This document shows, in pieces, positions 1-53,951 of a stretch of 53,951 nucleotides of DNA. The notes beneath the pieces were generated by a model. That model saw only the letters and a list, made by a program, of their open reading frames with translations. It did not search any database and was not told where the DNA came from. Position 1 is the first letter of the stretch; the number at the start of each line of letters is the position of its first letter. Position numbers and translations under genes: made by a program. Origin of the DNA: a virus. Where the stretch lies: the IMG/VR virus record IMGVR_UViG_3300021339_000008, positions 1 through 53,951 of that record, one strand, 5' to 3'.

Positions 1-1
1 C

Positions 2-292
2 CCGCACGCCCTGCCGCTGACGCTGATGGGCCGTCCGATCGTGTTCACCGAGAAGGCGGACACGCTCGGCACCGGCGGCGACCTGAACTTCGTCGACCTC
101 GGCTACTACCTGATCGGCGACCGGCAGCAGATCGAGATCGCCACCAGCGAGCACATCAAGTTCAACCACGACACCACGGCCTACCGGGCCATCGAGCGCA
201 TCGACGGCCGCCCCGGCATGAAGACCGCCATCACCCCGCACAAGGGCGCCGACGCGCTGTCCCCGTTCGTCAGCCTCGCGACGCGGGCCTGA
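2..292 (+). CDS. Major capsid protein, C-terminal part (continues from the right end)
   Basis: These codons continue the capsid gene that starts at 52765. After the exact 126-base overlap with the right end, the frame runs on to TGA at 290-292, giving a joined protein of about 447 aa. The part seen here is the C-terminal end of an HK97-fold capsid protein. The first nine bases differ from the right-end copy (PHAL against ADGL at the protein level), which suggests a read or strain variant at the contig edge. The gene is followed by a stem-loop at 300-333. Confidence 0.85.
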   Translation, partial: PHALPLTLMGRPIVFTEKADTLGTGGDLNFVDLGYYLIGDRQQIEIATSEHIKFNHDTTAYRAIERIDGRPGMKTAITPHKGADALSPFVSLATRA

Positions 293-299
293 TCAACCA

Positions 300-333
300 G
301 CGCGGGGTCGGCACTCAACCCCCGGCCCCGCGC
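300..333 (+). terminator. Stem-loop after the capsid gene
   Basis: Arms GCGCGGGGTCGG (300-311) and CCGGCCCCGCGC (322-333) pair over 12 positions with one G-U wobble and a 10-base loop, starting eight bases after the capsid stop. There is no T tract, which is usual for high-GC actinobacteria. It could be a terminator or an attenuator that keeps capsid expression above the downstream genes (inference). Confidence 0.6.
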
Positions 334-381
334 CATCCCACTCGGCAGTGAAGCCCCGAGCGGAGAAACGGAGTACCGATC

Positions 382-807
382 ATGTCCGGACAGGAAGCCC
401 TCGGGCGCCTCATCAACCTGTGCCACACGGCCGACAACGTGTACGTCAACCTCGGCGACGCCGGCGCGGTCACGTTCATCTGCCAGCTCGACGCCGGCGA
501 CACGTTCACCGTCACCGAGGCGACCGCGCTGGGCGGCACCGGCGCGCAGGTGCTGACCACGGTCACCCAGTTCTACAAGGCGTCGAAGGCCGGCACCGGC
601 ACCTGGACCAAGGTCACCCAGGCCGCGGCGTCCACGGTGGTCACGTCCGACGCCGTCGTCGCGGTCTTCACGCTCCGCGGTGAGGAGCTGTCCGACGGCT
701 ACAGCTTCGTCAAGGTGGCGTCGACCTCGACGGGCACCGTCATGGCGGTGCTGCACGACCTGAAGACGCAGCGGACCCCCGCGAACCTGCCGGCGGTGTC
801 GGCATGA
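382..807 (+). CDS. Small virion-region protein, unknown function
   Basis: A 141-aa protein that is Gly/Thr/Val rich, with alternating hydrophobic and polar residues like a beta-sheet protein. No enzyme motif or membrane segment is seen. The ATG is preceded by GGAG, and the stop overlaps the next start (ATGA at 804). Its place just after the capsid gene, in a pair with another beta-rich protein, suits a capsid decoration or head-fibre protein, but that rests on position only. Confidence 0.7.
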   Translation: MSGQEALGRLINLCHTADNVYVNLGDAGAVTFICQLDAGDTFTVTEATALGGTGAQVLTTVTQFYKASKAGTGTWTKVTQAAASTVVTSDAVVAVFTLRGEELSDGYSFVKVASTSTGTVMAVLHDLKTQRTPANLPAVSA

Positions 808-1283
808 GCGTCATCATCCAGGGCGACCAGGTCCGCACGATCCTGCTCGGCGTCCGCGTGCACCGGCCCACCGAGGCGCTGCCGGCCGACGCCGCCACCG
901 ACGCGCTGTTCACCATCGCCGGCGGCCGGGTCATCCTCACGTCGCTCGTGGGCCGGGTCACCACGGCGCTGCAGGCGCAGGCCAACGCGGTCAAGCTCAG
1001 CTACGACCCCACCGCCGCGGGCACCACGTTCGACCTGTGCACCGCGGTGGAGACCAACGGCGACGCGGTCGGCCAGACGTACTACATCGCCGGCGACGTC
1101 GGCACCCCCGGTGGCCTGCTCGTCGGCGGCGCCGTGGGCCAGGCCAACCCGGTGTTCCCCAAGCCGCTGCTGCTCGACGCGGGCTCGATCCTCGTCGACT
1201 GCGCGGACGGCGGCACCGGCTCCGTCGAGTGGACCGTGACGTACATCCCGTACGACAACGGCGCGTCGGTCGCGGCGGCCTGA
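804..1283 (+). CDS. Putative head decoration/structural protein
   Basis: A 159-aa beta-rich protein without membrane segment or catalytic motif. It starts at the ATGA overlap with the previous gene, so the two are probably translationally coupled. The middle holds a Gly-rich stretch (GTPGGLLVGGAVGQANP) and two cysteines. Position after the capsid gene suggests a particle component; I do not recognise the family with certainty. Confidence 0.7.
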   Translation: MSVIIQGDQVRTILLGVRVHRPTEALPADAATDALFTIAGGRVILTSLVGRVTTALQAQANAVKLSYDPTAAGTTFDLCTAVETNGDAVGQTYYIAGDVGTPGGLLVGGAVGQANPVFPKPLLLDAGSILVDCADGGTGSVEWTVTYIPYDNGASVAAA

Positions 1284-1287
1284 CGCC

Positions 1288-1983
1288 GTGCTGTGGATCT
1301 GCAAGAGCGACGGGGTCGCCTACTCGGTCGGTGCGTCGCACTGCCCGCAGTGCGGCTGCACCGATTACGTCGAACAGGGATCGGAGGAACACGAAGCGAT
1401 GGCGAAGATCGCAAAGCAGGGTGGGCCGAGCGACGCGACCGCGTACCCGCCGGCCGACCTCGAAGAGGACACCAGCGGGGCGTACGAGGCGGCGCGTCAG
1501 CGGCACGCCGCCGGGCACGCGTCAGCTGCGGACCACGAGTTCCTGCTGACCCACAGGCCGCCGGTCGAGGACGACGCCGCCGGCCGCCGGGCGGCGTACG
1601 AGGCGGCACAGGAGCGGGACGCGCGCGGTGAGGCGACGCCCGCCGATGGCGAGCTGCTTCGCTCGTACGGCGCCGACGACGTGCCGTTCGGCGAGCGGGT
1701 CGACGAGGGCGACGGCGTCGAGAAGGTCGGCACCGAGCACGTGCTCGTCGGCGAGCACGGGCCGGAGCTCACCGACCTCGCTCCCGGCGCGATGGTCACG
1801 CCTAAGGCCGACGAGCCGGACTACGACAGCAAGGACGTGGACTGGCCGCGCGCGGAGTGCGCGGCCCGCGACCTGGCGACCGGCGGCACCCCGAAGCAGC
1901 TCGCCGCTCGGCTGCGGAAGGACGACGAGAAGAACGCGCGCCCGGCCGACGCCGAGGGCGTGGACGGGACCGAGCGGTCGTGA
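1288..1983 (+). CDS. Zinc-ribbon protein with tape-measure-like C-terminal motif
   Basis: A 231-aa acidic protein starting at GTG 1288, four bases after the previous stop. The N-terminus has CPQCGC near residue 20, half of a zinc ribbon. The middle is rich in Ala/Glu/Arg with repeated EAARQRHA/EAAQERDA-like segments separated by about 40 residues. Near residues 150-168 it carries VGEHGPELTDLAPG, almost the same as the VGEHGPEIVDLAPG motif near the C-terminus of the tape measure protein in this window. The role is unknown; the stop overlaps the GTG of the next gene. Confidence 0.7.
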   Translation: MLWICKSDGVAYSVGASHCPQCGCTDYVEQGSEEHEAMAKIAKQGGPSDATAYPPADLEEDTSGAYEAARQRHAAGHASAADHEFLLTHRPPVEDDAAGRRAAYEAAQERDARGEATPADGELLRSYGADDVPFGERVDEGDGVEKVGTEHVLVGEHGPELTDLAPGAMVTPKADEPDYDSKDVDWPRAECAARDLATGGTPKQLAARLRKDDEKNARPADAEGVDGTERS

Positions 1984-2234
1984 AGCCGACAACCGGCCGC
2001 ATCCTGCGGTACCGCGGCAAGCAGGGTTTCCAGGCCATGCGCGCGGCGATTGTCACTGCCGACGTCGACACCCTCGACCCGCGCGGTGTCGAGTCCGGCA
2101 CGGTGCCGGCGCTCGACGACGACGAGCACGTGCACCTGTGGGTGTTCACGCCTGGCGAGTCGGGCGGGTTCGCGGAGTTCAACGTGGGTCCGGGCGATGG
2201 TCCCGGCGAGTGGTCCTGGCCGCCGAGGTCCTGA
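1980..2234 (+). CDS. Small acidic protein, unknown function
   Basis: An 84-aa protein. The start is taken at GTG 1980, which overlaps the previous stop (GTGA). It begins with a basic segment and becomes acidic, with EHVHLWVFTPGESGGFAEFNV near the end. There is no membrane segment. It belongs to the chain of small genes between capsid and connector; no function can be assigned. Confidence 0.6.
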   Translation: MKPTTGRILRYRGKQGFQAMRAAIVTADVDTLDPRGVESGTVPALDDDEHVHLWVFTPGESGGFAEFNVGPGDGPGEWSWPPRS

Positions 2235-2237
2235 CCG

Positions 2238-2399
2238 ATGTCGTGGGAGCAGCTGCGGGACATCTTGCGGGAGGCCGCCGACCTGGCGACAGAAGCGGCG
2301 GCCTCCCCGCCCGTGGCCTGCCCCCACTGCGGTGAACCGCTGGAGACCGGACCGAACGGTGTCCTGCACTGCAAGTTCGACGGTTGGACAAACAACTAA
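2238..2399 (+). CDS. Small zinc-ribbon protein (53 aa)
   Basis: ATG 2238 opens a 53-codon frame ending in TAA at 2397-2399, three bases after the previous stop. The N-terminal half is a predicted amphipathic helix (WEQLRDILREAADLATEAA). The second half has CPHCG and a later Cys in LHCKFDGW, a compact zinc-ribbon-like layout. It is short but codon use matches its neighbours and it fills the gap exactly. The function is unknown. Confidence 0.6.
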   Translation: MSWEQLRDILREAADLATEAAASPPVACPHCGEPLETGPNGVLHCKFDGWTNN

Positions 2400-2463
2400 A
2401 TAGCAATTCCAGTCCACGACCTGTCGCTATTCAGCGGCTGGGCCCGAAAGCAAGGCAAAGGTA

Positions 2464-3501
2464 ATGGGCGTCAAATACACCTCGCGGGAGGCGGTGAAGG
2501 CCGCCACCGACCAGGCCGAGACCGCGCGTTCGAACGCGAGGGTCGACGCCGCCATCGAGTCCGCGTCACGGACGATCGAGCGCAAGATGCACCGCCGGTT
2601 CTATCCGTGGACCGGCACCCGCACCCTCGACTGGCCGCCGGACCAGCGGTCCCGGTCGCACGTGCTGTGGCTCGGCGAGGACGAACTGCTGTCCGTGAGC
2701 GCGCTGACCGCCGGTGGTGTCACGATCCCGCCCGGCGACTTCTTCCCGCGGCCGGACAACGCCACCCCGTACGACCGGCTGGAGATCAACCTCGCGGGCG
2801 GGTCCGCGTTCGGGGCGGGTGACACCTCGCAGCGGGCGGTGTCCATCGCGGGCGTCTTCGGCTACTGCGACGACACTGTGGCCGCCGGCGCCCTGGCCGA
2901 GGGACTGGACGTGTCGGAGACCGCGGTCGACGTGACCGACAGCGCGGCCGTCGGCGTCGGTGACCTGCTGCTGGTGGGCACCGAGCGGATGATCGTCACC
3001 GGCAAGACCATGCTGTCGACCGGGCAGACGCTGCAGGCGCCGCTCACCGCCGACGTCCGCGCCCAGACGGTGGCCGTCACCACCGGCTCGGCCTACGCCG
3101 CCGGGGAGACGCTCCTCGTCGACGCCGAGCGGATGCTCGTGGTGGACATCGCGGGCAATAACCTGATCGTGCAGCGCGCGCACGACGGCAGCACGCTGGC
3201 CGTGCACACCGGGTCCACGATCTACGCCCCTCGCACCCTGACCGTCGAACGCCACGCCGTCGGCACCACCGCGGTCGAACACAACACCGCGGCCGCGGTG
3301 CGCCGGCACACCCCGCCGGGCCCGATCGCGACGCTCGCCCTGGCGATCGCCGTCAGCGACCTGCAGCAGCAGGCCGCCGGGTACGCCCGCACCAGCGGCT
3401 CCGGCGACAACCAGCGCGAGACCGCCGGCAAGGGCGTGGCCGACGCCTGGCGCAACGCTGACCCCTACCGCCGCAAGGCACGCGGGCCGTGGGCCGTATG
3501 A
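2464..3501 (+). CDS. Head-tail connector (gp6-like adaptor), enlarged
   Basis: A 345-aa protein. The N-terminus (TSREAVKAATD, then SASRTIERKMHRRFYPW) and C-terminus (IATLALAIAVSDLQQQAAGYARTS) resemble the helical head-tail adaptors of actinobacterial siphophages. Between them lies an insert of roughly 120 residues with two similar beta segments (VGDLLLVGTERMIV and AGETLLVDAERMLVV). That insert makes it longer than the usual 100-200 aa adaptors. AAAGG precedes the ATG. It is followed by an ATGA overlap with the next neck gene. The role as ring between portal and tail is inferred from order. Confidence 0.7.
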   Translation: MGVKYTSREAVKAATDQAETARSNARVDAAIESASRTIERKMHRRFYPWTGTRTLDWPPDQRSRSHVLWLGEDELLSVSALTAGGVTIPPGDFFPRPDNATPYDRLEINLAGGSAFGAGDTSQRAVSIAGVFGYCDDTVAAGALAEGLDVSETAVDVTDSAAVGVGDLLLVGTERMIVTGKTMLSTGQTLQAPLTADVRAQTVAVTTGSAYAAGETLLVDAERMLVVDIAGNNLIVQRAHDGSTLAVHTGSTIYAPRTLTVERHAVGTTAVEHNTAAAVRRHTPPGPIATLALAIAVSDLQQQAAGYARTSGSGDNQRETAGKGVADAWRNADPYRRKARGPWAV

Positions 3502-3887
3502 GCGTCATCGAGATCGACATCAACGGGCCCCTGTTCGACGGCCGCGCCCTGGTCGCCGTCGAGGACTTCCTCGACGAGGCCAAGGACGAGGTCGCCGCGC
3601 AGGGCCTGGCCGAGGTGCACCTCATCCTCGACCGCTCCATCCGTCAGCCGACCCCGTACTACGAGACCCAGGTCCACGTCAGCAACGTGGGCACCGACCG
3701 GGTCATCAGCGACCGGGATGTGATCTACGGGCCGTGGCTGGAAGGTGTCGGGTCACGGAACGCGACCACTCGGTTCAAGGGGTACTTCGCGTTCCGGATC
3801 GCCCACCAGCAGCTGGAGCAGCAGGCCGGTCCGCTCGCCGAGCGGGTGCTGCCGCCTTACCTGCGGCGCATGGGCGGTGACGGCTGA
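3498..3887 (+). CDS. HK97 gp10-like neck/tail-joining protein
   Basis: A 129-aa protein, start at ATG 3498 (ATGA overlap); an upstream in-frame GTG at 3489 is an alternative. The segment YGPWLEGVGSRNATTRF followed by GYFAFR is characteristic of actinophage head-tail stopper/gp10-like proteins, as is a short helical N-terminus with an acidic DEAKDEVAAQ stretch. It lies between the connector and the tail terminator fusion, as expected for a neck protein. Confidence 0.7.
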   Translation: MSVIEIDINGPLFDGRALVAVEDFLDEAKDEVAAQGLAEVHLILDRSIRQPTPYYETQVHVSNVGTDRVISDRDVIYGPWLEGVGSRNATTRFKGYFAFRIAHQQLEQQAGPLAERVLPPYLRRMGGDG

Positions 3888-5116
3888 TGGCCCACGGATG
3901 GAGCGGCGCCGACCCGGCCGAGGTGACCGACGGGTCGGACTACGAACTCGGCACGGAGCAGCTCGCCAACCAGGACCTGACGATCACCCACGTCCGGGTG
4001 TGGACCGGCGCCGGTGAGGTCGCCATCGGCAACCGCCGCGGCCGGATCTGGTCCACAGCCGGTGCACAGCTGGGGATAGCCACCCTCCCGGACGACCTCA
4101 CGACAGGCTGGTCCGAGCACGAGCTCGACGCGCCCGTGCCGCGTACAGCCGGTCAGAGCTGGGTGGTGTCGTACTCGACCGGCGGCAACTACGGCGCTTT
4201 GCCGAACGCCCTCGACAGCGTGGTGATGTCGGTGGACGTGGCGGTTGCCTCGGCGGCCGGCGCCGATGGTGTCCACGGCAATGGGTCGTTCAACGGCTCA
4301 CCCGGGCAGTTCCCGACGAACCCCAGCTTCAACAACGCGTTCTACGGCGTCGACGTCGTCTACGACCTGGGCATCGAGGGCAACACCGCGCCGACGATCA
4401 CCCAGCTGACCGCCACCGCGTCGGGGGCGGTGGTCACGGCGGTGGTGGTGGCCACCGACGACCAGACCCTCGTGGGAGCGTCGTACCGGTACGAGTGGGG
4501 CGACGGCACTGACAGCACGTCCGCGTCGACGACCGCGCAGCACACGTACGCCGCGTCGGGGACGTACGCGGTGATGGTGTCGGTGACCGACTCCGGCGGC
4601 CTGTCCGACCACGCGGCCGTGCCGGTGCTCGTCGTGGTGCCCGCCGGGGACCTGATGGCGTTCAGCACGCGGGACATCATCGACACCGTCCGGTCGCACG
4701 CCATGGCGTCGGGCCACTTCGAGCGCACTGCCGGGCATGAGCCGAAGTCGAAGCCCGGCGCGGGCCTGACGTGCGCGGTGTGGGTGCAGCGTGGACCGGC
4801 GCCGGCGGTCCGGTCGTCGGGGCTGGCCGCCACCAGCGCGCGGCTGGTTCTGAGCGTCCGGATCTACAAGAACATGATCAGCGACCCGCAGGACGAGATC
4901 GACCCCGAGATCGTCGCCCTGGTGGACGTCCTGATGGGCGCCTACAACGGCGACTTCACCCTCGGCGGCCTCGTCTCCGAGGTCGACATCCTCGGGATGC
5001 ACGGCATCCCGCTGGACGCGGTGGCCGGCTACCTCCAGCAGGACGGCGCGATCTTCCGCGTCATGACCATCACCCTGCCCGTGATCATCGAGAACGCCTG
5101 GGAGCAGGTCGCATGA
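3887..5116 (+). CDS. DUF4082 - PKD - tail terminator fusion protein
   Basis: A 409-aa protein that looks like three modules. Residues about 20-150 match a DUF4082-type beta sandwich (TGWSEHELDAPVPRTAGQSW, then Tyr/Gly-rich sheets). Residues about 165-255 form a PKD-like domain, with YEWGDG and HTYAASGTY. Residues 257-409 start with MAFSTRDIIDTVRSHAMASG and resemble a stand-alone tail terminator, which is what this genomic slot normally encodes. An internal ATG at 4655, with GGGGA upstream (4646-4650), could produce the terminator domain alone. DUF4082 and PKD folds are usually carbohydrate-binding or adhesive modules, so this ring protein may display a decoration at the neck (inference). Confidence 0.65.
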   Translation: MAHGWSGADPAEVTDGSDYELGTEQLANQDLTITHVRVWTGAGEVAIGNRRGRIWSTAGAQLGIATLPDDLTTGWSEHELDAPVPRTAGQSWVVSYSTGGNYGALPNALDSVVMSVDVAVASAAGADGVHGNGSFNGSPGQFPTNPSFNNAFYGVDVVYDLGIEGNTAPTITQLTATASGAVVTAVVVATDDQTLVGASYRYEWGDGTDSTSASTTAQHTYAASGTYAVMVSVTDSGGLSDHAAVPVLVVVPAGDLMAFSTRDIIDTVRSHAMASGHFERTAGHEPKSKPGAGLTCAVWVQRGPAPAVRSSGLAATSARLVLSVRIYKNMISDPQDEIDPEIVALVDVLMGAYNGDFTLGGLVSEVDILGMHGIPLDAVAGYLQQDGAIFRVMTITLPVIIENAWEQVA

Positions 5117-5430
5117 ACAGCACCAACGATGACGCCCCCGTGGTCACCGTGACGCCGACGATCTGCGACGGCACCGTGGTCCGCTGGCACCGCGACGTCA
5201 ACGCCGCAGCGAACCACCGCACGGTCGTGTCGGCCAGCCGCAACGGGGTGTCGATCCACACCGAGTACCTGCACGAGGTCCCGGCCGACTGGCTCACCGC
5301 AGCGAACGCGGCGTACGAGCAGCTGCGGCGGAACCGCAACGCCGACGTCGGGCACCTGGCGACGCACCGCAACAGCATCGTCCGCAACGGACCGCTGGTG
5401 CCCGTCGAGCGGGAGGCCGACCATGGCTAA
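5113..5430 (+). CDS. Small tail-region protein, unknown function
   Basis: A 105-aa soluble protein starting at an ATGA overlap with the terminator fusion; its TAA lies eight bases inside the next gene. The middle contains HTEYLHEVPADWLTAANAAY, a helical segment. No cysteines or membrane segment are present. It lies between tail terminator and tail tube genes; no family recognised. Confidence 0.65.
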   Translation: MNSTNDDAPVVTVTPTICDGTVVRWHRDVNAAANHRTVVSASRNGVSIHTEYLHEVPADWLTAANAAYEQLRRNRNADVGHLATHRNSIVRNGPLVPVEREADHG

Positions 5431-6181
5431 GCAGTCCGGCCTCGGTGACCGCCTTTTCTACGCCGGGTACGACGTGTCCGGCGACATCGGCTCGCTGTCG
5501 CGGATCGGCGGCGGCCCGGCCGCGATGGACGTCACCGACATCACCCAGTCCGGGTTCGGCCGCATCGGCGGCAAGTTCGACGCCGCGATCGAGTTCAGCG
5601 CCTACTTCAACCCGGACAACGACCGCGCGCACGACCGGTTCTCCCTACTCCCCACCGGGCACCAGGCCCTGACGTACTGCCGCGGCACCACGCTGGGCGG
5701 CTCCGGTGCTGGGCTGCGCGCCAAGCAACTCGGCTACGACCCCACCCGCGCGCAAGACGGCGGGTTCACCTTCAACGTCGCCGCCGCGGCATCCGACGGC
5801 ACCGGCCTGGAATGGGGCCGGCAGCTCACCGCCGGGACCCGCACCGACACCGGTGCCACCACGGGCAGCAGCGTCGACCTCGGGTCAGCCTCACCGGGCG
5901 CGTTCGGCCTGGTCGCCTACCTGCAGGTGTTCGCGTTCACCGGCACCGACGCCACCATCAAGATCCAGGCGTCGTCCGACAACGCGGTCGGCGACCCGTT
6001 CGCCGACGTGGTCGGCGGCGGCTTCACCCAGATCACGGCCGGCCGGACGGCGCAGCGGATCGCCACCGCGGCGATCGCCATCGAGCGCTACCTGCGGGTC
6101 ATCACCATCACCACCGGCGGGTTCTCGTCGCTGGCGTTCTCGGTGGTGGCCATCCGGTACGACACCGAGATGGAGTTCTGA
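5423..6181 (+). CDS. Tail tube-type protein (major tail protein candidate 1)
   Basis: A 252-aa protein beginning MAKQSGLGDRLFYAGYDVSG, a start typical of actinophage tail tube proteins. The N-terminal half holds GGPAAMDVTDITQSG and AYFNPDNDRAHDRFS, known from that family. The C-terminal half (about residues 150-250) is a beta-sandwich-like region with VAYLQVFAFTGTDATIKIQ. It overlaps the previous gene by eight bases and the next by one. A second tube-like protein follows at 6644, so which one builds the tube is open. Confidence 0.7.
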   Translation: MAKQSGLGDRLFYAGYDVSGDIGSLSRIGGGPAAMDVTDITQSGFGRIGGKFDAAIEFSAYFNPDNDRAHDRFSLLPTGHQALTYCRGTTLGGSGAGLRAKQLGYDPTRAQDGGFTFNVAAAASDGTGLEWGRQLTAGTRTDTGATTGSSVDLGSASPGAFGLVAYLQVFAFTGTDATIKIQASSDNAVGDPFADVVGGGFTQITAGRTAQRIATAAIAIERYLRVITITTGGFSSLAFSVVAIRYDTEMEF

Positions 6182-6630
6182 TGCGGCCCCTGACGCGGGC
6201 CGACCGGCTGTTGCTGCCCGCGGCGGCGTACCGGACGTACGGCATCGCGGCGCCGGCCGACACCCACCACCGCCCGGCGACGTGCGCCGAGGTGGACTGC
6301 GCGGCGCACCTGCACGGGTGGGTGACGACGGTGGACGAGGCCACGGACCTGGGGCAGCGGCAGGCGCATCACATTCGGTCGGCCGCCGGGCGGGGCTACC
6401 GCGAGGAACGCACGGCGGCGGGTCTGACCGCGTTCACGTTCCCGCCCGGTCAGCGGTGCTTCCGCCAGCACCGGACCCGGGTCGATCGGCCGGAGCTGTT
6501 CTACGTCCGCGGCGGCGACTGGCGCGGCAACCCGACCGGCGAGACGTACCAGCACACCCGACCGGCTGACTGGGTCGACGACTTCGCCACTCATCAGGAC
6601 CGGCTCGCGACACAGCAGCAACGCGGATAG
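6181..6630 (+). CDS. Conserved tail-region protein, unknown function
   Basis: A 149-aa basic protein whose ATG shares one base with the previous stop (TGATG). It has CAEVDCAAHLHGW and a later PPGQRCFRQH, a Cys/His pattern that could bind metal. It contains many Arg, His and aromatic residues and no membrane segment. A gene of this kind lies beside the tail tube genes in related phages; the function is not known. Confidence 0.65.
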   Translation: MRPLTRADRLLLPAAAYRTYGIAAPADTHHRPATCAEVDCAAHLHGWVTTVDEATDLGQRQAHHIRSAAGRGYREERTAAGLTAFTFPPGQRCFRQHRTRVDRPELFYVRGGDWRGNPTGETYQHTRPADWVDDFATHQDRLATQQQRG

Positions 6631-6643
6631 GAGAGGCAACGCA

Positions 6644-7051
6644 ATGGCCAAGGAGAACGGACTGGGCTGGACCACATTCTCGGTGGACACCAGCGCCGGT
6701 GCAGCGAAGGCAATCAAGAACGACATCACGAACTTCCAGTTCGCCACCCCACGGGCGGTACAGGACGTCACCGGCGTGGACAAGTCGGCAATGGAGCGAC
6801 TGCTCCTGCTGGCCGACTTCTCCGTCACCCCGAACGGGGTGTTCAACGACGAGACCGACTTCTCCCACGACGTGTTCAAGACCGTCCCGTCGACCTCGGT
6901 GGCGCGGACCGTGACCCTCACCGTGTCCGGGCAGACCCTCGCGAACGAGTGCCTGTTCACGGACTACGCGCTCACCCGAGCCCAGGACGGCTCCTTCACC
7001 TGGACAGCACCGGGTGTGCTGGCCAACGGCACGGTGCCCACGTGGGCGTGA
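6644..7051 (+). CDS. Tail tube-like protein (major tail protein candidate 2)
   Basis: A 135-aa protein with TAGGAG upstream of the ATG (6644). It shares the MAKxxGLG start with the protein at 5423 and contains GVDKSAMERLLLLADFS and TALTVSG-like beta strands ending in TWTAPGVLANG. The size and strand-rich pattern suit a tail tube subunit. The preceding 13-base gap and strong ribosome binding site suggest high independent translation. Its stop overlaps the GTG of the next gene. Confidence 0.65.
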   Translation: MAKENGLGWTTFSVDTSAGAAKAIKNDITNFQFATPRAVQDVTGVDKSAMERLLLLADFSVTPNGVFNDETDFSHDVFKTVPSTSVARTVTLTVSGQTLANECLFTDYALTRAQDGSFTWTAPGVLANGTVPTWA

Positions 7052-7488
7052 CCGACGACACCCCGGCCGGGGTTCGGCTGCCGCGCACGGTGTTCGTGCT
7101 GCGCTTCGACGACGGCGACCTCGCCGGGCAGGTCGTGCGGGCCCGGTCGACGAGCGCCGGCGGCGAGGTGGACATCGCGATGGCCGGGGAACGACCGCCC
7201 ACCGACACGGTGCTGACCGGCAGTGAGCAGGCGGACCGGGTGTACCGACTGTTCCGGGCGTTCGCCCGGTCGCTGCTGTCGTGGACCCTGCTGGACGACG
7301 AAACCGGCGACCCGGTGCCGGCCACCTTCGAGGGTCTGCTGTCGCTGGACTTCGGCCACGCCACCCACATCACGTACGCCTGGCTCGACGCGGTCGGCGC
7401 CGCAGCACATGCCGACGAGGACCGGGCCGCCACCGAGGCCGAACTGCAGCTGCCTGTCGAGGCCCTCACCGGCGTGGCGCTGGGCTGA
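7048..7488 (+). CDS. Putative tail assembly chaperone
   Basis: A 146-aa protein, start at GTG 7048 (GTGA overlap). It lies immediately upstream of the tape measure gene, where tail assembly chaperones are found. It contains a helical core (YRLFRAFARSLLSWTLLDDE) and an acidic C-terminus. Chaperone genes often express a frameshifted extension, but no slippery heptamer or overlapping extension frame is visible here. Placement is the main evidence. Confidence 0.55.
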   Translation: MTDDTPAGVRLPRTVFVLRFDDGDLAGQVVRARSTSAGGEVDIAMAGERPPTDTVLTGSEQADRVYRLFRAFARSLLSWTLLDDETGDPVPATFEGLLSLDFGHATHITYAWLDAVGAAAHADEDRAATEAELQLPVEALTGVALG

Positions 7489-7491
7489 CCC

Positions 7492-9432
7492 ATGGCCAAT
7501 GTCGTCGAGATCGTCGTCAAGTCCAAGGACCAGTCCGGTCCTGGGCTGGCTTCTGGCGAACGGAATCTCGACGCATTCGCGAAGACCGGGGTCAAGGCCG
7601 GTGACGCGGTCGCCGGGTCGATGGAGAAGATGGCCGACAAGGTCACCGTCGCGCAGAAGCGAGTGTCTGCGGCGCTCGACGCGGAGGCGGAGTCGCTGGC
7701 CGAGGTGATGCGCGCCTCGGACCAGGTCGACTTCGAGCGGATCAGCGGTGACACCGACAAGCTGACCGCCGCGCAGAAGCGCCTAGACGAGGCGTTGCGG
7801 AAGCAGGCCAAGGCCAGCAAGGACGCGGAGAGCGCCGCGGCGTCACTCGGCCAGGCGCAGGCTCAGGCCGCGAAGGCCGCCGACAAGGCGGCGGCCGACG
7901 CCGGCAAGAAGCCGTTCCTGGAACTCGGGGGGAAGAAGTTCTCCGAGTCGATGGTGGCTGGTATCGCGGCTGGCGGTCCGCTGGTCGCCGCGGTTGGGGC
8001 GGCGGTCGGCGCTGCGGGTGCGGGTGCGGTGGTCACCGGGTTCGGTGCGGGTATCGCCGGGCTCGGTCTGACGATCGCGGCGAACTCGGGCCCGGTCAAG
8101 GGTTCCATTGAGAAGTTCAAGGCCGAGATCGGCGCGGATATGTCGCGCATTTCGGCGCCGTTTCAGCAGACGTGGGCGGTCATTCTCGATCAGGGCGAGA
8201 AGACGTTCGACAAGTTCAGGCCCGCCCTGGAGAAGTCGATGGGTGATCTGGCGCCGGTGATGTCTCGGTTTGTGGCTCGGCTTGGTCAGGGGTTCGCGCA
8301 GTTGGTGCCGGCGATCGCGCCGATCACCCGGGCCTTTTCGAAGGTGCTGGACGATTTGGGTCCGCGGATGCCGCAGGTCATCGGCGGGATCGAGAAGTCC
8401 CTTACCCGGTTGGCGTCGTCGATCGAGCGGAACCCGCAGGCGTTCGGCGATTTCATCAGCATTGTCGGTAAGGCGATTGAGCTTGTGCTCAATTTCGGGA
8501 TGGCCGTCAATGAGGCAAACGCGATTGTTCACAAGGCGTGGGACTTCGTCACGCTGAAGCAATTCCGGGGTGAGGCAGAGGGCGCCACGGGTGCGGTCGA
8601 GGGGCTCGACGGGGCGCAGCTGAAGGCGAAGCAGTCCGCGGCCGACATGGCCGAGGCCGAGCGGGCCGCGAAGGACGCCGCCGCGGCGCTGGCTGACGCG
8701 ATCCGCGACCTGACCGACGCCACCTACGCCAACATCGGCGGCGAACTCGCACGCAAGGCCGCGGTCGACGCCAGCGACGAAGCCCTCAAGACCTACACCG
8801 AGGCGGTCCGCGACCACGGGGCGAAATCCGAGGAAGCGTCGGACGCGCTGCTCGGCGTGGAGCAGGCCGCGTTGGCGGTGGCCGAGGCGACGTACAACGC
8901 CGCGCTGGCGCAACAGACGGCATCCGGGCAGGCACAGAACTCCGTCGCCGCGCAGACCGCTGCTCGCGACGCCCTGATGAACATGGCCGCGCACGCCAAG
9001 GGGCCGGCGCGCGACGCGATCCTGGCGCAGGCCGACGCCGTGCAGCAGTTGATCAACAAGCTGAACGCCGTCAACCGCACCTTCAACGCCAAGGTGATGA
9101 TCAGCTATCAGGGCACCGTCCCACAGGGGTTCCAGGCGGCGTCCGGCCGGACCGGCCTCGCCCACGGCGGCATCACCGGCGCGGCGGGCGGTGGCCCCCG
9201 CTCCCGGCAGACCCTCGTCGGTGAGCACGGCCCCGAGATCGTCGACCTCGCACCCGGGTCCACCGTCCACACCGCGGGTGAGACGCAGCGGATGCTCAGC
9301 CAGGGCGGCACCGGCGGCTTCACCCTGACCGAGCTGGTGCTGCCGCGCGGCAGCATCGAGGCCCTGCTCGTCGAGATCCTGCAGAAGGCCATCCAGGACC
9401 GCGGCGGCATGGGGCGGGTGTTCGTCGCATGA
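7492..9432 (+). CDS. Tape measure protein
   Basis: A 646-aa protein that sets tail length; by the usual rule of about 0.15 nm per residue it predicts a tail near 100 nm. It has long Ala/Lys/Glu-rich coiled coil at the N-terminus (to about residue 150), a Gly/Ala-rich hydrophobic segment (about 158-200) likely to cross the host membrane, and a second helical region after a block with different codon choice. The C-terminus has GLAHGGITGAAGGG and VGEHGPEIVDLAPG, a motif seen at the ends of many tape measures. It is short for this family. The stop overlaps the next ATG. Confidence 0.85.
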   Translation: MANVVEIVVKSKDQSGPGLASGERNLDAFAKTGVKAGDAVAGSMEKMADKVTVAQKRVSAALDAEAESLAEVMRASDQVDFERISGDTDKLTAAQKRLDEALRKQAKASKDAESAAASLGQAQAQAAKAADKAAADAGKKPFLELGGKKFSESMVAGIAAGGPLVAAVGAAVGAAGAGAVVTGFGAGIAGLGLTIAANSGPVKGSIEKFKAEIGADMSRISAPFQQTWAVILDQGEKTFDKFRPALEKSMGDLAPVMSRFVARLGQGFAQLVPAIAPITRAFSKVLDDLGPRMPQVIGGIEKSLTRLASSIERNPQAFGDFISIVGKAIELVLNFGMAVNEANAIVHKAWDFVTLKQFRGEAEGATGAVEGLDGAQLKAKQSAADMAEAERAAKDAAAALADAIRDLTDATYANIGGELARKAAVDASDEALKTYTEAVRDHGAKSEEASDALLGVEQAALAVAEATYNAALAQQTASGQAQNSVAAQTAARDALMNMAAHAKGPARDAILAQADAVQQLINKLNAVNRTFNAKVMISYQGTVPQGFQAASGRTGLAHGGITGAAGGGPRSRQTLVGEHGPEIVDLAPGSTVHTAGETQRMLSQGGTGGFTLTELVLPRGSIEALLVEILQKAIQDRGGMGRVFVA

Positions 9433-12400
9433 CCACCTTCCCTCAGTTCCCCCGCGACCTCGACGCGGAGCTGTTCGTCCCCGGCACCGGGTGGGTGCCG
9501 CTCGGTGCCTACCCGCTGCAACGGGGGTCGTTCCGGCTGGAACGCGGTCTCGGGTCCAACGCGACCGCCGTGGTGCGGGGCACGGTGTCCGGCGAGTTGA
9601 ACAACCGCGACGGCCGCTTCAGTCCACGGAACCCGCGTGGCCCGTACTACGGCAAGCTCGGCGTCTACACCCCGTTCTACCTGGGTACGCGAGTCATCGA
9701 GGACGCGTTCGCCCGCACCTCGGCGTCGTCCTGGGGCAGCACCCCAGCCGGGCTCGCGTACACCACCCTCAGCGCCGGCGGCACCATCGCCGCGGCGGAC
9801 TACAACGTCGCCGCCGGCGTGGGCACCCACTCGGTGCCGGCCGCGGTGGCGTCCCGCGCCACCTACCTCGCGGGCCACGTGTACCGCGACGTCGACGTGA
9901 CGGTCGACGTCAGCCTGCCGTTCACCAACGTCACCGGCGGGTCGATCACCCTCGGGGTGATGCTCCGCGGCAAGTCCACCTCCGAGTACTACCTCGCGAC
10001 CGCCACCATCACCACCGCCGAGGCCATCGAACTCGGCTGGGAACACTCCACCGAGGGCCCCATCAGCGGCGCCACGGCCGTCACCGGCCTCACCCATGCC
10101 ACCGCCCAGACGCTGCGCCTGCGGGTCCTGCTCGAGGGGCAGACCCTGCGGATGAAGGCGTGGCCGGCCAGCGGCGCCCAGCCGTACGCGTGGCCCCTGG
10201 TGTGGTCCAACGTGGTCGCCGGGGCCGACATCCAGGTGAGCGGGTTCGGCTGGGTCGGGCTGATGGCCCGCGTCGACGCCGGCAACTCCAACGCGAAGCC
10301 GGTCATCGCGTCGTGGGACAACCTGGTCGTCAGGGTGCCGGAGGGCGCCGGGGAGATCACCGAACTACCCGTCGAGTGGGACAAGTCCGGCACCGACGTG
10401 TGGACCCCGTTCGTCGCGTCGGGGGTGCTGCAGCGGCTGGCCGCCGGCACCGGGGTGCTGGAGTCGGCGCCGCGGCGGTTCATCCCCACCAATGGGGCCC
10501 CGGTCGGCTACTGGCCCCTCGAGGGCGCCGAGCTCGCCGACGCGCTGCGACCGGTCGTGGGTACGCCACCGGCGGTGCTCGCCAGCTCCCTCAACTCGTC
10601 GGCGCACTTCGGCAAGGGCCAGTTGGCTTCGTGGCTGTCGCCGGTGTGCGCCCTGTTCGGCAACGACAGCGTCACCGTCAAGGTCACCATGCCCACCGCG
10701 TGGGCGACGACCGACGGGTGGCGTGTCGAGTTCGCCCGCCGCGGCGGGCGCGGCTCCGACACCACCCTCGTCATCCGCGGTGTGGCGGACGTGTGGACGT
10801 GCACGTTCCGGCCCGCGGTCGGCGACGTCGTGGTGCAGCCCCCGACAGGCGGGTCCACGTCGATCGGTGTCGAGGCCCTCTACGACGACGCCGTCCACCA
10901 GATCATGTTCTCCGCGCACCAGGTCGGCGCCGACGTCGTGTGGACGATCGACCTCGACTACGACGCCGCGGGCAGCGGCGCCACCCTCGGCGCCCACACC
11001 CTGCAGGGCGTCACCTCGGTCACCCTCGGAGACCCGACCGTCCACTCCGAGCCGTACGCCGTCGGTCACCTCGCGATCGCACCGGAGGCGTTCGTCGCGT
11101 CGACGGACTCGTGGCACGCCCTCACCGGGTTCCGGGGTGAGAAGGCGGGGTGGCGGTTCGCCCGGCTGTGCGACGAGCTCGGTATCGGCCGCAACCTCCT
11201 CGGCCACCCCGAGGACACCCAGCCGATGGGGCCGCAACGCGCCGGGCAGAAGGGCATCGTGCTGCTCGAGGAATGCACGGTGTCGGGGTCGATGGGTGAG
11301 ACCCGCGGCCTGAGCGGACTGTGGTTCCGCACGCTGCGGGACCGGTACAACGACGACCCGACCCTGACCCTGGACTACGCGCAGGGCGAGTTCGACGAGT
11401 TCAAGCCGGTCGACGAGGCGAGCGTCCTGGCCAACAAGGTCACCGCCTCCCGGACCGACGGCGGCACCGCCACCTCCGAGCTCACCACCGGCCGCCTGTC
11501 GACGCTGGCACCGGAGGACGGCGGCGCCGGCGAGGTCGCCACCACGGTGCCCGCCCCGGTGGCCACCGACAAGCAGCTGCCGCATATCGCCGGGTGGGCC
11601 CGCCGCCTCAGCACCGTCGACGAGTCCCGGTACCGGATCGGCCTGCAGCTGGGCAACGACCGGTACCAGACCGCGTCGGGGGCGCAGGCCCGCGCCGCCG
11701 CGGCGCAGGCCCTGACCGTCGACGACGTGCTGGCCGTGCTCAACCCGAAGGACGTGCTGGCGCCGGACACGATCCGGCAGGTGCTGCGCGGGGTGACCGT
11801 CGACCTGTGCCGGTACCGGCACGAGCTCGCGATCAACACGGCACCGGCCAGCCCGTACGACGTGTTCACCGTGGAGGACCCGGTGCTCGGCCGCCTGCAC
11901 GCGAGCGGGTCGGTGCTGGCGGTGGCGATCGACGACAACGACACGGCGCTGTCGGTGGCGTCGCCGGCGCGGCGGCGGTGGGCGACCACCACGGAGCCGT
12001 ACGTGGCGCGGATCGGCGGCGAGGACATCACGGTCACGGCCTGCGCCGACGAGGTGATGTCAAGCATCGTCGCCGGGACGGTGGCGCACGGCAACAACGC
12101 GAGCGTCGCACCAGGCCTGCCGGCTGGCCACGTCAGCGGCAACACGCTGCTGTGTCTGGCGGCGATCCGCAACAGCGGCGCCGGGGTGCCGTCGGGCTGC
12201 TCGGCCAGCTCTGGTGCCTACACCCGGCTGCCCGTGTTCGAGGCGGCGAGCAACGTCCAGCTGTTCGCGAAGATCGACAACGGGGCGGAGACGACCCCGA
12301 CCGTCACGTTCACGGGCGGCGTGGCCAACGCCGACACGTCGGCCCAGATCATCAAGATCGCGGGCGCCGTCTACGACGTCGACGAACTGCTCGTCCGCTC

Positions 12401-12794
12401 GGCCAGCGCCCTCAACGCGGCCGCCCAGAACATCGCGTTCCCCGGGCTGACCGTGAAACTCCCCAACTGCCTGATCATCTACGTCGGCTGGAAAGCCGAC
12501 GACTGGACCAGCGTCGCCGCGCTGGCCGGCGCCACCGAGATCGGCGAACCCGACACCACCACCGGTGATGACCAGGGCATCGTCTGGGACTACGTCCCTC
12601 AGACCCTCGCCGCGCACATCCCCACCGGCGAATTCGTCGTCACCGGCGGCGCGAGCGCGATCTCCCGCGGGGCCGTGCTGGCGCTGCGCTGCGACCGGCA
12701 GGCCTGGACCGTCACCCGCGGCACCGCGTGGGCCGGCGCCCACTCCGTCGGCGACCCCGTCCGGCTCGCCTCAACCCATGCCCTCGGACAGTAG
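9429..12794 (+). CDS. Baseplate/minor tail protein (1121 aa)
   Basis: The largest protein of the window, directly after the tape measure, in the slot of distal-tail and tail-lysin proteins. It begins with a distal-tail-like segment (GSNATAVVRGTVSGELNNRDGR). About residues 90-320 look like a LamG/concanavalin-type jelly roll, and a second one covers about 390-570. A hub-like middle with GWRFARLCDELGIG and RDRYNDDPTLTLDYAQGE follows, then a C-terminal beta domain from about 880. Jelly-roll domains suggest glycan contact with the host wall (inference). No peptidase motif was recognised. Confidence 0.75.
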   Translation: MTTFPQFPRDLDAELFVPGTGWVPLGAYPLQRGSFRLERGLGSNATAVVRGTVSGELNNRDGRFSPRNPRGPYYGKLGVYTPFYLGTRVIEDAFARTSASSWGSTPAGLAYTTLSAGGTIAAADYNVAAGVGTHSVPAAVASRATYLAGHVYRDVDVTVDVSLPFTNVTGGSITLGVMLRGKSTSEYYLATATITTAEAIELGWEHSTEGPISGATAVTGLTHATAQTLRLRVLLEGQTLRMKAWPASGAQPYAWPLVWSNVVAGADIQVSGFGWVGLMARVDAGNSNAKPVIASWDNLVVRVPEGAGEITELPVEWDKSGTDVWTPFVASGVLQRLAAGTGVLESAPRRFIPTNGAPVGYWPLEGAELADALRPVVGTPPAVLASSLNSSAHFGKGQLASWLSPVCALFGNDSVTVKVTMPTAWATTDGWRVEFARRGGRGSDTTLVIRGVADVWTCTFRPAVGDVVVQPPTGGSTSIGVEALYDDAVHQIMFSAHQVGADVVWTIDLDYDAAGSGATLGAHTLQGVTSVTLGDPTVHSEPYAVGHLAIAPEAFVASTDSWHALTGFRGEKAGWRFARLCDELGIGRNLLGHPEDTQPMGPQRAGQKGIVLLEECTVSGSMGETRGLSGLWFRTLRDRYNDDPTLTLDYAQGEFDEFKPVDEASVLANKVTASRTDGGTATSELTTGRLSTLAPEDGGAGEVATTVPAPVATDKQLPHIAGWARRLSTVDESRYRIGLQLGNDRYQTASGAQARAAAAQALTVDDVLAVLNPKDVLAPDTIRQVLRGVTVDLCRYRHELAINTAPASPYDVFTVEDPVLGRLHASGSVLAVAIDDNDTALSVASPARRRWATTTEPYVARIGGEDITVTACADEVMSSIVAGTVAHGNNASVAPGLPAGHVSGNTLLCLAAIRNSGAGVPSGCSASSGAYTRLPVFEAASNVQLFAKIDNGAETTPTVTFTGGVANADTSAQIIKIAGAVYDVDELLVRSASALNAAAQNIAFPGLTVKLPNCLIIYVGWKADDWTSVAALAGATEIGEPDTTTGDDQGIVWDYVPQTLAAHIPTGEFVVTGGASAISRGAVLALRCDRQAWTVTRGTAWAGAHSVGDPVRLASTHALGQ

Positions 12795-12803
12795 GAGCCA
12801 CCG

Positions 12804-13319
12804 GTGACGTTCCCTGCGGGCCTGGAGATGACCGGCGACGAGCTCGATCTCGCCGTCGAGAAGCTCATCGCGCGCGGCCGCCGCACTACCCCGTCGACGG
12901 CGTCGACCGGCTCCACCGTGGCCGTGCTGCGCCTGGACGACATCCCCATCGAGGGCGGCTACGCGTACGCCATCCGCTGCCCCGGTCTCGGGGTCCGGTC
13001 GACGGTGGCGGCCGACCTCGTGCAGTGCCTCATCCGCTACACCACCGACGGCTCCACCCCGACCACGTCGTCGCCGATCCTGCAGGGGTCGATCGTCCTG
13101 AAGGCGGTGCCCGGCGGCAGCACCGCCGTGTCGCTCGACCTCGACGTCGAGTACTACCCGGCGCCGGGCGGCACGGAGCAGCTGTCCCTGCTGCTGTGCG
13201 TGATCCGCCTCGGCGGCACCGGCTCGTGCTCGATCTTCGCCGACGGCTCCGGCTACGTCATCGACCTGCGGGTCTACAACATGGGGCCCGACGTGGGCGA
13301 CACCGGGACCGACCTGTGA
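12804..13319 (+). CDS. Minor tail protein
   Basis: A 171-aa protein starting at GTG 12804, preceded by TAGGAG. The first 35 residues are helical; the rest is beta-rich, with paired Cys (RCPG, LLLCV, GSCSIF). Placed between the large baseplate protein and the SGNH hydrolase, it is probably a baseplate component. The family is not recognised, so the call rests on position. Confidence 0.6.
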   Translation: MTFPAGLEMTGDELDLAVEKLIARGRRTTPSTASTGSTVAVLRLDDIPIEGGYAYAIRCPGLGVRSTVAADLVQCLIRYTTDGSTPTTSSPILQGSIVLKAVPGGSTAVSLDLDVEYYPAPGGTEQLSLLLCVIRLGGTGSCSIFADGSGYVIDLRVYNMGPDVGDTGTDL

Positions 13320-13339
13320 CCAGCCCACGGAGGACGACC

Positions 13340-14047
13340 ATGACCCGAGTTCAGAGCCTCGCCGCACCACCCGCCGGCGGCACCGGGCCCGCCGTGGTGG
13401 AGGTGGCCGAGCCGACGACGTGGGCCGTGGACCGCGACGCCGGCACCGCCTCCCTCGTGGTGCTGGGCGACAGCATCAGCGTGGGCCCGCCGTTCGCGTC
13501 CTGGCCGAATGTGTGGCCGGGCAGGGTGTCCTGGGAGTGGCCGGTCACCAACCTGTCCCGTCACGGCGTCATGCCGGGCGACCTGGTCCCCAACGGGTGG
13601 TGCGGCAGCCGTGCCCCCTGGTACACGGACTGGGGCGCGGCCGTCATCGCGCAGGTCGGCCAGTCGCAACCCTCCGCCGTCATCATCGCCCTCGGAGCGG
13701 TCCCGTACGGGTTCATCGGCCAACACCCCGTCGACTTCGCGGCGAGCCTGCGCCGGGTCGTGGACAGCGTCCGCCAGGTGTCGCCGCGCAGCACCATCGT
13801 GCTGGTCCATACCCCCGGGTTCATCGCGGCGCACGGCCAGCACTGGATCTTCGTCGACTACGGCAGTCGGATGGCGGAGATCGTCGAGGAGACCCCGAAC
13901 TCGGCGTACGTCGACTTGGCCCGCGACCTGCCGTGGGCCAACACCGACACCAGCGGGGCGTTCACCGCCGACCACGTCCACCCCGGCCAGTCCGGCCACG
14001 TGATGATGGCCGTCGGGATCGTCGTCCGGCTGCGGTGGCTCTCATGA
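13340..14047 (+). CDS. SGNH/GDSL-type hydrolase in the tail region
   Basis: A 235-aa protein with GGAGG before ATG 13340. Block I is VLGDSISVGP with nucleophile Ser45; block V is DHVHP with the Asp211/His214 pair; block II is the Gly of SRHGVMPG. Block III is GAVPYG around residue 119, lacking the usual Asn of GxND. Such esterases remove acyl groups from carbohydrates. In the tail cluster it could trim acetylated wall polymers or capsule during adsorption (inference). There is no signal peptide, consistent with a virion enzyme. Confidence 0.75.
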   Translation: MTRVQSLAAPPAGGTGPAVVEVAEPTTWAVDRDAGTASLVVLGDSISVGPPFASWPNVWPGRVSWEWPVTNLSRHGVMPGDLVPNGWCGSRAPWYTDWGAAVIAQVGQSQPSAVIIALGAVPYGFIGQHPVDFAASLRRVVDSVRQVSPRSTIVLVHTPGFIAAHGQHWIFVDYGSRMAEIVEETPNSAYVDLARDLPWANTDTSGAFTADHVHPGQSGHVMMAVGIVVRLRWLS

Positions 14048-14403
14048 GCGAAACGGAACCGGGGGCCTACGACCGCGGTGTCATCGCGGGCGCGATCGAG
14101 GCCAGACTCGCCGGCCACGACCGGCACTTCGACTCGATCAACGGCTCGCTCGCGCGGATCGCCGACGAACTGCGCGGTCTCGCGGACCAGTTGCACACCC
14201 TGTCGTTGGCCGTGCAGTTGCTGGGCACGCAGGCGGTAGCCCGTGACGCCACCGTCGTCACCACCGCGGCGGCGTTGAAGGACGCCGACGAGGCCCGTCG
14301 CAACGTCAGCGAGCGTGGCTGGTCGCCGTGGGCCAGGGGCCTCGCCGTGCTGGCCGCTGCCGTGGGGGTGGTCGGCCTGTTCCTCATCCTGCGTGGCCCG
14401 TGA
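14044..14403 (+). CDS. Membrane-anchored coiled-coil protein
   Basis: A 119-aa protein starting in the ATGA overlap with the SGNH gene. The N-terminal 90 residues are helical and charged (SLARIADELRGLADQLHTLS), and the C-terminus has a transmembrane segment, GLAVLAAAVGVVGLFLIL, ending with GP. The topology, with a soluble helix and a C-terminal anchor, resembles small proteins near phage lysis cassettes. The specific role is unknown. Confidence 0.65.
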   Translation: MSETEPGAYDRGVIAGAIEARLAGHDRHFDSINGSLARIADELRGLADQLHTLSLAVQLLGTQAVARDATVVTTAAALKDADEARRNVSERGWSPWARGLAVLAAAVGVVGLFLILRGP

Positions 14404-14472
14404 TGACCACCGCCGCCCAGCCCGGACACCAGACCTGCCGTACTCCCTCCCCGGACCCCGGAGGTTCCCGCA

Positions 14473-14781
14473 GTGGACGTAGCCAGTCTGCTGCCATCCC
14501 TGGACACCCTCGCCCAGGGTGGCCTGCTCGCCGGGCTGCTCGGCCTCGTGCTGCGGGTGATGTACGTGGAGCGGCGGGAGCACCGCGAGGAGAGCGCCAC
14601 CTACCGGGCGCGGATCGTCGAGCTGGAGGACCACGCGCGCACCCGGATCCGAGAGCACGAGGCCGAGGTCGACGCCGAACGGGACAAGCGCCGGGCGGCC
14701 GAGGACGTCGCGGCCCTGGCCGAGCGCACCGCGCTGGCCGCTGACCGACTGCGAGACGCGATCAAGCGGGAGACGGAATGA
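14473..14781 (+). CDS. Small membrane protein with long helix (DUF2746-like)
   Basis: A 102-aa protein, start at GTG 14473 with CGGAGG upstream. One transmembrane segment near residues 13-30 (LAQGGLLAGLLGLVLRVMYV) is followed by about 70 residues of charged coiled coil. This layout matches DUF2746-like proteins near actinophage holins. A role in lysis or membrane anchoring is possible but not shown. It overlaps the next gene by ATGA. Confidence 0.6.
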   Translation: MDVASLLPSLDTLAQGGLLAGLLGLVLRVMYVERREHREESATYRARIVELEDHARTRIREHEAEVDAERDKRRAAEDVAALAERTALAADRLRDAIKRETE

Positions 14782-15494
14782 CCACAGGACGGCACCAGGC
14801 ACCGACCCGGCGTGACCTATGGGTCTTCGCGTTGGTTGTGGCGCTCGCGATCGTCGGCGGGTCGGTGTTGATCGACAAGGACTCGGAGGCGGACCGCGCC
14901 GACACCGCCGACAGCCGCGCCGACGTGGCCGTGGAGCAGCGTGACACCGCGGTGGCGCAGGCCAAGGGCCTCGGCCAGCAGATCACCGACGCGTGCACCG
15001 CCGACGGCGGCCTGGCCGCCCAGATCGCGGACCTGTGCGCCCGCGCGCAGCGGGTGGTGGACCAGCCGGAGCCGGACCGCATCGACACCGACGCGCTCGC
15101 CAGCCTCGTCACCGCGCGGGTGCTGGCCACGATTCCCCGGCCGCGGGACGGCCGCGACGGGGCGACACCGCCGTGCGCACTGCTGCCGCCGTTCTGCGCG
15201 GGCACCGACGGCACCGACGGCGAGGACGGCAGCGACGGACGCAACGGCCAGGACGGCGCCGACGGCCGCGGTATCGCCGCGACCGAGGTCCGCGACGGTC
15301 GCCTGTTCATCACCTACACCGACGGCGAACAGGTCGACGCCGGCCCGGTGCCACCGGGCGCGGACGGCCGCGGGATCACTCGCGCGGAGGTCGTCGACTG
15401 CCGACTGATCGTGACCTACACCGACGGGGCCACGCAGGACGCCGGCCAGGTGTGCGACCCCAACCCTGCCCCGCTGCCCCTGTTAGGAGGCTGA
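14778..15494 (+). CDS. Membrane-anchored collagen-like protein
   Basis: A 238-aa protein. An N-terminal membrane anchor (LWVFALVVALAIVGGSVLI, about 13-33) is followed by helix, then a collagen-like stretch of Gly-x-Asp triplets near residues 146-165 (GTDGTDGEDGSDGRNGQDG) and a C-terminal region with two related units, RDGRLFITYTDGEQ and VDCRLIVTYTDGAT. Four or more Cys follow the anchor. Collagen-like repeats in phages occur in fibres; here the anchor points to an envelope protein made with the lysis genes (inference). Confidence 0.65.
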   Translation: MTTGRHQAPTRRDLWVFALVVALAIVGGSVLIDKDSEADRADTADSRADVAVEQRDTAVAQAKGLGQQITDACTADGGLAAQIADLCARAQRVVDQPEPDRIDTDALASLVTARVLATIPRPRDGRDGATPPCALLPPFCAGTDGTDGEDGSDGRNGQDGADGRGIAATEVRDGRLFITYTDGEQVDAGPVPPGADGRGITRAEVVDCRLIVTYTDGATQDAGQVCDPNPAPLPLLGG

Positions 15495-15496
15495 CG

Positions 15497-16393
15497 ATGA
15501 CGACCCTTCGCATCATCTCGCGCGCCGAGTGGGGTGCCCGGTACGACAACGGCGGCGGCCCGGCGCCGATCCCGGCGTCGGAGTGCTGGCTGCACCACTC
15601 CGTCACCGGCGCGCCCGGCGTCGACGCGACGTTCGAGCAGGACGTCGCCGCGATCCTGGCGTTGGAGCGGATCGGCGAGGACCGCTTCGGGCAGGGCATG
15701 TCGTACACGTGGCCGATCTGCCCGTCGGGCCGGATCTTCGAAGGCCACGGTGTCGGTCGGCTGGGCGCGCACACCGGCGGCCGCAACGGCGTGGCCCGGG
15801 CCATCTGCTTCGTCGGCAACTACGAGACCAGCCGACCCTCGACCGCCCAGATCCGCTCGGCGGCGTGGCTGCTCCAGCACGGCCGCGATCGGGAGTGGCT
15901 CCGCGTGGCCGCGCTGCGCGGTGGCCACCGGGACGTGCTGCGGCTGACCGGCGACTCCATCGCCACCGACTGCCCCGGCGCGCACGCCTACACGCGCATC
16001 GGCGACATCAACCGGCTCGCCGCCGGACCACCCATCGACATGGAGGACGACATGCCCCTGACCAAAGAAGACGCACTGCTGGTGGCGCAGACCGTCTGGG
16101 GGACGCAGTTCCCCGGCGGCCACGCCCAGGCCCACCTCACCGTGACCAACGCGAACAGCTGGGAGATCAAGACCCAGCTGGCCGCGCTCGACGGCACGCT
16201 GGACCAGCGGGACGCGGCCCTGCTCGCGGCCATCCGCGCGGACGGCGAGCAGGTCGACGTGCGCCAGCTCGCGGCCGCGCTCGCCCCGATGCTCCCGACC
16301 GGGACCGACCCCCACGAGCTGGCCGCGGCGATCGCCGACGAGCAGGACCGCCGGGCCCGCGACAGCGACCCGGCCACCGGGCCGGCCAGCTGA
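15497..16393 (+). CDS. Endolysin, N-acetylmuramoyl-L-alanine amidase
   Basis: A 298-aa protein with TAGGAGG before ATG 15497. The N-terminal 165 residues form an Amidase_2/PGRP-like domain. Zinc ligands in T7-lysozyme order are His33/34 (WLHHSVTG), His144 (GGHRDV) and Cys159 (ATDCPG); Tyr70 may be the catalytic Tyr. It cleaves the bond between muramic acid and the stem peptide. The remaining 130 residues are mainly helical and Ala-rich and may bind the wall. There is no signal peptide, so it should depend on the downstream holin. Confidence 0.85.
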   Translation: MTTLRIISRAEWGARYDNGGGPAPIPASECWLHHSVTGAPGVDATFEQDVAAILALERIGEDRFGQGMSYTWPICPSGRIFEGHGVGRLGAHTGGRNGVARAICFVGNYETSRPSTAQIRSAAWLLQHGRDREWLRVAALRGGHRDVLRLTGDSIATDCPGAHAYTRIGDINRLAAGPPIDMEDDMPLTKEDALLVAQTVWGTQFPGGHAQAHLTVTNANSWEIKTQLAALDGTLDQRDAALLAAIRADGEQVDVRQLAAALAPMLPTGTDPHELAAAIADEQDRRARDSDPATGPAS

Positions 16394-16486
16394 CCGAGTG
16401 GCCGCACCCACCACCCCGGCGGAGCCACCACCCCCGCCACCAGCCAAACCCAAGCCAGCCCCAGCCCGACCACCACGGAGGTAGTC

Positions 16487-16711
16487 ATGCCCGACCCCAC
16501 CGCCACCGGCTCAACCGCCACCGAACCCGTCGTCACCGCCGAGTCCATCCGCGTCGTCCTGGCCAGCGCCGTCGCGCTGGGCTGGGCCACCTGGGACGAG
16601 CCACGCATCATGGCCATCGCCACCGGCGCCGCCGTGCTCGTGTCCATCGGCGCCACCGTCTGGGCTCGCGCGAAGGTGACGCCGCTGGCCCGCCGCCACC
16701 TCGGCACCTGA
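16487..16711 (+). CDS. Holin
   Basis: A 74-aa protein with GGAGGT before the ATG. It has two hydrophobic segments (SIRVVLASAVALGWATW and IMAIATGAAVLVSIGATVWA) separated by a short charged turn, and a basic C-terminus (RRHLGT). This suits a class II-like phage holin next to the amidase. The 93 bases before it contain a proline-rich 28-codon frame (16398-16484) that I do not count as a gene. Confidence 0.75.
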   Translation: MPDPTATGSTATEPVVTAESIRVVLASAVALGWATWDEPRIMAIATGAAVLVSIGATVWARAKVTPLARRHLGT

Positions 16712-16745
16712 CCTCTGCAGAGGACGCCCGGCCACCCCCGACCGG

Positions 16746-16794
16746 GCACGACCGCCCCGCCCTGGCTACCTGCCGGGACGGGGCGGTGTCGTGC
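16746..16794. terminator. Bidirectional terminator between convergent genes
   Basis: GCACGACCGCCCCG pairs with CGGGGCGGTGTCGTGC, leaving a 2-base bulge and a loop of about 19 bases. It lies between the plus-strand holin stop (16711) and the minus-strand stop at 16803, so it can end both transcripts. Confidence 0.65.
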
Positions 16795-16802
16795 GCGCGG
16801 GG

Positions 16803-17258
16803 TCAGAGGCTGGCGAGCCCGGCGACGGCCAGCACCACGGCGAGCGGCAGGTAGACGGCGAGGACGGTCCGGGACAGCGCCGCACGGTAGTAGCGGGTCG
16901 TGGCCCGGTACGGCCTGACGTCCATCCGCAGCCACGGCACGCCGCCACCGATGACCGCGTTGTACAACGCGCGGAACAGCCGGGACTGCCACAGGTAGTA
17001 GCCGTCCAGGGCGCCGATGGCGAGGATCACCGCGATGGCCGGCCAGACGATGACGGCGGCCTGGCCTGCGACGGCCGCGTTGCCGCTGAGGGAGACCGCG
17101 GCGGCGGCGGTGGTGATGGTGACGGCGGCACCGCGCAGGGGCAGGGCGTGTCCGGCGAGCCGGGCGTTGATCGCCTGAATCAGCTTGGCGTGCTCGAGCA
17201 CGTCGTCGCGGGACGCGCGCTGCCGGACGGTGATGCGGCGGGGGCGGGGGTGCAGCAT
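16803..17258 (-). CDS. SLATT/RipA-like membrane protein
   Basis: A 151-aa protein starting at ATG 17258, with AGGAG nine bases upstream. It has a basic N-terminus, a helix (HAKLIQAINARLAG), two hydrophobic segments around residues 48-88, a loop (ALDGYYLWQSRLFRALYNAV), and a final hydrophobic segment (TVLAVYLPLAVVLAVAGLASL). The pattern of a membrane pair followed by a Tyr/Arg-rich helix resembles SLATT or RipA-type octameric membrane proteins, some of which are predicted pore-forming effectors of defence systems. Transcribed against the late genes, it looks like a lysogenic accessory gene. The family call is by pattern only. Confidence 0.55.
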   Translation of the reverse strand: MLHPRPRRITVRQRASRDDVLEHAKLIQAINARLAGHALPLRGAAVTITTAAAAVSLSGNAAVAGQAAVIVWPAIAVILAIGALDGYYLWQSRLFRALYNAVIGGGVPWLRMDVRPYRATTRYYRAALSRTVLAVYLPLAVVLAVAGLASL

Positions 17259-17274
17259 GGCGGTCTCCTGTGTC

Positions 17275-17820
17275 TCAGGCAACGAGGATGGCGGCGGCGG
17301 CGAGGTGGTAGCAGGCGCGGCCGTGCTGACCGGCCGGGCAGGTGCAGGTGCCGGTGGCCAGCTCGACGCGGTAGGCGACGTCCCCGGCGGTCGACAGCGC
17401 GGCGTAGGTGGTGCCGGCGGTGCGGATGACCGCGTGCAGTTCGAGGCTCTCGACCGCCTTGGCGACCTGCGCCGGCTTGAACAGCGCGGCGGCGGCCTTG
17501 GCGGCGACGGCGATGCGGGTCTGGCAGGTGCGGCCGTAGCCGGCGGCGACCGAGCGCAGCGCGGTGAGGGTGCGTCCGCAGCGTCCACACTTGGCGGTCG
17601 GGGCGGGGCGCAGGCGGCGGGCGGCGTCGGCGGTGAGGACGACGTGCTCTTCGCGGCGACGGTCGGCGCCGCGGCGGTGGAGGACGGTGGCGATGACGGC
17701 GGTCTCGCCGTGCTCGGCGACGAGGTCGTCGACGCGCTGGGCCAGCTCGACACAGGTGACGCCGAGCTCGGCCGCGAGGGCGGTGAGGCTGATGGTGTCG
17801 GTTGCGGCTGCGGTCGTCAT
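17275..17820 (-). CDS. SWIM zinc-finger protein
   Basis: A 181-aa protein with three visible parts: an HTH-like N-terminus (LTALAAELGVTCVELAQRV), a middle zinc ribbon like DUF6011 (Cys78, Cys81, Cys99 in a GYGRTC context), and a C-terminal SWIM motif (Cys159-x-Cys161, Cys170-x-His172). SWIM domains bind DNA or protein. The gene is followed by the membrane protein 16 bases on. The start at 17820 lies only seven bases after a TAAGGT box, so the transcript may be leaderless. Confidence 0.75.
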   Translation of the reverse strand: MTTAAATDTISLTALAAELGVTCVELAQRVDDLVAEHGETAVIATVLHRRGADRRREEHVVLTADAARRLRPAPTAKCGRCGRTLTALRSVAAGYGRTCQTRIAVAAKAAAALFKPAQVAKAVESLELHAVIRTAGTTYAALSTAGDVAYRVELATGTCTCPAGQHGRACYHLAAAAILVA

Positions 17821-17827
17821 AGGAGAA

Positions 17828-17896
17828 ACCTTATCCGGTTGGCGGACGAGGTTTAAGGGCCGAACGGGTGAACCTCAACCGCCCAGCGGATAAGGT
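17828..17896. promoter_or_regulatory. Symmetric divergent promoter/operator region
   Basis: Two copies of a 27-base element lie in inverted orientation at 17828-17854 (minus) and 17870-17896 (plus), identical at 22 of 27 positions: AACCTC, two bases, CCGCC, three or so variable bases, then CGGATAAGGT. Each ends in a TANNNT-type -10 box (TAAGGT), 7 bases from the SWIM gene ATG and 12 bases from GTG 17909. A protein binding the element would control both genes together. Confidence 0.65.
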
Positions 17897-17908
17897 ATCG
17901 TCCCGGGG

Positions 17909-18130
17909 GTGAGCACCACCTGGACCGCCGACGCCTGCGCCGCGCACTGGGGCGTCACCCGCGATTCCTGGATGCGGTACGTCCGCGCCGGCCGCGCCCC
18001 GAAGCACGACCACTACGACCCTGAGACCGGCGAGCGCGTGTGGTTGGAAGCTGCCGTCCGAGCCTGGCAACGCCCCGGCCAGGGCGTCGGCGGCGGCCGG
18101 CCACGCAAGACGGCGGATACGCCCGACTGA
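17909..18130 (+). CDS. Excisionase-like winged HTH protein
   Basis: A 73-aa protein starting at GTG 17909. It has a MerR/AlpA-type HTH: TADACAAHWGVTRDSWMRYV, then a wing with Asp-Pro-Glu-Thr-Gly and WLEAAVRAWQRPG, and a basic Gly/Arg-rich tail (GGRPRK). It could be the recombination directionality factor for the integrase or a regulator of the divergent SWIM gene. The distance from int (about 3.4 kb) leaves both open. Confidence 0.65.
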   Translation: MSTTWTADACAAHWGVTRDSWMRYVRAGRAPKHDHYDPETGERVWLEAAVRAWQRPGQGVGGGRPRKTADTPD

Positions 18131-18166
18131 CCGAAGGCGTCAAGATCAGGCGACCGGCGACGATGC

Positions 18167-18197
18167 TTGACCGGCTCGGCGGCGCCTGACGTACCCT
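18167..18197 (+). promoter_or_regulatory. Possible promoter
   Basis: TTGACC (18167-18172) and TACCCT (18192-18197) are separated by 19 bases, upstream of the gene at 18255. The spacing is slightly long, so this is a weak prediction. Confidence 0.3.
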
Positions 18198-18254
18198 CGG
18201 CCTCGCGCGTCTTCCCCCGCGCTCCGCGTCAGCGTCGAGCCACGGGAGTCCGCC

Positions 18255-18554
18255 ATGCCCGATCTCAGCCAGATCCCCATGCCACCGGACCGGTACACCG
18301 TCGACGACCGCGTCGGCACCGTGCACCCGGACCGCTGCCCGGCCGGGCACCGCAGCGGCGTCGACGGGGTCCGCTGGATACACAGCGCACCGTCCCCCGG
18401 CTCCGCCAACTACTGGCTGTGCCTCGGCTGCGACCCCGTCCGTGGCCGCCGGTTCCGGGCAGCGGTCGAACTGTACGACGACCTGTCGTGGTGGTTCGAC
18501 GACCTGCAGGTGAGCAAGCGGGCGTACTGGAAGGCGCGGCACCTCGCGCGGTGA
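18255..18554 (+). CDS. Small zinc-binding protein
   Basis: A 99-aa protein with GGGAGT upstream of ATG 18255. It contains DRCPAGHRSG and LCLGCDPVRG, together a C-x3-H / C-x2-C pattern suited to one zinc, followed by two short helices with several Trp (DDLSWWFDDLQVSKRAYW). Similar short proteins are common in actinobacteria and their phages without known role. It points toward the minus-strand RlaP operon, stopping a few bases from its end. Confidence 0.6.
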   Translation: MPDLSQIPMPPDRYTVDDRVGTVHPDRCPAGHRSGVDGVRWIHSAPSPGSANYWLCLGCDPVRGRRFRAAVELYDDLSWWFDDLQVSKRAYWKARHLAR

Positions 18555-18557
18555 CGG

Positions 18558-18748
18558 TCAGATCCGCCAGTGCAGCGCGGTGACCTCGACACCGGGCCGG
18601 GCGCCGGCGAGCGCGTGCGCGAGCAGGAACGCCTCGGCGTCAGTTGTGGCGGCGACCACGACGCGGGTCCGGTACACGGCGGTGACACCGCGTTTCAGGT
18701 CCGCGTGCGTGGCCGTCTCCGCGTCGAAGCTGTAGACCGCGACGTCAC
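18558..18748 (-). pseudogene. Probably frameshifted small gene after RlaP gene
   Basis: A natural-looking minus-strand frame ends at 18558 and reads VAVYSFDAETATHADLKRG, then VTAVYRTRVVVAATTDAEA and ends VEVTALHWRI. It has no in-frame ATG/GTG/TTG at its expected 5' end. A GTG overlapping the RlaP stop (GTGA at 18748) sits one base out of frame; adding one base after GTGAC would restore a 63-aa protein. Either a one-base deletion, a sequencing error or a shorter protein from an inner GTG explains it. Confidence 0.45.
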
Positions 18749-19572
18749 GCCTCGATCCACGCGGGCGGGTTGGCCCAGTACTCCCGGTGCGCTTCGATCA
18801 GCCACCGGTCCGCCGCTTCCCGGTCCGGTTCGGCCGGCAGCGGGCTGGAGTCGAGCAGCGCGGTGAGCTCCGCCTCCGCCTCGCTGGCCGCGTCGAGCGC
18901 CCACTCCTTCGACCGCTCGCCGTACCGCAGGGCGGTGAGGTCGGACCGCCACGGCTCGGGCATCGGCAGCGTCAACCGTCCGGTGCGCAGCAGTTCGACG
19001 CCCTGCACTCCGAGTCGCACCATGTGGTAGGCGAACTTGGTGTCGAACCCGTGGAGGTCGACCAGCTCCGGCCGGTTCGTGTGTCGCTGCCCGCGGAGGC
19101 CGAGCATCTGCTCGCGTTGGGACCGCAGGTAGCCGATGAACCGGTGTCCGGCCTGCCGGGACAGGATCATCTCCGGGTGCTCGCGCAGGTACCGGCCGGT
19201 GGCGGTGCTGTCGACGACCTCGGAGTCCGGGACGAACAGCGGCAATAGCACCGTCGGGTTGCCCTGCAGGGCGAGCCGCAGCCACTTCCGCAGCGAGTAG
19301 ATCACCAGGTCGATGTCACCTGGTCCGGAGCGGACGCCCTGCGGTTGGGTGCGGTACTCGTACTGGTCGAACCGGCGCAGGCCGATGACGTACTCGGGTG
19401 GTTCGAGGCAGATGCCCATCTCGTCGCGGTCGTCCTGTTCGGCCACGGTGACGCCGTGGACGCCGCTGCCGACCTGGGTGCGCAGGATCTCACCGCGCAG
19501 CGCGAGGTCGCGGGCCGTCGGGGTGGAGTGCGGGCCGGTGAACGCCGCCGTGTAGATCACGCCGCCCATCAT
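18745..19572 (-). CDS. RlaP-type nucleotidyltransferase (DNA polymerase beta fold)
   Basis: A 275-aa protein, start at ATG 19572 overlapping the previous stop (ATGA). It carries the family layout: GSGVHGVTV with acidic DDRDEMGICLEPPEYV, then FDQYEYRTQ, then a GPGDIDLVIYSLRKWLRLAL block with catalytic Asp residues, and GNPTVLLPLF. RlaP (PF10127) proteins are polymerase-beta-like nucleotidyltransferases linked to RNA repair by context. Here the gene lies in a small minus-strand operon, so it may act on host RNA or nucleotides during infection or lysogeny (inference). Confidence 0.75.
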   Translation of the reverse strand: MMGGVIYTAAFTGPHSTPTARDLALRGEILRTQVGSGVHGVTVAEQDDRDEMGICLEPPEYVIGLRRFDQYEYRTQPQGVRSGPGDIDLVIYSLRKWLRLALQGNPTVLLPLFVPDSEVVDSTATGRYLREHPEMILSRQAGHRFIGYLRSQREQMLGLRGQRHTNRPELVDLHGFDTKFAYHMVRLGVQGVELLRTGRLTLPMPEPWRSDLTALRYGERSKEWALDAASEAEAELTALLDSSPLPAEPDREAADRWLIEAHREYWANPPAWIEA

Positions 19573-19784
19573 GCAGCCCTGCGGATCGCATCGGCCAGCT
19601 CGTCGGCGTGGGACCGGTCCACCACCGTTGTCGACCGGTCGGTGCCCTGCCACGACACCAGGACCCCGATGGCCGCGCGGCCGCGCATGTCCACCCGGTC
19701 GACGATGATCGTGCACGGGTGCCCGTCGGCCGTGTATGCCTCGACGAGCGTCCGGTACGACAGGTCACCGTCGTCGCCGTTCAC
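19569..19784 (-). CDS. Small protein of the RlaP operon, unknown function
   Basis: A 71-aa protein, start at GTG 19784 overlapping the previous stop (GTGA) and stop overlapping the RlaP ATG. It contains HPCTIIVDRVDMRGRAAIGV and SWQGTDRSTTVVDRSHADEL, which look like a small beta-alpha domain. Tight coupling on both sides suggests joint expression with the nucleotidyltransferase. No family recognised. Confidence 0.6.
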   Translation of the reverse strand: MNGDDGDLSYRTLVEAYTADGHPCTIIVDRVDMRGRAAIGVLVSWQGTDRSTTVVDRSHADELADAIRRAA

Positions 19785-20083
19785 GACTCGATCACCTGCG
19801 TCAGCCGGTTCGCCTCGGCGTGCATGCCGTCGGCGATCTGCGCGCACCTGGTGGCCTCGTCGACGTGATGGGTGGCCCGGTCCCGGTGGTGCACCGCGCG
19901 GCGCCCGTACCGGCCGGCCGCGGTGCGCAGCTCCCGGACGAGCAGGCGGCCCTCCGTCTCGACGTCGGGCGACGGTGCGATGTGCCCGTCGGTGCGGCCG
20001 CCGGGGATGACGGTCAGGTGCCGACGACGTCGACGGTGGGTCTCCGGTCGCTCACCGAGCGGCCGTGTCCGAGAATCTTCCAT
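19781..20083 (-). CDS. First gene of the RlaP operon, unknown function
   Basis: A 100-aa very basic protein (Arg/His rich), start at ATG 20083 with a strong AGGAGG eight bases upstream, which decides against the longer frame. The N-terminus has ETHRRRRRHL, and the C-terminal half is helical (ATRCAQIADGMHAEANRLTQ). It could bind nucleic acid through its charge, but no motif proves it. Confidence 0.6.
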   Translation of the reverse strand: MEDSRTRPLGERPETHRRRRRHLTVIPGGRTDGHIAPSPDVETEGRLLVRELRTAAGRYGRRAVHHRDRATHHVDEATRCAQIADGMHAEANRLTQVIES

Positions 20084-20119
20084 GGGTCTCGCCTCCTGGG
20101 GCGGGGTCAAGCCCTCCGG

Positions 20120-20143
20120 CCGGTGCTCGTAACACCGAGCCGG
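20120..20143 (-). terminator. Stem-loop between minus-strand genes
   Basis: CCGG(TG)CTCG and CGAGCCGG form an 8-pair stem with a 2-base bulge and a TAACAC loop, about 20 bases past the stop of the membrane protein gene at 20164. The roughly 80-base gap it occupies is otherwise empty apart from the AGGAGG of the next gene. Confidence 0.45.
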
Positions 20144-20163
20144 GGGGCGTCCAACAACGGGGT

Positions 20164-21156
20164 CTAGGTCGTTCCGCACACCTCGAAGAACATGTCGGCA
20201 GCGACGAGCCACGGCTCCAGCGGCGCCTCGGCCGTCAAGCCGAGCAGACCAGCCCGGGAGCTCACCTGATCGGAGTCCGACGGCAGGGCAAGTGCGAAGA
20301 TGGCGTCGGCCAGGATCTTGCGCTCAGTGGCCGAGCCGATGTCCTTGCCGCTCTCGTCGACCGCCCGAGCGAACGTGTCGCACGCGAGCTGGCCGGCCTG
20401 GTCCAGCGCCACCGTCGGCCCCGCCGCCGACGTTGTGGCATCGGTCGTGGTGGTCGTCGAGCTGGCCGCCGGCTGCACCGCCGGGTCGTCGTCGCCCCGG
20501 GTGGCGGCGATGAAGCCGCCGACCGCCGCCACGACGATGAAGGCGATCAGGCCGATGACCACCCCGAGGTTGGGGCCGCGACGGTCGGGCGGCGGCGGAT
20601 CGGTGGGCTGGCCGGGGGTGGGCGGGTCCTGCGGGGCCATGGGGGCTCTCCTCGGTGGGCTACCCCCGCGTATCGCTCGCCGAACACGCAGCATTAGCCA
20701 CGCGGTCGCGACGAGCGACCAACCGATCACCACCGAGCGGAGATCGCCGACGGCCACACCGGCGACGGTGCCGGCCGCGGTGAGCGCACCAGCCGCGAGT
20801 AGGCGCCACCGCTGGCGCCCAGGACGGGGCGGCGGCCGGGACCCGGTCGGCGGTCCTGCCGCTGCCGGTGAGGGCTGCGCCGTCGGCACGGGCCGTTCAC
20901 CGGGTCCCGGCGCGGGTGGCGTTGACGGCGTCGCTGCGGGTGCCGCCGTCCCGCCCGGCGCCGGACGCGACGCGGCACGCCGGACCCGTCCGCGTGCCCG
21001 CCGCAGCAGCGCGGTCAGCTCGTCGAGCAGCTGCCCGACGTCGGCGGGGGCGGCGCGCAGATCGGGATGCCGCTCGAGCAGCGCGGCGAGCTGGGTGAGG
21101 AGATCGTGACCGGCGCCGGCCAGCACGGTCGCCGGGTCCACGGTGCGGGCGGTCAC
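20164..21156 (-). CDS. Proline-rich membrane protein, possibly two fused units
   Basis: A 330-aa protein from GTG 21156. Residues 1-55 are helical (LLTQLAALLERHPDLRAA, LLDELTALLRRARG). A Pro/Ala linker follows to about 110, then two hydrophobic segments (LLAAGALTAAGTVAGVAVG and VVIGWSLVATAWLMLRV). After an inner Met at 172 comes a second unit with Pro-rich start, one membrane segment (LGVVIGLIAFIVVAAVGGFIAA), a Ser/Thr-rich stalk and an extracellular domain with Cys. A GGAGAG before the inner ATG at 20640 suggests that the second unit can be made alone. It could be a lysogenic surface protein (inference). Confidence 0.6.
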   Translation of the reverse strand: MTARTVDPATVLAGAGHDLLTQLAALLERHPDLRAAPADVGQLLDELTALLRRARGRVRRAASRPAPGGTAAPAATPSTPPAPGPGERPVPTAQPSPAAAGPPTGSRPPPRPGRQRWRLLAAGALTAAGTVAGVAVGDLRSVVIGWSLVATAWLMLRVRRAIRGGSPPRRAPMAPQDPPTPGQPTDPPPPDRRGPNLGVVIGLIAFIVVAAVGGFIAATRGDDDPAVQPAASSTTTTTDATTSAAGPTVALDQAGQLACDTFARAVDESGKDIGSATERKILADAIFALALPSDSDQVSSRAGLLGLTAEAPLEPWLVAADMFFEVCGTT

Positions 21157-21165
21157 AACGCCACC

Positions 21166-21384
21166 TCAGAGCGGGCGCCCGTTGTCCTCGTAGTACTCGC
21201 CCGTGACGAGTTTGTAGTAGCAGACGTTGACCGCGGTGAGGAGATGCACGGCCTCGGCGGGGCTGAGCCGGACCCGCCGACCCTCGTGGTAGATGTAGAC
21301 GTGCTGGCCGCGAACGGCGACCGCGAGCCAGTCCGGTTCACCATCCGCGTTCTCACAGCGGACGCGTTGTACCCGTTCCCCCAT
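21166..21384 (-). CDS. Small conserved protein downstream of integrase
   Basis: A 72-aa protein, start at ATG 21384. It contains a beta pair (DWLAVAVRGQHVYIYHEG), then RVRLSPAEAVHLLTAVNVC, a helix, and an acidic Tyr-rich end. Small proteins of this kind occur beside actinobacterial regulators. It ends nine bases before the membrane protein start, so the two are probably co-transcribed. Function unknown. Confidence 0.6.
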   Translation of the reverse strand: MGERVQRVRCENADGEPDWLAVAVRGQHVYIYHEGRRVRLSPAEAVHLLTAVNVCYYKLVTGEYYEDNGRPL

Positions 21385-21469
21385 GTCACCGTCCAGTCGC
21401 CGACATCTCGATCACTGTCCGTAGTTGATCTACCTTCCGCCACTGAACCCGGCTGGATGGTCGTAGCTA

Positions 21470-21503
21470 TCACCCGAACGGGTGACACGACCCGGGTCAT
21501 GAC
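21470..21503. repeat. Cluster of three palindromes at the integrase 3' end
   Basis: TCACCCG-AA-CGGGTGA (21470-21485), GACCCGGGTC (21489-21498) and GTCATGAC (21496-21503) are consecutive perfect palindromes. The last two cover the integrase stop codon. They may form an integrase-gene terminator or belong to an attachment or operator site; the sequence alone does not decide. Confidence 0.5.
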
Positions 21504-22483
21504 CGGCCGCCCTGGACCAGGGCCAACGTCGACCGCTGCTTGTCCCGCAGCGACCGGGCCGTCATCTCGTCCACCGAGTCGGCAGCGCCCTCAGGCTCGA
21601 CCAGGGTGTACATCGCGGTCGTCTCGGGGCTGCTGTGACCGAGGAGGATCTGCAGCTTGCGGATGTTCGGCTCCACCTCCAGCGTCCGGGTGGCGAAGGA
21701 GTGCCGCAGGTGGTGCCCGACGTGCTGGATGTCGAGCTCGGCGAAGTGCTGCCGGATGCGCTCACCCACGTCGGCCGGCCGGTAACCCTTGCCCGACGGC
21801 TTGGTGAACAGCGGCCCCTGCCCGCCGCGGAACGGCCGCAGCGCGCTCGCCACCTCGGCGGCCACCGGGACGCGGCGGACCTTCCCCCCTTTGCCTCGGA
21901 CGGTGAGCCACAAGCCGCCGCCGGCGCGGTCGGCCAGGTCTCCCGCTCGAAGGCCGGCGACCTCCATCCGGCGCAGTCCGCCGTAGCGGTACAGCATCAG
22001 CCAGGCGAACAACTCGGGGTCGTGGGTGGCTGCGTCCAGCGCGAGGAACACGTCGGGCTCTTCGACCGGGTCCGGGTTCCCCTTCTTGATCCGCTTCGGC
22101 CGCTTCACCCGCGCGGCCGGGTCGTCAAGCCGGTACTCGACCACGCCGACGAGGAACTCGCCGAAGAACAGGTGCAGCGCGCTGATGTAATTCGCGGCTG
22201 ACCGCGGCGAGCAGGTCAGTGCCTCGCGCCACTCCTGGAGCTGCGCGTACTGGGCGTCAACGAGCGCGACCTTGTGATGTGCGGACAGCCAGTCGGCGGC
22301 CCGCCAGTACACCCGGCGGTAGGAGTCGATGGTGAGCTGGGCCCCGCCCTCGCTGGCGTACCAGCGGATGAAGCGGCCGATGTGGAGTTCGTTGCTCTTG
22401 GTGCGCCCCTTCTTACCTCTTGTACTCGGTGGCATGTGTCGGCCAACGACCCTGTATTTGCGCTGGTCACGCGGTGTTGGCAT
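21497..22483 (-). CDS. int: Tyrosine integrase
   Basis: A 328-aa site-specific recombinase that would insert the phage genome at attB. The N-terminal SAM-like DNA-binding domain covers about residues 28-115. The catalytic set is complete: Arg171 (GGLRRMEV), Lys198 (GKGGKVRR), His257-x-x-Arg260 (HHLRHSFAT), His283 (LLGHSS) and Tyr292 (TAMYT). The start ATG 22483 has GAGG six bases upstream. It overlaps the 3' end of the repressor gene by 17 bases, so translation of the two is linked. An inner ATG at residue 17 is an alternative start. Confidence 0.92.
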   Translation of the reverse strand: MPTPRDQRKYRVVGRHMPPSTRGKKGRTKSNELHIGRFIRWYASEGGAQLTIDSYRRVYWRAADWLSAHHKVALVDAQYAQLQEWREALTCSPRSAANYISALHLFFGEFLVGVVEYRLDDPAARVKRPKRIKKGNPDPVEEPDVFLALDAATHDPELFAWLMLYRYGGLRRMEVAGLRAGDLADRAGGGLWLTVRGKGGKVRRVPVAAEVASALRPFRGGQGPLFTKPSGKGYRPADVGERIRQHFAELDIQHVGHHLRHSFATRTLEVEPNIRKLQILLGHSSPETTAMYTLVEPEGAADSVDEMTARSLRDKQRSTLALVQGGRS

Positions 22484-23015
22484 GATGCCTCGATCGAGTA
22501 ACCCCGAGTCGGGTGACGATGGCGCCGCTATGCCCGGAGTTCGGCGCTCGTGACCCTCTGTCGAGCAGCCTCGTTACGTGTTCTGACGCCGGCTGGTAAC
22601 GCGGCCAAGTACGACCTCCGGTGATATCGCCAGAGAAGGCCCTGACCTGCGGTGATCCTTGTCGAGTGTCCTGTCCATAACACGGATTATCGACGGCGAT
22701 ATCGACAGAATGCATCGCGCCGTAACTGTCCGTGCCCGTGGCGGCTTCGCGCTCGGCGAGTTGCGACAGCTTGGCCGCGAGCTGTGCCGCGGGCAGGAGC
22801 AGATCGGATGCCTGGACGCCGAGGGCGGTGGCCAGGACCGGCAGGTCCTCGATCTGCCAGCGCCTCCGGCCGCTGATCTTGTTGGCCACGGCGTTCTCTT
22901 GAAGTCCCATGGCCTGGGCGAGCTGCTTGGCGTACTTCATGCGCCGCCAGCCCATCAGGGCGTCGACATTCCGACGTATCACTGGCTGCAGGATGTCTGA
23001 CTCCTCGGCTGTCAC
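22467..23015 (-). CDS. Immunity repressor (HTH), long form
   Basis: A 182-aa protein, start chosen at GTG 23015, about 16 bases after a GATAAT -10 box. Residues about 8-75 form an HTH of phage repressor type (VIRRNVDALMGWRR, QLAQAMGLQENAVANKISGR, WQIEDLPVLATALGV). From about residue 95 to the end the sequence has unusual composition and lower GC, overlaps the integrase start, and contains repeats that may be integrase arm sites. It resembles mycobacteriophage repressors whose 3' part carries attP, so integration would shorten the protein (inference). Confidence 0.7.
   Translation of the reverse strand: MTAEESDILQPVIRRNVDALMGWRRMKYAKQLAQAMGLQENAVANKISGRRRWQIEDLPVLATALGVQASDLLLPAAQLAAKLSQLAEREAATGTDSYGAMHSVDIAVDNPCYGQDTRQGSPQVRAFSGDITGGRTWPRYQPASEHVTRLLDRGSRAPNSGHSGAIVTRLGVTRSRHHANTA
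22623..22706. other. Candidate attP arm sites inside the repressor gene
   Basis: GATATCGCC (22623-22631) and its reverse complement GGCGATATC (22695-22703) lie about 63 bases apart, and ATCGAC recurs at 12-base spacing near 22689-22706. The stretch is less GC-rich than its surroundings and lies just upstream of int. These features suit integrase arm-type sites, but no tRNA-like core was found. Confidence 0.35.
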
Positions 23016-23031
23016 CCCGCCATCGTGCCTG

Positions 23032-23122
23032 ATTATCTGCCACCCCGGCAAGTAATCCATCCGGGTGATACTCCGGACCGATATGCCAAACGGTCTATCA
23101 ATCTGCCGAGCTGGCAGATAAT
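23032..23122. promoter_or_regulatory. Lysogeny switch: operators and divergent promoters
   Basis: Operator 1 (23032-23056) is ATTATCTGCC-ACCCC-GGCAAGTAAT; operator 3 (23101-23119) is the perfect ATCTGCC-GAGCT-GGCAGAT; a weaker middle site spans 23080-23099 (GATATGCC, four bases, GGTCTATC). The -10 GATAAT for the repressor (minus, 23037-23032) is within operator 1, and the -10 GATAAT for the Cro-like gene (23117-23122) is within the end of operator 3, only eight bases before its ATG. Confidence 0.75.
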
Positions 23123-23130
23123 CTACCGAC

Positions 23131-23349
23131 ATGGCTCGCACCCCAGAGATCCGACGACTGGCCTCCAAGGCCGTCGGTGGGCCCATCGCGCAGTGGATCG
23201 ATGGGCATCGCAAGTCCGCTGTCCAGTTGACCTACCCCCAGATCGCCAGCCTGCTCGCGGCTGATCACGACATCTGCGTGAGCGCCGAGACGCTGCGGGT
23301 CTGGCACATCAACGCCGACGCCGAGCCGGACCTCGCCGACACCGCCTAG
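23131..23349 (+). CDS. Cro-like small HTH regulator
   Basis: A 72-aa protein divergent from the repressor. An HTH is visible in LTYPQIASLLAADHDICVSAETLRVWH. The ATG lies eight bases after a -10 box and lacks a Shine-Dalgarno sequence, so the mRNA is probably leaderless. By position it is the Cro counterpart of the repressor, acting at the operators at 23032-23119. Confidence 0.7.
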   Translation: MARTPEIRRLASKAVGGPIAQWIDGHRKSAVQLTYPQIASLLAADHDICVSAETLRVWHINADAEPDLADTA

Positions 23350-23439
23350 ACCGGCTGTCGCCCCGACCGGACCACGAACCAGCCGGGTCGGCAGCCACCC
23401 ACGGTCAGCAGCGCGCACCTCCCTCGGCGCAGCAGCGGC

Positions 23440-23458
23440 CACCCCGGCCGGCGGGGTG
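23440..23458. repeat. Hairpin in the early leader
   Basis: CACCCCG and CGGGGTG form a 7-pair stem with a 5-base loop. It lies in the 206-base gap between the Cro-like gene and the first early gene and may act as a terminator for the short cro transcript. Confidence 0.45.
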
Positions 23459-23498
23459 TCAGCACCACCCCGTCGGCCACCAAACGCAGACAGCAAGC

Positions 23499-23525
23499 GG
23501 GGCGCCGGATCGCACCCGGCGCCCC
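23499..23525 (+). terminator. Strong hairpin before the early operon
   Basis: GGGGCGCCGG and CCGGCGCCCC make a perfect 10-pair stem with a 7-base loop, 30 bases before the ATG at 23556. It could be an intrinsic terminator subject to antitermination, or protect the early mRNA end. No other gene or clear promoter was found in 23350-23555. Confidence 0.5.
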
Positions 23526-23555
23526 ACCGCACCGACCGAAGGGAAGTGACCTCCC

Positions 23556-24389
23556 ATGGCCACCACGACCGTACCGCCCGAGACGGAGATGGAGCAGATC
23601 CGCGTGTTCGCGCCGGGCGAGCTCGACCGCCTCTTCGCCGACGACGCGCCGGCCGCCGGGCATTGCCCGCGTTGCGGCGGCGGCTACAAGTGCCCGTGCA
23701 CGCACTGCCAGGCGTGCAAGGAGACCTACGGCCAGTGCGCCTGTCCGAAGGGTGAGGTCGACGGCCTGTTCGTGCCGGTGGCCCGGGGCGGTGACCCGGT
23801 CGTCAACGTCGAGGCGGTCGTCTGCCCCACCTGCGGGCGCCTCCCGTGCGGCTGCATGTCCGGCCCGCCGGTCGACCGGTCCGACCTCGTCCAGGCGTGG
23901 CACGACGCGCAGCACTCCGCCCGCTACGACGACGCCGAGGACCTCGTGACGCAGACCAAGGACGCCATCCGCACCGCCGCACTCCCCGGCCTCACCGTCC
24001 TCGACGGCGACGGCTACGACCAGCTCCTCGACACCGACGGCGACCCCGGCACCCCCATCGCATGGGGCAGGCCGCCCGTGCTGACCATCACCGACCACGA
24101 CGGCAGCCAGCTCACCGTGCAGCGCAGCAACGACCTGCACCGCGTGGCCATCGCCGACCACAACGGTGCCGTGTACCTGGCCGACACCGCCCTCGACGCC
24201 CTCGCCGAGCACCTGCTCCACCGCGGCACCGAGCTGGACGCCCTCGACCGGCACATCCAGGCGCTGCGCACCCTGGCCATCCGGCACGGCGGCGGCGGGT
24301 CGAACCTGCGGGCCGCGGTCGAGCACCTGGTCGACGAGCTCCGCGACCGCAGGACCCCCGCCCCGTCGACCGGCGGCCGGGTCGCGTGA
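23556..24389 (+). CDS. Cysteine-rich zinc protein, first early gene
   Basis: A 277-aa protein with AAGGGAAG upstream. Residues about 37-70 hold a dense set of Cys (CPRCGGGYKCPCTHCQACK, then CACPKG) and a second pair (CPTCGRLPCGC) near 96-106, enough for three zinc ions. The second half looks like a small beta-sandwich plus helices (ALDALAEHLLHRGTELDALD). It could be a transcription or replication regulator given its first position in the early operon, but the family is unknown. Confidence 0.65.
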   Translation: MATTTVPPETEMEQIRVFAPGELDRLFADDAPAAGHCPRCGGGYKCPCTHCQACKETYGQCACPKGEVDGLFVPVARGGDPVVNVEAVVCPTCGRLPCGCMSGPPVDRSDLVQAWHDAQHSARYDDAEDLVTQTKDAIRTAALPGLTVLDGDGYDQLLDTDGDPGTPIAWGRPPVLTITDHDGSQLTVQRSNDLHRVAIADHNGAVYLADTALDALAEHLLHRGTELDALDRHIQALRTLAIRHGGGGSNLRAAVEHLVDELRDRRTPAPSTGGRVA

Positions 24390-24739
24390 TGGCCACCGTC
24401 AACCGCCGATCCGGTAACACGGCGTCGGTCCGCGCCGTCCGCCTCGGTGACCCGCTGAGCGACCGCGAACGGCTCATCCTGATCCTCGTCGCCCGCGGCT
24501 ACACCAACGTGTCCATCGGCCTCGAGCTGCACCTGACCGACAACACCGTCGCCGGGCTGCTGCGGGTGATGTTCGCCAAGACGGGCGCCCGCTGCCGCAC
24601 CACCCTGGTCACGCGGGCGTTCGCCCCGTTCGGCTTCGGCATCGAGACTGCCCCGTCGTCGCGGCTCATCCCGGCGGCGCCCAACGCCACGGTCACCGCC
24701 ACCCGTCAGCTCGTCGCGACCGCCGCGAGGGTGTCGTGA
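24389..24739 (+). CDS. LuxR/GerE-type HTH regulator 1
   Basis: A 116-aa protein, start at ATG 24389 (TGATG overlap). A GerE-like HTH covers residues about 22-75: LSDRERLILILVARGYTNVS, then LHLTDNTVAGLLRVMFAKTG. The second helix departs from the usual TVKTHV form (NTVAGLLR), so DNA specificity may differ. There is no receiver domain. It pairs with a second LuxR-like gene directly downstream. Confidence 0.7.
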   Translation: MATVNRRSGNTASVRAVRLGDPLSDRERLILILVARGYTNVSIGLELHLTDNTVAGLLRVMFAKTGARCRTTLVTRAFAPFGFGIETAPSSRLIPAAPNATVTATRQLVATAARVS

Positions 24740-25248
24740 ACGCCGACGACCGGCTGGTGCCGGTGTACATCGTGACCCGCCTGTCGGACCTGCTCGGCCC
24801 GGTCGGGTTGTCCCGGCTGCTGCCGCAGGTGCTCGACGCCTACGACGCGACCGAGACCGCCGACGTGGCCGTCCACCTGGTAGGGATGCTCACCCCGCGC
24901 GACGCCGAGGCACTCCTCGGGCCGCTGCTCGCCCTGTACGAGGTGCACCGGCAGGCCGTCGAGCCGGACGCCGCGGCGCTGGCCGACGATCTCGCCGTCG
25001 ACGCGGCCGTCCACGTGGAGCCGTTGACGAACCAGGAACGGCTGGTGCTGGCCGGGATCGCCACGGGGCGTACCAACGGTGAGATCGGCCGGGCGATGTA
25101 CCTGGCCGAGGCCACGGTGAAGACGCACACGGTGCGGCTGCGGCAGAAGCTCGGCGCCAGGGACCGCGCGCACGCCGTCGCCCGGGGGTATGAGCTCGGG
25201 CTGCTGCCGGCGGCGTTCCACCCGGCGGACCAGGCGGCGGCGTCATGA
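24736..25248 (+). CDS. LuxR/GerE-type HTH regulator 2
   Basis: A 170-aa protein starting at GTG 24736 (GTGA overlap). The N-terminal 90 residues are helical and lack receiver residues. The C-terminal HTH is canonical: LTNQERLVLAGIATGRTNGE, MYLAEATVKTHTVRLRQKLG. Two adjacent LuxR-type genes at the head of the early operon may control middle or late phage genes or host genes. The tandem arrangement could reflect duplication, though the two N-termini differ. Confidence 0.75.
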   Translation: MNADDRLVPVYIVTRLSDLLGPVGLSRLLPQVLDAYDATETADVAVHLVGMLTPRDAEALLGPLLALYEVHRQAVEPDAAALADDLAVDAAVHVEPLTNQERLVLAGIATGRTNGEIGRAMYLAEATVKTHTVRLRQKLGARDRAHAVARGYELGLLPAAFHPADQAAAS

Positions 25249-25499
25249 GCACCGTCTGCCCGACCTGCCGCAAGACGGCGGCCTACTGCACCTGCCGGGC
25301 CCGCCGGGTGGTCGCGGTCGTCGTCCTGGCGTTCGCGCTGGCAGGGTGTGAGCCGGGTGTCCAGACGCCCGGCCCGCCCGCCCCGGCGGAGCAGGTCATC
25401 GAGGAGGACGACCCGGGCTGGGACTGCCGCGTCCACGGCAACCGGCAGTGCGGCCCGGCGCAGACCGTGCCCGTACCGACCCCGGCGGTGCAGCCGTGA
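25245..25499 (+). CDS. Small lipoprotein-like protein with N-terminal CxxC motif
   Basis: An 84-aa protein from an ATGA overlap. The first 18 residues carry CPTCRKTAAYCTC, then RARR and a hydrophobic stretch (VVAVVVLAFALAGCEPG) with a lipobox LAGC at residues 32-35. The remainder is Pro-rich with two Cys. If processed as a lipoprotein, the zinc-like N-terminus would be lost with the signal. An inner GTG start would remove it but also the basic n-region. A surface lipoprotein could act in superinfection exclusion (inference). Confidence 0.6.
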   Translation: MSTVCPTCRKTAAYCTCRARRVVAVVVLAFALAGCEPGVQTPGPPAPAEQVIEEDDPGWDCRVHGNRQCGPAQTVPVPTPAVQP

Positions 25500-25714
25500 G
25501 CGACCTCGTGGCGCGCGCGGAGCGTGAGCACTTCGACCGGGTGGTCGCCGCCCTGTCCGCGGTCGAGTCGGCGCTCGCCCAGTCGCCGCCGTTCGGCCAC
25601 CAGGACCAAGGGCGCCAGGCCCTGCGGTCCGCCGTGGACCTGCTCACCCGGGCCCGCCTGTACGCCGACGTACACCTCGACGTCGCCGAGCAGCGAGCTG
25701 GAGCGGCGTCATGA
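25496..25714 (+). CDS. Small helical protein, unknown function
   Basis: A 72-aa protein, start at GTG 25496 (GTGA) and stop overlapping the next ATG. Two helices are predicted (REHFDRVVAALSAVESALAQ and GRQALRSAVDLLTRARLYA). No Cys, no membrane segment. It belongs to the run of coupled small early genes. Confidence 0.6.
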   Translation: MSDLVARAEREHFDRVVAALSAVESALAQSPPFGHQDQGRQALRSAVDLLTRARLYADVHLDVAEQRAGAAS

Positions 25715-25950
25715 CCGCGGTCCTCGCCCTGGCCCTGGCCACCGCCGGGTTCGCCCTCACCGGCGCCCCCGACGCCAAGGCCCGCCTGCTCGGTACCGCG
25801 CTGTGCCTCGCCGCCGGTGTCGTCGTGTGCCGCCGCTGGGAGCGCTACCGGAGGGCCGCCCGTGTGGACCACCACCGCAGCCTCGCTACTGATCCTGACC
25901 GCCGCCGCGCTGACCTCATGGCCGCTCCTGGAGGCGACCGTGACCACTGA
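25711..25950 (+). CDS. Small membrane protein
   Basis: A 79-aa protein with two hydrophobic segments (AVLALALATAGFALTGA and LLGTALCLAAGVVVC) then a basic region (RRWERYRRAARV). The last 30 codons overlap the next gene and have more T-ending third positions than usual, so the functional part is probably the first 50 residues. Start is the ATGA overlap. Confidence 0.55.
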   Translation: MTAVLALALATAGFALTGAPDAKARLLGTALCLAAGVVVCRRWERYRRAARVDHHRSLATDPDRRRADLMAAPGGDRDH

Positions 25951-26461
25951 CACCGCGCACGGTCTCACCCGCTGCGCCGCCCACACCCTGCCCATCTACC
26001 CCACCCAGGCCGCGGCCGACGCCGAGGTGATCCGCCGCAAGACGCGCGCCGCCATCTCCGGCTCGGCCCCACCGCAGGTCGTCGCACAGGAGTGCACCGG
26101 CGGCGGCTGGCACGTCCACCGGCCCATCAAGCCCGTCCGGGCCGGCGTCCTCACCGACCGCGAACCCTGCCGCGCCTACGCCCGCCGCCTGCACCAGCAC
26201 GACGGCGACTGGCGCATCAACAGCGGCTACATCGCCAGCGAAACCGTTCCCCGCGACAACCCGTGCGGGGTGTGCCAGAAGTACGGCCGCTGCGGCCAGG
26301 TCCACATCTCGTGGTCCCCCGCCGGCCGCGCCAGCACCGACCAGGTCGACGCCTGCACCGGGTGCGCCCCCGAGTACCTCCAGTCCGTGGTGTCGGTCGA
26401 CGCCGGCGACTGCGACGTGCACACCGACCTGATCGACGTCGAAGTGCGGCGAGTCGCGTGA
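25862..26461 (+). CDS. Zinc-ribbon protein with N-terminal hydrophobic segment
   Basis: A 199-aa protein. Start GTG 25862 has GGAGGG seven bases upstream; a second GTG at 25940 with GGAGG would give a 173-aa form lacking the hydrophobic segment (AASLLILTAAALTSWPLL). The rest has NPCGVCQKYGRCGQVH and VDACTGCAPEYL, a likely zinc site. GC at third positions favours this frame in the overlap with the previous gene. Two good ribosome sites suggest membrane and soluble forms. Function unknown. Confidence 0.6.
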   Translation: MWTTTAASLLILTAAALTSWPLLEATVTTDTAHGLTRCAAHTLPIYPTQAAADAEVIRRKTRAAISGSAPPQVVAQECTGGGWHVHRPIKPVRAGVLTDREPCRAYARRLHQHDGDWRINSGYIASETVPRDNPCGVCQKYGRCGQVHISWSPAGRASTDQVDACTGCAPEYLQSVVSVDAGDCDVHTDLIDVEVRRVA

Positions 26462-26547
26462 GCCGTCTGCCGATCAACCCGCCGCGCCCACGCCGGTACC
26501 CGGCCGTGGCCAAGCCCGGACGCAAGCCACGGCGGTGGACGTCATGA
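26458..26547 (+). CDS. 29-residue basic peptide
   Basis: GTG 26458 overlaps the previous stop (GTGA), and the TGA at 26545-26547 overlaps the next ATG (ATGA). The peptide has nine Arg/Lys and eight Pro residues (NPPRPRRYPAVAKPGRKPRR). The exact chaining on both sides is the best evidence that it is translated. It may bind nucleic acid or act only as a coupling peptide. Confidence 0.5.
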   Translation: MSRLPINPPRPRRYPAVAKPGRKPRRWTS

Positions 26548-26819
26548 CCGCCACCACGGAACTGGCCGAGCCGAACGGCCCGGCGCCCGCCCAGCACCGG
26601 AAGATGCACGCGCTCTGGAAGGTCGCCGGTGTCACCGACCGCGGCGACCGGCTCGCCCTCACCGGCCAGATCGTCGGCCGCGAACTCGCCACCTCGAACG
26701 ACCTCGACAGCCGCGACGCCAACGCGGTCATCGAGTACCTCGTGCAGCTCGACGAGGCCGGCGTCCTCGCCAGCAAAGCCGCCGGATGGCTCGCCGAGCA
26801 CCGGCGGGCCGCCGCATGA
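26544..26819 (+). CDS. Small recombination-region protein
   Basis: A 91-aa protein, start at ATG 26544 (an upstream GTG at 26535 is possible). The core QHRKMHALWKVAGVTDRGD, LTGQIVGRELATSNDL and ANAVIEYLVQLDEAG matches a small helical domain found next to phage recombination genes and at the ends of some annealing proteins. Its place right before the exonuclease supports a recombination role. No catalytic residues seen. Confidence 0.55.
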   Translation: MTATTELAEPNGPAPAQHRKMHALWKVAGVTDRGDRLALTGQIVGRELATSNDLDSRDANAVIEYLVQLDEAGVLASKAAGWLAEHRRAAA

Positions 26820-27730
26820 CGACCACGGCACGCACCGTCATCACCGAAGCCGGCGTGTACGACGGCATGTCCGACGACGTCTACCACAGCGACCCCGTCC
26901 CGGCCGGTTCCCTGTCCAGCACCGGCGCGCGGCGGCTCCTGCTGCCGTCCTGCCCGGCGCTGTACCGCCACGACCAGCTCGTCGGCCAGCCACACAAACG
27001 CGAGTTCGACATCGGCCACGCCGCGCACTACCTCGCGCTCGGCGCCGGCCCCGAACTGGCCGTCATCGACGCCGACGACTGGCGCACCAAAGCGGCCAGG
27101 GCGGACCGCGACGCCGCCTACGCCAAGGGCGAGGTGCCCGTGCTCGCCCACGAATACGACGTCGTCGAGGAGATGGCGACCGTCCTCCGCGAGCACCCGG
27201 TCGCCGGGGGGCTGTTCGACCCCGCCGGGGGGAAGCCCGAGCAGTCCCTGTTCTGGGTCGACCAGCCCACCGGGGTGTGGCGGCGGGCCCGCCTGGACTG
27301 GCTGCCGCACCCGCGCGACACCGGCCGGTTGATCATCCCCGACTACAAGACCTGCAAGTCCGCCGAACCGGCCGCGCTGTCGCGCGCGATGGAGAACTTC
27401 GGTCTGTACCAGCAGGCCCCGTACTACCTCGACGGAGTCGAGGCATTGAACCTGTCACCGAATGGTGAAGCGGCATTCGTCTTCGTGTTCCAGATGAAGA
27501 CGCGACCCTATTTGGTGACCATTTGCCAGCCCGACCCAATGGCGATGCGCTACGGCCGCCTACGGAATCGCAAGGCCCTTGACGTGTTCGCGCAGTGCCA
27601 GGCCACCGGGACGTGGCCCGGCTACGCCGACACCGTCATCAGCCTCCCGCTGCCGCCCTGGGCTGAGCGGCAGCACGAAGCCGCGTTCGAACGCGGCGAC
27701 TACGAGCCCGAGATGAGGAAGTCCGCATGA
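26816..27730 (+). CDS. RecE-like PD-(D/E)XK exonuclease
   Basis: A 304-aa protein. The N-terminus GVYDGMSDDVYHSDPVP and SLSSTGARRLLLPSCPA is typical of RecE/exonuclease VIII-like phage nucleases. Active-site candidates are His71 (GHAAH), Glu142 (PEQSLFW), Asp161 (RARLDWLP) and Asp176-x-Lys178 (PDYKTCK), with the downstream YQQAPYY helix. It should resect double-stranded DNA 5' to 3' and hand single strands to the annealing protein encoded at 28245. Bases 27440-27560 are less GC-rich than the rest. Confidence 0.8.
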   Translation: MTTTARTVITEAGVYDGMSDDVYHSDPVPAGSLSSTGARRLLLPSCPALYRHDQLVGQPHKREFDIGHAAHYLALGAGPELAVIDADDWRTKAARADRDAAYAKGEVPVLAHEYDVVEEMATVLREHPVAGGLFDPAGGKPEQSLFWVDQPTGVWRRARLDWLPHPRDTGRLIIPDYKTCKSAEPAALSRAMENFGLYQQAPYYLDGVEALNLSPNGEAAFVFVFQMKTRPYLVTICQPDPMAMRYGRLRNRKALDVFAQCQATGTWPGYADTVISLPLPPWAERQHEAAFERGDYEPEMRKSA

Positions 27731-28248
27731 ACATCGACGTGACCGTGTCGGAAGTCGACCTGGCCAGCGAGGTCGGGACCCGCTACGACAACGACGGGGA
27801 CCAGGTCCCCATGACGCTGGCCGACAAGGTGGCCGCTCGGATCGCCGCCGACCTGCGCAAGGACCAGTCGTACGGCGATCTGCGCCGCGAGGTCTTGCAG
27901 CTGCGGACCGAGGAGGTGCGCCGTCAGCTGGAGCCGATCGTCGCGGAGGCCATCAGCGGCGAGCTCGTGCAGACCAACCAGTTCGGCGACCCGATGGGCA
28001 AGCCGACGACGTTGCGGGAGCTGATCCTCAAGGAGGTCGGCGCGTACCTGAAGCGGCAGCACGAGTCCGGCTACCGCAGCACCGGGCAGACGGTCGTGCA
28101 GAAGTTCGTCCAGGACGCGGTCGACACGGTCATCAAGAAGGAGCTGGCCGAGGCGATCGTCGAGGAGAAGGCCAAGGTCGTCGCCGCTGTCCGCGCTGCC
28201 GCCGCTGACCTGATCGCCGACGCCGTGAAGCAGGGAGTCGGCCGATGA
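27727..28248 (+). CDS. Helical protein between exonuclease and annealing genes
   Basis: A 173-aa charged protein. The N-terminus is acidic and the middle and end are helical (RREVLQLRTEEVRRQLEPIV, then AVDTVIKKELAEAIVEEKAK). Gly/Pro-containing segment FGDPMGKPTTLRELI breaks the coils. ATGA overlaps on both sides place it firmly in the recombination operon. It may be a scaffold or partner of the exonuclease; there is no recognised family. Confidence 0.65.
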   Translation: MNIDVTVSEVDLASEVGTRYDNDGDQVPMTLADKVAARIAADLRKDQSYGDLRREVLQLRTEEVRRQLEPIVAEAISGELVQTNQFGDPMGKPTTLRELILKEVGAYLKRQHESGYRSTGQTVVQKFVQDAVDTVIKKELAEAIVEEKAKVVAAVRAAAADLIADAVKQGVGR

Positions 28249-29381
28249 GCGAGATCGCACTCCCGCACACCGGCCGCACCACGCAGGCCACCCAGATCGA
28301 ACAGTCCCGCGTCATCGCCGAGGTCCAGGGCGCCATCGTCGTCGCCCAACAGTGCCCCCGGAACCTCCAGGCCGCCATGGCCGCGATGCAGGACTCCTGC
28401 AAGATGCAGGCCCTCGCCGAGCGCGCCTTCTTCCGCTTCCCCCGCGCCGGCCAGACCGTCACCGGACCGTCGGTCCACCTCGCCCGCGAGCTCGCCCGCT
28501 GCTGGGGCAACATCCAGTACGGCGTGTCGGAATTGTCCCGCGACGCCAACGCCGGCGAATCCGAAATGCAGGCGTCCGCATGGGATCTCCAGACCAACAC
28601 GCGCGCATCCGCAATCTTCATCGTCCCGCACAAGCGAGACACCCAGAAGGGCACGAAAGACCTCGTGGATATGCGGGACATCTACGAGAACAACGCCAAC
28701 AACGGGGCCAGGCGGGTCCGGGAATGCATTTTCGCCGTGCTGCCACCGTGGTTCAAGGAAGAGGCCATCGACCTCTGTCGGACCACGATCAAGGAAGGTG
28801 GCGGCGTGCCGCTGCCTCGGCGCATCTCGAAGATGCTCGGGAAGTTCGCCGAGCTGCGGGTGACCGAGGAGGACATCACGCGCAAACTCGGCCGGCCGTC
28901 GGATCGGTGGACCGAGTTCGACGTCGCCGACCTCACCGTGATCTACAAGAGCATCGAGCGCGGCGAGGTGCAGCGCGACGACGAGTTCCCGCCGTTCGAG
29001 GCGACCGTCACCGCGGCCGAGATCGCCCGCCAGTCGCAGCCGGCATCGAACGGTCGACGGGCCGGGAGGACCGCGACGCCGCCGGCCGCCGCCCCGCCCG
29101 ACGCTGACGCTGGCGCCGAGCCGGCGGCCACCGCCGACCAGATCGCCGAGCTGACCGGGTTCTTCACCACCCACCAGCTCGACGCTCGCTACCAGGGCAC
29201 GGTGCTCGCCGCCCTCACCGGCCGCCGGGGCGCGACGACCGCCGATCTGACCGCGGCCGCGGCGGCCGCTGTTCTGGACCACCTCCGCCGGCTCACCGGC
29301 CAGCACGCGGGTGACGACGTCGTCCGCGCCCTCGACCACCTCGTGACCGAGCTGCTCGACCAGCAGGGAGCGACGGCATGA
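28245..29381 (+). CDS. Putative single-strand annealing protein (RecT/Erf-like)
   Basis: A 378-aa protein. The conserved core is residues about 15-240, with CKMQALAERAFFRFPRAG, GPSVHLARELARCWGNIQYG, DIYENNANNGARRVRE and ILPPWF-like segments, a family widespread in actinophages beside exonucleases. About residues 262-300 form an Ala/Pro linker, and the last 75 residues are a separate helical domain. Annealing function is inferred from context and size. ATGA overlaps link it to both neighbours. Confidence 0.6.
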   Translation: MSEIALPHTGRTTQATQIEQSRVIAEVQGAIVVAQQCPRNLQAAMAAMQDSCKMQALAERAFFRFPRAGQTVTGPSVHLARELARCWGNIQYGVSELSRDANAGESEMQASAWDLQTNTRASAIFIVPHKRDTQKGTKDLVDMRDIYENNANNGARRVRECIFAVLPPWFKEEAIDLCRTTIKEGGGVPLPRRISKMLGKFAELRVTEEDITRKLGRPSDRWTEFDVADLTVIYKSIERGEVQRDDEFPPFEATVTAAEIARQSQPASNGRRAGRTATPPAAAPPDADAGAEPAATADQIAELTGFFTTHQLDARYQGTVLAALTGRRGATTADLTAAAAAAVLDHLRRLTGQHAGDDVVRALDHLVTELLDQQGATA

Positions 29382-29779
29382 CCACGACCGTCATCACCGC
29401 GGTGGCCGCGCTCATCGCCGGCGTCATCGGCCGCGACCTGTGGATCCAGGCAGGCATCGCCCTGGCCAACCGGCCGGCACACTCCCGCACCCGCGCCCTG
29501 TACCGGGCGCAGCGGATCTCCGATGTCCTCGACGACCTCGACCCCGGGCGCATCACCCGGCGGGAGCTGCGCGAGCGGACACCCCGCCTGGAGTTGACCG
29601 CCATGCCAGCCGTGGTCGAGCCCAGCCTCGACGACATCGTCACCATTCCGACCGTCGTCGCCCGTGGCCGCACCCCGGCCGACGGTGAGCGGTACGCGGC
29701 GCTGCGCCAGCAGGACGCCAACCGGGCCGCGGTGCTCGGCCTCGCCCGCCACGCGGCCGGGCAGGTGCGGATCTCATGA
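29378..29779 (+). CDS. Small protein with N-terminal hydrophobic helix
   Basis: A 133-aa protein. A hydrophobic segment (VITAVAALIAGVIGRDLW) lies at the N-terminus; the rest is basic and helical with RITRRELRERTPRLEL. It starts in an ATGA overlap. It may be membrane-attached; function unknown. Confidence 0.6.
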   Translation: MTTTVITAVAALIAGVIGRDLWIQAGIALANRPAHSRTRALYRAQRISDVLDDLDPGRITRRELRERTPRLELTAMPAVVEPSLDDIVTIPTVVARGRTPADGERYAALRQQDANRAAVLGLARHAAGQVRIS

Positions 29780-30201
29780 CCGCCCGCGACACCGACCGCA
29801 CGCTCGCCGCCATCAACCACGTCCTCGGCGTGGACGGTGAACCGACGGGACTCCGGGCCGTCGTCCATGCCGCGACCGCCGACCAACTGGACCGTGAGCA
29901 GCGGATCGTCCACCTCCACGGCGACGCCACCGCCGCACGGCAGGCCGGGCTGCCGACCATGCAGGTCGCCCCGGCCGACGTACTCATGCTCATCGACCAC
30001 GCCGACGCCTTCCGGGCGATCGCGGAGTGCGCCACCGGTCCATGCGACACCGACTACGACCTCGACTGCTCCCTCGGCTTCGACGACGCCACCTCGGCTC
30101 AGTTCCACGGCGCTCTTGTCGTGACCGCGTCAGCCGCCGCCGCTGCTCTCGCTGCCGCCCTCGCATGGGTGGGGCGACTGACCTACCGGAGGAACCGATG
30201 A
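29776..30201 (+). CDS. Small protein with C-terminal membrane anchor
   Basis: A 141-aa protein. The first 100 residues are soluble (TLAAINHVLGVDG, then an acidic Asp/Cys-rich GPCDTDYDLDCSLGFDD). The C-terminus has one hydrophobic segment (ASAAAAALAAALAWVG) and a basic end. The pair with the preceding N-anchored protein may work together at the membrane (inference). Confidence 0.6.
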   Translation: MTARDTDRTLAAINHVLGVDGEPTGLRAVVHAATADQLDREQRIVHLHGDATAARQAGLPTMQVAPADVLMLIDHADAFRAIAECATGPCDTDYDLDCSLGFDDATSAQFHGALVVTASAAAAALAAALAWVGRLTYRRNR

Positions 30202-30452
30202 GCGCCTTGTCCCTTGAGCCCGACTCCTGGGTGATCGTCCGCCACTACTCCGACAACTCGGGCTTGCTCGACACCTTCGGTCCGTTCGACAGCGAGGAAT
30301 CGGCCGAGGCCGTGAAGGGCGGCCTGGACGTTCTCGTCGCCGAGACGCTGACGGTCGACAGCACCGGCCGCCCGAGTGGTCGTCTGCGGCTCGCTGTCGC
30401 AGCAGGCCGACCTGGACGGACTGGCCGCCAGGTACCGAGAGCATGGGCATGA
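30198..30452 (+). CDS. Small early protein
   Basis: An 84-aa protein, GGAGGA upstream of the ATG. The first 58 residues look like a compact beta-alpha fold (SWVIVRHYSDNSGLLDTFGP). The last 25 residues overlap the next gene in another frame and are Arg/Gly rich, so the end may be a by-product of overlap. Function unknown. Confidence 0.5.
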   Translation: MSALSLEPDSWVIVRHYSDNSGLLDTFGPFDSEESAEAVKGGLDVLVAETLTVDSTGRPSGRLRLAVAAGRPGRTGRQVPRAWA

Positions 30453-30675
30453 CGTGCTGTCCCCTCAGCCGTCGGCCCGCTCCCGCGCGGAGCTGGACGC
30501 CGAGTGGCTGACGGCGATCGAGCGCGCCGACCTGGTGCTGGTACTGCGCAAGCCGGACGGGTCCATCGGTGCGCAGACGACGGCCGAGGTGGCCCACGCG
30601 CTGGCCTGGGACGTGCCCGTGCACTGGCTCAAGCCGCCCACCACCCCGGACGCCGATGGAGGCGAGCATGGCTGA
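30376..30675 (+). CDS. SLOG/nucleoside deoxyribosyltransferase-like protein
   Basis: A 99-aa Rossmann-like protein from GTG 30376. It begins with a beta strand and Gly/Ser loop (VVVCGSLSQQADLDG), then HGHDVLSP, an acidic WLTAIERADLVLVLRKPDGS with the aspartate typical of the superfamily, and GAQTTAEVAHALAWDVPVHW. The superfamily includes nucleotide hydrolases, deoxyribosyltransferases and SLOG nucleotide sensors. The short size suggests nucleotide binding or hydrolysis linked to phage DNA metabolism. Confidence 0.6.
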   Translation: MVVCGSLSQQADLDGLAARYREHGHDVLSPQPSARSRAELDAEWLTAIERADLVLVLRKPDGSIGAQTTAEVAHALAWDVPVHWLKPPTTPDADGGEHG

Positions 30676-31393
30676 GCAGCCCCACGAGCGCCTTGACGGC
30701 CCCGTGCACGAGTGGTTCGAGCTCTCCTATTCCAACTATCAGGTGCTGCATCGGACGTTGATGCAGTCGATGCCGCTTGGCTGGCAACGGCGGATGGTCG
30801 CCTGCCTGTCGGAGCTGCGCGCCGCGTTCCGCCACATCGAGCAGGCACCTGGCTACGAGGTCACGCCGTGCGACTGGCTCGCGCCGGTCGAGATGGGCGA
30901 GGCGGACATGCGCGCAGCCGGTGTGACGGTGGAGTGGCCATACGGCGCCGACGCCGAGCCTCTGTATCAGGACCGCGAGGGCAACGAACTGGACGCCAAC
31001 ATCGGGCGGGTGGCGGTGCCTCGCGGCGAGCCGGTTCCGCACTACGACCGTGGCCGGACGTACATCCTGCCCGCCACCCCGGACGCCGTGACCGGGCAGG
31101 GCTGCACCCTCCACCACCGCCCGGACGGGTCGATGTGGGCCCGAGTGTGGTGCCCACGCTGCGACGCGGGCGACGCCTCGGACGCCGTGACCACCCAGCC
31201 GCCCACCGACGACGACCGTGCCGCCCTCGCCGCGCAGCAAGCCGACGACGCCGACGCCCAGGAGCGGGCTGAGTCCGAGCCGGACCCCTACGACGTCGCG
31301 GCCGCTGAGGTCGAGGCGTGGGCCGATCAGCTCCGGTCCGAGCAGCACGACGAGCCCGACGCCGCGACCACCGAGGAGACCAGTCATGGCTGA
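30668..31393 (+). CDS. Conserved actinophage protein, unknown function
   Basis: A 241-aa protein. The N-terminus HEWFELSYSNYQVLHRTLMQ and SMPLGWQRRMVACLSELRAA belongs to a widespread actinophage family without known role. It is followed by VPHYDRGRTYI and a WCPRCD zinc half-site, and the last 65 residues are acidic and probably unstructured. It starts eight bases before the previous stop. Confidence 0.65.
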   Translation: MAEQPHERLDGPVHEWFELSYSNYQVLHRTLMQSMPLGWQRRMVACLSELRAAFRHIEQAPGYEVTPCDWLAPVEMGEADMRAAGVTVEWPYGADAEPLYQDREGNELDANIGRVAVPRGEPVPHYDRGRTYILPATPDAVTGQGCTLHHRPDGSMWARVWCPRCDAGDASDAVTTQPPTDDDRAALAAQQADDADAQERAESEPDPYDVAAAEVEAWADQLRSEQHDEPDAATTEETSHG

Positions 31394-31937
31394 GCGACCG
31401 CCCGAAGGGGAGGGCCTGTGGGTCCGCTCCGACGTCCTGCCGGATGGGTCCTACTCGGTGTCGGTGTCGTGCGACGCCGACCACGCCTGGACCCTGACCC
31501 CCGCCGAGGCCGTGGCCTACGCCGCCCAGTGCGTCCGCCGCGCCACCGAGGCCGAGCACGACGCGGCGGTGCTGTCGTTGCTCGCCTCGCTCGGCATCGC
31601 CACGGTGTCGGCGGTACAGCTGGTACTCGATGACCTCCGGCCGGCCCGGCCGGCCTCAACCGGCCCGGTCGAGGTCGCCTTCGAACCGGGCGTGAACATG
31701 GCCGGGGCACCGTTCGTGGCGATCCGCCTGGCCGGCCGGCGGGTGGGGCAGCTGACGCCCGCAGAGTTGCGCGGGCACGCCGCGGGTGTGCTGCAGGCGG
31801 TGGCCGCGGTGGAGTTGGACGCCACGCTGCACCGCGTCCTCGTCGAGCGGATCCACCTCGACGGCGATCAGGCCCGCGCGGTGGTGGGCACCCTGGCGCA
31901 GCACTGGCCCCCGACCAGCGAGGGGGCCGGCCGATGA
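31386..31937 (+). CDS. Early protein with two related halves, unknown function
   Basis: A 183-aa protein. The first half holds WTLTPAEAVAYAAQCVRRAT and the second has GQLTPAEL, GHAAGVLQAVAAVELDATLH, so both halves contain a strand-loop-helix unit (LTPAE followed by an Ala-rich helix). This suggests internal duplication. Similar units occur in several small phage proteins. Start ATG 31386 lies inside the previous gene's end. Confidence 0.6.
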   Translation: MAERPPEGEGLWVRSDVLPDGSYSVSVSCDADHAWTLTPAEAVAYAAQCVRRATEAEHDAAVLSLLASLGIATVSAVQLVLDDLRPARPASTGPVEVAFEPGVNMAGAPFVAIRLAGRRVGQLTPAELRGHAAGVLQAVAAVELDATLHRVLVERIHLDGDQARAVVGTLAQHWPPTSEGAGR

Positions 31938-32254
31938 CCGTCTACGTGGACCGGTTCATCGTCTCCGTGCCGCCGAAGTGGGAGGGCGGCGGCCACCTGC
32001 TGACGTCCGACATCGAGGAGCTGCACCGGTTCGCCGCCCGCATTGGGCTGAGGCGCGCGTGGTTCCAGGACAAGACGTTCCCGCACTACGACCTCACGCG
32101 GAACAAGCGGGCATCAGCGCTGCACAACGGCGCGACGTCGATCGAGCCGGGCCAGTTCCCGGAGGACCTGCTGGTCCGCAGCCCCGACGGAACCCACGAG
32201 CCGTACGCGGCCCGCGTGGCCCGCCGTTCGACCACCGAGGGGGCGAGTACCTGA
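31934..32254 (+). CDS. DUF4031 protein
   Basis: A 106-aa protein with the DUF4031 layout: MTVYVD start, GGHLLTSDIEELHRFAARIG, then WFQDKTFPHYDL and KRASALHNGAT. Conserved His, Asp and Lys could form a small enzymatic site, but the activity of the family is not established. ATGA overlap before and TGATG overlap after place it with the DUF5131 gene. Confidence 0.75.
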   Translation: MTVYVDRFIVSVPPKWEGGGHLLTSDIEELHRFAARIGLRRAWFQDKTFPHYDLTRNKRASALHNGATSIEPGQFPEDLLVRSPDGTHEPYAARVARRSTTEGAST

Positions 32255-33180
32255 TGGCCGACAAGACCGGCATCGAGTGGACCGACGCGACCTGGAACCC
32301 GACCACGGGCTGTGACCGGGTCTCGGACGGCTGCGACAACTGCTACGCCCTGACCCTCGCCGGTCGGCTCAAGGCGATGGGCTCGGCGAAGTACCAGACC
32401 GACGGGGACCCCCGGACGTCCGGTCCGGGCTTCGGGATCGCGGAGCACGCGACGACGCTCGATCAGCCGCTGCGGTGGACCAAGCCGCGCATGATCTTCG
32501 TCAACTCGATGTCCGACCTGTTCCACGACGGCGTGTCCGACGCGTTCATCGCCGAGGTGTTCTCGGTGATGGCCCGCGCGCCACGGCACACCTTCCAGGT
32601 GCTGACGAAGCGGCACGGGCGGATGCGGTCCCTGCTGAACCGGCCGTCGTTCCGCGACAACCTCGCGCATCTCGCGCCGTGGCCGCTGCCGAACGTCTGG
32701 CTCGGGGTCAGCGTCGAGGACCAGAAGCGCGCCGACCTCCGGGTGCCCGCATTGCTCGACACCCCGGCCGCTGTCCGCTGGTTGTCGTGCGAGCCGTTGC
32801 TCGGACCCGTGGACCTGGGCATCGGGGATCCGCACCGTGGCCACGACAGCGACGACGTCAACGGGCACCCGCACCCCCGGATCTGCCTGACCTGCTCGAC
32901 AGACGATCACGAGGTCGAGTACTTCCGCCGCGACCAGAGCGCCAACCCCGGCATCGACTGGCTCGTGGTTGGCGGCGAGTCCGGAGGCGCCCACGTCAGG
33001 CCGATGGACGTCGCCTGGGCGCGGTCCCTGCGGGACCAGTGCGCCGCTGTCGAGCTCCCGTTCCTGTTCAAGCAGTGGGGCCACCACGACGCCGCCGGGC
33101 AGCCGGTCGGCAAGCACGCCGCCGGGCGCACGCTCGACAGCCGGACCCACGACGACTACCCGGTGGTGGCCCGTGGCTGA
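32254..33180 (+). CDS. DUF5131 (phage Gp37/Gp68) protein
   Basis: A 308-aa protein. The N-terminus has TGIEWTDATWNPTTGC and SDGCDNCYA, a three-Cys cluster of radical-SAM type. Further family segments are IFVNSMSDLFH, FQVLTKRHGRM, NVWLGVSVEDQ, WLSCEPLLGPV and VGGESGG followed by FKQWG. The family is common in phages and mobile islands next to methyltransferases, as here; its substrate is unknown. An inserted Cys/His segment (HPRICLTCSTDDHE) lies near residue 210. Confidence 0.8.
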   Translation: MADKTGIEWTDATWNPTTGCDRVSDGCDNCYALTLAGRLKAMGSAKYQTDGDPRTSGPGFGIAEHATTLDQPLRWTKPRMIFVNSMSDLFHDGVSDAFIAEVFSVMARAPRHTFQVLTKRHGRMRSLLNRPSFRDNLAHLAPWPLPNVWLGVSVEDQKRADLRVPALLDTPAAVRWLSCEPLLGPVDLGIGDPHRGHDSDDVNGHPHPRICLTCSTDDHEVEYFRRDQSANPGIDWLVVGGESGGAHVRPMDVAWARSLRDQCAAVELPFLFKQWGHHDAAGQPVGKHAAGRTLDSRTHDDYPVVARG

Positions 33181-33400
33181 CCTCGACATCGAGCGGGTGG
33201 TCGACGCGGGCGATCCCCGAGTGCCTGACGCACACACCGTGCAACCCGTGGCTTGGCTGGGCACCTGCGGCCGCTGCGGCGAGCCCTCACCCGAGGTGCG
33301 GGACAGCGAGGAAGCGGCCATGTGCGACGCGGAGGAGTGCCCGTGCTGGGCCGACGCCGCCGCTGACGGCGCGTGGGAGAACGGCCAGGTGTGCCGGTGA
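33173..33400 (+). CDS. Small zinc protein
   Basis: A 75-aa acidic protein, start at GTG 33173. It has GTCGRCGEPSP and a later MCDAEECPCW, which together supply four or more Cys for one zinc. The TGA overlaps the next GTG. Function unknown. Confidence 0.6.
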   Translation: MADLDIERVVDAGDPRVPDAHTVQPVAWLGTCGRCGEPSPEVRDSEEAAMCDAEECPCWADAAADGAWENGQVCR

Positions 33401-33717
33401 GCGCCCCGGACCCCGTGCGTGAGGGCGAGACACCCACGTTCGCCGAGTGGGTGATCATCGAACTGATGGGGCACCGCCGCCTGGGCGGGCACCTGTCCGA
33501 GCAGGAGATCGCCGGACGTGGCTTCCTGCGCCTCGACATCCCAGGCGACCCGCCGACGACGCAGTACTACAGCCCGTCGGCCGTCTACTGCATCACCCCG
33601 ACCACCGAGGGCATCGCCCGCGCAGTGGCCGCAGGCGCACGTCCAGCGCCGGTGCAGCGGTGGGAGCTGGAACCGGCCAGGACCGACAACGAGGCGGACG
33701 ATCATGGCCCCTTCTGA
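33397..33717 (+). CDS. Conserved actinophage protein (AEW..ELMGHRR family)
   Basis: A 106-aa protein. FAEWVIIELMGHRRLGGHLS, RGFLRLDIPGDPPTTQYYSP and AVYCITPTTEGIAR are conserved in many actinophages. Three strands and two helices are predicted; no catalytic site is evident. Start at GTG 33397 (GTGA overlap). Confidence 0.7.
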   Translation: MSAPDPVREGETPTFAEWVIIELMGHRRLGGHLSEQEIAGRGFLRLDIPGDPPTTQYYSPSAVYCITPTTEGIARAVAAGARPAPVQRWELEPARTDNEADDHGPF

Positions 33718-34153
33718 CCCCGTGCGCGAGAGCGCCGCCCGTCCGCCCGTGAAGCAGGTGATCGCCCATGCGATCCACGCCGCGCTGTGCTCGGACTGCG
33801 ACCCGTCGGCGGGGACCGGCCTGACGATCCGAGCAGCTGACATCGACAAGGCAGTGCCCGCTGTCCTCGACGCCCTCACCGCCGCCGGTATCCGCCTGGC
33901 CATGCCGGGCGCCATCGTCATCCCTGCACCGCCGCCGCTCGACGACCTGCCCGGCTACTGCGACTGGTCCTGCGCGAGCACCTGGCCGGTCGCGTGGCGC
34001 TGGTACGACGGCATGTGGCTGCCCGTATGCCGCGAGCACATCACCCACGACCAGCTCACCACCGCCTGCCGTCTCCGCGTCGTGCCCTGCACGGGCGAGG
34101 CCCACCCGCATCCCGGTGTGTGCGCCGGCAATCCACCTGAGGTGATCCCGTGA
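33704..34153 (+). CDS. Small protein with Cys-rich end, paralogue of next gene
   Basis: A 149-aa protein. HAIHAALCSDCDP and a helix lead to LTAAGIRLAMPGAIVIPAP, which reappears in the next gene as LTRAGVRLAMPGEVVVRLPE. The C-terminus has Cys/His residues (YCDWSC, VCREHI, PCTGEAH) suited to zinc. It starts 14 bases before the previous stop. Confidence 0.6.
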   Translation: MAPSDPVRESAARPPVKQVIAHAIHAALCSDCDPSAGTGLTIRAADIDKAVPAVLDALTAAGIRLAMPGAIVIPAPPPLDDLPGYCDWSCASTWPVAWRWYDGMWLPVCREHITHDQLTTACRLRVVPCTGEAHPHPGVCAGNPPEVIP

Positions 34154-34545
34154 CCTTCGTCGACCCGATCGGCCTGATCCGCTCCGCCATGGGCGACCCC
34201 GGCCAGTACTGCCCGCGCGGCGACGGCGAGTCGGTGCCTGGGTGGGGCGCTCGCGCCGCCGCGATCGCCCTGACCCGCGCGGGGGTCCGCCTGGCCATGC
34301 CGGGAGAGGTGGTGGTGCGGCTGCCGGAGATCCAGGACACGGGGACCGACTCGTCTGGAGCCGTGTGGACGCACTGCGGCCAGGCGTACGGCCAGGCTTA
34401 CCCGGATCTCGCCACCGCTGGCCTGCCCGGTCTGAGCATGACCCTGGACGACGCGCGAGCTCGCGCGTTGGAACTGCTGGCCGTCGCGGAGCACATGCAG
34501 CGCGCCACCTCCCCGGCTGAACCCACCGCGGCAGGAGACGAGTGA
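34150..34545 (+). CDS. Small protein sharing the RLAMPG motif
   Basis: A 131-aa protein from GTG 34150 (GTGA). It shares the helix-plus-RLAMPG unit with the preceding gene but has a different C-terminus (LSMTLDDARARALELLAVAE). The adjacent pair looks like a partial duplication. No function assigned. Confidence 0.6.
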   Translation: MTFVDPIGLIRSAMGDPGQYCPRGDGESVPGWGARAAAIALTRAGVRLAMPGEVVVRLPEIQDTGTDSSGAVWTHCGQAYGQAYPDLATAGLPGLSMTLDDARARALELLAVAEHMQRATSPAEPTAAGDE

Positions 34546-34778
34546 TGCGCACGCAGTTCCTCCGCCCACGCCGCGGCTCCTGGCGGGATCGTCGCCTGCT
34601 CGTCTACATCGAGCTGCGTGACCTGTGGATCGGCGCGTTCGTCGCACGGGATGCCGTCTACGTCGTCCCTCTGCCGGGCCTGGTGTTCAGGTGGGATCGG
34701 GCCCTGCCTGGTTCCCTCTGGGCGGCTGAGCCCACCGACCACCCGTCCTCCCCACCCGTGGGAGGTGGGGACAGGTGA
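34542..34778 (+). CDS. Small basic protein, unknown function
   Basis: A 78-aa protein, ATGA overlap. The Arg-rich N-terminus (RPRRGSWRDRRLLVYI) is followed by short beta strands (LWIGAFVARDAVYVVPLPGL). Its GTGA overlap with the C5 methyltransferase start suggests coupled translation. Confidence 0.6.
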   Translation: MMRTQFLRPRRGSWRDRRLLVYIELRDLWIGAFVARDAVYVVPLPGLVFRWDRALPGSLWAAEPTDHPSSPPVGGGDR

Positions 34779-36508
34779 CCGCGATCGACTTCGAACTCGA
34801 CTACACGGACATCTTCTGCGGCGCCGGCGGCAGCTCCATCGGCCTCACCGAGGCCGGGTTCACCCTGAAACTCGCCGCCAACCACTGGGCCCGCGCCATC
34901 GAGACCCACGCCGCCAACTTCCGCGACGCCGACCACCTCTGCGCCGACGTCAACAACTACGACATGCGCCGCCTGCCGCGCACCGCGGTGCTGTGGGCGT
35001 CGCCGATCTGCACCGAGAACAGCCCGGCCGGCGGCCGCCGACGACGCAGCGCGCAACCGGACCTGTTCGACCACGGCCCGGTCGACGACGCCGCGTTCGA
35101 GCGGACCCGCGCCACCTTCTGGGACGTCATCCGCGCCACCGAGGTCCACCGCTACCAGGCGGTGATCGTCGAGAACGTCGTCGAGGCCGCGAGCTGGGAG
35201 CTGTTCGACGTTTGGCTCACCGCGATGCGCACCCTCGGCTACAACGCCCAGACGGTGTGTGTGTCCACCGCGCACGTCGGCGACGACGCCAACCCGCACG
35301 CGCCGCAGTGGCGCGACCGGCTCTACATCGTCCTCACCCGGATCGGCATCCCGCTGCCCGACGTCGCACCCCGTCCACCCGCGTGGTGCCAGGAGTGCGA
35401 CGAAGACGTCGCCGCGGTGCAGAGCTGGAAGGACCCACGGAAGCGGAAGATCGGCAAGTACCGCCAGCAGTACCTGTACCGGTGCCCGAACACGGGCTGC
35501 CACCAGGCGGTCGTCGAGCCGTACGTGCTCCCGGCCGCCGCGGCGATCGACTGGACCGACCTCGGCCAGCGCATCGGCGACCGGGCGAAGCCGCTCGCCG
35601 ACAAGACCCTCGCGCGGATCCGCGCCGGCCTGGCGCAGTTCGCCGAGCCGATCACCCTGGAAGCCACGGGCAACACGTTCGAACGCCGACCCGGGGTGCG
35701 GACCTGGCCCGCCGCCGGGGCGCCGCTGACCACCGTCACCGGCTCGGCCACCAAGGCCGTCGCGTGTCCACCGCTGTTGGTCCCGACCGGCGGCACGTGG
35801 AACGAGACCGTCACCTCGACCGGCGAGCCGATGCGCACCCGCCTGGCGAACGAGAAGGGCTTCGAGGGGATCGTCAGCGCGCGTCCGCTGATGCTGTCGG
35901 TGAACCACGACGACGAGCACGGACGCGTCTTCCCGGCTGCCGCCGCGCCGCTGCCGCCGCGCACGACCAAGATCGGCGATGCCTTGGTGCTGCCGTTCAT
36001 CACCGAACTGCGCGGCGGCAGCTCCGACGTCCGGCCGATCCACGACCCGCTGGCCACCCTGGCGGCATCGGGCAACCACCACGGGCTGACGGTCCCGCCG
36101 GGCGCGTTCTTCACCAAGCACTACACCCCGCGCGGCCGCGACGGCCAGATGTGCAAGAACGTCCGCACCGACCCGCTCGGTGCCATCCTCGCCGCCGGCG
36201 GCCGCCACTCCCTGGTCGTGCCCTACTACCGCACCGGGCGGGCCAAGACCACCGCCAGCCCGCTGGACACCGTCACCAGCCGGGAGCGGTTCGCCCTGGT
36301 CGAGGCCATCGGCTCGGCCGAGGTCGACGACTGCCTGTTCCGCATGTTGCAGCCGCGCGAGCACCTCCGCGCCCAACGGTTCCCCGACAGCTACATCGTC
36401 ACCGGGAACAAGGGCGAGCAGACCATGCAGGCCGGAAACGCCGTCTCGGCCAACGTCGCCCACTGGCTCGGCCGCGCCATCGCCGCAGTCCTCGGAGGTA
36501 CCGCATGA
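34775..36508 (+). CDS. C5 cytosine DNA methyltransferase
   Basis: A 577-aa enzyme that would methylate C5 of cytosine using SAM. Motif I is DIFCGAGGSSIGL (11-23); motif IV has the catalytic Cys79 in SPICTENS instead of PPCQ; motif VI is ENV (133-135); motif VIII QWRDR (178-182); motif X GNAVSANVAHWLG at the end. A zinc-ribbon-like CQEC ... CPNTGC insert lies near 205-242, before a long target-recognition region. No partner restriction enzyme is encoded nearby, so it is probably protective against host restriction. It overlaps the next gene by ATGA. Confidence 0.85.
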   Translation: MTAIDFELDYTDIFCGAGGSSIGLTEAGFTLKLAANHWARAIETHAANFRDADHLCADVNNYDMRRLPRTAVLWASPICTENSPAGGRRRRSAQPDLFDHGPVDDAAFERTRATFWDVIRATEVHRYQAVIVENVVEAASWELFDVWLTAMRTLGYNAQTVCVSTAHVGDDANPHAPQWRDRLYIVLTRIGIPLPDVAPRPPAWCQECDEDVAAVQSWKDPRKRKIGKYRQQYLYRCPNTGCHQAVVEPYVLPAAAAIDWTDLGQRIGDRAKPLADKTLARIRAGLAQFAEPITLEATGNTFERRPGVRTWPAAGAPLTTVTGSATKAVACPPLLVPTGGTWNETVTSTGEPMRTRLANEKGFEGIVSARPLMLSVNHDDEHGRVFPAAAAPLPPRTTKIGDALVLPFITELRGGSSDVRPIHDPLATLAASGNHHGLTVPPGAFFTKHYTPRGRDGQMCKNVRTDPLGAILAAGGRHSLVVPYYRTGRAKTTASPLDTVTSRERFALVEAIGSAEVDDCLFRMLQPREHLRAQRFPDSYIVTGNKGEQTMQAGNAVSANVAHWLGRAIAAVLGGTA

Positions 36509-39039
36509 CCACCGCCGAACGCATCACCCCCGACGGCCGGGCCTACATCGAGTTCCTGGCGGCGAAGACGCAGCTGGCGCCGGTGACCGGGTTCCAGGTG
36601 GATCCGGACGAGGTGCACCCGAGCCTGAAGGCACACCAGCGCGACGCCGTGCTGTGGGCGGTCCGCGGCGGCCGGCGCGCCGTGTTCGCCAGCTTCGGCC
36701 TGGGCAAGACCCGAATCCAGCTGGAGATCGAACGGCTGGTGCTGGCCAAGCTCGGCGGCGGCCGCGGTCTGATCACCCTCCCGCTCGGCGTCCGGCAGGA
36801 GTTCATCCGCGACGCCGCCGACCTGGATACCTCGGTGCGGTTCATCCGCACCGAGGACGAGGCACGGACCGACGGCCTGTACCTCACCAACTACGAGACG
36901 GTCCGCGACGGCAAGCTCGACCCGCGCCGGTTCGACGTCGTCTCGCTGGACGAGGCCGCCATCCTGCGCGGCTTCGGAGGGTCGAAGACGTTCCGCGAGT
37001 TCATGCGCCTCTACGAGGGCAGCGCCGGCTACCGGTTCGTGGCCACGGCCACCCCCTCGCCCAACGAGTACATCGAGCTGCTCGCCTACGCCGCGTTCCT
37101 GGACGTGATGGACGTCGGCCAGGCCAAGACACGCTTCTTCAAGCGCGACAGCACCAAGGCCGACAAGCTGACCCTGCTGCCGCACATGGAAGAGCAGTTC
37201 TGGCTGTGGGTGGCGTCGTGGGCGCTGTTCCTGCAGAAGCCTTCCGACCTCGGTCACTCCGACGACGGCTACGAGCTGCCGCCGATGGAGGTGCGCTGGC
37301 ATGAGGTGGCCGGCGGCCCGGTCGACCCCGACCGCGACGGCCAGGGTGCGCTCCTGCACACCGCCCGGCTCGGGGTGCAGGAGGCGGCGAAGGCCAAGCG
37401 GGACAGCCTCACCGCCCGGGTCACCGCCACGGCCGAGCTCGTCGACGCCGACCCGGGTGAGCACTTCCTGATCTGGCACGACCTCGAGGACGAACGCCGC
37501 GCCATCACCGCGGCGATCCCGGACGCGGTATCGGTGTGGGGTTCACAGGACCTCGACGAACGCGAGCAGCGGATCATCGACTTCTCCGACGGCCGGTTCC
37601 GCATCCTCTCGACCAAGCCGGTCATCGCCGGGTCGGGGTGCAACTTCCAGCGGCACTGCCACCGGGCGATCTTCACCGGCATCGGCTTCAAGTTCGCCGA
37701 CTTCATCCAGGCGGTCCACCGGATCTACCGCTTCCTGCAGACCGAGCAGGTGCGCATCGACATCATCTACTCGGAGGCCGAGCGGTCGGTCCGGGCCGAG
37801 CTGGAACGCAAGTGGGCCCAGCACGTCGCCGCGTCCGCGCGCATGGCCGAGATCATCCGCACCTACGGCCTGTCCCACGAGGCGATGGCCAGCACCCTGC
37901 GCCGCTCGATCGGCGTGGAACGGGTCGAGGTAGCCGGCGACGACTACCGCCTGGTCAACAACGACACCGTCCTGGAAACGTCGTCGATGGCCCCCGACAG
38001 CGTCGACCTGATCGTCACGTCAATCCCGTTCAGCACCCAGTACGAGTACACGCCCAGCTACAACGACTTCGGCCACACCGACGACAACGGCCACTTCTGG
38101 GCGCAGATGGACTTCCTCACCCCGCAGTTGCTGCGAGTCCTGGCGCCCGGCCGCAACGCCGTCATCCACGTCAAGGACCGCATCGTCCCCGGCGGCATGA
38201 CCGGCCTCGGCTTCCAGACCGTGCAGCCGTTCCACGCCGAAGCGATCGCCCACTACACCCGGCACGGGTTCGCGTTCCTCGGGATGAAGACGATCGTCAC
38301 CGACGTCGTCCGGGAGAACAACCAGACCTACCGGCTGGGCTGGACCGAGCAGTGCAAGGACGGCTCCCGCATGGGCGCTGGCATGCCCGAGTACCTGCTG
38401 ATCTTCCGCAAGCCGCCGTCCGACCACTCCGATGGCTACGCCGACATCCCGGTGGTGAAGTCGAAGGAGCGCTACTCGCGGACCCGCTGGCAGATCGACG
38501 CGCACGGGTTCGCCCGCTCCAACGGCAACCGGCCGCTGCTGCCGCACGAGCTCGCCGAGCTGCCCCATGACCAGATCTTCAAGCGGTTCCGGGAACGGTC
38601 CCTGACCGCCGTGTACGACTTCGACGAGCACGTCCGCATCGGCGAGGACCTGGAGACAGCCCGCCGGCTCCCGACCACGTTCATGCTGCTGCAGCCCGCG
38701 TCGTGGCACCCGGACGTGTGGACCGACGTCGCCCGCATGCGCACCCTCAACATGCTGCAGGAGCGGAAGGGCCAGCAGCAGCACCTGTGCCCGCTGCAGT
38801 TCGACATCGTCGACCGCCTGATCGAGCAGCTGTCCATGCCCGGCGACACCGTGTTCGACCCGTTCGCCGGCCTGATGACCGTGCCGTACTGCGCGCTCAA
38901 GCTCGGCCGCCGCGGCGTCGGGGTCGAGCTGAACCCCGAGTACTTCCGCGACGGCATCGCCTACGTCCAGGCCGTCGCTGACGAACAGGCAGTGCCCACC
39001 CTGTTCGACCTCGTTGACGCAGAACAGGCCGTCTCATGA
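36505..39039 (+). CDS. SF2 helicase - DNA amino-methyltransferase fusion
   Basis: An 844-aa protein. Residues 1-440 form an SF2/SNF2-like helicase: Walker A SFGLGKT (63-69), DEAA box (149-152), TATPSPN (181-187) and motif VI QAVHRIYR (402-409). Residues about 470-844 form a permuted adenine-N6/cytosine-N4 methyltransferase, with catalytic TSIPF (505-509) first and the SAM-binding FDPFAG (784-789) last, followed by GVGVELNPEY. The TSPPY-type motif has Ile in place of a Pro. It could translocate along DNA and modify it, alone or with the C5 enzyme. Confidence 0.85.
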   Translation: MTTAERITPDGRAYIEFLAAKTQLAPVTGFQVDPDEVHPSLKAHQRDAVLWAVRGGRRAVFASFGLGKTRIQLEIERLVLAKLGGGRGLITLPLGVRQEFIRDAADLDTSVRFIRTEDEARTDGLYLTNYETVRDGKLDPRRFDVVSLDEAAILRGFGGSKTFREFMRLYEGSAGYRFVATATPSPNEYIELLAYAAFLDVMDVGQAKTRFFKRDSTKADKLTLLPHMEEQFWLWVASWALFLQKPSDLGHSDDGYELPPMEVRWHEVAGGPVDPDRDGQGALLHTARLGVQEAAKAKRDSLTARVTATAELVDADPGEHFLIWHDLEDERRAITAAIPDAVSVWGSQDLDEREQRIIDFSDGRFRILSTKPVIAGSGCNFQRHCHRAIFTGIGFKFADFIQAVHRIYRFLQTEQVRIDIIYSEAERSVRAELERKWAQHVAASARMAEIIRTYGLSHEAMASTLRRSIGVERVEVAGDDYRLVNNDTVLETSSMAPDSVDLIVTSIPFSTQYEYTPSYNDFGHTDDNGHFWAQMDFLTPQLLRVLAPGRNAVIHVKDRIVPGGMTGLGFQTVQPFHAEAIAHYTRHGFAFLGMKTIVTDVVRENNQTYRLGWTEQCKDGSRMGAGMPEYLLIFRKPPSDHSDGYADIPVVKSKERYSRTRWQIDAHGFARSNGNRPLLPHELAELPHDQIFKRFRERSLTAVYDFDEHVRIGEDLETARRLPTTFMLLQPASWHPDVWTDVARMRTLNMLQERKGQQQHLCPLQFDIVDRLIEQLSMPGDTVFDPFAGLMTVPYCALKLGRRGVGVELNPEYFRDGIAYVQAVADEQAVPTLFDLVDAEQAVS

Positions 39040-39047
39040 CCGGCATA

Positions 39048-39066
39048 CGGGCAACAATGGTGCCCG
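39048..39066. terminator. Hairpin between convergent genes
   Basis: CGGGCA and TGCCCG form a 6-pair stem with a 7-base loop, nine bases after the helicase-methyltransferase stop and facing the minus-strand gene end at 39113. Confidence 0.4.
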
Positions 39067-39112
39067 CTCCGTCCGCGTCCCAGCGGCCCGTGGATTGCGG
39101 CATGCGCGCGCC

Positions 39113-39265
39113 CTACTTCGCGTCGGCGTACGCCCGCAGGTACTCCCGGAGCACCTCGTACAGCGACCGGCCCTCGGCCTTGGCCTTCGCCATCGCCGCG
39201 GCCCACAGGTCGTCGTGCACCGGGATGCCGCGCATGCGCACCCCGGGCGCGCGCTGCCCGGGCAC
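39113..39265 (-). CDS. Ribbon-helix-helix-like small protein
   Basis: A 50-aa protein from GTG 39265 (or 40 aa from ATG 39235), ending TAG at 39113. The sequence RMRGIPVHDDLWAAAMAKAK and RSLYEVLREYLRAYAD has the short strand plus two helices of RHH/Arc-type DNA-binding proteins. It starts one base after the stop of the upstream gene. As RHH proteins bind short palindromes, it may be the repressor of its own operon (inference). Confidence 0.6.
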   Translation of the reverse strand: MPGQRAPGVRMRGIPVHDDLWAAAMAKAKAEGRSLYEVLREYLRAYADAK

Positions 39266-39266
39266 T

Positions 39267-39500
39267 TCAGGCGGCCCAGGCCGGTACGGCGATGCCGAGC
39301 GCGGCGCAGTAGTGCACCAGCGCGCCGCCGGCGTGGAGCGCGGTCAACTCGGCCAACGCCTCCCGCGCCGTGGCGGCGAACTCGCCCACCGTCAGGGCGT
39401 CCAGTGCGGTGCGATCGGCGCGCATCAGGTCCTCGATCACGGCGATGGTCGACGGGTCGGTCTCGCCGGTCGCCTGGCTGATCAGCATCGCGTAGGGCAT
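39267..39500 (-). CDS. Partner protein of the RHH operon
   Basis: A 77-aa protein, start at ATG 39500 with AAGGAG upstream. It is helical (STIAVIEDLMRADRTALDAL, VGEFAATAREALAELTALH), ending in AALGIAVPAWAA. It is the first gene of a two-gene minus-strand operon embedded in a plus-strand region. The layout recalls toxin-antitoxin or autoregulated pairs, but this protein has no known toxin motif. Confidence 0.6.
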   Translation of the reverse strand: MPYAMLISQATGETDPSTIAVIEDLMRADRTALDALTVGEFAATAREALAELTALHAGGALVHYCAALGIAVPAWAA

Positions 39501-39516
39501 CTCGTACTCCTTGGTC

Positions 39517-39557
39517 GGTATAGCTACACCTTAGCCCGGTGTAGCTACACCCGTCAA
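39517..39557 (-). promoter_or_regulatory. Promoter with tandem palindromic operators
   Basis: On the minus strand, -35 TTGACG (39557-39552) and -10 TAAGGT (39533-39528) are 18 bases apart. The spacer holds a perfect 14-base palindrome, GGTGTAGCTACACC (39538-39551). A 13/14 copy, GGTATAGCTACACC (39517-39530), overlaps the -10, with centres 21 bases apart, so both lie on the same DNA face. This is a clear operator pair for the 39500-39113 operon. Confidence 0.75.
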
Positions 39558-39592
39558 CGGGCGGCCGCCGCCGCTGTGGTTGGCGGCGTCAC

Positions 39593-39856
39593 ATGACCGA
39601 CCGGACCCCCGTCGGCAGCGTCCACGCCCTACCACCAGAACCGCCCCCCGGCGCGGTCGTCGAGATCATCGGCGGCACCTGGGCCGGCGACCGGTACCGC
39701 CGCGACAACCGTCACTGGAAGGGCATGTGGTTCAAGGTCGGCCAGTGGGAGTCCCACACCTGGGCGCTCGTCCTGGCTCTGGCCAAGGGCGACGGGGTGC
39801 GGGTCATCGAGGACGGCACCACCCCGCCGGATGACGACGGCGGTGATGATGGGTGA
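39593..39856 (+). CDS. Small early protein, unknown function
   Basis: An 87-aa protein, divergent from the RHH operon. A beta pair (GAVVEIIGGTWAGDRYRRDN, HWKGMWFKVGQW) recalls SH3-like small domains; the end is Asp/Gly-rich. It overlaps the next gene by GTGA. Confidence 0.6.
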   Translation: MTDRTPVGSVHALPPEPPPGAVVEIIGGTWAGDRYRRDNRHWKGMWFKVGQWESHTWALVLALAKGDGVRVIEDGTTPPDDDGGDDG

Positions 39857-40626
39857 CTGAGATCCGCCACGGCTACACGCTGGCCGACGTCGACCGCCTC
39901 GCCCGGTACGCCGTGCGCACGGACTACCTGCCGAGCGAACCGGACTGGCCGGACCGGGTCGCGGAGGCCCGCTGCGTCATCGTGGAGCGGCTGCTCACCA
40001 CCGTCACCCCACCCGCCCAGTCCGCCGACCTGGTCCGCATCGGCCGCCGGGCGTCGCTGGAGTACGTCCGGCGTCACATGTCCCACCGCGGCTGGCGCAG
40101 CGACCGCGCCGGCGGCTCCGGGGCCAGTGCCGCCTTCCAGCGGTACTGGACCTCCGCCGACCCCGCCCCGATGGAGGAACGGATCGTCGACCGGCTCGCC
40201 GTCCAGCAGATCCTGCCGATGCTGTCACCGTCACAGCGGGAGACCCTGGCAGCTCTGGCCGCGGTCGACGACCAGGCCCGCGCCGCCCAGACCATGGGCC
40301 TGGACTATAGCCAGTACCGGGGTCTGCTCAACCGCTCCCGGCGGCTGTTCCGGGCGTGGTGGCACGAGCACGAGCGGCCATCCGGGGTGTGGCGCGACGA
40401 CCGCCGCAACGGCGCCCGCACCGGACTCGACTCCCTCGGCCGCCCCCGCATCACGGTCTCCGAGCTCGACGCCATCCGCGGCCGCCGCGACGCCGGCGAA
40501 ACCCTCGATGCGCTGGCTGCCGAGCGCGGCATCACCCGGCAGGCGCTCGGCCGACTCCTCCTCGGCAAGACCCGCCCGGCGCCGGACCCAATCGGGGCAC
40601 CCGCCCCACCACTACCGTCCAACTGA
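39853..40626 (+). CDS. Sigma factor-like regulator
   Basis: A 257-aa protein from GTG 39853. Residues about 45-115 look like region 2-type helices, with SHRGWRSDRAGG. Residues about 120-172 match sigma region 4 (LSPSQRETLAALAAVDDQARAAQ, split here by TMGLDYSQYRGLLNRSRRLF). The C-terminus adds a second HTH of resolvase type (ITVSELDAIRGRRD, LAAERGITRQALGRLLL). It may switch transcription to replication and late genes. Confidence 0.65.
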   Translation: MTEIRHGYTLADVDRLARYAVRTDYLPSEPDWPDRVAEARCVIVERLLTTVTPPAQSADLVRIGRRASLEYVRRHMSHRGWRSDRAGGSGASAAFQRYWTSADPAPMEERIVDRLAVQQILPMLSPSQRETLAALAAVDDQARAAQTMGLDYSQYRGLLNRSRRLFRAWWHEHERPSGVWRDDRRNGARTGLDSLGRPRITVSELDAIRGRRDAGETLDALAAERGITRQALGRLLLGKTRPAPDPIGAPAPPLPSN

Positions 40627-40643
40627 TTGCAATAAGGAGACCC

Positions 40644-41159
40644 GTGACCACGCTCAAGATCGACGGCAAACCCACCGCCACCGCCCGCGACGGCATCGAC
40701 GCCTACATCCCCGGCCTCTACGCCACCCCCGGGAAACGCCTCGTCGGGGTCATTGAGCTAGAGCATGTCGAGCGCGTCGAGCCCGCCCCCGGGGCCGACC
40801 GCGAGGCGTCCGTCCGCGTGCGCATCTCCGCCCTGGAGATCGCCAACCCCGACCAGGAGGACCAGCTCCGCCGCGCGCAGCAGGCGCTCTATCTGCACCG
40901 CACCGCCATGGGCACCCTCGGCGAGGACGGCGACTGGCAACTCGCCAAGGACACGCTCGACCGGTGCGCCGGCATGCTCCACGCCCTCGAAGCCGCCCGC
41001 CTCCGCGCCGCCACCAACCACGCCCGCAACCACGCGAGGCGCGTCCTCGCCGTCCCCGAGATCACGGTCGCCGAGATGCGCCACGAACTCGACCAGCTCG
41101 CCGACATGCTCGACGCCACCCTCCGCGCCGTCGAGTTCGACGACCAGGGCGAGGACTGA
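40644..41159 (+). CDS. Helical protein before the replication genes
   Basis: A 171-aa protein, start at GTG 40644 with AAGGAG upstream. It begins with a beta region (TLKIDGKPTATARDGIDAYI) and RLVGVIELEHVERVEPAPGA, then two long helices (DTLDRCAGMLHALEAARLRA and MRHELDQLADMLDATLRAVE). Function unknown. Confidence 0.65.
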   Translation: MTTLKIDGKPTATARDGIDAYIPGLYATPGKRLVGVIELEHVERVEPAPGADREASVRVRISALEIANPDQEDQLRRAQQALYLHRTAMGTLGEDGDWQLAKDTLDRCAGMLHALEAARLRAATNHARNHARRVLAVPEITVAEMRHELDQLADMLDATLRAVEFDDQGED

Positions 41160-41165
41160 CCCCCT

Positions 41166-41405
41166 ATGAACCGCACCACCGACGACCCGACCGGCCGGCC
41201 ACCCACGCCGACCGGCGGGGTCGTCGTGCCCATCGAGACGGCCGCCGAGCTCCGCGGCCGGATACGGCTCGCGCTCGCGCTGTTCGACCACCGCGGCCAC
41301 ACCGCCGACACCGCCCGCCTCGCCGACCGGGCACTCCGCGGGGACTCCATCGCACACCTGGCCGCCGGCGACACCGCCGGACGGCGCACCACGAAGGGGG
41401 CATGA
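41166..41405 (+). CDS. Small protein upstream of the initiator
   Basis: A 79-aa protein, six bases after the previous stop. A Pro/Thr-rich start is followed by helices (ELRGRIRLALALFDHRGHTA). Its stop overlaps the initiator ATG (ATGA), so the two are coupled. Confidence 0.55.
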   Translation: MNRTTDDPTGRPPTPTGGVVVPIETAAELRGRIRLALALFDHRGHTADTARLADRALRGDSIAHLAAGDTAGRRTTKGA

Positions 41406-42481
41406 GGATGGCGCGCGCCACCGACACCGGCACCGGCACCGGCGAACCCGGCTGGATCAAGGTCCACGAACGGATGCCCGAACACCCGAAGATCGAGGGC
41501 CTCTCCGACCGGGCCTTCCGGGTGCTCGTCGAGACCTGGTGCTGGTCCCGCCGCAACCACACCGACGGTCACGTCAAGGCCGCCGTGTGGGCCAAGCGCG
41601 GCACCCCCGCGGCGCGCCGTGAACTGGTCGCGGCCGGCCTCGCCGACCCCACCGCCGACGGCATCGTCATGCACGACTGGCTCGACTGGCAGAAGTCCGC
41701 CGAGGCCCTCGCCGCACTGTCCGCCACCCGCGCCGCAGCCGGCGCCAAGGGCGCCGCAGCCACCGCCCAGCGGCGAGCAAGTGCCGGGGCAAATGCCAGG
41801 GCAAGTGGTGAAGCAAATGCCGAGGCAAACGCTCGGCAAGTGCCCAGGCAAAACTCCGGCAAAACGGCAGCAGAGTCAGAGGAAAGAACTCCTATGGTCT
41901 CGTCTGGGGTAAAACCCCAGACCGCGCGTACACACGTCCAGGCGAGCGCACGCGATAGCGCCCCAACCCCCAGCCCGTCAACCCCTGGCCGCCAGCGCGC
42001 CGCCGACCTCAACGCCACCGCCCGGCGCCCCGACACCCAGCGCATCCTCAGCCAGTTCGAAACCGCCCGCGGAACCCCGCTGCTCAGCGACGTGCGACGC
42101 ACCTACGTCCGGATCGTCGACCAACTCCTCGACGAGGGCGTCCCCGAACACGAGATCGTCGGCGCCCTGCCCGACCTCGCCACCCGCGGCGCCGGCCCCG
42201 CCGTCCTGCCGCACCTCATCGAGGAACGCCGCGCCAAGCAGGCCAGCCGGCCGGTCCACGAACGCCGCCCCGACGAGGTCACCGACGCCGACCTCACCCC
42301 GGCCGTCCTCGACGACATCCTCGGCCCCGACTCCTGGATGGGCGACCCGCCACCCGACGCGATCGAACTCGGACCCGCCGAACCGCGCCGCGCCTGGTAC
42401 GCCGCCCGCCGCGACGAACGCCTCACCGAACGCCGCGCCGAGGCCCGCGCGCTGCTCGCCCGCCGCCAGGTCCCGGCATGA
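41402..42481 (+). CDS. Replication initiator/helicase loader-like protein with internal origin
   Basis: A 359-aa protein. The N-terminal 110 residues (GWIKVHERMPEHPKIEGLSD, RAFRVLVETWCWSRRNHTDG, MHDWLDWQKS) match phage replisome organisers with a winged-helix domain. The middle is an Ala/Asn/Arg-rich linker coded by the iteron array at 41777-41870. The C-terminal part (LSQFETARGTPLLSDVRRTY, DQLLDEGVPEHEIVGAL) may load DnaB, the next gene (ATGA overlap). The arrangement of initiator, internal origin and helicase mirrors lambda O/P. Confidence 0.75.
   Translation: MRMARATDTGTGTGEPGWIKVHERMPEHPKIEGLSDRAFRVLVETWCWSRRNHTDGHVKAAVWAKRGTPAARRELVAAGLADPTADGIVMHDWLDWQKSAEALAALSATRAAAGAKGAAATAQRRASAGANARASGEANAEANARQVPRQNSGKTAAESEERTPMVSSGVKPQTARTHVQASARDSAPTPSPSTPGRQRAADLNATARRPDTQRILSQFETARGTPLLSDVRRTYVRIVDQLLDEGVPEHEIVGALPDLATRGAGPAVLPHLIEERRAKQASRPVHERRPDEVTDADLTPAVLDDILGPDSWMGDPPPDAIELGPAEPRRAWYAARRDERLTERRAEARALLARRQVPA
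41777..41870. repeat. Iteron array, probable replication origin
   Basis: Eight units starting with GCAA occur at 41777, 41789, 41801, 41813, 41825, 41836, 41848 and 41859, spaced 12, 12, 12, 12, 11, 12 and 11 bases. Consensus is about GCAARTGCCRGG. The 11-base steps break the codon phase, so selection acts on DNA rather than protein. An AT-richer stretch and a hairpin follow directly. Confidence 0.75.
41902..41922. repeat. Perfect hairpin next to the iterons
   Basis: GTCTGGGGT and ACCCCAGAC form a perfect 9-pair stem with an AAA loop, 32 bases after the last iteron. With the AGAGGAAAGAACTCCT stretch between, it may be the unwinding or primase-loading part of the origin. Confidence 0.55.
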
Positions 42482-43803
42482 CCGCCGTGGCCGACCCCAC
42501 CGTCGACGAACTCGACGCCGCCCGCGACGGTGTCGGTGTCGACGCCGAACGCGCCTGCCTCGGCGGCGCCCTCTGGTCGTCGACCGCCATCACCGAGATC
42601 GTCGAGATCGTCGACCCCGGCGACTGGTCCCAGCCCAAACACGCCGCCATCGCCGCCGCCATCGCCGCGCTCGCCGACACCGGGCAGGTCATCGAACCCA
42701 CCTCGGTGCTGGCCGAGCTCGAACGCCGCGGTGAGATGCTCCGCGTCGGCGGCGCCCCCTACCTGCACACCCTCCTGGCGGCCGGCAGTCCCGCGTACCT
42801 GCACTACGCCCGGCTCGTCGCCAACCGGGCGCACCTGCGGCGCATCGGCCAGACCGGCCAACGGCTGCAGCAGCTCGCGCTGGTCGGCGACGTCGACGCC
42901 CCCGACGAGGTCCTCGACCGGGCCCGCGCCGACCTCGATGCCGTCGCCGAACGCCGCCGCGGCCGCGAGCTGTATGCGTTCGCCGACCTGCTCAACGCGG
43001 CCGTCGACGGCTACGGCGACCCGATCCCGCCGGGGCTGGCCACCCCGTGGCCGGACCTCGACGAGATCCTCGGCGGCGGCGGGTTGCGCGCCGGCGCCCT
43101 CACCATCGTCGGGGCGAGGCCGGGCGTCGGGAAGTCCGTGATCGCGGTGAACCTCGCCCGGTACGCCGCAGCCGGTGGCGCCGGCGTGCTGGTCGCGTCG
43201 CTGGAGATGCCGCAGGCCGAACTCATGGACCGGCTCGTCGCCGCCGAAGGCCCCGTCGACTACGGCCGGCTCCGCGACCACAAGCTGACCGAGGCCGACT
43301 GGCAGGCCGTCGACCGCGCCGCCGACGCCCTGCGCCACCACCCCATCCGGATCGACGACAACCCGAACGCCACCCTCGCCAGCATCCGCGCCGCCGGCCG
43401 CGACATGACCCGCACCCCGACCGGTCTCGGCCTGCTGGTCATCGACTACCTGCAGCTGATCAAACCGGCCGACTCGCGGCAGCCCCGGCAGGAACAGGTC
43501 GCGGCCGTGGCCCGCGGCTGCAAGCTGCTGGCCCGCGAGCTGGCGGTCCCGGTCGTGGCGCTGTCCGGCATCAACCGCGGCCCCACCGCCCGCGCCTCCG
43601 CCCGACCAACCATGGCCGACCTCCGCGAAAGCGGCGAGATCGAGAACTCCGCCGACCAGATCATCCTGCTGCACCGCGACGACGAGAAGCACGGCGAGAT
43701 CGAACTCGCCGTCGTGAAGAACCGCGCCGGCCGGACCGGGTCGGTGTCCCTGTCCTGGGCCGGGCACTACCAGCGTGCCGCGTCCCTGTCCCGCTACGCC
43801 TGA
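42478..43803 (+). CDS. dnaB: Replicative DNA helicase, DnaB family
   Basis: A 441-aa helicase. The N-terminal domain (to about 150) has AERACLGGALWSSTAITEIV and PYLHTLLAAG, typical of DnaB. The RecA core has Walker A GARPGVGKS (about 212-220), LVASLEMPQAELMDRL, Walker B LLVIDYLQLI and LSGINRGPTARA ... MADLRESGEIENSADQIILL. It unwinds DNA at the phage fork, loaded by the upstream protein. Start is in an ATGA overlap. Confidence 0.9.
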   Translation: MTAVADPTVDELDAARDGVGVDAERACLGGALWSSTAITEIVEIVDPGDWSQPKHAAIAAAIAALADTGQVIEPTSVLAELERRGEMLRVGGAPYLHTLLAAGSPAYLHYARLVANRAHLRRIGQTGQRLQQLALVGDVDAPDEVLDRARADLDAVAERRRGRELYAFADLLNAAVDGYGDPIPPGLATPWPDLDEILGGGGLRAGALTIVGARPGVGKSVIAVNLARYAAAGGAGVLVASLEMPQAELMDRLVAAEGPVDYGRLRDHKLTEADWQAVDRAADALRHHPIRIDDNPNATLASIRAAGRDMTRTPTGLGLLVIDYLQLIKPADSRQPRQEQVAAVARGCKLLARELAVPVVALSGINRGPTARASARPTMADLRESGEIENSADQIILLHRDDEKHGEIELAVVKNRAGRTGSVSLSWAGHYQRAASLSRYA

Positions 43804-43813
43804 ACGGAGCACC

Positions 43814-44053
43814 ATGCCCAACAACCAGTGGTCCGACCCGCTGCCCAGCGCGCCCACCTACACCGGACCCACGCAACCCGTCGACCCACCGCCCCCGCCG
43901 TCGGACCCGCTGCGCGCCGCTGTCCGGGACGCCCTCGCCGAGCACACCCCAGCGGTCAAGATCTGTGCGTGCGGTGTGCAGACCGTCGGGCAGGACTCCC
44001 GCACCGGCCACCTCGAGGACGTCATCGTCGCGGCCCTGGCGAGCAACCGATGA
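43814..44053 (+). CDS. Small Pro-rich protein with CxC
   Basis: A 79-aa protein with CGGAGC upstream. The N-terminal 40 residues are Pro-rich (PVDPPPPPSDP). The end is helical with KICACGVQTVG and two further polar residues. Unknown function; ATGA overlap with the next gene. Confidence 0.55.
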   Translation: MPNNQWSDPLPSAPTYTGPTQPVDPPPPPSDPLRAAVRDALAEHTPAVKICACGVQTVGQDSRTGHLEDVIVAALASNR

Positions 44054-44319
44054 CCGCCGTCGAACCGGCTGCGGTCGGTGACGCCCTGCACCTGAAGACC
44101 GATGGCACCGGCACCATGCACGTCCGTGGCATCGACATCAGCGACGCTGTCACCGGCGTCCGGATCGAGCACCGCGCCGGCATCCCGGTGGTCGTGCGGG
44201 TCGACCTGCGGGGTGTCGAGGTCCGCTCCGGCTTCGGCCAGGTCGAGCTGCCGCCGGCCGCCGTCGAGGCCCTGATCGCGCTCGGCTGGACCCCGCCCGG
44301 CGACGAGGCCGGCCGATGA
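44050..44319 (+). CDS. Small beta protein, unknown function
   Basis: An 89-aa protein with several short strands (VVVRVDLRGVEVRSGFGQVE) and a final helix. No Cys or catalytic motif. ATGA overlaps on both sides with small replication-region genes. Confidence 0.6.
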   Translation: MTAVEPAAVGDALHLKTDGTGTMHVRGIDISDAVTGVRIEHRAGIPVVVRVDLRGVEVRSGFGQVELPPAAVEALIALGWTPPGDEAGR

Positions 44320-44789
44320 CCGCCGCCCTGTTCGACACCCCAGCCGCGCCAGCACCGCAACCCGAACCCCGCATCGAACACGTCCTCACCACGTTCGTCG
44401 CCGGGAAGCCCGCCCCCCAGGGCTCCAAGCGCTACCTCGGCGCCGGCCGGCCGATGATCGAGTCGTCCAAGGCTGTCGCCCCGTGGCGCGCCGACATCCG
44501 CACCCACCTGCTCATCGCCCACGACGGGCCGCCCCTCGCCGGCGCCGTGCACCTGGTGCTGGAGTTCGTGCTCCCGCGCCCGGCCAGCACGCCGAAGCGA
44601 CGCACGCCCGCCGCGGTGAAGCGCCCGGACCTCGACAAGCTGATCCGCGCGGTGCTCGACGCCGTCACGTCGGCCGGGGTGTGGCGCGACGACTCGCAGG
44701 TCGTGCAGCTCGACGTGCGGAAGCGGCTCGCCGAGGCGGACGAGACCACCGGCTGCCGCATCGTGATCGCCCAGGAGATCCCGTCGTGA
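44316..44789 (+). CDS. rusA: RusA-type Holliday junction resolvase
   Basis: A 157-aa endonuclease that cuts four-way junctions made during replication and recombination. Family features are AGKPAPQGSKRYL near 30-41, PDLDKLIRAVLDAVTSAGVW with Asp105 and Asp107, and WRDDSQVVQLDVRKRL with Asp125/126, corresponding to the three Asp of E. coli RusA. It would clear branched DNA before packaging. Start ATG 44316 overlaps the prior stop. Confidence 0.85.
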   Translation: MTAALFDTPAAPAPQPEPRIEHVLTTFVAGKPAPQGSKRYLGAGRPMIESSKAVAPWRADIRTHLLIAHDGPPLAGAVHLVLEFVLPRPASTPKRRTPAAVKRPDLDKLIRAVLDAVTSAGVWRDDSQVVQLDVRKRLAEADETTGCRIVIAQEIPS

Positions 44790-44989
44790 CCACCACGGCC
44801 CACGAGTTCACACCCGACCAGATCGAGGCCAGCATCGCGCGGGCCATCCACGACCGGGAGCTCGCCGTGGTGCCGAGCCTGATCCGCCTGCTCGCCGTGC
44901 AGGCGCCCGACCGCGCGCGGCTGATCATGGACACCATGAAGGTCGGCATCGCCATCAACCGGGCCATCAACCGGGAGCGGACACCGTGA
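44786..44989 (+). CDS. Small helical protein
   Basis: A 67-aa protein from GTG 44786 (GTGA). DQIEASIARAIHDRELAVVP and MKVGIAINRAINRERTP form helices. No known motif. Confidence 0.55.
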   Translation: MTTTAHEFTPDQIEASIARAIHDRELAVVPSLIRLLAVQAPDRARLIMDTMKVGIAINRAINRERTP

Positions 44990-45102
44990 GCAACGGCAGC
45001 CAGCTGGCCGAGTCCGGGCAGGCGTTCACCCGGGACCGCCACACCAACCACCGCATCCGCGCGTCGGCCACCCGGTACGTCCTACGGACGGCAGGGCCGT
45101 GA
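44986..45102 (+). CDS. 38-residue basic peptide before the terminase
   Basis: GTG 44986 overlaps the previous stop (GTGA) and its TGA (45100-45102) overlaps the terminase start (GTGA). The peptide is Arg/His/Thr rich (FTRDRHTNHRIRASATRYVL). Chaining on both sides supports translation. Function unknown. Confidence 0.5.
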   Translation: MSNGSQLAESGQAFTRDRHTNHRIRASATRYVLRTAGP

Positions 45103-45647
45103 CCGCGACAGACGGTGACCGTCCGGGCAGCGAGGTCCAGCCTCGCGACGGCAAAGGAAAGTGGATCAAGGGTCAGGACTCGACCGAGCGTGACACCGAG
45201 GCCGCCCGGCTGCGTGCCCGGTCGTGGACGTGGCAGCGGATCTCCGACCACCTGGGCTACGGCGACGAGGCCAACGTCCGCCGCGCGGTGAGGAAGCTCC
45301 GCGAGGGGATCGTCGAACCGGCCGTTGCCGAGTACCGGGCCGAGATCGTCGCCCAGCTCGAGGAGCTGATGGAGCGGGCGCAGCAGGTGTTGGACACGAC
45401 GCACTACGTGTTCCAGCAGGGCGCCGCTGTGCGGATGCCGGGCACTGTCGAGGATGGTGCGGACAAGGGTGACGGCAGTTTGGTGGAGGACACCGGGCCG
45501 ACGCTGCGGGCCATTGCCGAATTGCGCGCCTTGCTCGACAAGAAGGCCGATGTGGTGGGGGCGAAGGCGCCGGTGAAGGTGGACCAGATGACGAATGCAA
45601 CCGTTCGGTACGAGATCTCGGGAGTAGATATGGAGGCTTTGCGATGA
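45099..45647 (+). CDS. terS: Small terminase subunit candidate
   Basis: A 182-aa protein. An HTH near residues 38-70 (RARSWTWQRISDHLGYGDEA, RRAVRKLREG) is followed by a coiled segment (YRAEIVAQLEELMERAQQV) and a C-terminal helix with IAELRALLDKKADVVGAKA. This order, DNA-binding HTH, oligomer helix, then TerL-contact tail, is standard for TerS. The large subunit gene is 1.6 kb further on, separated by four small genes. GC falls near the 3' end (45580-45640), with a CGAGATCTCG palindrome at 45611-45620. Confidence 0.7.
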   Translation: MTATDGDRPGSEVQPRDGKGKWIKGQDSTERDTEAARLRARSWTWQRISDHLGYGDEANVRRAVRKLREGIVEPAVAEYRAEIVAQLEELMERAQQVLDTTHYVFQQGAAVRMPGTVEDGADKGDGSLVEDTGPTLRAIAELRALLDKKADVVGAKAPVKVDQMTNATVRYEISGVDMEALR

Positions 45648-45994
45648 GCTGGCGCGCGTACGTCATCCCCGAGGTGATGGCCGACCGGGTGCGGCTCGGC
45701 CTGGTGCAGAACCGGTACTCCGACGGCAGGCACGTGGTGGTCGGCACGGACAACGACAACCCCGGTCGGCTGCTCTTCGAGCCGGTGGCCGACGAGGCGG
45801 CGGAGTTCGATCACTGGCGGCTGCCGGCGGTCCCGGTCGAGCTGGCGCGCGAGTTGCTGGACGCGCTGGCCGGGCACTTCGGCGGGACGTCGAACTCGGT
45901 GCAGCTGCGCCGCGACTACGACGCCGAACGCGGTCGCGTCGACCGGCTCATCGGCGCGATCATCGACCACCCCGTCAGGCAGGAGCACCGATGA
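45644..45994 (+). CDS. Conserved small protein between terminase genes
   Basis: A 116-aa protein, ATGA overlap. WRAYVIPEVMADRVRLGLVQ, a beta region (VVVGTDNDNPGRLLFEP) and helical end. Similar proteins occur in this slot in related phages. Role unknown. Confidence 0.6.
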   Translation: MSWRAYVIPEVMADRVRLGLVQNRYSDGRHVVVGTDNDNPGRLLFEPVADEAAEFDHWRLPAVPVELARELLDALAGHFGGTSNSVQLRRDYDAERGRVDRLIGAIIDHPVRQEHR

Positions 45995-46395
45995 ACGACC
46001 CGCTCGCCTCGATGACCCGCGCCCTGCAGGACATCGAGGCGGCAGCCCAGCCGATCGAGCCGCGCCTGACGGTCACGAAGCTGACGCAGTACGTGCCCAT
46101 CTCGACCGAGCTACTGCGCGAGCCGACCGACGCCGAGCGCGCCGAGTGGGCGGCGCAACATGCCGAGGACGCGCTCGACGCCTTGGCTCAGCGGGCGCTT
46201 TACGCCGTGGCGATCGGTAGTGCCACGAACGCCCTGTTGCGTGAGGTGCTGGAGTTGCACCGGCCGGTCGAGGACCACGGCCGCTGGGTGTGCACCGGCT
46301 GCGACTGGGACGGCGTCGACGGTGAGTCGGCGATGTGGCCGTGCCGCACCGCTCGGCTCGTCGGCCTGCCCACCACTGAACGGAGCGGCACGTGA
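45991..46395 (+). CDS. Small zinc-type protein
   Basis: A 134-aa protein. The N-terminal half is helical and acidic; the second half has WVCTGCDWDGVDGES and MWPCRTARL, a C-x2-C ... C pattern preceded by His (RPVEDHG). It probably binds zinc. ATGA start, GTGA end. Confidence 0.6.
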   Translation: MNDPLASMTRALQDIEAAAQPIEPRLTVTKLTQYVPISTELLREPTDAERAEWAAQHAEDALDALAQRALYAVAIGSATNALLREVLELHRPVEDHGRWVCTGCDWDGVDGESAMWPCRTARLVGLPTTERSGT

Positions 46396-46724
46396 CCGAC
46401 CAGCCAGCCGCGGCCGTGGCCCACGTGGTCGTCGGGTTCGCCTCCGACGTGCAGCCAGAGACGGGCCTGTTCGGCACGCCCGTGCGGATGATCCCGATGC
46501 CGGACCTGCCGGGCTGCGAGCAGGTGTTCCTGACCCTGGCCGTCGCACGGGAGGTGTTCGACGAGGTGGATCGGACGTGGTTCGCCGCCCACCTCGGCAG
46601 CAAGATCGCCGACAAGGTCCGCGAGCTGATCACGCGCGGACCCACCTCGACGGTGGCGGTCACCGAGTGGCCCGACGACCTCCCCGAGGCGGAGATCGCC
46701 GTCACCGACGGGAGCACGACGTGA
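46392..46724 (+). CDS. Small protein, unknown function
   Basis: A 110-aa protein from GTG 46392 (GTGA). Short strands (AHVVVGFASDVQPETG) and a helix (SKIADKVRELITRG) are predicted, and the end is acidic. No family recognised. Confidence 0.6.
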   Translation: MTDQPAAAVAHVVVGFASDVQPETGLFGTPVRMIPMPDLPGCEQVFLTLAVAREVFDEVDRTWFAAHLGSKIADKVRELITRGPTSTVAVTEWPDDLPEAEIAVTDGSTT

Positions 46725-47287
46725 GCCGCCTCATTCGTGGTGCCGAAACGAGAACCACCTCCGGATCAACCCTGGTCAACACGGTTGACCGTCTCCGGTG
46801 GCGGCTGAGCCGCGCGTGGTTCGGCTGCCCGCTGTGCCGCCGCCGGTTCGGCGACCACACCGAGTGCAGCCAGGCTGTCGATCAGGCGCTGGAGGCCGCG
46901 CTCGACGTCGCCAACCGCCTCGACCGCATCGAAGTGACCGTGCTCCCGGCCGAGGACTTCCTCGACGACATGCCCCCGCTCGTGCGGGTCACCGGCGTGC
47001 TCGACGGGACGCCGTTCAGCACCACCATGCTCGCCGCCACCTGGAGCGACGAGCACCCGCACGGCGGGCCGCGCCTCCGCCTGCTGGAGCGGCTCACCGC
47101 CGAGGCCGAGATCGAGCGGCGGTTCATCGGCGTCCTCGACGGGTGGCGGCCGACCGGCATCCTCACCGGTGGCAACTGGGACGGCGACGTTGCCGCGTTC
47201 CGACGGTCCGAGATCGACGCCCCGAGCCGGCCGCCGCTCACCGTCGACGAGGTGCCAGACACAGCGGCCAACGGCCCACCCGGCTGA
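46721..47287 (+). CDS. Protein with Cys-rich segment upstream of TerL
   Basis: A 188-aa protein from GTG 46721 (GTGA). FGCPLCRRRFGDHTECSQAV has the ligand order C-x2-C ... H-x2-C for one zinc; a mixed region follows with FSTTMLAATWSDEHPHGGPR and helices. It may be a nucleic acid or terminase accessory protein, but that is only context. Confidence 0.6.
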   Translation: MSRLIRGAETRTTSGSTLVNTVDRLRWRLSRAWFGCPLCRRRFGDHTECSQAVDQALEAALDVANRLDRIEVTVLPAEDFLDDMPPLVRVTGVLDGTPFSTTMLAATWSDEHPHGGPRLRLLERLTAEAEIERRFIGVLDGWRPTGILTGGNWDGDVAAFRRSEIDAPSRPPLTVDEVPDTAANGPPG

Positions 47288-47289
47288 CC

Positions 47290-48714
47290 ATGACCGCCAC
47301 CATCGTCGAGCACGTCTACCGGCCACGCGGCTCGGCCATCGAGCTGATGGAGTGCCGCGACGGACAGGTCCTCGTCCGCGGCCCAGCCGGCACCGGCAAG
47401 TCCCGCGCCTGCTTGGAGAAGATCCACCTGCTGTGCCTGCTCCACCCCGGCATGCGCGGACTCATGGTGCGCAAGACGAACGTGTCGCTGACGTCGACGG
47501 CGCTGGTCACCTACCGCGAGCACGTCGCCAAGGAGGCGCTCGACGCGGGCATCGTCTGGTTCTACGGCGGCAGCAAGAGCGAGGCCGCGCAGTACCGGTT
47601 CACCAACGGCTCGACCATCACCGTCGGCGGCCTCGACAACCCAGCCGCCTCCATGAAGATCATGTCCAGCGAGTACGACATCGTCTACGCGCAAGAGGCA
47701 ACCGAACTCACCGAGGACGACTGGGAGAAGATCACCACCAGGCTGCGGAACAACCGCATCCCCTTCCAGCAGGTCATCGCCGACTGCAACCCCGACATGC
47801 CCACCCACTGGTTGAACGTGCGCTGCGACCGCCGGCAGACCACCGGCCTGGAGTCCCGCCACTGGGAGAACCCACGCCTCTACGACGAACACATCAACCC
47901 CGACAGCGCCGCCAAGACGTACACCCTCACCGACGGTGGCAGGCAGTACATGGCCATCCTCGACGCCCTCACCGGCGTCCGCCGCGCCCGACTCCGCGAC
48001 GGCCTGTGGGTGGCCGCCGAAGGCATGATCTACGCCGGTGAGTGGGACCCCGCGATCCACCACATCCCGCGGTTCCCCATCCCCGACGACTGGCCCCGCT
48101 ACTGGGTGGTCGACTTCGGGTACAACCACCCGTTCGTCTGCCAACGCTGGGCCGAAGACCCCGACGGCCGGCTGTTCATGTACGGCGAGCGGTACCGCAC
48201 CGGGCAGACCGTCGACGTGCACGCGGTCGGGATCATGGCCGCCGTCTCGAAGGCCGACCCGGACTACGTGCATCCCGAGGGCGACGAGCGCTTCGCGCAC
48301 CACGGCCGGATCTGGACGGAGCCGCGGCCGCGGGCGTTGATCTGCGACCACGACGCCGAGAACCGCGCGCAGCTGTGCAGGCAGCTCGGCATGACCACCA
48401 AGGCGGCGCACAAGAAGGTGCTGGCCGGGATCCAGGCGGTGCAGCAGCGGCTGAAGCCGGCCGGCGACGGTCGGCCGCGGCTGGCGCTGCTGCGCGACTC
48501 GCTGGATCACGCGCCGGACGCGGCGCAGGCCGCGGCGAAGCTGCCGACGTCCACGGCCGAGGAGCTGCCGGGCTACGTGTGGGCGATCAAGCCGGGCGGC
48601 ACGCTCAAGGAAGAGCCGCACAAAGAGGGCGACGACGGCTGTGACGGCGCGCGCTACATGGTCGCGTACAAGGACCTGAAGGGCCGTCCGCGGGGCGACC
48701 GCTACCTGGGGTAG
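47290..48714 (+). CDS. terL: Large terminase subunit (TerL)
   Basis: A 474-aa packaging motor and nuclease. The ATPase has Walker A GPAGTGKS (31-38) and Walker B IVYAQE (131-136) with the catalytic Glu. The nuclease domain has Asp275 in VVDFGYNHPF and Asp353/Asp355 in LICDHDAEN, plus acidic GDDGCDGARYM near the end, as in terminase 2-type RNase H folds. ATG 47290 lies two bases after the previous stop. The closest family comparison would tell the packaging type (cos or headful). Confidence 0.9.
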   Translation: MTATIVEHVYRPRGSAIELMECRDGQVLVRGPAGTGKSRACLEKIHLLCLLHPGMRGLMVRKTNVSLTSTALVTYREHVAKEALDAGIVWFYGGSKSEAAQYRFTNGSTITVGGLDNPAASMKIMSSEYDIVYAQEATELTEDDWEKITTRLRNNRIPFQQVIADCNPDMPTHWLNVRCDRRQTTGLESRHWENPRLYDEHINPDSAAKTYTLTDGGRQYMAILDALTGVRRARLRDGLWVAAEGMIYAGEWDPAIHHIPRFPIPDDWPRYWVVDFGYNHPFVCQRWAEDPDGRLFMYGERYRTGQTVDVHAVGIMAAVSKADPDYVHPEGDERFAHHGRIWTEPRPRALICDHDAENRAQLCRQLGMTTKAAHKKVLAGIQAVQQRLKPAGDGRPRLALLRDSLDHAPDAAQAAAKLPTSTAEELPGYVWAIKPGGTLKEEPHKEGDDGCDGARYMVAYKDLKGRPRGDRYLG

Positions 48715-48805
48715 ACCGCCCCCCTGAACGCCCCGAAACCGCAAGATCTTCTGCTCAAGGTGCGATCTAGCACGCCACGCGGGAGAATCTTCGGCAGCGC
48801 TGTTC

Positions 48806-48811
48806 GATAAT
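48806..48811 (+). promoter_or_regulatory. Possible -10 box before the head operon
   Basis: GATAAT lies in a 125-base gap (48715-48839) of lower GC after the terminase, within a near-palindrome (GTTCGATAATCGGAC). No good -35 is seen. It could drive the portal-capsid genes. Confidence 0.3.
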
Positions 48812-48839
48812 CGGACACTTCTGTGCGACCATCGGCCAC

Positions 48840-49052
48840 GTGACGGGCCGCGGTGTCTCCCTGCTCGGCCTCCTCCTGGGCAAGATCGCCAACCTCCCGG
48901 CCGTCAGCCTGCTGCTGTGCATCGCCGGCCTCGTCTTCCTCAGCGTCGCCGCGTTCACCTGGAACCTCACCGCCGGCTTCGCCTCGATCGGCGGTGGGCT
49001 GCTGCTCCTTGAGGTGCGCGTCAGCGCCAGCACCACCGCGGCCGCGCCATGA
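48840..49052 (+). CDS. Small membrane protein before the portal
   Basis: A 70-aa protein from GTG 48840; no clear ribosome binding site is seen, so the start is uncertain. Two hydrophobic segments (LPAVSLLLCIAGLVFLSVAA and TAGFASIGGGLLLLEV). Small membrane proteins often precede the portal in actinophages; role unknown. Its stop overlaps the portal ATG. Confidence 0.55.
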   Translation: MTGRGVSLLGLLLGKIANLPAVSLLLCIAGLVFLSVAAFTWNLTAGFASIGGGLLLLEVRVSASTTAAAP

Positions 49053-51256
49053 CGTCGTTGCTCGGCGCCCTCGCCACCGCCGCCCGCCCAGCCACCACGC
49101 AGCCGCGCAACGCCTCCCCTGTGCCGCTCACGACCAGCTTCGCCGGCGGGTTCGGCCGCATGATGGGCAGCGCCGGCACCGAGTCCCAGCTCCGCGCCAT
49201 GGGCGGCGTCGGCACCCTCTACTCCGTCGTCAACAAGATCACCACCGCGACGGCCGCAGTGGACTGGCACCTCTACCGCGAGGCCAAGTCCGGCCTCGAG
49301 GAGGACCGCGAAGAGGTCACGTCGCACGCGTGCATCGACCTGGTCCAGCGGCCCAACCCACACCAGACCCGCAGCGAACTCATGGAGGCCAGCGGCCAGC
49401 ACTTCGAGCTGACCGGCGAGGCCCCGATCGTCATCAGCCGTCACGAACGGTTCCGGGCGCTGCCGCTGGAGCTGTGGTCGGTGCGGCCCGACCGGATCGA
49501 GCCGGTGCCCCACCCGTATGAGTTCATCTCCAAGTACCTGTACCGCACCCCGGACGGGCAGCAGCTGGAGCTGGAGCTCGACGAGGTGCTGCGGCTGATG
49601 ACGCCGTGCCCGTGGGACCCGTACCGGGGTCTCGGGGTGGTGCAGACCATCCTCGTCGAGCTCGACTCGGCGCGCGCGTCGGCCGAGTGGAACCGCAACT
49701 TCTTCATCAACTCGGCCGAGCCGGGCGGCGTCATCGAGTACAGCGAGGTCCTCGAGGACCCCGACTTCGAACGAGCCCGGAAGCACTGGGCCGACCAGCA
49801 CAAGGGCGTCCGCAACGCGCACCGTGTCGCCATCATCGAGGGCGGCAAGTGGGTCGACCGCAAGTACACGCGCCGCGACATGCAGTTCGTCGAACTCCGC
49901 GCGGCCAGCCGCGACACCATTCTCGAAGGCTGGGGCCTGCACAAGGCCAGCCTCGGCATCACCGACGACGTCAACCGGGCCGCGTCGCTGTCTGCGAAGG
50001 CACTGTTCGCCGAGGACATCCTGGTGCCGCGACTGAAGCGGTGGCGCGGCCTGTTCAACCGGTTGCTTGCCATGTACGGCGACACCGCCCGTGGCCTCAC
50101 CTGGGACTACGAGAACCCGATCCCGCCCGATGCCGAAGCGGTCGACCGGGAGCGGGATAGCAAGACCAAGGCGTGGGCCTCGCTGTGTGCCGCCGGCGCC
50201 GACCCGGACGAGGCCGCCGATGCCGTCGGGCTGCCCCGCGGCCTCGTGAAGATCACCGGCCCGGAGGCCACGCCGACCGAGGGCGATGGCCCGGCGGCCC
50301 GGCAGCTGAGCCTGGTCGAGCAGGTGCAGAAGGTGTACCTCGGCGTCGGCACCGTCCTCACGTGGCAGGAAGCCCGGCAGATCCTCAACGACGGCGGCGC
50401 CAACCTCGACCTCACCCTGCCCCCACCCGCCGCGGCTGCCCCGCCACTGGCAGCGCCGGCCGCGCGGATGCCCCGGGCATGGCCCCGCGCGGCGGCCGAC
50501 CCACCCGACGACCCGGACGCCGTCGACGAGATCGATCTGTCCCCGGTGCAGGCCGCGTGGGAAGCCGCTGTTGCCGCCCTGCTGGCGTCGTTCGTCGGTG
50601 GCGCGCTCGTGGACTGGATCGACGCCCTGGTCGACCAGGTGCGGGACTGGGTCCGCAGCGGCGGTCGACTGGCCGACCTCCAGGTCGATCCGGACGACGC
50701 GGTCGACCTCGTCACCGACGCCCTCGCCGACCTCGCGGACATCGCCGCCGGGCACGTGGTCGCCGAGGCCGCCGACCAGGACGTCGACCTCGACCCGGCC
50801 ACCCCGACCCGGGCCGTGCTGAAGGAGCAGGCGCTCACGACGGTCGAACTGCTCGGCCAGGTGTACGAGCTGTCCGCCGCCCGCGAGGCCCAGCGGGTGG
50901 CCGGCCCGGACCCGGACGCCGACGAGCTCGCGGACTTGGTGCGCACCCACCTCGAGGCGCTCACCACCGCCCAGCCCGAACAGCAGCTCGGTGCCGCCCT
51001 CACGTCGGCCCAGAACCAGGCGCGCGCGGCGACCCTCACCACCGGGCCGGTCGGTGCCATCTACGCCAGCGAGCAGATGGACCTTCGGACCTGCGGCCCG
51101 TGCCGGGAGATCCACGGCCGGTGGATCACCAACACCGACGACCTCGGGCCGCTGTGGCGGCTGTACCCCGGCGCCGGCTACGTCGACTGCAAAGGCCGCA
51201 GCTACTGCCGCGGCACGTTCGTCGGCGTGTGGCGCGAAGGAAAGGACGCCGCATGA
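49049..51256 (+). CDS. Portal protein with MuF-like C-terminal domain
   Basis: A 735-aa protein, far longer than the usual 400-500 aa portal. Residues about 40-410 are portal-like (GTLYSVVNKITTATAAVDWH, WSVRPDRIEPVPHPYEF, AEWNRNFFINSAEPGGVIEY, and RAASRDTILEGWGLHKASLG). After an Ala/Pro linker near 465-490 come helices, then a C-terminal region with MDLRTCGPCREIHGRWI, YVDCKGRSYCRGTF, the MuF/minor head pattern. The fused unit probably delivers the minor head part in the portal ring. ATGA start. Confidence 0.8.
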   Translation: MTSLLGALATAARPATTQPRNASPVPLTTSFAGGFGRMMGSAGTESQLRAMGGVGTLYSVVNKITTATAAVDWHLYREAKSGLEEDREEVTSHACIDLVQRPNPHQTRSELMEASGQHFELTGEAPIVISRHERFRALPLELWSVRPDRIEPVPHPYEFISKYLYRTPDGQQLELELDEVLRLMTPCPWDPYRGLGVVQTILVELDSARASAEWNRNFFINSAEPGGVIEYSEVLEDPDFERARKHWADQHKGVRNAHRVAIIEGGKWVDRKYTRRDMQFVELRAASRDTILEGWGLHKASLGITDDVNRAASLSAKALFAEDILVPRLKRWRGLFNRLLAMYGDTARGLTWDYENPIPPDAEAVDRERDSKTKAWASLCAAGADPDEAADAVGLPRGLVKITGPEATPTEGDGPAARQLSLVEQVQKVYLGVGTVLTWQEARQILNDGGANLDLTLPPPAAAAPPLAAPAARMPRAWPRAAADPPDDPDAVDEIDLSPVQAAWEAAVAALLASFVGGALVDWIDALVDQVRDWVRSGGRLADLQVDPDDAVDLVTDALADLADIAAGHVVAEAADQDVDLDPATPTRAVLKEQALTTVELLGQVYELSAAREAQRVAGPDPDADELADLVRTHLEALTTAQPEQQLGAALTSAQNQARAATLTTGPVGAIYASEQMDLRTCGPCREIHGRWITNTDDLGPLWRLYPGAGYVDCKGRSYCRGTFVGVWREGKDAA

Positions 51257-51552
51257 CCGACGAGCGGATTGCGCTGACCACCCTCACCGGGGTGGCGGCC
51301 CAGCCCGGCGACGTGCTGGTGATCACCACAGCCGACTACCTCGACCGACAGGACGCCGACCGACTTCGAGCCGAGCTGGAGGCGCGGTTGCCGGGCATCC
51401 GCGCGGTGTTCCTCGACGGCGTCACGTCGGTAACCGTGTGCCGGCCGAAGCGCGCCACCGGCGGTGTGCTCTCCCGTGACGACGTCGCCACGCGGGTCAA
51501 CGAGTACGCGCTGGTCGAGCCGCCCACCAATGGTGCTGGTGGTCAGCGATGA
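51253..51552 (+). CDS. Small protein between portal and protease
   Basis: A 99-aa protein, ATGA start. A beta-alpha start (GDVLVITTADYLDRQDADRL) resembles a small regulatory fold; the middle has LPGIRAVFLDGVTSVTVC. No known role. Confidence 0.6.
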   Translation: MTDERIALTTLTGVAAQPGDVLVITTADYLDRQDADRLRAELEARLPGIRAVFLDGVTSVTVCRPKRATGGVLSRDDVATRVNEYALVEPPTNGAGGQR

Positions 51553-51797
51553 ACCGGCCCGTGACCCCGCCCGAGGACGGTGACGGCCCGCCCGCCTCGG
51601 GTTACGGCGGCGCCATCGTCCGCCGCCCCGGTCACCCCACCGTCCGGTCCAAGCCGGTCTGCCTGCCGGGCGCCACCGAGAGCGTCACCCCGTGCTGGCC
51701 CGGCGAGGCCGGACCCGAGCTGTTCACCACCTGCTCGGTCGACGACTGCGACCGCCCCGCCGTGCCGCCGGGCGACACGTGCGGAGGACACCCGTGA
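51549..51797 (+). CDS. Small Cys-rich protein
   Basis: An 82-aa Pro/Gly-rich protein, ATGA start. FTTCSVDDCDRPAVPPGDTC and a final GGHP provide three Cys plus His for a zinc site. It ends in a GTGA overlap with the protease. Confidence 0.6.
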   Translation: MNRPVTPPEDGDGPPASGYGGAIVRRPGHPTVRSKPVCLPGATESVTPCWPGEAGPELFTTCSVDDCDRPAVPPGDTCGGHP

Positions 51798-52768
51798 ACC
51801 GGCCACCCGTACCCGCCATCGACCGCGCCCTCATGGCGTCGGTGTGGCAGCACCTGCGCAACCGCGACCAGCGACCCAAGGCCGACCTCCCCGAAGGCCG
51901 CGGGCAGCTCCGCGTCACCGACGAAGCCGGTGTCGTCGAGATCTACCTGTACGACGAGATCGGCTACTGGGGCGTCACCGCCACCGACTTCGTCCAGACC
52001 CTCCTCAGCATCCAGGCCGTCAAGATCGTCCTGCACATCAACTCGCCGGGTGGCGAGGTCTGGGACGGGCTCGCGATCTACAACGCCCTGTGCGACCACC
52101 CCGCAGCGATCGAGGTCAAGGTCGACGGCATCGCGGCCAGCGCCGCGTCGTTCATCGCCCAGTGCGGCGACACCGTCGCGATGAACCGCGGCGCCTCGAT
52201 GATGATCCACGATGCGTCCGGGTACTGCTTCGGCAACGCCGCCGCCATGGCTGAGATGCAGCAGTTGCTCGACCAGACCAGCGACACCATCGCCGGCATC
52301 TACGCCGCCCGCGCCGGCGGCACCGTCGAGGCCTGGCGTGAGGCCATGCGCATCGAGTCGTGGTACTCCGCCACCGAGGCCGTCGCGGCCGGGCTGGCCG
52401 ATACCGCGGTGCCGGAGAAGACCACCGCGCCGGCCGGTGCGCCGGCGGCCCGGTTCGACCTCGCCCTGACCAGCTTCCACTTCGCCGGCCGGGCCCAGGC
52501 GCCGCGGCCGCCGATGCCCGGCCGCGCACCGGCCAACCAGCTACCCGTTGCGCCCACCGAGGACGGCCCCGGGCCGGCGGCTGGCGCCGAGCCCATCGCC
52601 ATCCCAGACCCGACGCCGGTAGCACCGGCACCCGCAGACCCGACCCCGGAACCCACCCCGCCCGCCGCTGACGCAGGCGACAGCGACCACGAATTCCAGG
52701 TCGACGCGTTCCGCGCGGCCCTCAGCACCGCGTTCGCACTCACCACCCAGAAGGAGGCGGCACTGTGA
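51794..52768 (+). CDS. ClpP-like prohead protease
   Basis: A 324-aa protein. The S14-type core is residues about 45-215: IVLHINSPGGEVWDGLAIYN, GIAASAASFIAQCG with nucleophile Ser116, and SMMIHDASG with His139; SWYSATEAVAAGLAD follows. It should process the capsid proteins during maturation. The C-terminal 100 residues are Pro/Ala-rich and disordered, possibly a scaffold-like part removed later. A GTG start is used, and the TGA overlaps the capsid GTG. Confidence 0.85.
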   Translation: MNRPPVPAIDRALMASVWQHLRNRDQRPKADLPEGRGQLRVTDEAGVVEIYLYDEIGYWGVTATDFVQTLLSIQAVKIVLHINSPGGEVWDGLAIYNALCDHPAAIEVKVDGIAASAASFIAQCGDTVAMNRGASMMIHDASGYCFGNAAAMAEMQQLLDQTSDTIAGIYAARAGGTVEAWREAMRIESWYSATEAVAAGLADTAVPEKTTAPAGAPAARFDLALTSFHFAGRAQAPRPPMPGRAPANQLPVAPTEDGPGPAAGAEPIAIPDPTPVAPAPADPTPEPTPPAADAGDSDHEFQVDAFRAALSTAFALTTQKEAAL

Positions 52769-53951
52769 CCGCAACCGATGTCATCCCGACCAGTGCCGCC
52801 GAGCTCGAGGAGATGCTCCTCGACAAGGACCGGATGAAGCCCATCGCCAAGGACCCGGCGCTCTACACCGAGTTCATCAAGGCGTACGCCAACGCGCAGC
52901 AGTCCCTGTCCGCGCTCGCGCAGGCGAAGGCCGACTTCCAGCGGTTCCAGGCCGAGTGGCTCCGTGAGCACGGCCAGACCGACGAGGTGAAGCGCCTCAA
53001 CCTGGCCGCCACCGTCGACCGTGCCGCCGGGCGGGGCAAGAGCTACGACCCCGACGCCCCGGGTGCCGCGATCGACGGCAAGTTCAAAAACCTCGGCGAT
53101 CTCGCCGCGTCGCTGTACCGGGAGCGCAACGGCGTCACCGAGGCGCAGCAGCGCCTCGGCCAGCTCCGCAACGACTTCTCCTCCGCCGTCCCGTCGGACG
53201 GCGGGTTCCTCGTGCCGGAAGAGTTCCGGGCCCAGCTCATGGAGATGGCGCTGGAGACGGCGCTCGTGCGGCCCCGCGCGCAGGTCATTCCGATGGCGGT
53301 GCCGCGGGTGAAGCTGCCGTTCGTCGACGCCACGAGCAACGCGTCGTCGGTGTTCGGCGGGTTCGTCGGTTACTGGACGGAGGAGGCGGCCGAGCTCGTC
53401 GCGTCGTCGATGAAGTTCGGGTCGATCACCCTCGACGCGAACAAGATCACCCTGTACACCGAGGTGCCGAACGAGCTGCTGCGCGACTCGCCGATCTCGG
53501 TCGACGCGATGCTGCGCAAGAACATGCCCGGTGCGTTGGCCTGGTTCGAGGACGTGGCGTTCACCCGCGGCACCGGCGTCGGTGAGCCCCTCGGGTTCCT
53601 CCACGCCGGCAACACCGCCCGGGTGACGGTGGCCAAGGAGACCGGGCAGGCGGCGAACACCATCGTGTTCGAGAACGTCGTGAAGATGTTCGCCCGGATG
53701 CTGCCGTCGTCGCTGTCCCGCGCGGTGTGGATCGCCAACATCAACACGATCCCGGAGCTGGCCACCATGGCTCTGTCCGTGGGCACCGGCGGCGGCCCGA
53801 TCTGGGTGCAGAACGGCGCCGACGGCCTGCCGCTGACGCTGATGGGCCGTCCGATCGTGTTCACCGAGAAGGCGGACACGCTCGGCACCGGCGGCGACCT
53901 GAACTTCGTCGACCTCGGCTACTACCTGATCGGCGACCGGCAGCAGATCGA
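52765..53951 (+). CDS. Major capsid protein, N-terminal part
   Basis: GTG 52765 opens the frame. The first 120 residues are helical (the delta or scaffold region: FQRFQAEWLREHGQTDEVKR and AASLYRERNGVTEAQQRLGQ). The HK97-like shell follows from about residue 140 (VPSDGGFLVPEEFRAQLMEM) with SMKFGSITLDANKITLYTEV and DSPISVDAMLRKNM. The gene runs off the right end and continues at 2-292 (447 aa in total). It is the main building block of the head. Confidence 0.9.
   Translation, partial: MTATDVIPTSAAELEEMLLDKDRMKPIAKDPALYTEFIKAYANAQQSLSALAQAKADFQRFQAEWLREHGQTDEVKRLNLAATVDRAAGRGKSYDPDAPGAAIDGKFKNLGDLAASLYRERNGVTEAQQRLGQLRNDFSSAVPSDGGFLVPEEFRAQLMEMALETALVRPRAQVIPMAVPRVKLPFVDATSNASSVFGGFVGYWTEEAAELVASSMKFGSITLDANKITLYTEVPNELLRDSPISVDAMLRKNMPGALAWFEDVAFTRGTGVGEPLGFLHAGNTARVTVAKETGQAANTIVFENVVKMFARMLPSSLSRAVWIANINTIPELATMALSVGTGGGPIWVQNGADGLPLTLMGRPIVFTEKADTLGTGGDLNFVDLGYYLIGDRQQI
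53826..53951 (+). repeat. Terminal 126-base overlap with the left end
   Basis: Bases 53826-53951 equal bases 10-135 exactly. The repeat lies inside the capsid gene and is in frame, so it looks like overlap from a circular or permuted genome rather than a true terminal repeat. Confidence 0.85.

What the first reader, a model, noticed from the sequence alone, without database searches (positions are those of the whole stretch)
34775..39039. C5 methyltransferase coupled to a helicase-methyltransferase fusion
Two DNA methyltransferases of different chemistry overlap by four bases. The second one carries a full SF2 helicase at its N-terminus and a permuted amino-methyltransferase with TSIPF instead of TSPPY/NPPY. 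No nuclease domain was recognised, so this is not a simple restriction system. It may be a translocating modification system that protects phage DNA or guides hypermodification.
Basis: partly seen in the sequence, partly recalled or inferred. Interest (0 to 1): 0.75.

Follow-up and report, generated by a model that had tools for sequence, protein, structure and literature searches.

The report
Phage motor-driven DNA methylase pair
A temperate phage carries two overlapping genes for enzymes that put methyl groups on DNA, one of them fused to a DNA-tracking motor; the fused enzyme belongs to a large, already annotated but apparently untested phage family that most likely marks phage DNA so that bacterial restriction enzymes cannot cut it.

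Summary
A cytosine-C5 methyltransferase (34775-36508) and an 844-aa Snf2-type ATPase/beta-class amino-methyltransferase fusion (36505-39039) overlap by ATGA. Both look catalytically intact and no restriction nuclease was found in or beside them. The fusion is not unusual: 308 phage records, at least 599 IMG/VR stretches and 387 genome contigs encode relatives. SEA-PHAGES records call it 'DNA helicase/methylase'; a 2017 paper described the Snf2 + methylase dyad and a 2025 paper noted the helicase-methylase order in Pacc40 gp60. The 'odd' TSIPF is this family's signature: 122 of 124 non-redundant members carry [TS]S[IVW]PF. A sister family has SPPF and is often split into neighbouring genes. New here: the C5 gene is a recurrent but exchangeable partner. 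It occurs in 40 of 83 loci with full flanks (DnaB-anchored control 8 of 37), always on the same strand, touching the fusion in 18 loci (1.6 expected), in either order. C5 partners are far more divergent (median 29% against 62%), and many carry tandem ~35-aa repeats where target recognition sits. Best reading: an antirestriction modification module. Hypermodification is unsupported. Specificity, methylated base and translocation are untested.

The parts
34775..36508 (+). Cytosine-C5 DNA methyltransferase, 577 aa (P0001), GTG start
   Evidence: PF00145 E=3e-27; phrog_116 E=2e-57; ENV (E133 N134) and R180/R182 invariant or nearly so in relatives
35003..35011 (+). C5 motif IV variant: P77-x-C79 (SPIC) instead of PC; P and C invariant in 24 aligned sequences
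   Evidence: alignment A4
35708..36316 (+). C5 repeat region between motifs VIII and IX: 5 hits of a ~35-aa PLxT[VIL] repeat model, 3 of them above 10 bits; putative tandem target-recognition elements
36505..36508 (+). ATGA overlap between C5 stop and fusion start
36505..39039 (+). Snf2-ATPase/beta-class amino-MTase fusion, 844 aa (P0002)
   Evidence: phrog_16 E=8e-124 over 19-842; relatives in 308 phage records
36622..37824 (+). Snf2-type ATPase region (residues 40-440): FGLGKT 64-69, LDEAA 148-152, TATPSP 181-186, QAVHRIYR 402-409
   Evidence: motif census; Snf2 fold matches; SsoRad54 match by profile
37942..38979 (+). Amino-MTase region (residues 480-825), permuted beta-class order
   Evidence: PF01555 500-815; TTHA0409 match
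38017..38031 (+). Motif IV TSIPF (505-509); [TS]S[IVW]PF in 122 of 124 non-redundant members
38305..38364 (+). Most conserved 20-residue block of the protein, VVRENNQTYRLGWTEQCKDG (601-620), mean pairwise identity about 0.96
38422..38709 (+). TRD-like region between motifs VIII and X (640-735), mean identity 0.55 (cores 0.62-0.65); part of it absent from the SPPF sister family
38857..38871 (+). Motif I DPFAG (785-789), SAM binding
34542..34778 (+). 78-aa ORF of unknown function overlapping the C5 start by GTGA; possible operon member
   Evidence: no Pfam match; not chosen by the codon-usage gene caller

Best explanation
The two genes form a phage DNA-modification (antirestriction) module. The 844-aa protein uses its Snf2-type ATPase to move along double-stranded phage DNA or to release itself from sites, and its beta-class MTase methylates an exocyclic amino group (N4-cytosine or N6-adenine) at a target that seems shared across the family. 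The C5 MTase adds 5-methylcytosine at one or several other sequences, probably set by the repeat elements in its recognition region, and is exchanged between phages. Together the marks keep host restriction enzymes from cutting phage DNA. Shown here: gene structure, folds, intact motifs, family breadth, co-occurrence, exchange. Inferred: activity, translocation-coupled methylation, sites, protection.
For: Catalytic motifs conserved across 124 non-redundant members. No nuclease in the protein and no restriction nuclease among the listed Pfam families of 135 immediate neighbours, where C5 MTase is the commonest. Relatives sit in phages, prophage-like contigs and a few plasmids of many phyla. C5 MTase within the flanks in 40 of 83 full-flank loci against 8 of 37 DnaB-anchored loci of at least 12 kb (Fisher p=0.008; 13 of 79 over all, p=2e-5), adjacent in 18 against 1.6 expected, same strand in 51 of 51. 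In the same 39 loci fusion median identity is 62%, C5 29%. A near relative (matching flank segments 74-99% in DNA, 92-96% over most of the downstream replication genes) keeps a 63%-identical fusion and lacks any C5 in the 8 kb upstream. Precedent: Snf2-methylase dyad and DarB protection against EcoKI (PMC5512222).
Against: No methylome or restriction data for any member were found. The phage carries a DnaB helicase, but a recombination or repair role for the Snf2 part is not excluded. About half of the loci show no C5 partner. The DnaB control loci are less related to one another and on average shorter than the fusion loci, and loci are not phylogenetically independent.
Confidence: 0.6

Rival explanations
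1. The Snf2 part serves phage DNA replication or recombination (branch migration, protein displacement), and the methylase marks newly made or parental DNA for that purpose; antirestriction is secondary.
For: Neighbours include replication and recombination genes: DnaB, primase, SSB, RusA, sliding clamp. The clamp gene is an immediate neighbour in several loci. The protein is strongly conserved (median pairwise identity 59% over 124 members), which fits a housekeeping role.
Against: Early-region genes cluster together anyway; the window phage has its own DnaB, RecT-like and RusA genes; the gene is patchy in phages and was replaced by a divergent allele between close relatives.
Confidence: 0.2
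2. A phage-borne restriction-modification system in which the motor-MTase acts with a separate nuclease, as an ATP-dependent exclusion system against competing phages.
For: Motor plus MTase is the Type ISP and Type III logic; HNH genes lie next to or between the parts in some relatives (Fancypants, Veteran, hattifnatt).
Against: No recurrent nuclease neighbour among the listed families of 135 adjacent proteins; HNH genes in phages are commonly homing elements, and such an insertion is described in Pacc40 gp60 (PMC11855218).
Confidence: 0.08
3. The methylation regulates phage or host genes (lysogeny control) rather than protecting DNA.
For: Temperate phage with an integrase and LuxR-type regulators; GcrA-type genes next to some relatives.
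Against: Exchangeable C5 partners with probably different sites fit an arms race better than a fixed regulatory site; GcrA genes may simply be common in alphaproteobacterial phages (not tested).
Confidence: 0.1

Closest known systems
Phage 'DNA helicase/methylase' family (PHROG 16; e.g. Pacc40 gp60, BodEinwohner17 gp70, Auxilium gp73)
   Same: Same domain order and motifs over about 98% of the protein at 57-63% identity
   Different: Nothing essential; the window copy is one more divergent member, with C5 immediately upstream
DarB-type DNA methylase-helicase dyad of phage P1 and other polyvalent proteins
   Same: MTase and Snf2-type ATPase in one phage polypeptide; proposed to modify entering DNA with motor help (PMC5512222)
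   Different: DarB has a gamma-class N6 MTase (NPPY/F) N-terminal to the helicase and is a virion head protein; here a beta-class MTase lies C-terminal, in an early-region gene
Type ISP restriction-modification enzymes (LlaGI, LlaBIII)
   Same: Single chain with SF2 motor, then MTase, then recognition part (PMC4666363)
   Different: No Mrr-type nuclease domain; different MTase class and motif order
Multispecific C5 methyltransferases of Bacillus phages (phi3T, SPR)
   Same: C5 MTase with several elements in the recognition region; PTLT core in phi3T gp150
   Different: The repeat profile gives phi3T gp150 only a non-significant hit (-1.2 bits)
Actinophage orphan 'DNA methylases' (ShiLan gp65/Dorothy gp75 family, PMC9957025)
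   Same: Found in the same kinds of phages; possibly the C5-type partner
   Different: Assignment to P0001's family was not tested directly

Membership tests
Phage DNA helicase/methylase family (PHROG 16) | Full-length match with Snf2 ATPase followed by permuted amino-MTase | tested here: met
   phrog_16 over residues 19-842, E=8e-124; 302 of 308 phage records match over at least 80%
Phage DNA helicase/methylase family (PHROG 16) | Subfamily signature [TS]S[IVW]PF plus REN[NAS]QT | tested here: met
   122 of 124 and 123 of 124 members; window has TSIPF and RENNQT
Type ISP restriction-modification | N-terminal Mrr-family nuclease in the same chain | tested here: not met
   Motor begins by about residue 40; no nuclease hit
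DarB-type polyvalent protein | Gamma-class NPPY/F MTase N-terminal to helicase, LPD36 domain, very large protein | tested here: not met
   844 aa, beta-class order, MTase C-terminal (definition); LPD36 itself was not searched with a model
Beta-class amino-MTase (PF01555) | Motif IV before motif I; DPF.G SAM motif; [DNS]PP[YF] catalytic motif | tested here: inconclusive
   Order and DPFAG met; motif IV is SIPF, not SPPF, family-wide
C5 DNA methyltransferase (PF00145) | Motif I FxGxG, catalytic Cys, ENV, RxR, C-terminal GN | tested here: met
   All present; catalytic Cys as PxC
Multispecific C5 methyltransferase | Two or more functional target-recognition domains | not testable with these tools
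   Repeats present; structure of the region not predicted (pLDDT about 25)
Antirestriction modification system | Methylated virion DNA resists restriction | not testable with these tools
   Needs methylome and plating assays

The most novel reading that the evidence does not exclude
A two-layer phage shield: a motor-driven amino-MTase with an almost invariant non-PPY active site and one constant or relaxed target, useful against many restriction systems in many phyla, plus a swappable multi-target C5 MTase whose recognition repeats are gained and lost to match local hosts.
Probability: 0.22. Interest if true: 0.65.

Novelty: new member of a known kind. Interest (0 to 1): 0.36.

Why it matters
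The family is common and its domain pairing is known, but I found no report of its target, its methylated base or whether the motor is needed. It is a tractable test of whether translocation helps a modification enzyme, and its constant motif set with a changing C5 partner makes predictions that methylomes of existing mycobacteriophage or Pseudomonas phage stocks could check.

Tried and rejected
Hidden nuclease in P0002 or an adjacent restriction gene: none found. Hypermodification genes: none among the listed Pfam families of 76 window genes (25 of 32 printed). TSIPF as a degenerate active site: rejected, it is family-wide with an intact SAM motif. SF2 part as the phage's replicative helicase: unlikely, a DnaB is present. 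Text search for TSIPF in papers: nothing relevant. Match of the C5 repeats to the phi3T recognition domains by profile: not significant. AlphaFold2 of the C5 repeat region: no confident fold. The most conserved block 601-620 of the fusion also had low confidence, so its role stays open.

Full report
Observation. The window is a single virus record of 71.5% G+C with capsid, portal, terminase, integrase, DnaB, RecT-like, exonuclease VIII and RusA genes, so probably a temperate tailed phage. The two genes are as described: C5 MTase 34775-36508 and fusion 36505-39039, sharing ATGA.

What the fusion is. Residues 40-440 form a Snf2-type ATPase: the fold search returns Mot1, ISWI, Chd1, INO80 and SsoRad54, and the family profile finds SsoRad54 by sequence. 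Such proteins track along duplex DNA and need not unwind it (knowledge of the family; PMC5512222). Residues 480-825 are a permuted beta-class amino-MTase nearest to TTHA0409 in solved structures. No nuclease domain was found by any library or fold search.

Family. tblastn finds relatives in 308 phage records, 302 over at least 80% of the length, in phages of Mycobacterium, Flavobacterium, Arthrobacter, Pseudomonas, Gordonia, cyanobacteria, Rhizobium and others. IMG/VR gave at least 599 stretches, GTDB species genomes 387 and plasmids 14 records. A tree of 73 members groups mainly by host phylum, with more changes of phylum than the minimum (9 against 6). Annotators already call it 'DNA helicase/methylase'. 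Iyer et al. 2017 described coupling of Snf2 ATPases and adenine MTases in phages (PMC5512222), and a 2025 paper states the helicase-then-methylase order for Pacc40 gp60 (PMC11855218). So the kind is known; I found no functional study.

TSIPF. In 124 non-redundant members motif IV is TSIPF 109, TSVPF 7, SSIPF 5, TSWPF 1, TSPPF 1, FSPPF 1; motif I is D[PY]F.G in 123; REN[NAS]QT in 123. The block 601-620 is the most conserved stretch of the whole protein. The first proline of the usual SPPY/F is thus replaced family-wide, mostly by isoleucine, while the rest stays intact. From general knowledge, N[LI]PY in KsgA/Erm RNA methylases is a similar replacement, so activity is plausible; whether the base is cytosine or adenine cannot be told. 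A sister family has SPPF, lacks part of the TRD-like region and occurs both fused (FCV-1, 729 aa) and as adjacent helicase and methylase genes (Fancypants, EBPR podovirus 1, hattifnatt). The same two parts in fused and in neighbouring-gene form argues that they work together. A 331-aa intein in Veteran sits directly before the invariant C762.

Target constancy. The TRD-like region 640-735 has mean identity 0.55 against 0.62-0.65 for helicase and MTase cores. That is less conserved, with its lowest stretch at about 675-705, but not hypervariable as expected if targets changed often. This suggests, without proving it, one shared or relaxed target.

The C5 partner. Using a C5 profile built here, 51 of 124 non-redundant loci hold a C5 gene in the flank, 40 of 83 where both flanks reach 5 kb, 18 touching (within 100 bp) against 1.6 expected, and 51 of 51 on the same strand. 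The expectation treats loci as independent, which they are not. DnaB-anchored control loci have 13 of 79 (8 of 37 of at least 12 kb) and terminase-anchored loci 0 of 18 (Fisher p = 2e-5 and 0.008 for the DnaB comparisons). Order varies: C5 lies upstream in some loci and downstream in others, with the 4-base overlap in both orders. In 39 shared loci median pairwise identity is 62% for the fusion and 29% for C5. In a close relative of the window phage the matching flank segments are 74-99% identical in DNA (92-96% over most of the downstream replication genes), the fusion is only 63% identical in protein (72% in DNA) and no C5 is present in the upstream 8 kb. The C5 gene therefore behaves as an exchangeable partner.

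C5 repeats. Between motifs VIII and IX many of these C5 enzymes carry PLxT[VIL] repeats spaced mostly 31-40 residues, up to 8-9 per protein, where shuffles give about one chance motif. The window enzyme has five hits, three above 10 bits. The repeat model was built from these same enzymes, so its scores on them are not independent evidence; the excess of the motif over shuffles and its regular spacing are. Their position is that of target-recognition domains, and C5 recognition domains are known for a T[LIV] core (own knowledge), so tandem recognition elements are a fair guess; the profile does not significantly match phi3T gp150 and AlphaFold2 gave no fold there.

Mechanism. Most likely an antirestriction modification module: the motor-MTase lays down amino-methyl marks, the C5 enzyme adds sequence-specific 5mC. 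Shown: structure of the locus, intact motifs, breadth, association, exchange. Inferred: activity, role of the motor, sites and protection. DarB and Type ISP enzymes work on similar logic but the window protein fails their defining tests (gamma-class N-terminal MTase; nuclease domain). Hypermodification has no support.

Verdict. Observation confirmed; interpretation partly supported; a new member of a known kind, with some new comparative facts about the C5 partner.

Noticed in passing
window 32254-33180: DUF5131 (PF07505) protein 1.6 kb upstream of the C5 gene; a family that looks like DUF5131 by eye is a recurrent neighbour of the fusion (cluster 3, 16 of 124 loci), and the gene's DNA shows no match in the close relative L276.
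   Followed up: partly
L094:3986-7498: Veteran fusion carries a 331-aa intein directly before the invariant Cys of motif X (HVC/PLQ); several RefSeq records of such genes are named anaerobic ribonucleoside reductase.
   Followed up: partly
fusion residues 65-69 in 31 of 124 members: Walker A reads G[LM]HKT instead of GLGK[ST] in a quarter of the family.
   Followed up: no
L095 and L096: Two loci with the same match 57 kb apart on one contig of a Thermoplasmata MAG; duplicate prophage, assembly artefact or mis-binned contig.
   Followed up: no
L006, L092, L107 and others: Phage-encoded DNA polymerase III sliding clamps next to or near the fusion in several loci.
   Followed up: partly
window 18745-19572 (-): phrog_388 nucleotidyltransferase; one window gene, probably this one, matches RlaP (RNA repair DNA polymerase beta family).
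   Followed up: no
L091:5438-6018: HNH endonuclease and a short ORF sit between split helicase and methylase genes in Flavobacterium phage hattifnatt9-1.
   Followed up: no

What the first reader, a model, noticed from the sequence alone, without database searches (positions are those of the whole stretch)
41777..41922. Iteron origin inside the replication initiator gene
Eight GCAA-starting units recur with 12/11-base spacing in the linker coding region of the initiator gene, followed by an AT-richer patch and a perfect 9-pair hairpin. The 11-base steps are out of codon phase, so the repeat is a DNA signal. Lambda-type phages keep their origin inside gene O; this looks like the same solution in an actinophage with a different initiator.
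Basis: partly seen in the sequence, partly recalled or inferred. Interest (0 to 1): 0.8.

Follow-up and report, generated by a model that had tools for sequence, protein, structure and literature searches.

The report
Phage origin inside its initiator gene
This phage appears to keep the DNA signal where copying of its genome starts inside the gene for the protein that starts the copying; the same layout, with very different repeat sequences, recurs in many related phages, and the closest relative differs from it in protein head and signal together, as one block.

Summary
Eight GCAA units at 41777-41870 step by 12,12,12,12,11,12,11 and use all three codon phases. No chain this long arose in 3000 synonymous resamplings, 3000 own-codon permutations or 5000 dinucleotide shuffles, nor elsewhere in the window. 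Behind it lie the second least stable site of the 54 kb (41875-41914) and a 9-pair hairpin (41902-41922). The gene matches phage replication-initiation families, is predicted as winged helix plus disordered linker, and is followed by an overlapping DnaB gene. The closest relative, L002, is 97-100% identical in the immediate flanks but 53-92% in 41421-41900 (60-base bins): N-domain and array differ as one cassette, and L002 has its own array. Of 58 further non-redundant relatives, 50 have an iteron-like chain or a 5/6-base tract in the linker, 8 neither. In 12 the frame ends early; in at least seven of these the array follows or includes the stop codon. Origin function is inferred, not shown. 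Origins inside initiator genes are known (lambda O, SPP1, TP901-1, pSK41); this looks like a new variant in actinophages.

The parts
41408..42481 (+). initiator gene, 357 aa (P0001)
   Evidence: PHROG 3926 and 2447 'replication initiation protein', E 5.7e-20 and 1.9e-16; start codon inferred
41450..41692 (+). N-terminal winged-helix domain, inferred DNA-binding part (about residues 15-95)
   Evidence: AlphaFold2 10-residue blocks 92-98 pLDDT from residue 21 on, helix-strand-helix-helix-strand-strand; weak, tied fold matches to initiator 4pt7/4pta, DnaD N-domains and other winged helices
41777..41788 (+). iteron 1 GCAAGTGCCGGG
41789..41800 (+). iteron 2 GCAAATGCCAGG
41801..41812 (+). iteron 3 GCAAGTGGTGAA
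41813..41824 (+). iteron 4 GCAAATGCCGAG
41825..41835 (+). iteron 5 GCAAACGCTCG (11-base step)
41836..41847 (+). iteron 6 GCAAGTGCCCAG
41848..41858 (+). iteron 7 GCAAAACTCCG (11-base step)
41859..41870 (+). iteron 8 GCAAAACGGCAG (shares mainly GCAAA with the others)
41871..41901 (+). weak CAGAGT/CAGAGG tract, inferred unwinding element
   Evidence: least stable 40-mer of the gene at 41875-41914; short 6-base tract, score 6, below the control 95th percentile of 8
41902..41922 (.). perfect hairpin, 9-pair stem, 3-base loop
41421..41900 (+). segment that differs as one cassette from L002 (N-domain plus array)
   Evidence: identity 0.53-0.92 in 60-base bins, against 0.98-1.0 in 41181-41420 and 0.92-1.0 from 41901 to 43100
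41984..42247 (+). C-terminal helical region (residues 193-280), inferred replisome contact
   Evidence: predicted helices, block pLDDT 74-93 from residue 201; function not tested
42478..43803 (+). DnaB-type replicative helicase, overlaps the end of the initiator gene
   Evidence: DnaB_C E 1e-70, DnaB E 2.4e-16; coordinates

Best explanation
The stretch 41777-41922 is most likely the phage's replication origin, lying in the linker-coding part of its own initiator gene. Inferred steps: the winged-helix N-domain binds the eight 11/12-base iterons side by side; the assembly strains and opens the unstable stretch just 3' of them (41871-41901); the C-terminal helical part, beyond a disordered linker, recruits the DnaB helicase encoded by the next, overlapping gene; the hairpin marks the 3' edge and may serve priming or hinder re-annealing. 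Shown by sequence: array, phase breaks, unstable stretch, hairpin, co-variation of N-domain and array against L002, recurrence in relatives. Predicted: the domain layout. Not shown: binding, melting, origin activity, helicase contact, role of the hairpin.
For: Chain of 8 not reached in any of three null models. Phase changes within the array. L002 has a diverged N-domain and its own array (GCAA steps 9,12,12,12,11,13,8,12,11, three codon phases) while the immediate flanks are nearly identical. In 59 non-redundant sequences (window and 58 relatives) equal 5-mers at 11 bases are 10.1 times and at 12 bases 4.0 times the control level, with further peaks at 22-24 and 34-36, tracts masked; chain above the control 95th percentile in 32 of 59 and tract in 36 of 59; 30 of the 32 chains hold a step out of codon phase. 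Chain lies 5' of tract in 17 of 17 loci where both could be ordered. In 17 bacterial-genome loci, several of them the same or nearly the same sequences as in the first set, 4-mer chain 9 of 17 and tract 11 of 17 exceed the control 95th percentile. In at least 7 of 12 relatives with an early stop the array continues behind or across it. phrog_2447 matches 53 of 53 and phrog_3926 52 of 53 aligned members. The least stable 40-mer of the first 700 bases lies in the linker in 43 of 59.
Against: No binding or replication data. 8 of 58 relatives show neither element by my thresholds. In at least 4 of the 32 chain hits the chain is the tract itself (L037, L053, L070, L074). The window's own tract is weak. 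Own-codon permutations reach a chain of 7 in 32 of 3000, so the margin of the single-window test is small; the relatives carry more weight. A 9-pair hairpin is expected several times in 54 kb. The 5-mer chain exceeds the control 95th percentile in only 3 of 17 bacterial-genome loci. DnaB was found near the gene in only 4 of 58 relatives by similarity to the window's DnaB. The cumulative GC skew does not turn at this place, although the strongest GC skew of the window (-0.15 and -0.17) lies at 40-44 kb.
Confidence: 0.82

Rival explanations
1. The array is an operator: the initiator binds inside its own gene to control its own and the helicase's transcription, and the hairpin attenuates; the origin lies elsewhere.
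For: Iteron binding and autoregulation go together in some plasmid initiators (recalled); the hairpin lies inside the operon.
Against: Array paired with a low-stability stretch and, in relatives, with a short-repeat tract in fixed order; position in the middle of the gene rather than at its start; the precedents inside initiator genes that I read are origins.
Confidence: 0.1
2. The repeat is only a low-complexity protein linker (Ala/Asn/Gln-rich), with DNA periodicity as a by-product of repeated codons.
For: The array encodes the end of a predicted long helix and the start of a disordered linker; own-codon permutations sometimes reach a chain of 7 (32 of 3000).
Against: Steps of 11 change the reading frame while the DNA unit stays; 0 of 3000 codon permutations reach 8; arrays lie behind or across the stop codon in relatives whose frame ends early; 5-mer spacing in the family peaks at 11, not at a multiple of 3.
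Confidence: 0.03
3. The array is another kind of protein-bound repeat, such as a partition site or a packaging start, that happens to lie in the initiator gene.
For: Direct repeats also mark partition sites of extrachromosomal mycobacterial prophages (PMC7157519, passages).
Against: Array and N-domain differ together as one cassette from L002, which ties the array to this protein. Neighbouring genes were scanned only in part (5 proteins), and none of these was a partition or packaging gene.
Confidence: 0.04

Closest known systems
RepA_N plasmid pSK41 of staphylococci (PMC5703833, passages read)
   Same: Winged-helix N-domain binds boxes centrally within the rep gene; the protein segment encoded by the origin acts as a linker and is dispensable; in plasmid pPR9 a block of about 500 bases with N-domain and origin is different while the flanks stay, as between the window and L002.
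   Different: No RepA_N or other named initiator domain among Pfam matches at E up to 1 in the window protein; firmicute plasmid; four Rep boxes; its C-domain contacts DnaG primase, whereas here the next gene is DnaB.
Replisome organizers of lactococcal phages TP901-1 and Tuc2009 (PMC8965321, passages read)
   Same: Phage initiator binding direct-repeat-rich regions within its own gene, which serve as the origin.
   Different: Firmicute phages; no sequence comparison was made here.
Phage lambda / Stx phage O protein and origin (PMC7466680, passages read)
   Same: Iterons and an AT-rich tract in the middle of the initiator gene.
   Different: Lambdoid iterons are each an inverted repeat, four (six in Stx phages); here eight 11/12-base direct units; no phage O domain among Pfam matches.
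Phage SPP1 gene 38 / oriL (PMC6316719, passages read)
   Different: SPP1 has a separate helicase loader gp39 and a second origin; not compared by sequence.
RepA-type origin of extrachromosomal mycobacterial prophages (PMC7157519, passages read)
   Same: Actinobacterial phages; authors think the origin lies upstream of or within repA, like lambda.
   [quoted passage not shown] relation of that RepA to this family was not tested.

Membership tests
Phage 'replication initiation protein' families (PHROG 3926, 2447) | profile match of the protein | tested here: met
   E 5.7e-20 and 1.9e-16; phrog_2447 in 53 of 53 and phrog_3926 in 52 of 53 aligned members (53 of 60 available sequences were given)
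RepA_N plasmid initiators | RepA_N domain (PF06970) | tested here: not met
   not among Pfam matches at E up to 1 for the window protein, nor at E up to 0.01 in 53 members
RepA_N plasmid initiators | origin boxes within the gene between N- and C-domain | tested here: met
   array codes for residues 124-155, between predicted winged helix and C-terminal helices; as a layout only
RepA_N plasmid initiators | winged-helix N-domain of the RepA_N fold | tested here: inconclusive
   4pt7_B Z 6.3 over 83 residues and 4pta Z 6.2 over 82, tied with other winged helices; Foldseek best E 0.91
lambda O-type initiators | phage O Pfam domain | tested here: not met
   not among Pfam matches at E up to 1
iteron-type origin inside an initiator gene | multiple direct repeats plus unstable stretch within the initiator gene | tested here: met
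iteron-type origin inside an initiator gene | initiator binds the repeats and replication starts there | not testable with these tools
   needs binding and replication assays

The most novel reading that the evidence does not exclude
The low-complexity linkers of this initiator family (ETETET, SQSQSQ, PTRPDPTRPD) are not protein features but the readout of a third origin element: a 5- or 6-base DNA tract 3' of the iterons, mostly of two classes, a CAGAGN-like tract and a C-run tract whose other strand carries a G-quadruplex motif, acting as strand-opening or helicase-entry site.
Probability: 0.45. Interest if true: 0.72.

Novelty: new variant of a known kind. Interest (0 to 1): 0.58.

Why it matters
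It proposes an origin for a large, little-studied group of phages and prophages, mainly of actinobacteria, and a rule for finding such origins (read the DNA of the linker behind the initiator's winged helix). It offers ready compatibility experiments, since relatives carry different iteron classes and one pair differs by the N-domain-plus-array block. It would also explain odd repetitive protein linkers as DNA signals. In the listings of ten searches of the held open-access library I saw no description of this array family in actinophages; most subscription papers are not in that library.

Tried and rejected
Protein-linker-only reading: rejected by phase breaks, codon permutations and arrays behind or across stop codons. 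Hairpin as strong evidence on its own: rejected, simulation gives as many; in relatives a stem of at least 7 pairs lies within 70 bases 3' of the tract in 9 of 36 against 2.7% of 2164 control segments, so it is kept as a moderate feature. GC skew as an origin mark: the cumulative curve does not turn. DnaB next door as a family rule: found in only 4 of 58 relatives, RusA in 8 of 58, by similarity to the window's proteins within the DNA held; the window's C-terminal half found no relative among these 58. Search of bacterial genomes with the whole protein found no relative; the N-domain alignment found 17 loci. Solved-structure search by sequence gave nothing below E 0.1. Foldseek had no match at E 0.001 or better. 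Pfam gave only weak single hits, the best-spread being DnaT in 2 of 53 members (E 0.002), and NCBIfam two weak hits in one member each. Streptomyces phage mu1/6 (L012) matched only a stretch upstream of the initiator and was not used further.

Sampling: the viral scan kept the best 80 of 88 relatives; of 168 phage records hit by the protein I fetched 7, and both plasmid records. Dropped before counts: L001 (the window itself), L008 (same plasmid as L017), L012, L013 and L093 (same contig as L002). 89 sequences were clustered (80% nucleotide identity over at least 250 bases) to 59, namely the window, standing also for L002, and 58 relatives. Alignment A2 took 53 of 60 available sequences (59 representatives plus L002); L007, L038, L041, L043, L047, L052 and L057 were left out.

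The tests on relatives treat loci as independent although they are related by descent, so I lean on counts and on the L002 comparison rather than on p-values.

Full report
What is there. The window is an IMG/VR virus record of 53951 bases. The gene at 41408-42481 encodes 357 residues and matches PHROG families named 'replication initiation protein', with no Pfam domain above its cut-off. The next gene, 42478-43803, overlaps it and is a DnaB helicase; a RusA resolvase lies at 44316-44789. In the middle of the initiator gene GCAA recurs at 41777, 41789, 41801, 41813, 41825, 41836, 41848 and 41859, with steps 12,12,12,12,11,12,11, in codon phases 0,0,0,0,0,2,2,1.

More than chance. Scored as the longest chain of any one 4-mer with steps of 10-13, the window reaches 8. 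None of 3000 synonymous resamplings (7 twice), 3000 permutations of the gene's own codons (7 in 32) or 5000 dinucleotide shuffles (max 6) does so, and the next region of the window reaches 5. The least stable 40-mer of the gene is 41875-41914, directly 3' of the array and running into the hairpin's first arm; it is the second least stable separate site of the whole window. The hairpin is at 41902-41922; eight rows with stems of nine or more pairs in 54 kb, two of them one site, are what simulation also gives (3-10), so the hairpin by itself is weak evidence.

Closest relative. L002 (IMGVR_UViG_3300018429_000010) encodes a protein 80-83% identical. In 60-base bins its DNA is 98-100% identical to the window in 41181-41420 (further upstream 87-100%) and 92-100% from 41901 to 43100, but between 41421 and 41900 it is 0.72, 0.87, 0.92, 0.82, 0.53, 0.71, 0.60, 0.57. 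In that block L002 has its own array: GCAA at 3358, 3367, 3379, 3391, 3403, 3414, 3427, 3435, 3447 and 3458 (steps 9,12,12,12,11,13,8,12,11), in all three phases, with other unit sequences. So N-domain and array differ as one block while the C-terminal half, hairpin and near neighbours hardly do. I read this as replacement of a functional cassette; fast local divergence is the alternative, and would still have spared the periodicity. The hairpin is identical in L002, but it lies in the nearly identical part and so is no independent support. The same kind of block difference (about 500 bases with N-domain and origin) is described for plasmid pPR9 against pSK41 (PMC5703833, passages).

The wider family. 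An alignment of five N-domains (A1) found 88 viral loci, of which the best 80 were kept. With seven named phages and two plasmids, 89 sequences were clustered to 59, the window and 58 relatives. In the 320 bases of each linker, compared with 2806 control windows of the same loci, the 4-mer chain exceeds the control 95th percentile in 32 of 59 (99th: 18), the 5-mer chain in 41 (99th: 19), a 5/6-base tract in 36 (99th: 30), and a hairpin in 12 (99th: 3). In at least four of the 32 the chain is the tract itself. With tracts masked, identical 5-mers at distance 11 are 10.1 times, and at distance 12 4.0 times, the control level, with further peaks at 22-24 and 34-36; peaks at 7, 14, 21 and 28 were not traced. 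Among the 32 chains the steps are 11 (59 times), 12 (49), 10 (13) and 13 (4), and 30 chains hold a step out of codon phase. The unit differs between relatives: GCAA, TCGCA/GATCGC, GTGAC/GTCAC, TAAGC, GAACA and others. In all, 43 of 59 have an iteron-like chain (4-mer chain above 3 or 5-mer chain above 2), 36 a tract, 28 both, 51 either, 8 neither; without the window that is 42, 36, 28, 50 and 8 of 58. In 17 of 17 loci where both could be ordered, the chain is 5' of the tract.

A natural experiment. In 12 of the 58 relatives the open frame from the N-domain ends within 145 codons. In at least seven of these (L003, L009, L014, L019, L057, L075, L078) repeats follow the stop codon, and in L009, L014, L057 and L078 the stop codon TAG or TAA is itself part of a repeat unit (my reading of the printed sequences). 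The DNA array persists although it is not translated from this frame. Another early stop, L041, shows no clear array.

Tract and strand opening. Of 32 tracts with a score of 10 or more, 19 are CAGAGN-, AGAGA- or ACAGA-like by eye, 10 are runs of C, and 3 (L043, L047, L068) are neither; their protein readouts include ETETET, SQSQSQ and PTRPDPTRPD. Four or more C runs, that is a G-quadruplex motif on the other strand, occur in 13 of 59 linkers and 3 of 757 control windows; the opposite orientation occurs in 0 of 59. The least stable 40-mer of the first 700 bases starts in the linker in 43 of 59, where 36% is expected by length. The window itself has only a weak tract (score 6, control 95th percentile 8). 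A stem of at least 7 pairs lies within 70 bases 3' of the tract in 9 of 36 loci against 2.7% of control segments.

Second set. Seventeen loci from bacterial genomes, 12 of them actinobacteria by title (Pseudonocardia, Blastococcus, Labedaea, Arthrobacter, Brevibacterium and others; the rest are titled Tepidiforma, a proteobacterium, Xanthobacteraceae, Fictibacillus and Acidobacteria), gave 4-mer chain 9 of 17, 5-mer chain 3 of 17, tract 11 of 17 and hairpin 6 of 17 above the control 95th percentile. Several (L095, L096, L103, L104, L109) equal or nearly equal sequences of the first set, so this is only partly independent. The best match to the window's N-domain, 63%, is in a Pseudonocardia MAG, which hints at the host order.

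Structure. AlphaFold2 on 46 sequences gives a confident winged helix (about residues 20-95), a long helix 98-141, a disordered stretch about 146-189 and a C-terminal helical region; mean pLDDT 76.9, pTM 0.41. The array encodes residues 124-155, the end of the long helix and the start of the disordered linker. Fold comparison is weak: staphylococcal initiator N-domains (4pt7, Z 6.3; 4pta, Z 6.2; identity as staphylococcal recalled) and DnaD N-domains (Z 4.8) appear, but tied with ORC, LexA and RuvB winged helices.

Mechanism and novelty. The anatomy matches origins in which an initiator binds repeats in its own gene next to an unstable stretch: lambda and Stx phages (PMC7466680), SPP1 oriL (PMC6316719), TP901-1 and Tuc2009 (PMC8965321; the passage tells of repeats, not of a stretch), pSK41 (PMC5703833). 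The kind is therefore known. What seems new, as far as the listings of the held library show (ten searches, listed under Why it matters), is the actinophage family, its changing iteron classes, the recurrent short-repeat tract including the C-run class, and the array that may be coding or non-coding. A study of mycobacterial prophages with a RepA thought the origin lies upstream of or within repA and reported no repeats in the regions it describes (PMC7157519, passages). Binding, melting and origin activity remain to be tested.

Noticed in passing
linkers of L004, L005, L006, L010, L011, L026, L037, L038, L040, L042, L044, L048, L053: Four or more C runs, a G-quadruplex motif on the non-coding strand: 13 of 59 linkers against 3 of 757 control windows, none of 59 in the opposite orientation.
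   Followed up: partly
L003, L009, L014, L057, L078: The initiator frame ends at the array; in L009, L014, L057 and L078 the stop codon belongs to a repeat unit, and in L003 and L009 a separate frame follows behind the array, as if the initiator had been split at the origin.
   Followed up: partly
window 39521-39547: 10-pair hairpin (TAGCTACACC, 7-base loop) just upstream of the start of a minus-strand frame (39267-39500), near an unstable site at 39495.
   Followed up: no
window 15201-15452: 27-base and 102-base tandem repeats, perhaps in a tail-fibre-like gene (a guess, not tested).
   Followed up: no
window 34618-39039: Very long open frame whose second part reads like a helicase joined to a DNA methyltransferase (by eye from the translation; not searched); the true start is uncertain.
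   Followed up: no
window 40749-40929: Only DNA similarity to a known phage found around the initiator: 70.7% identity over about 180 bases to Streptomyces phage mu1/6, upstream of the gene.
   Followed up: no
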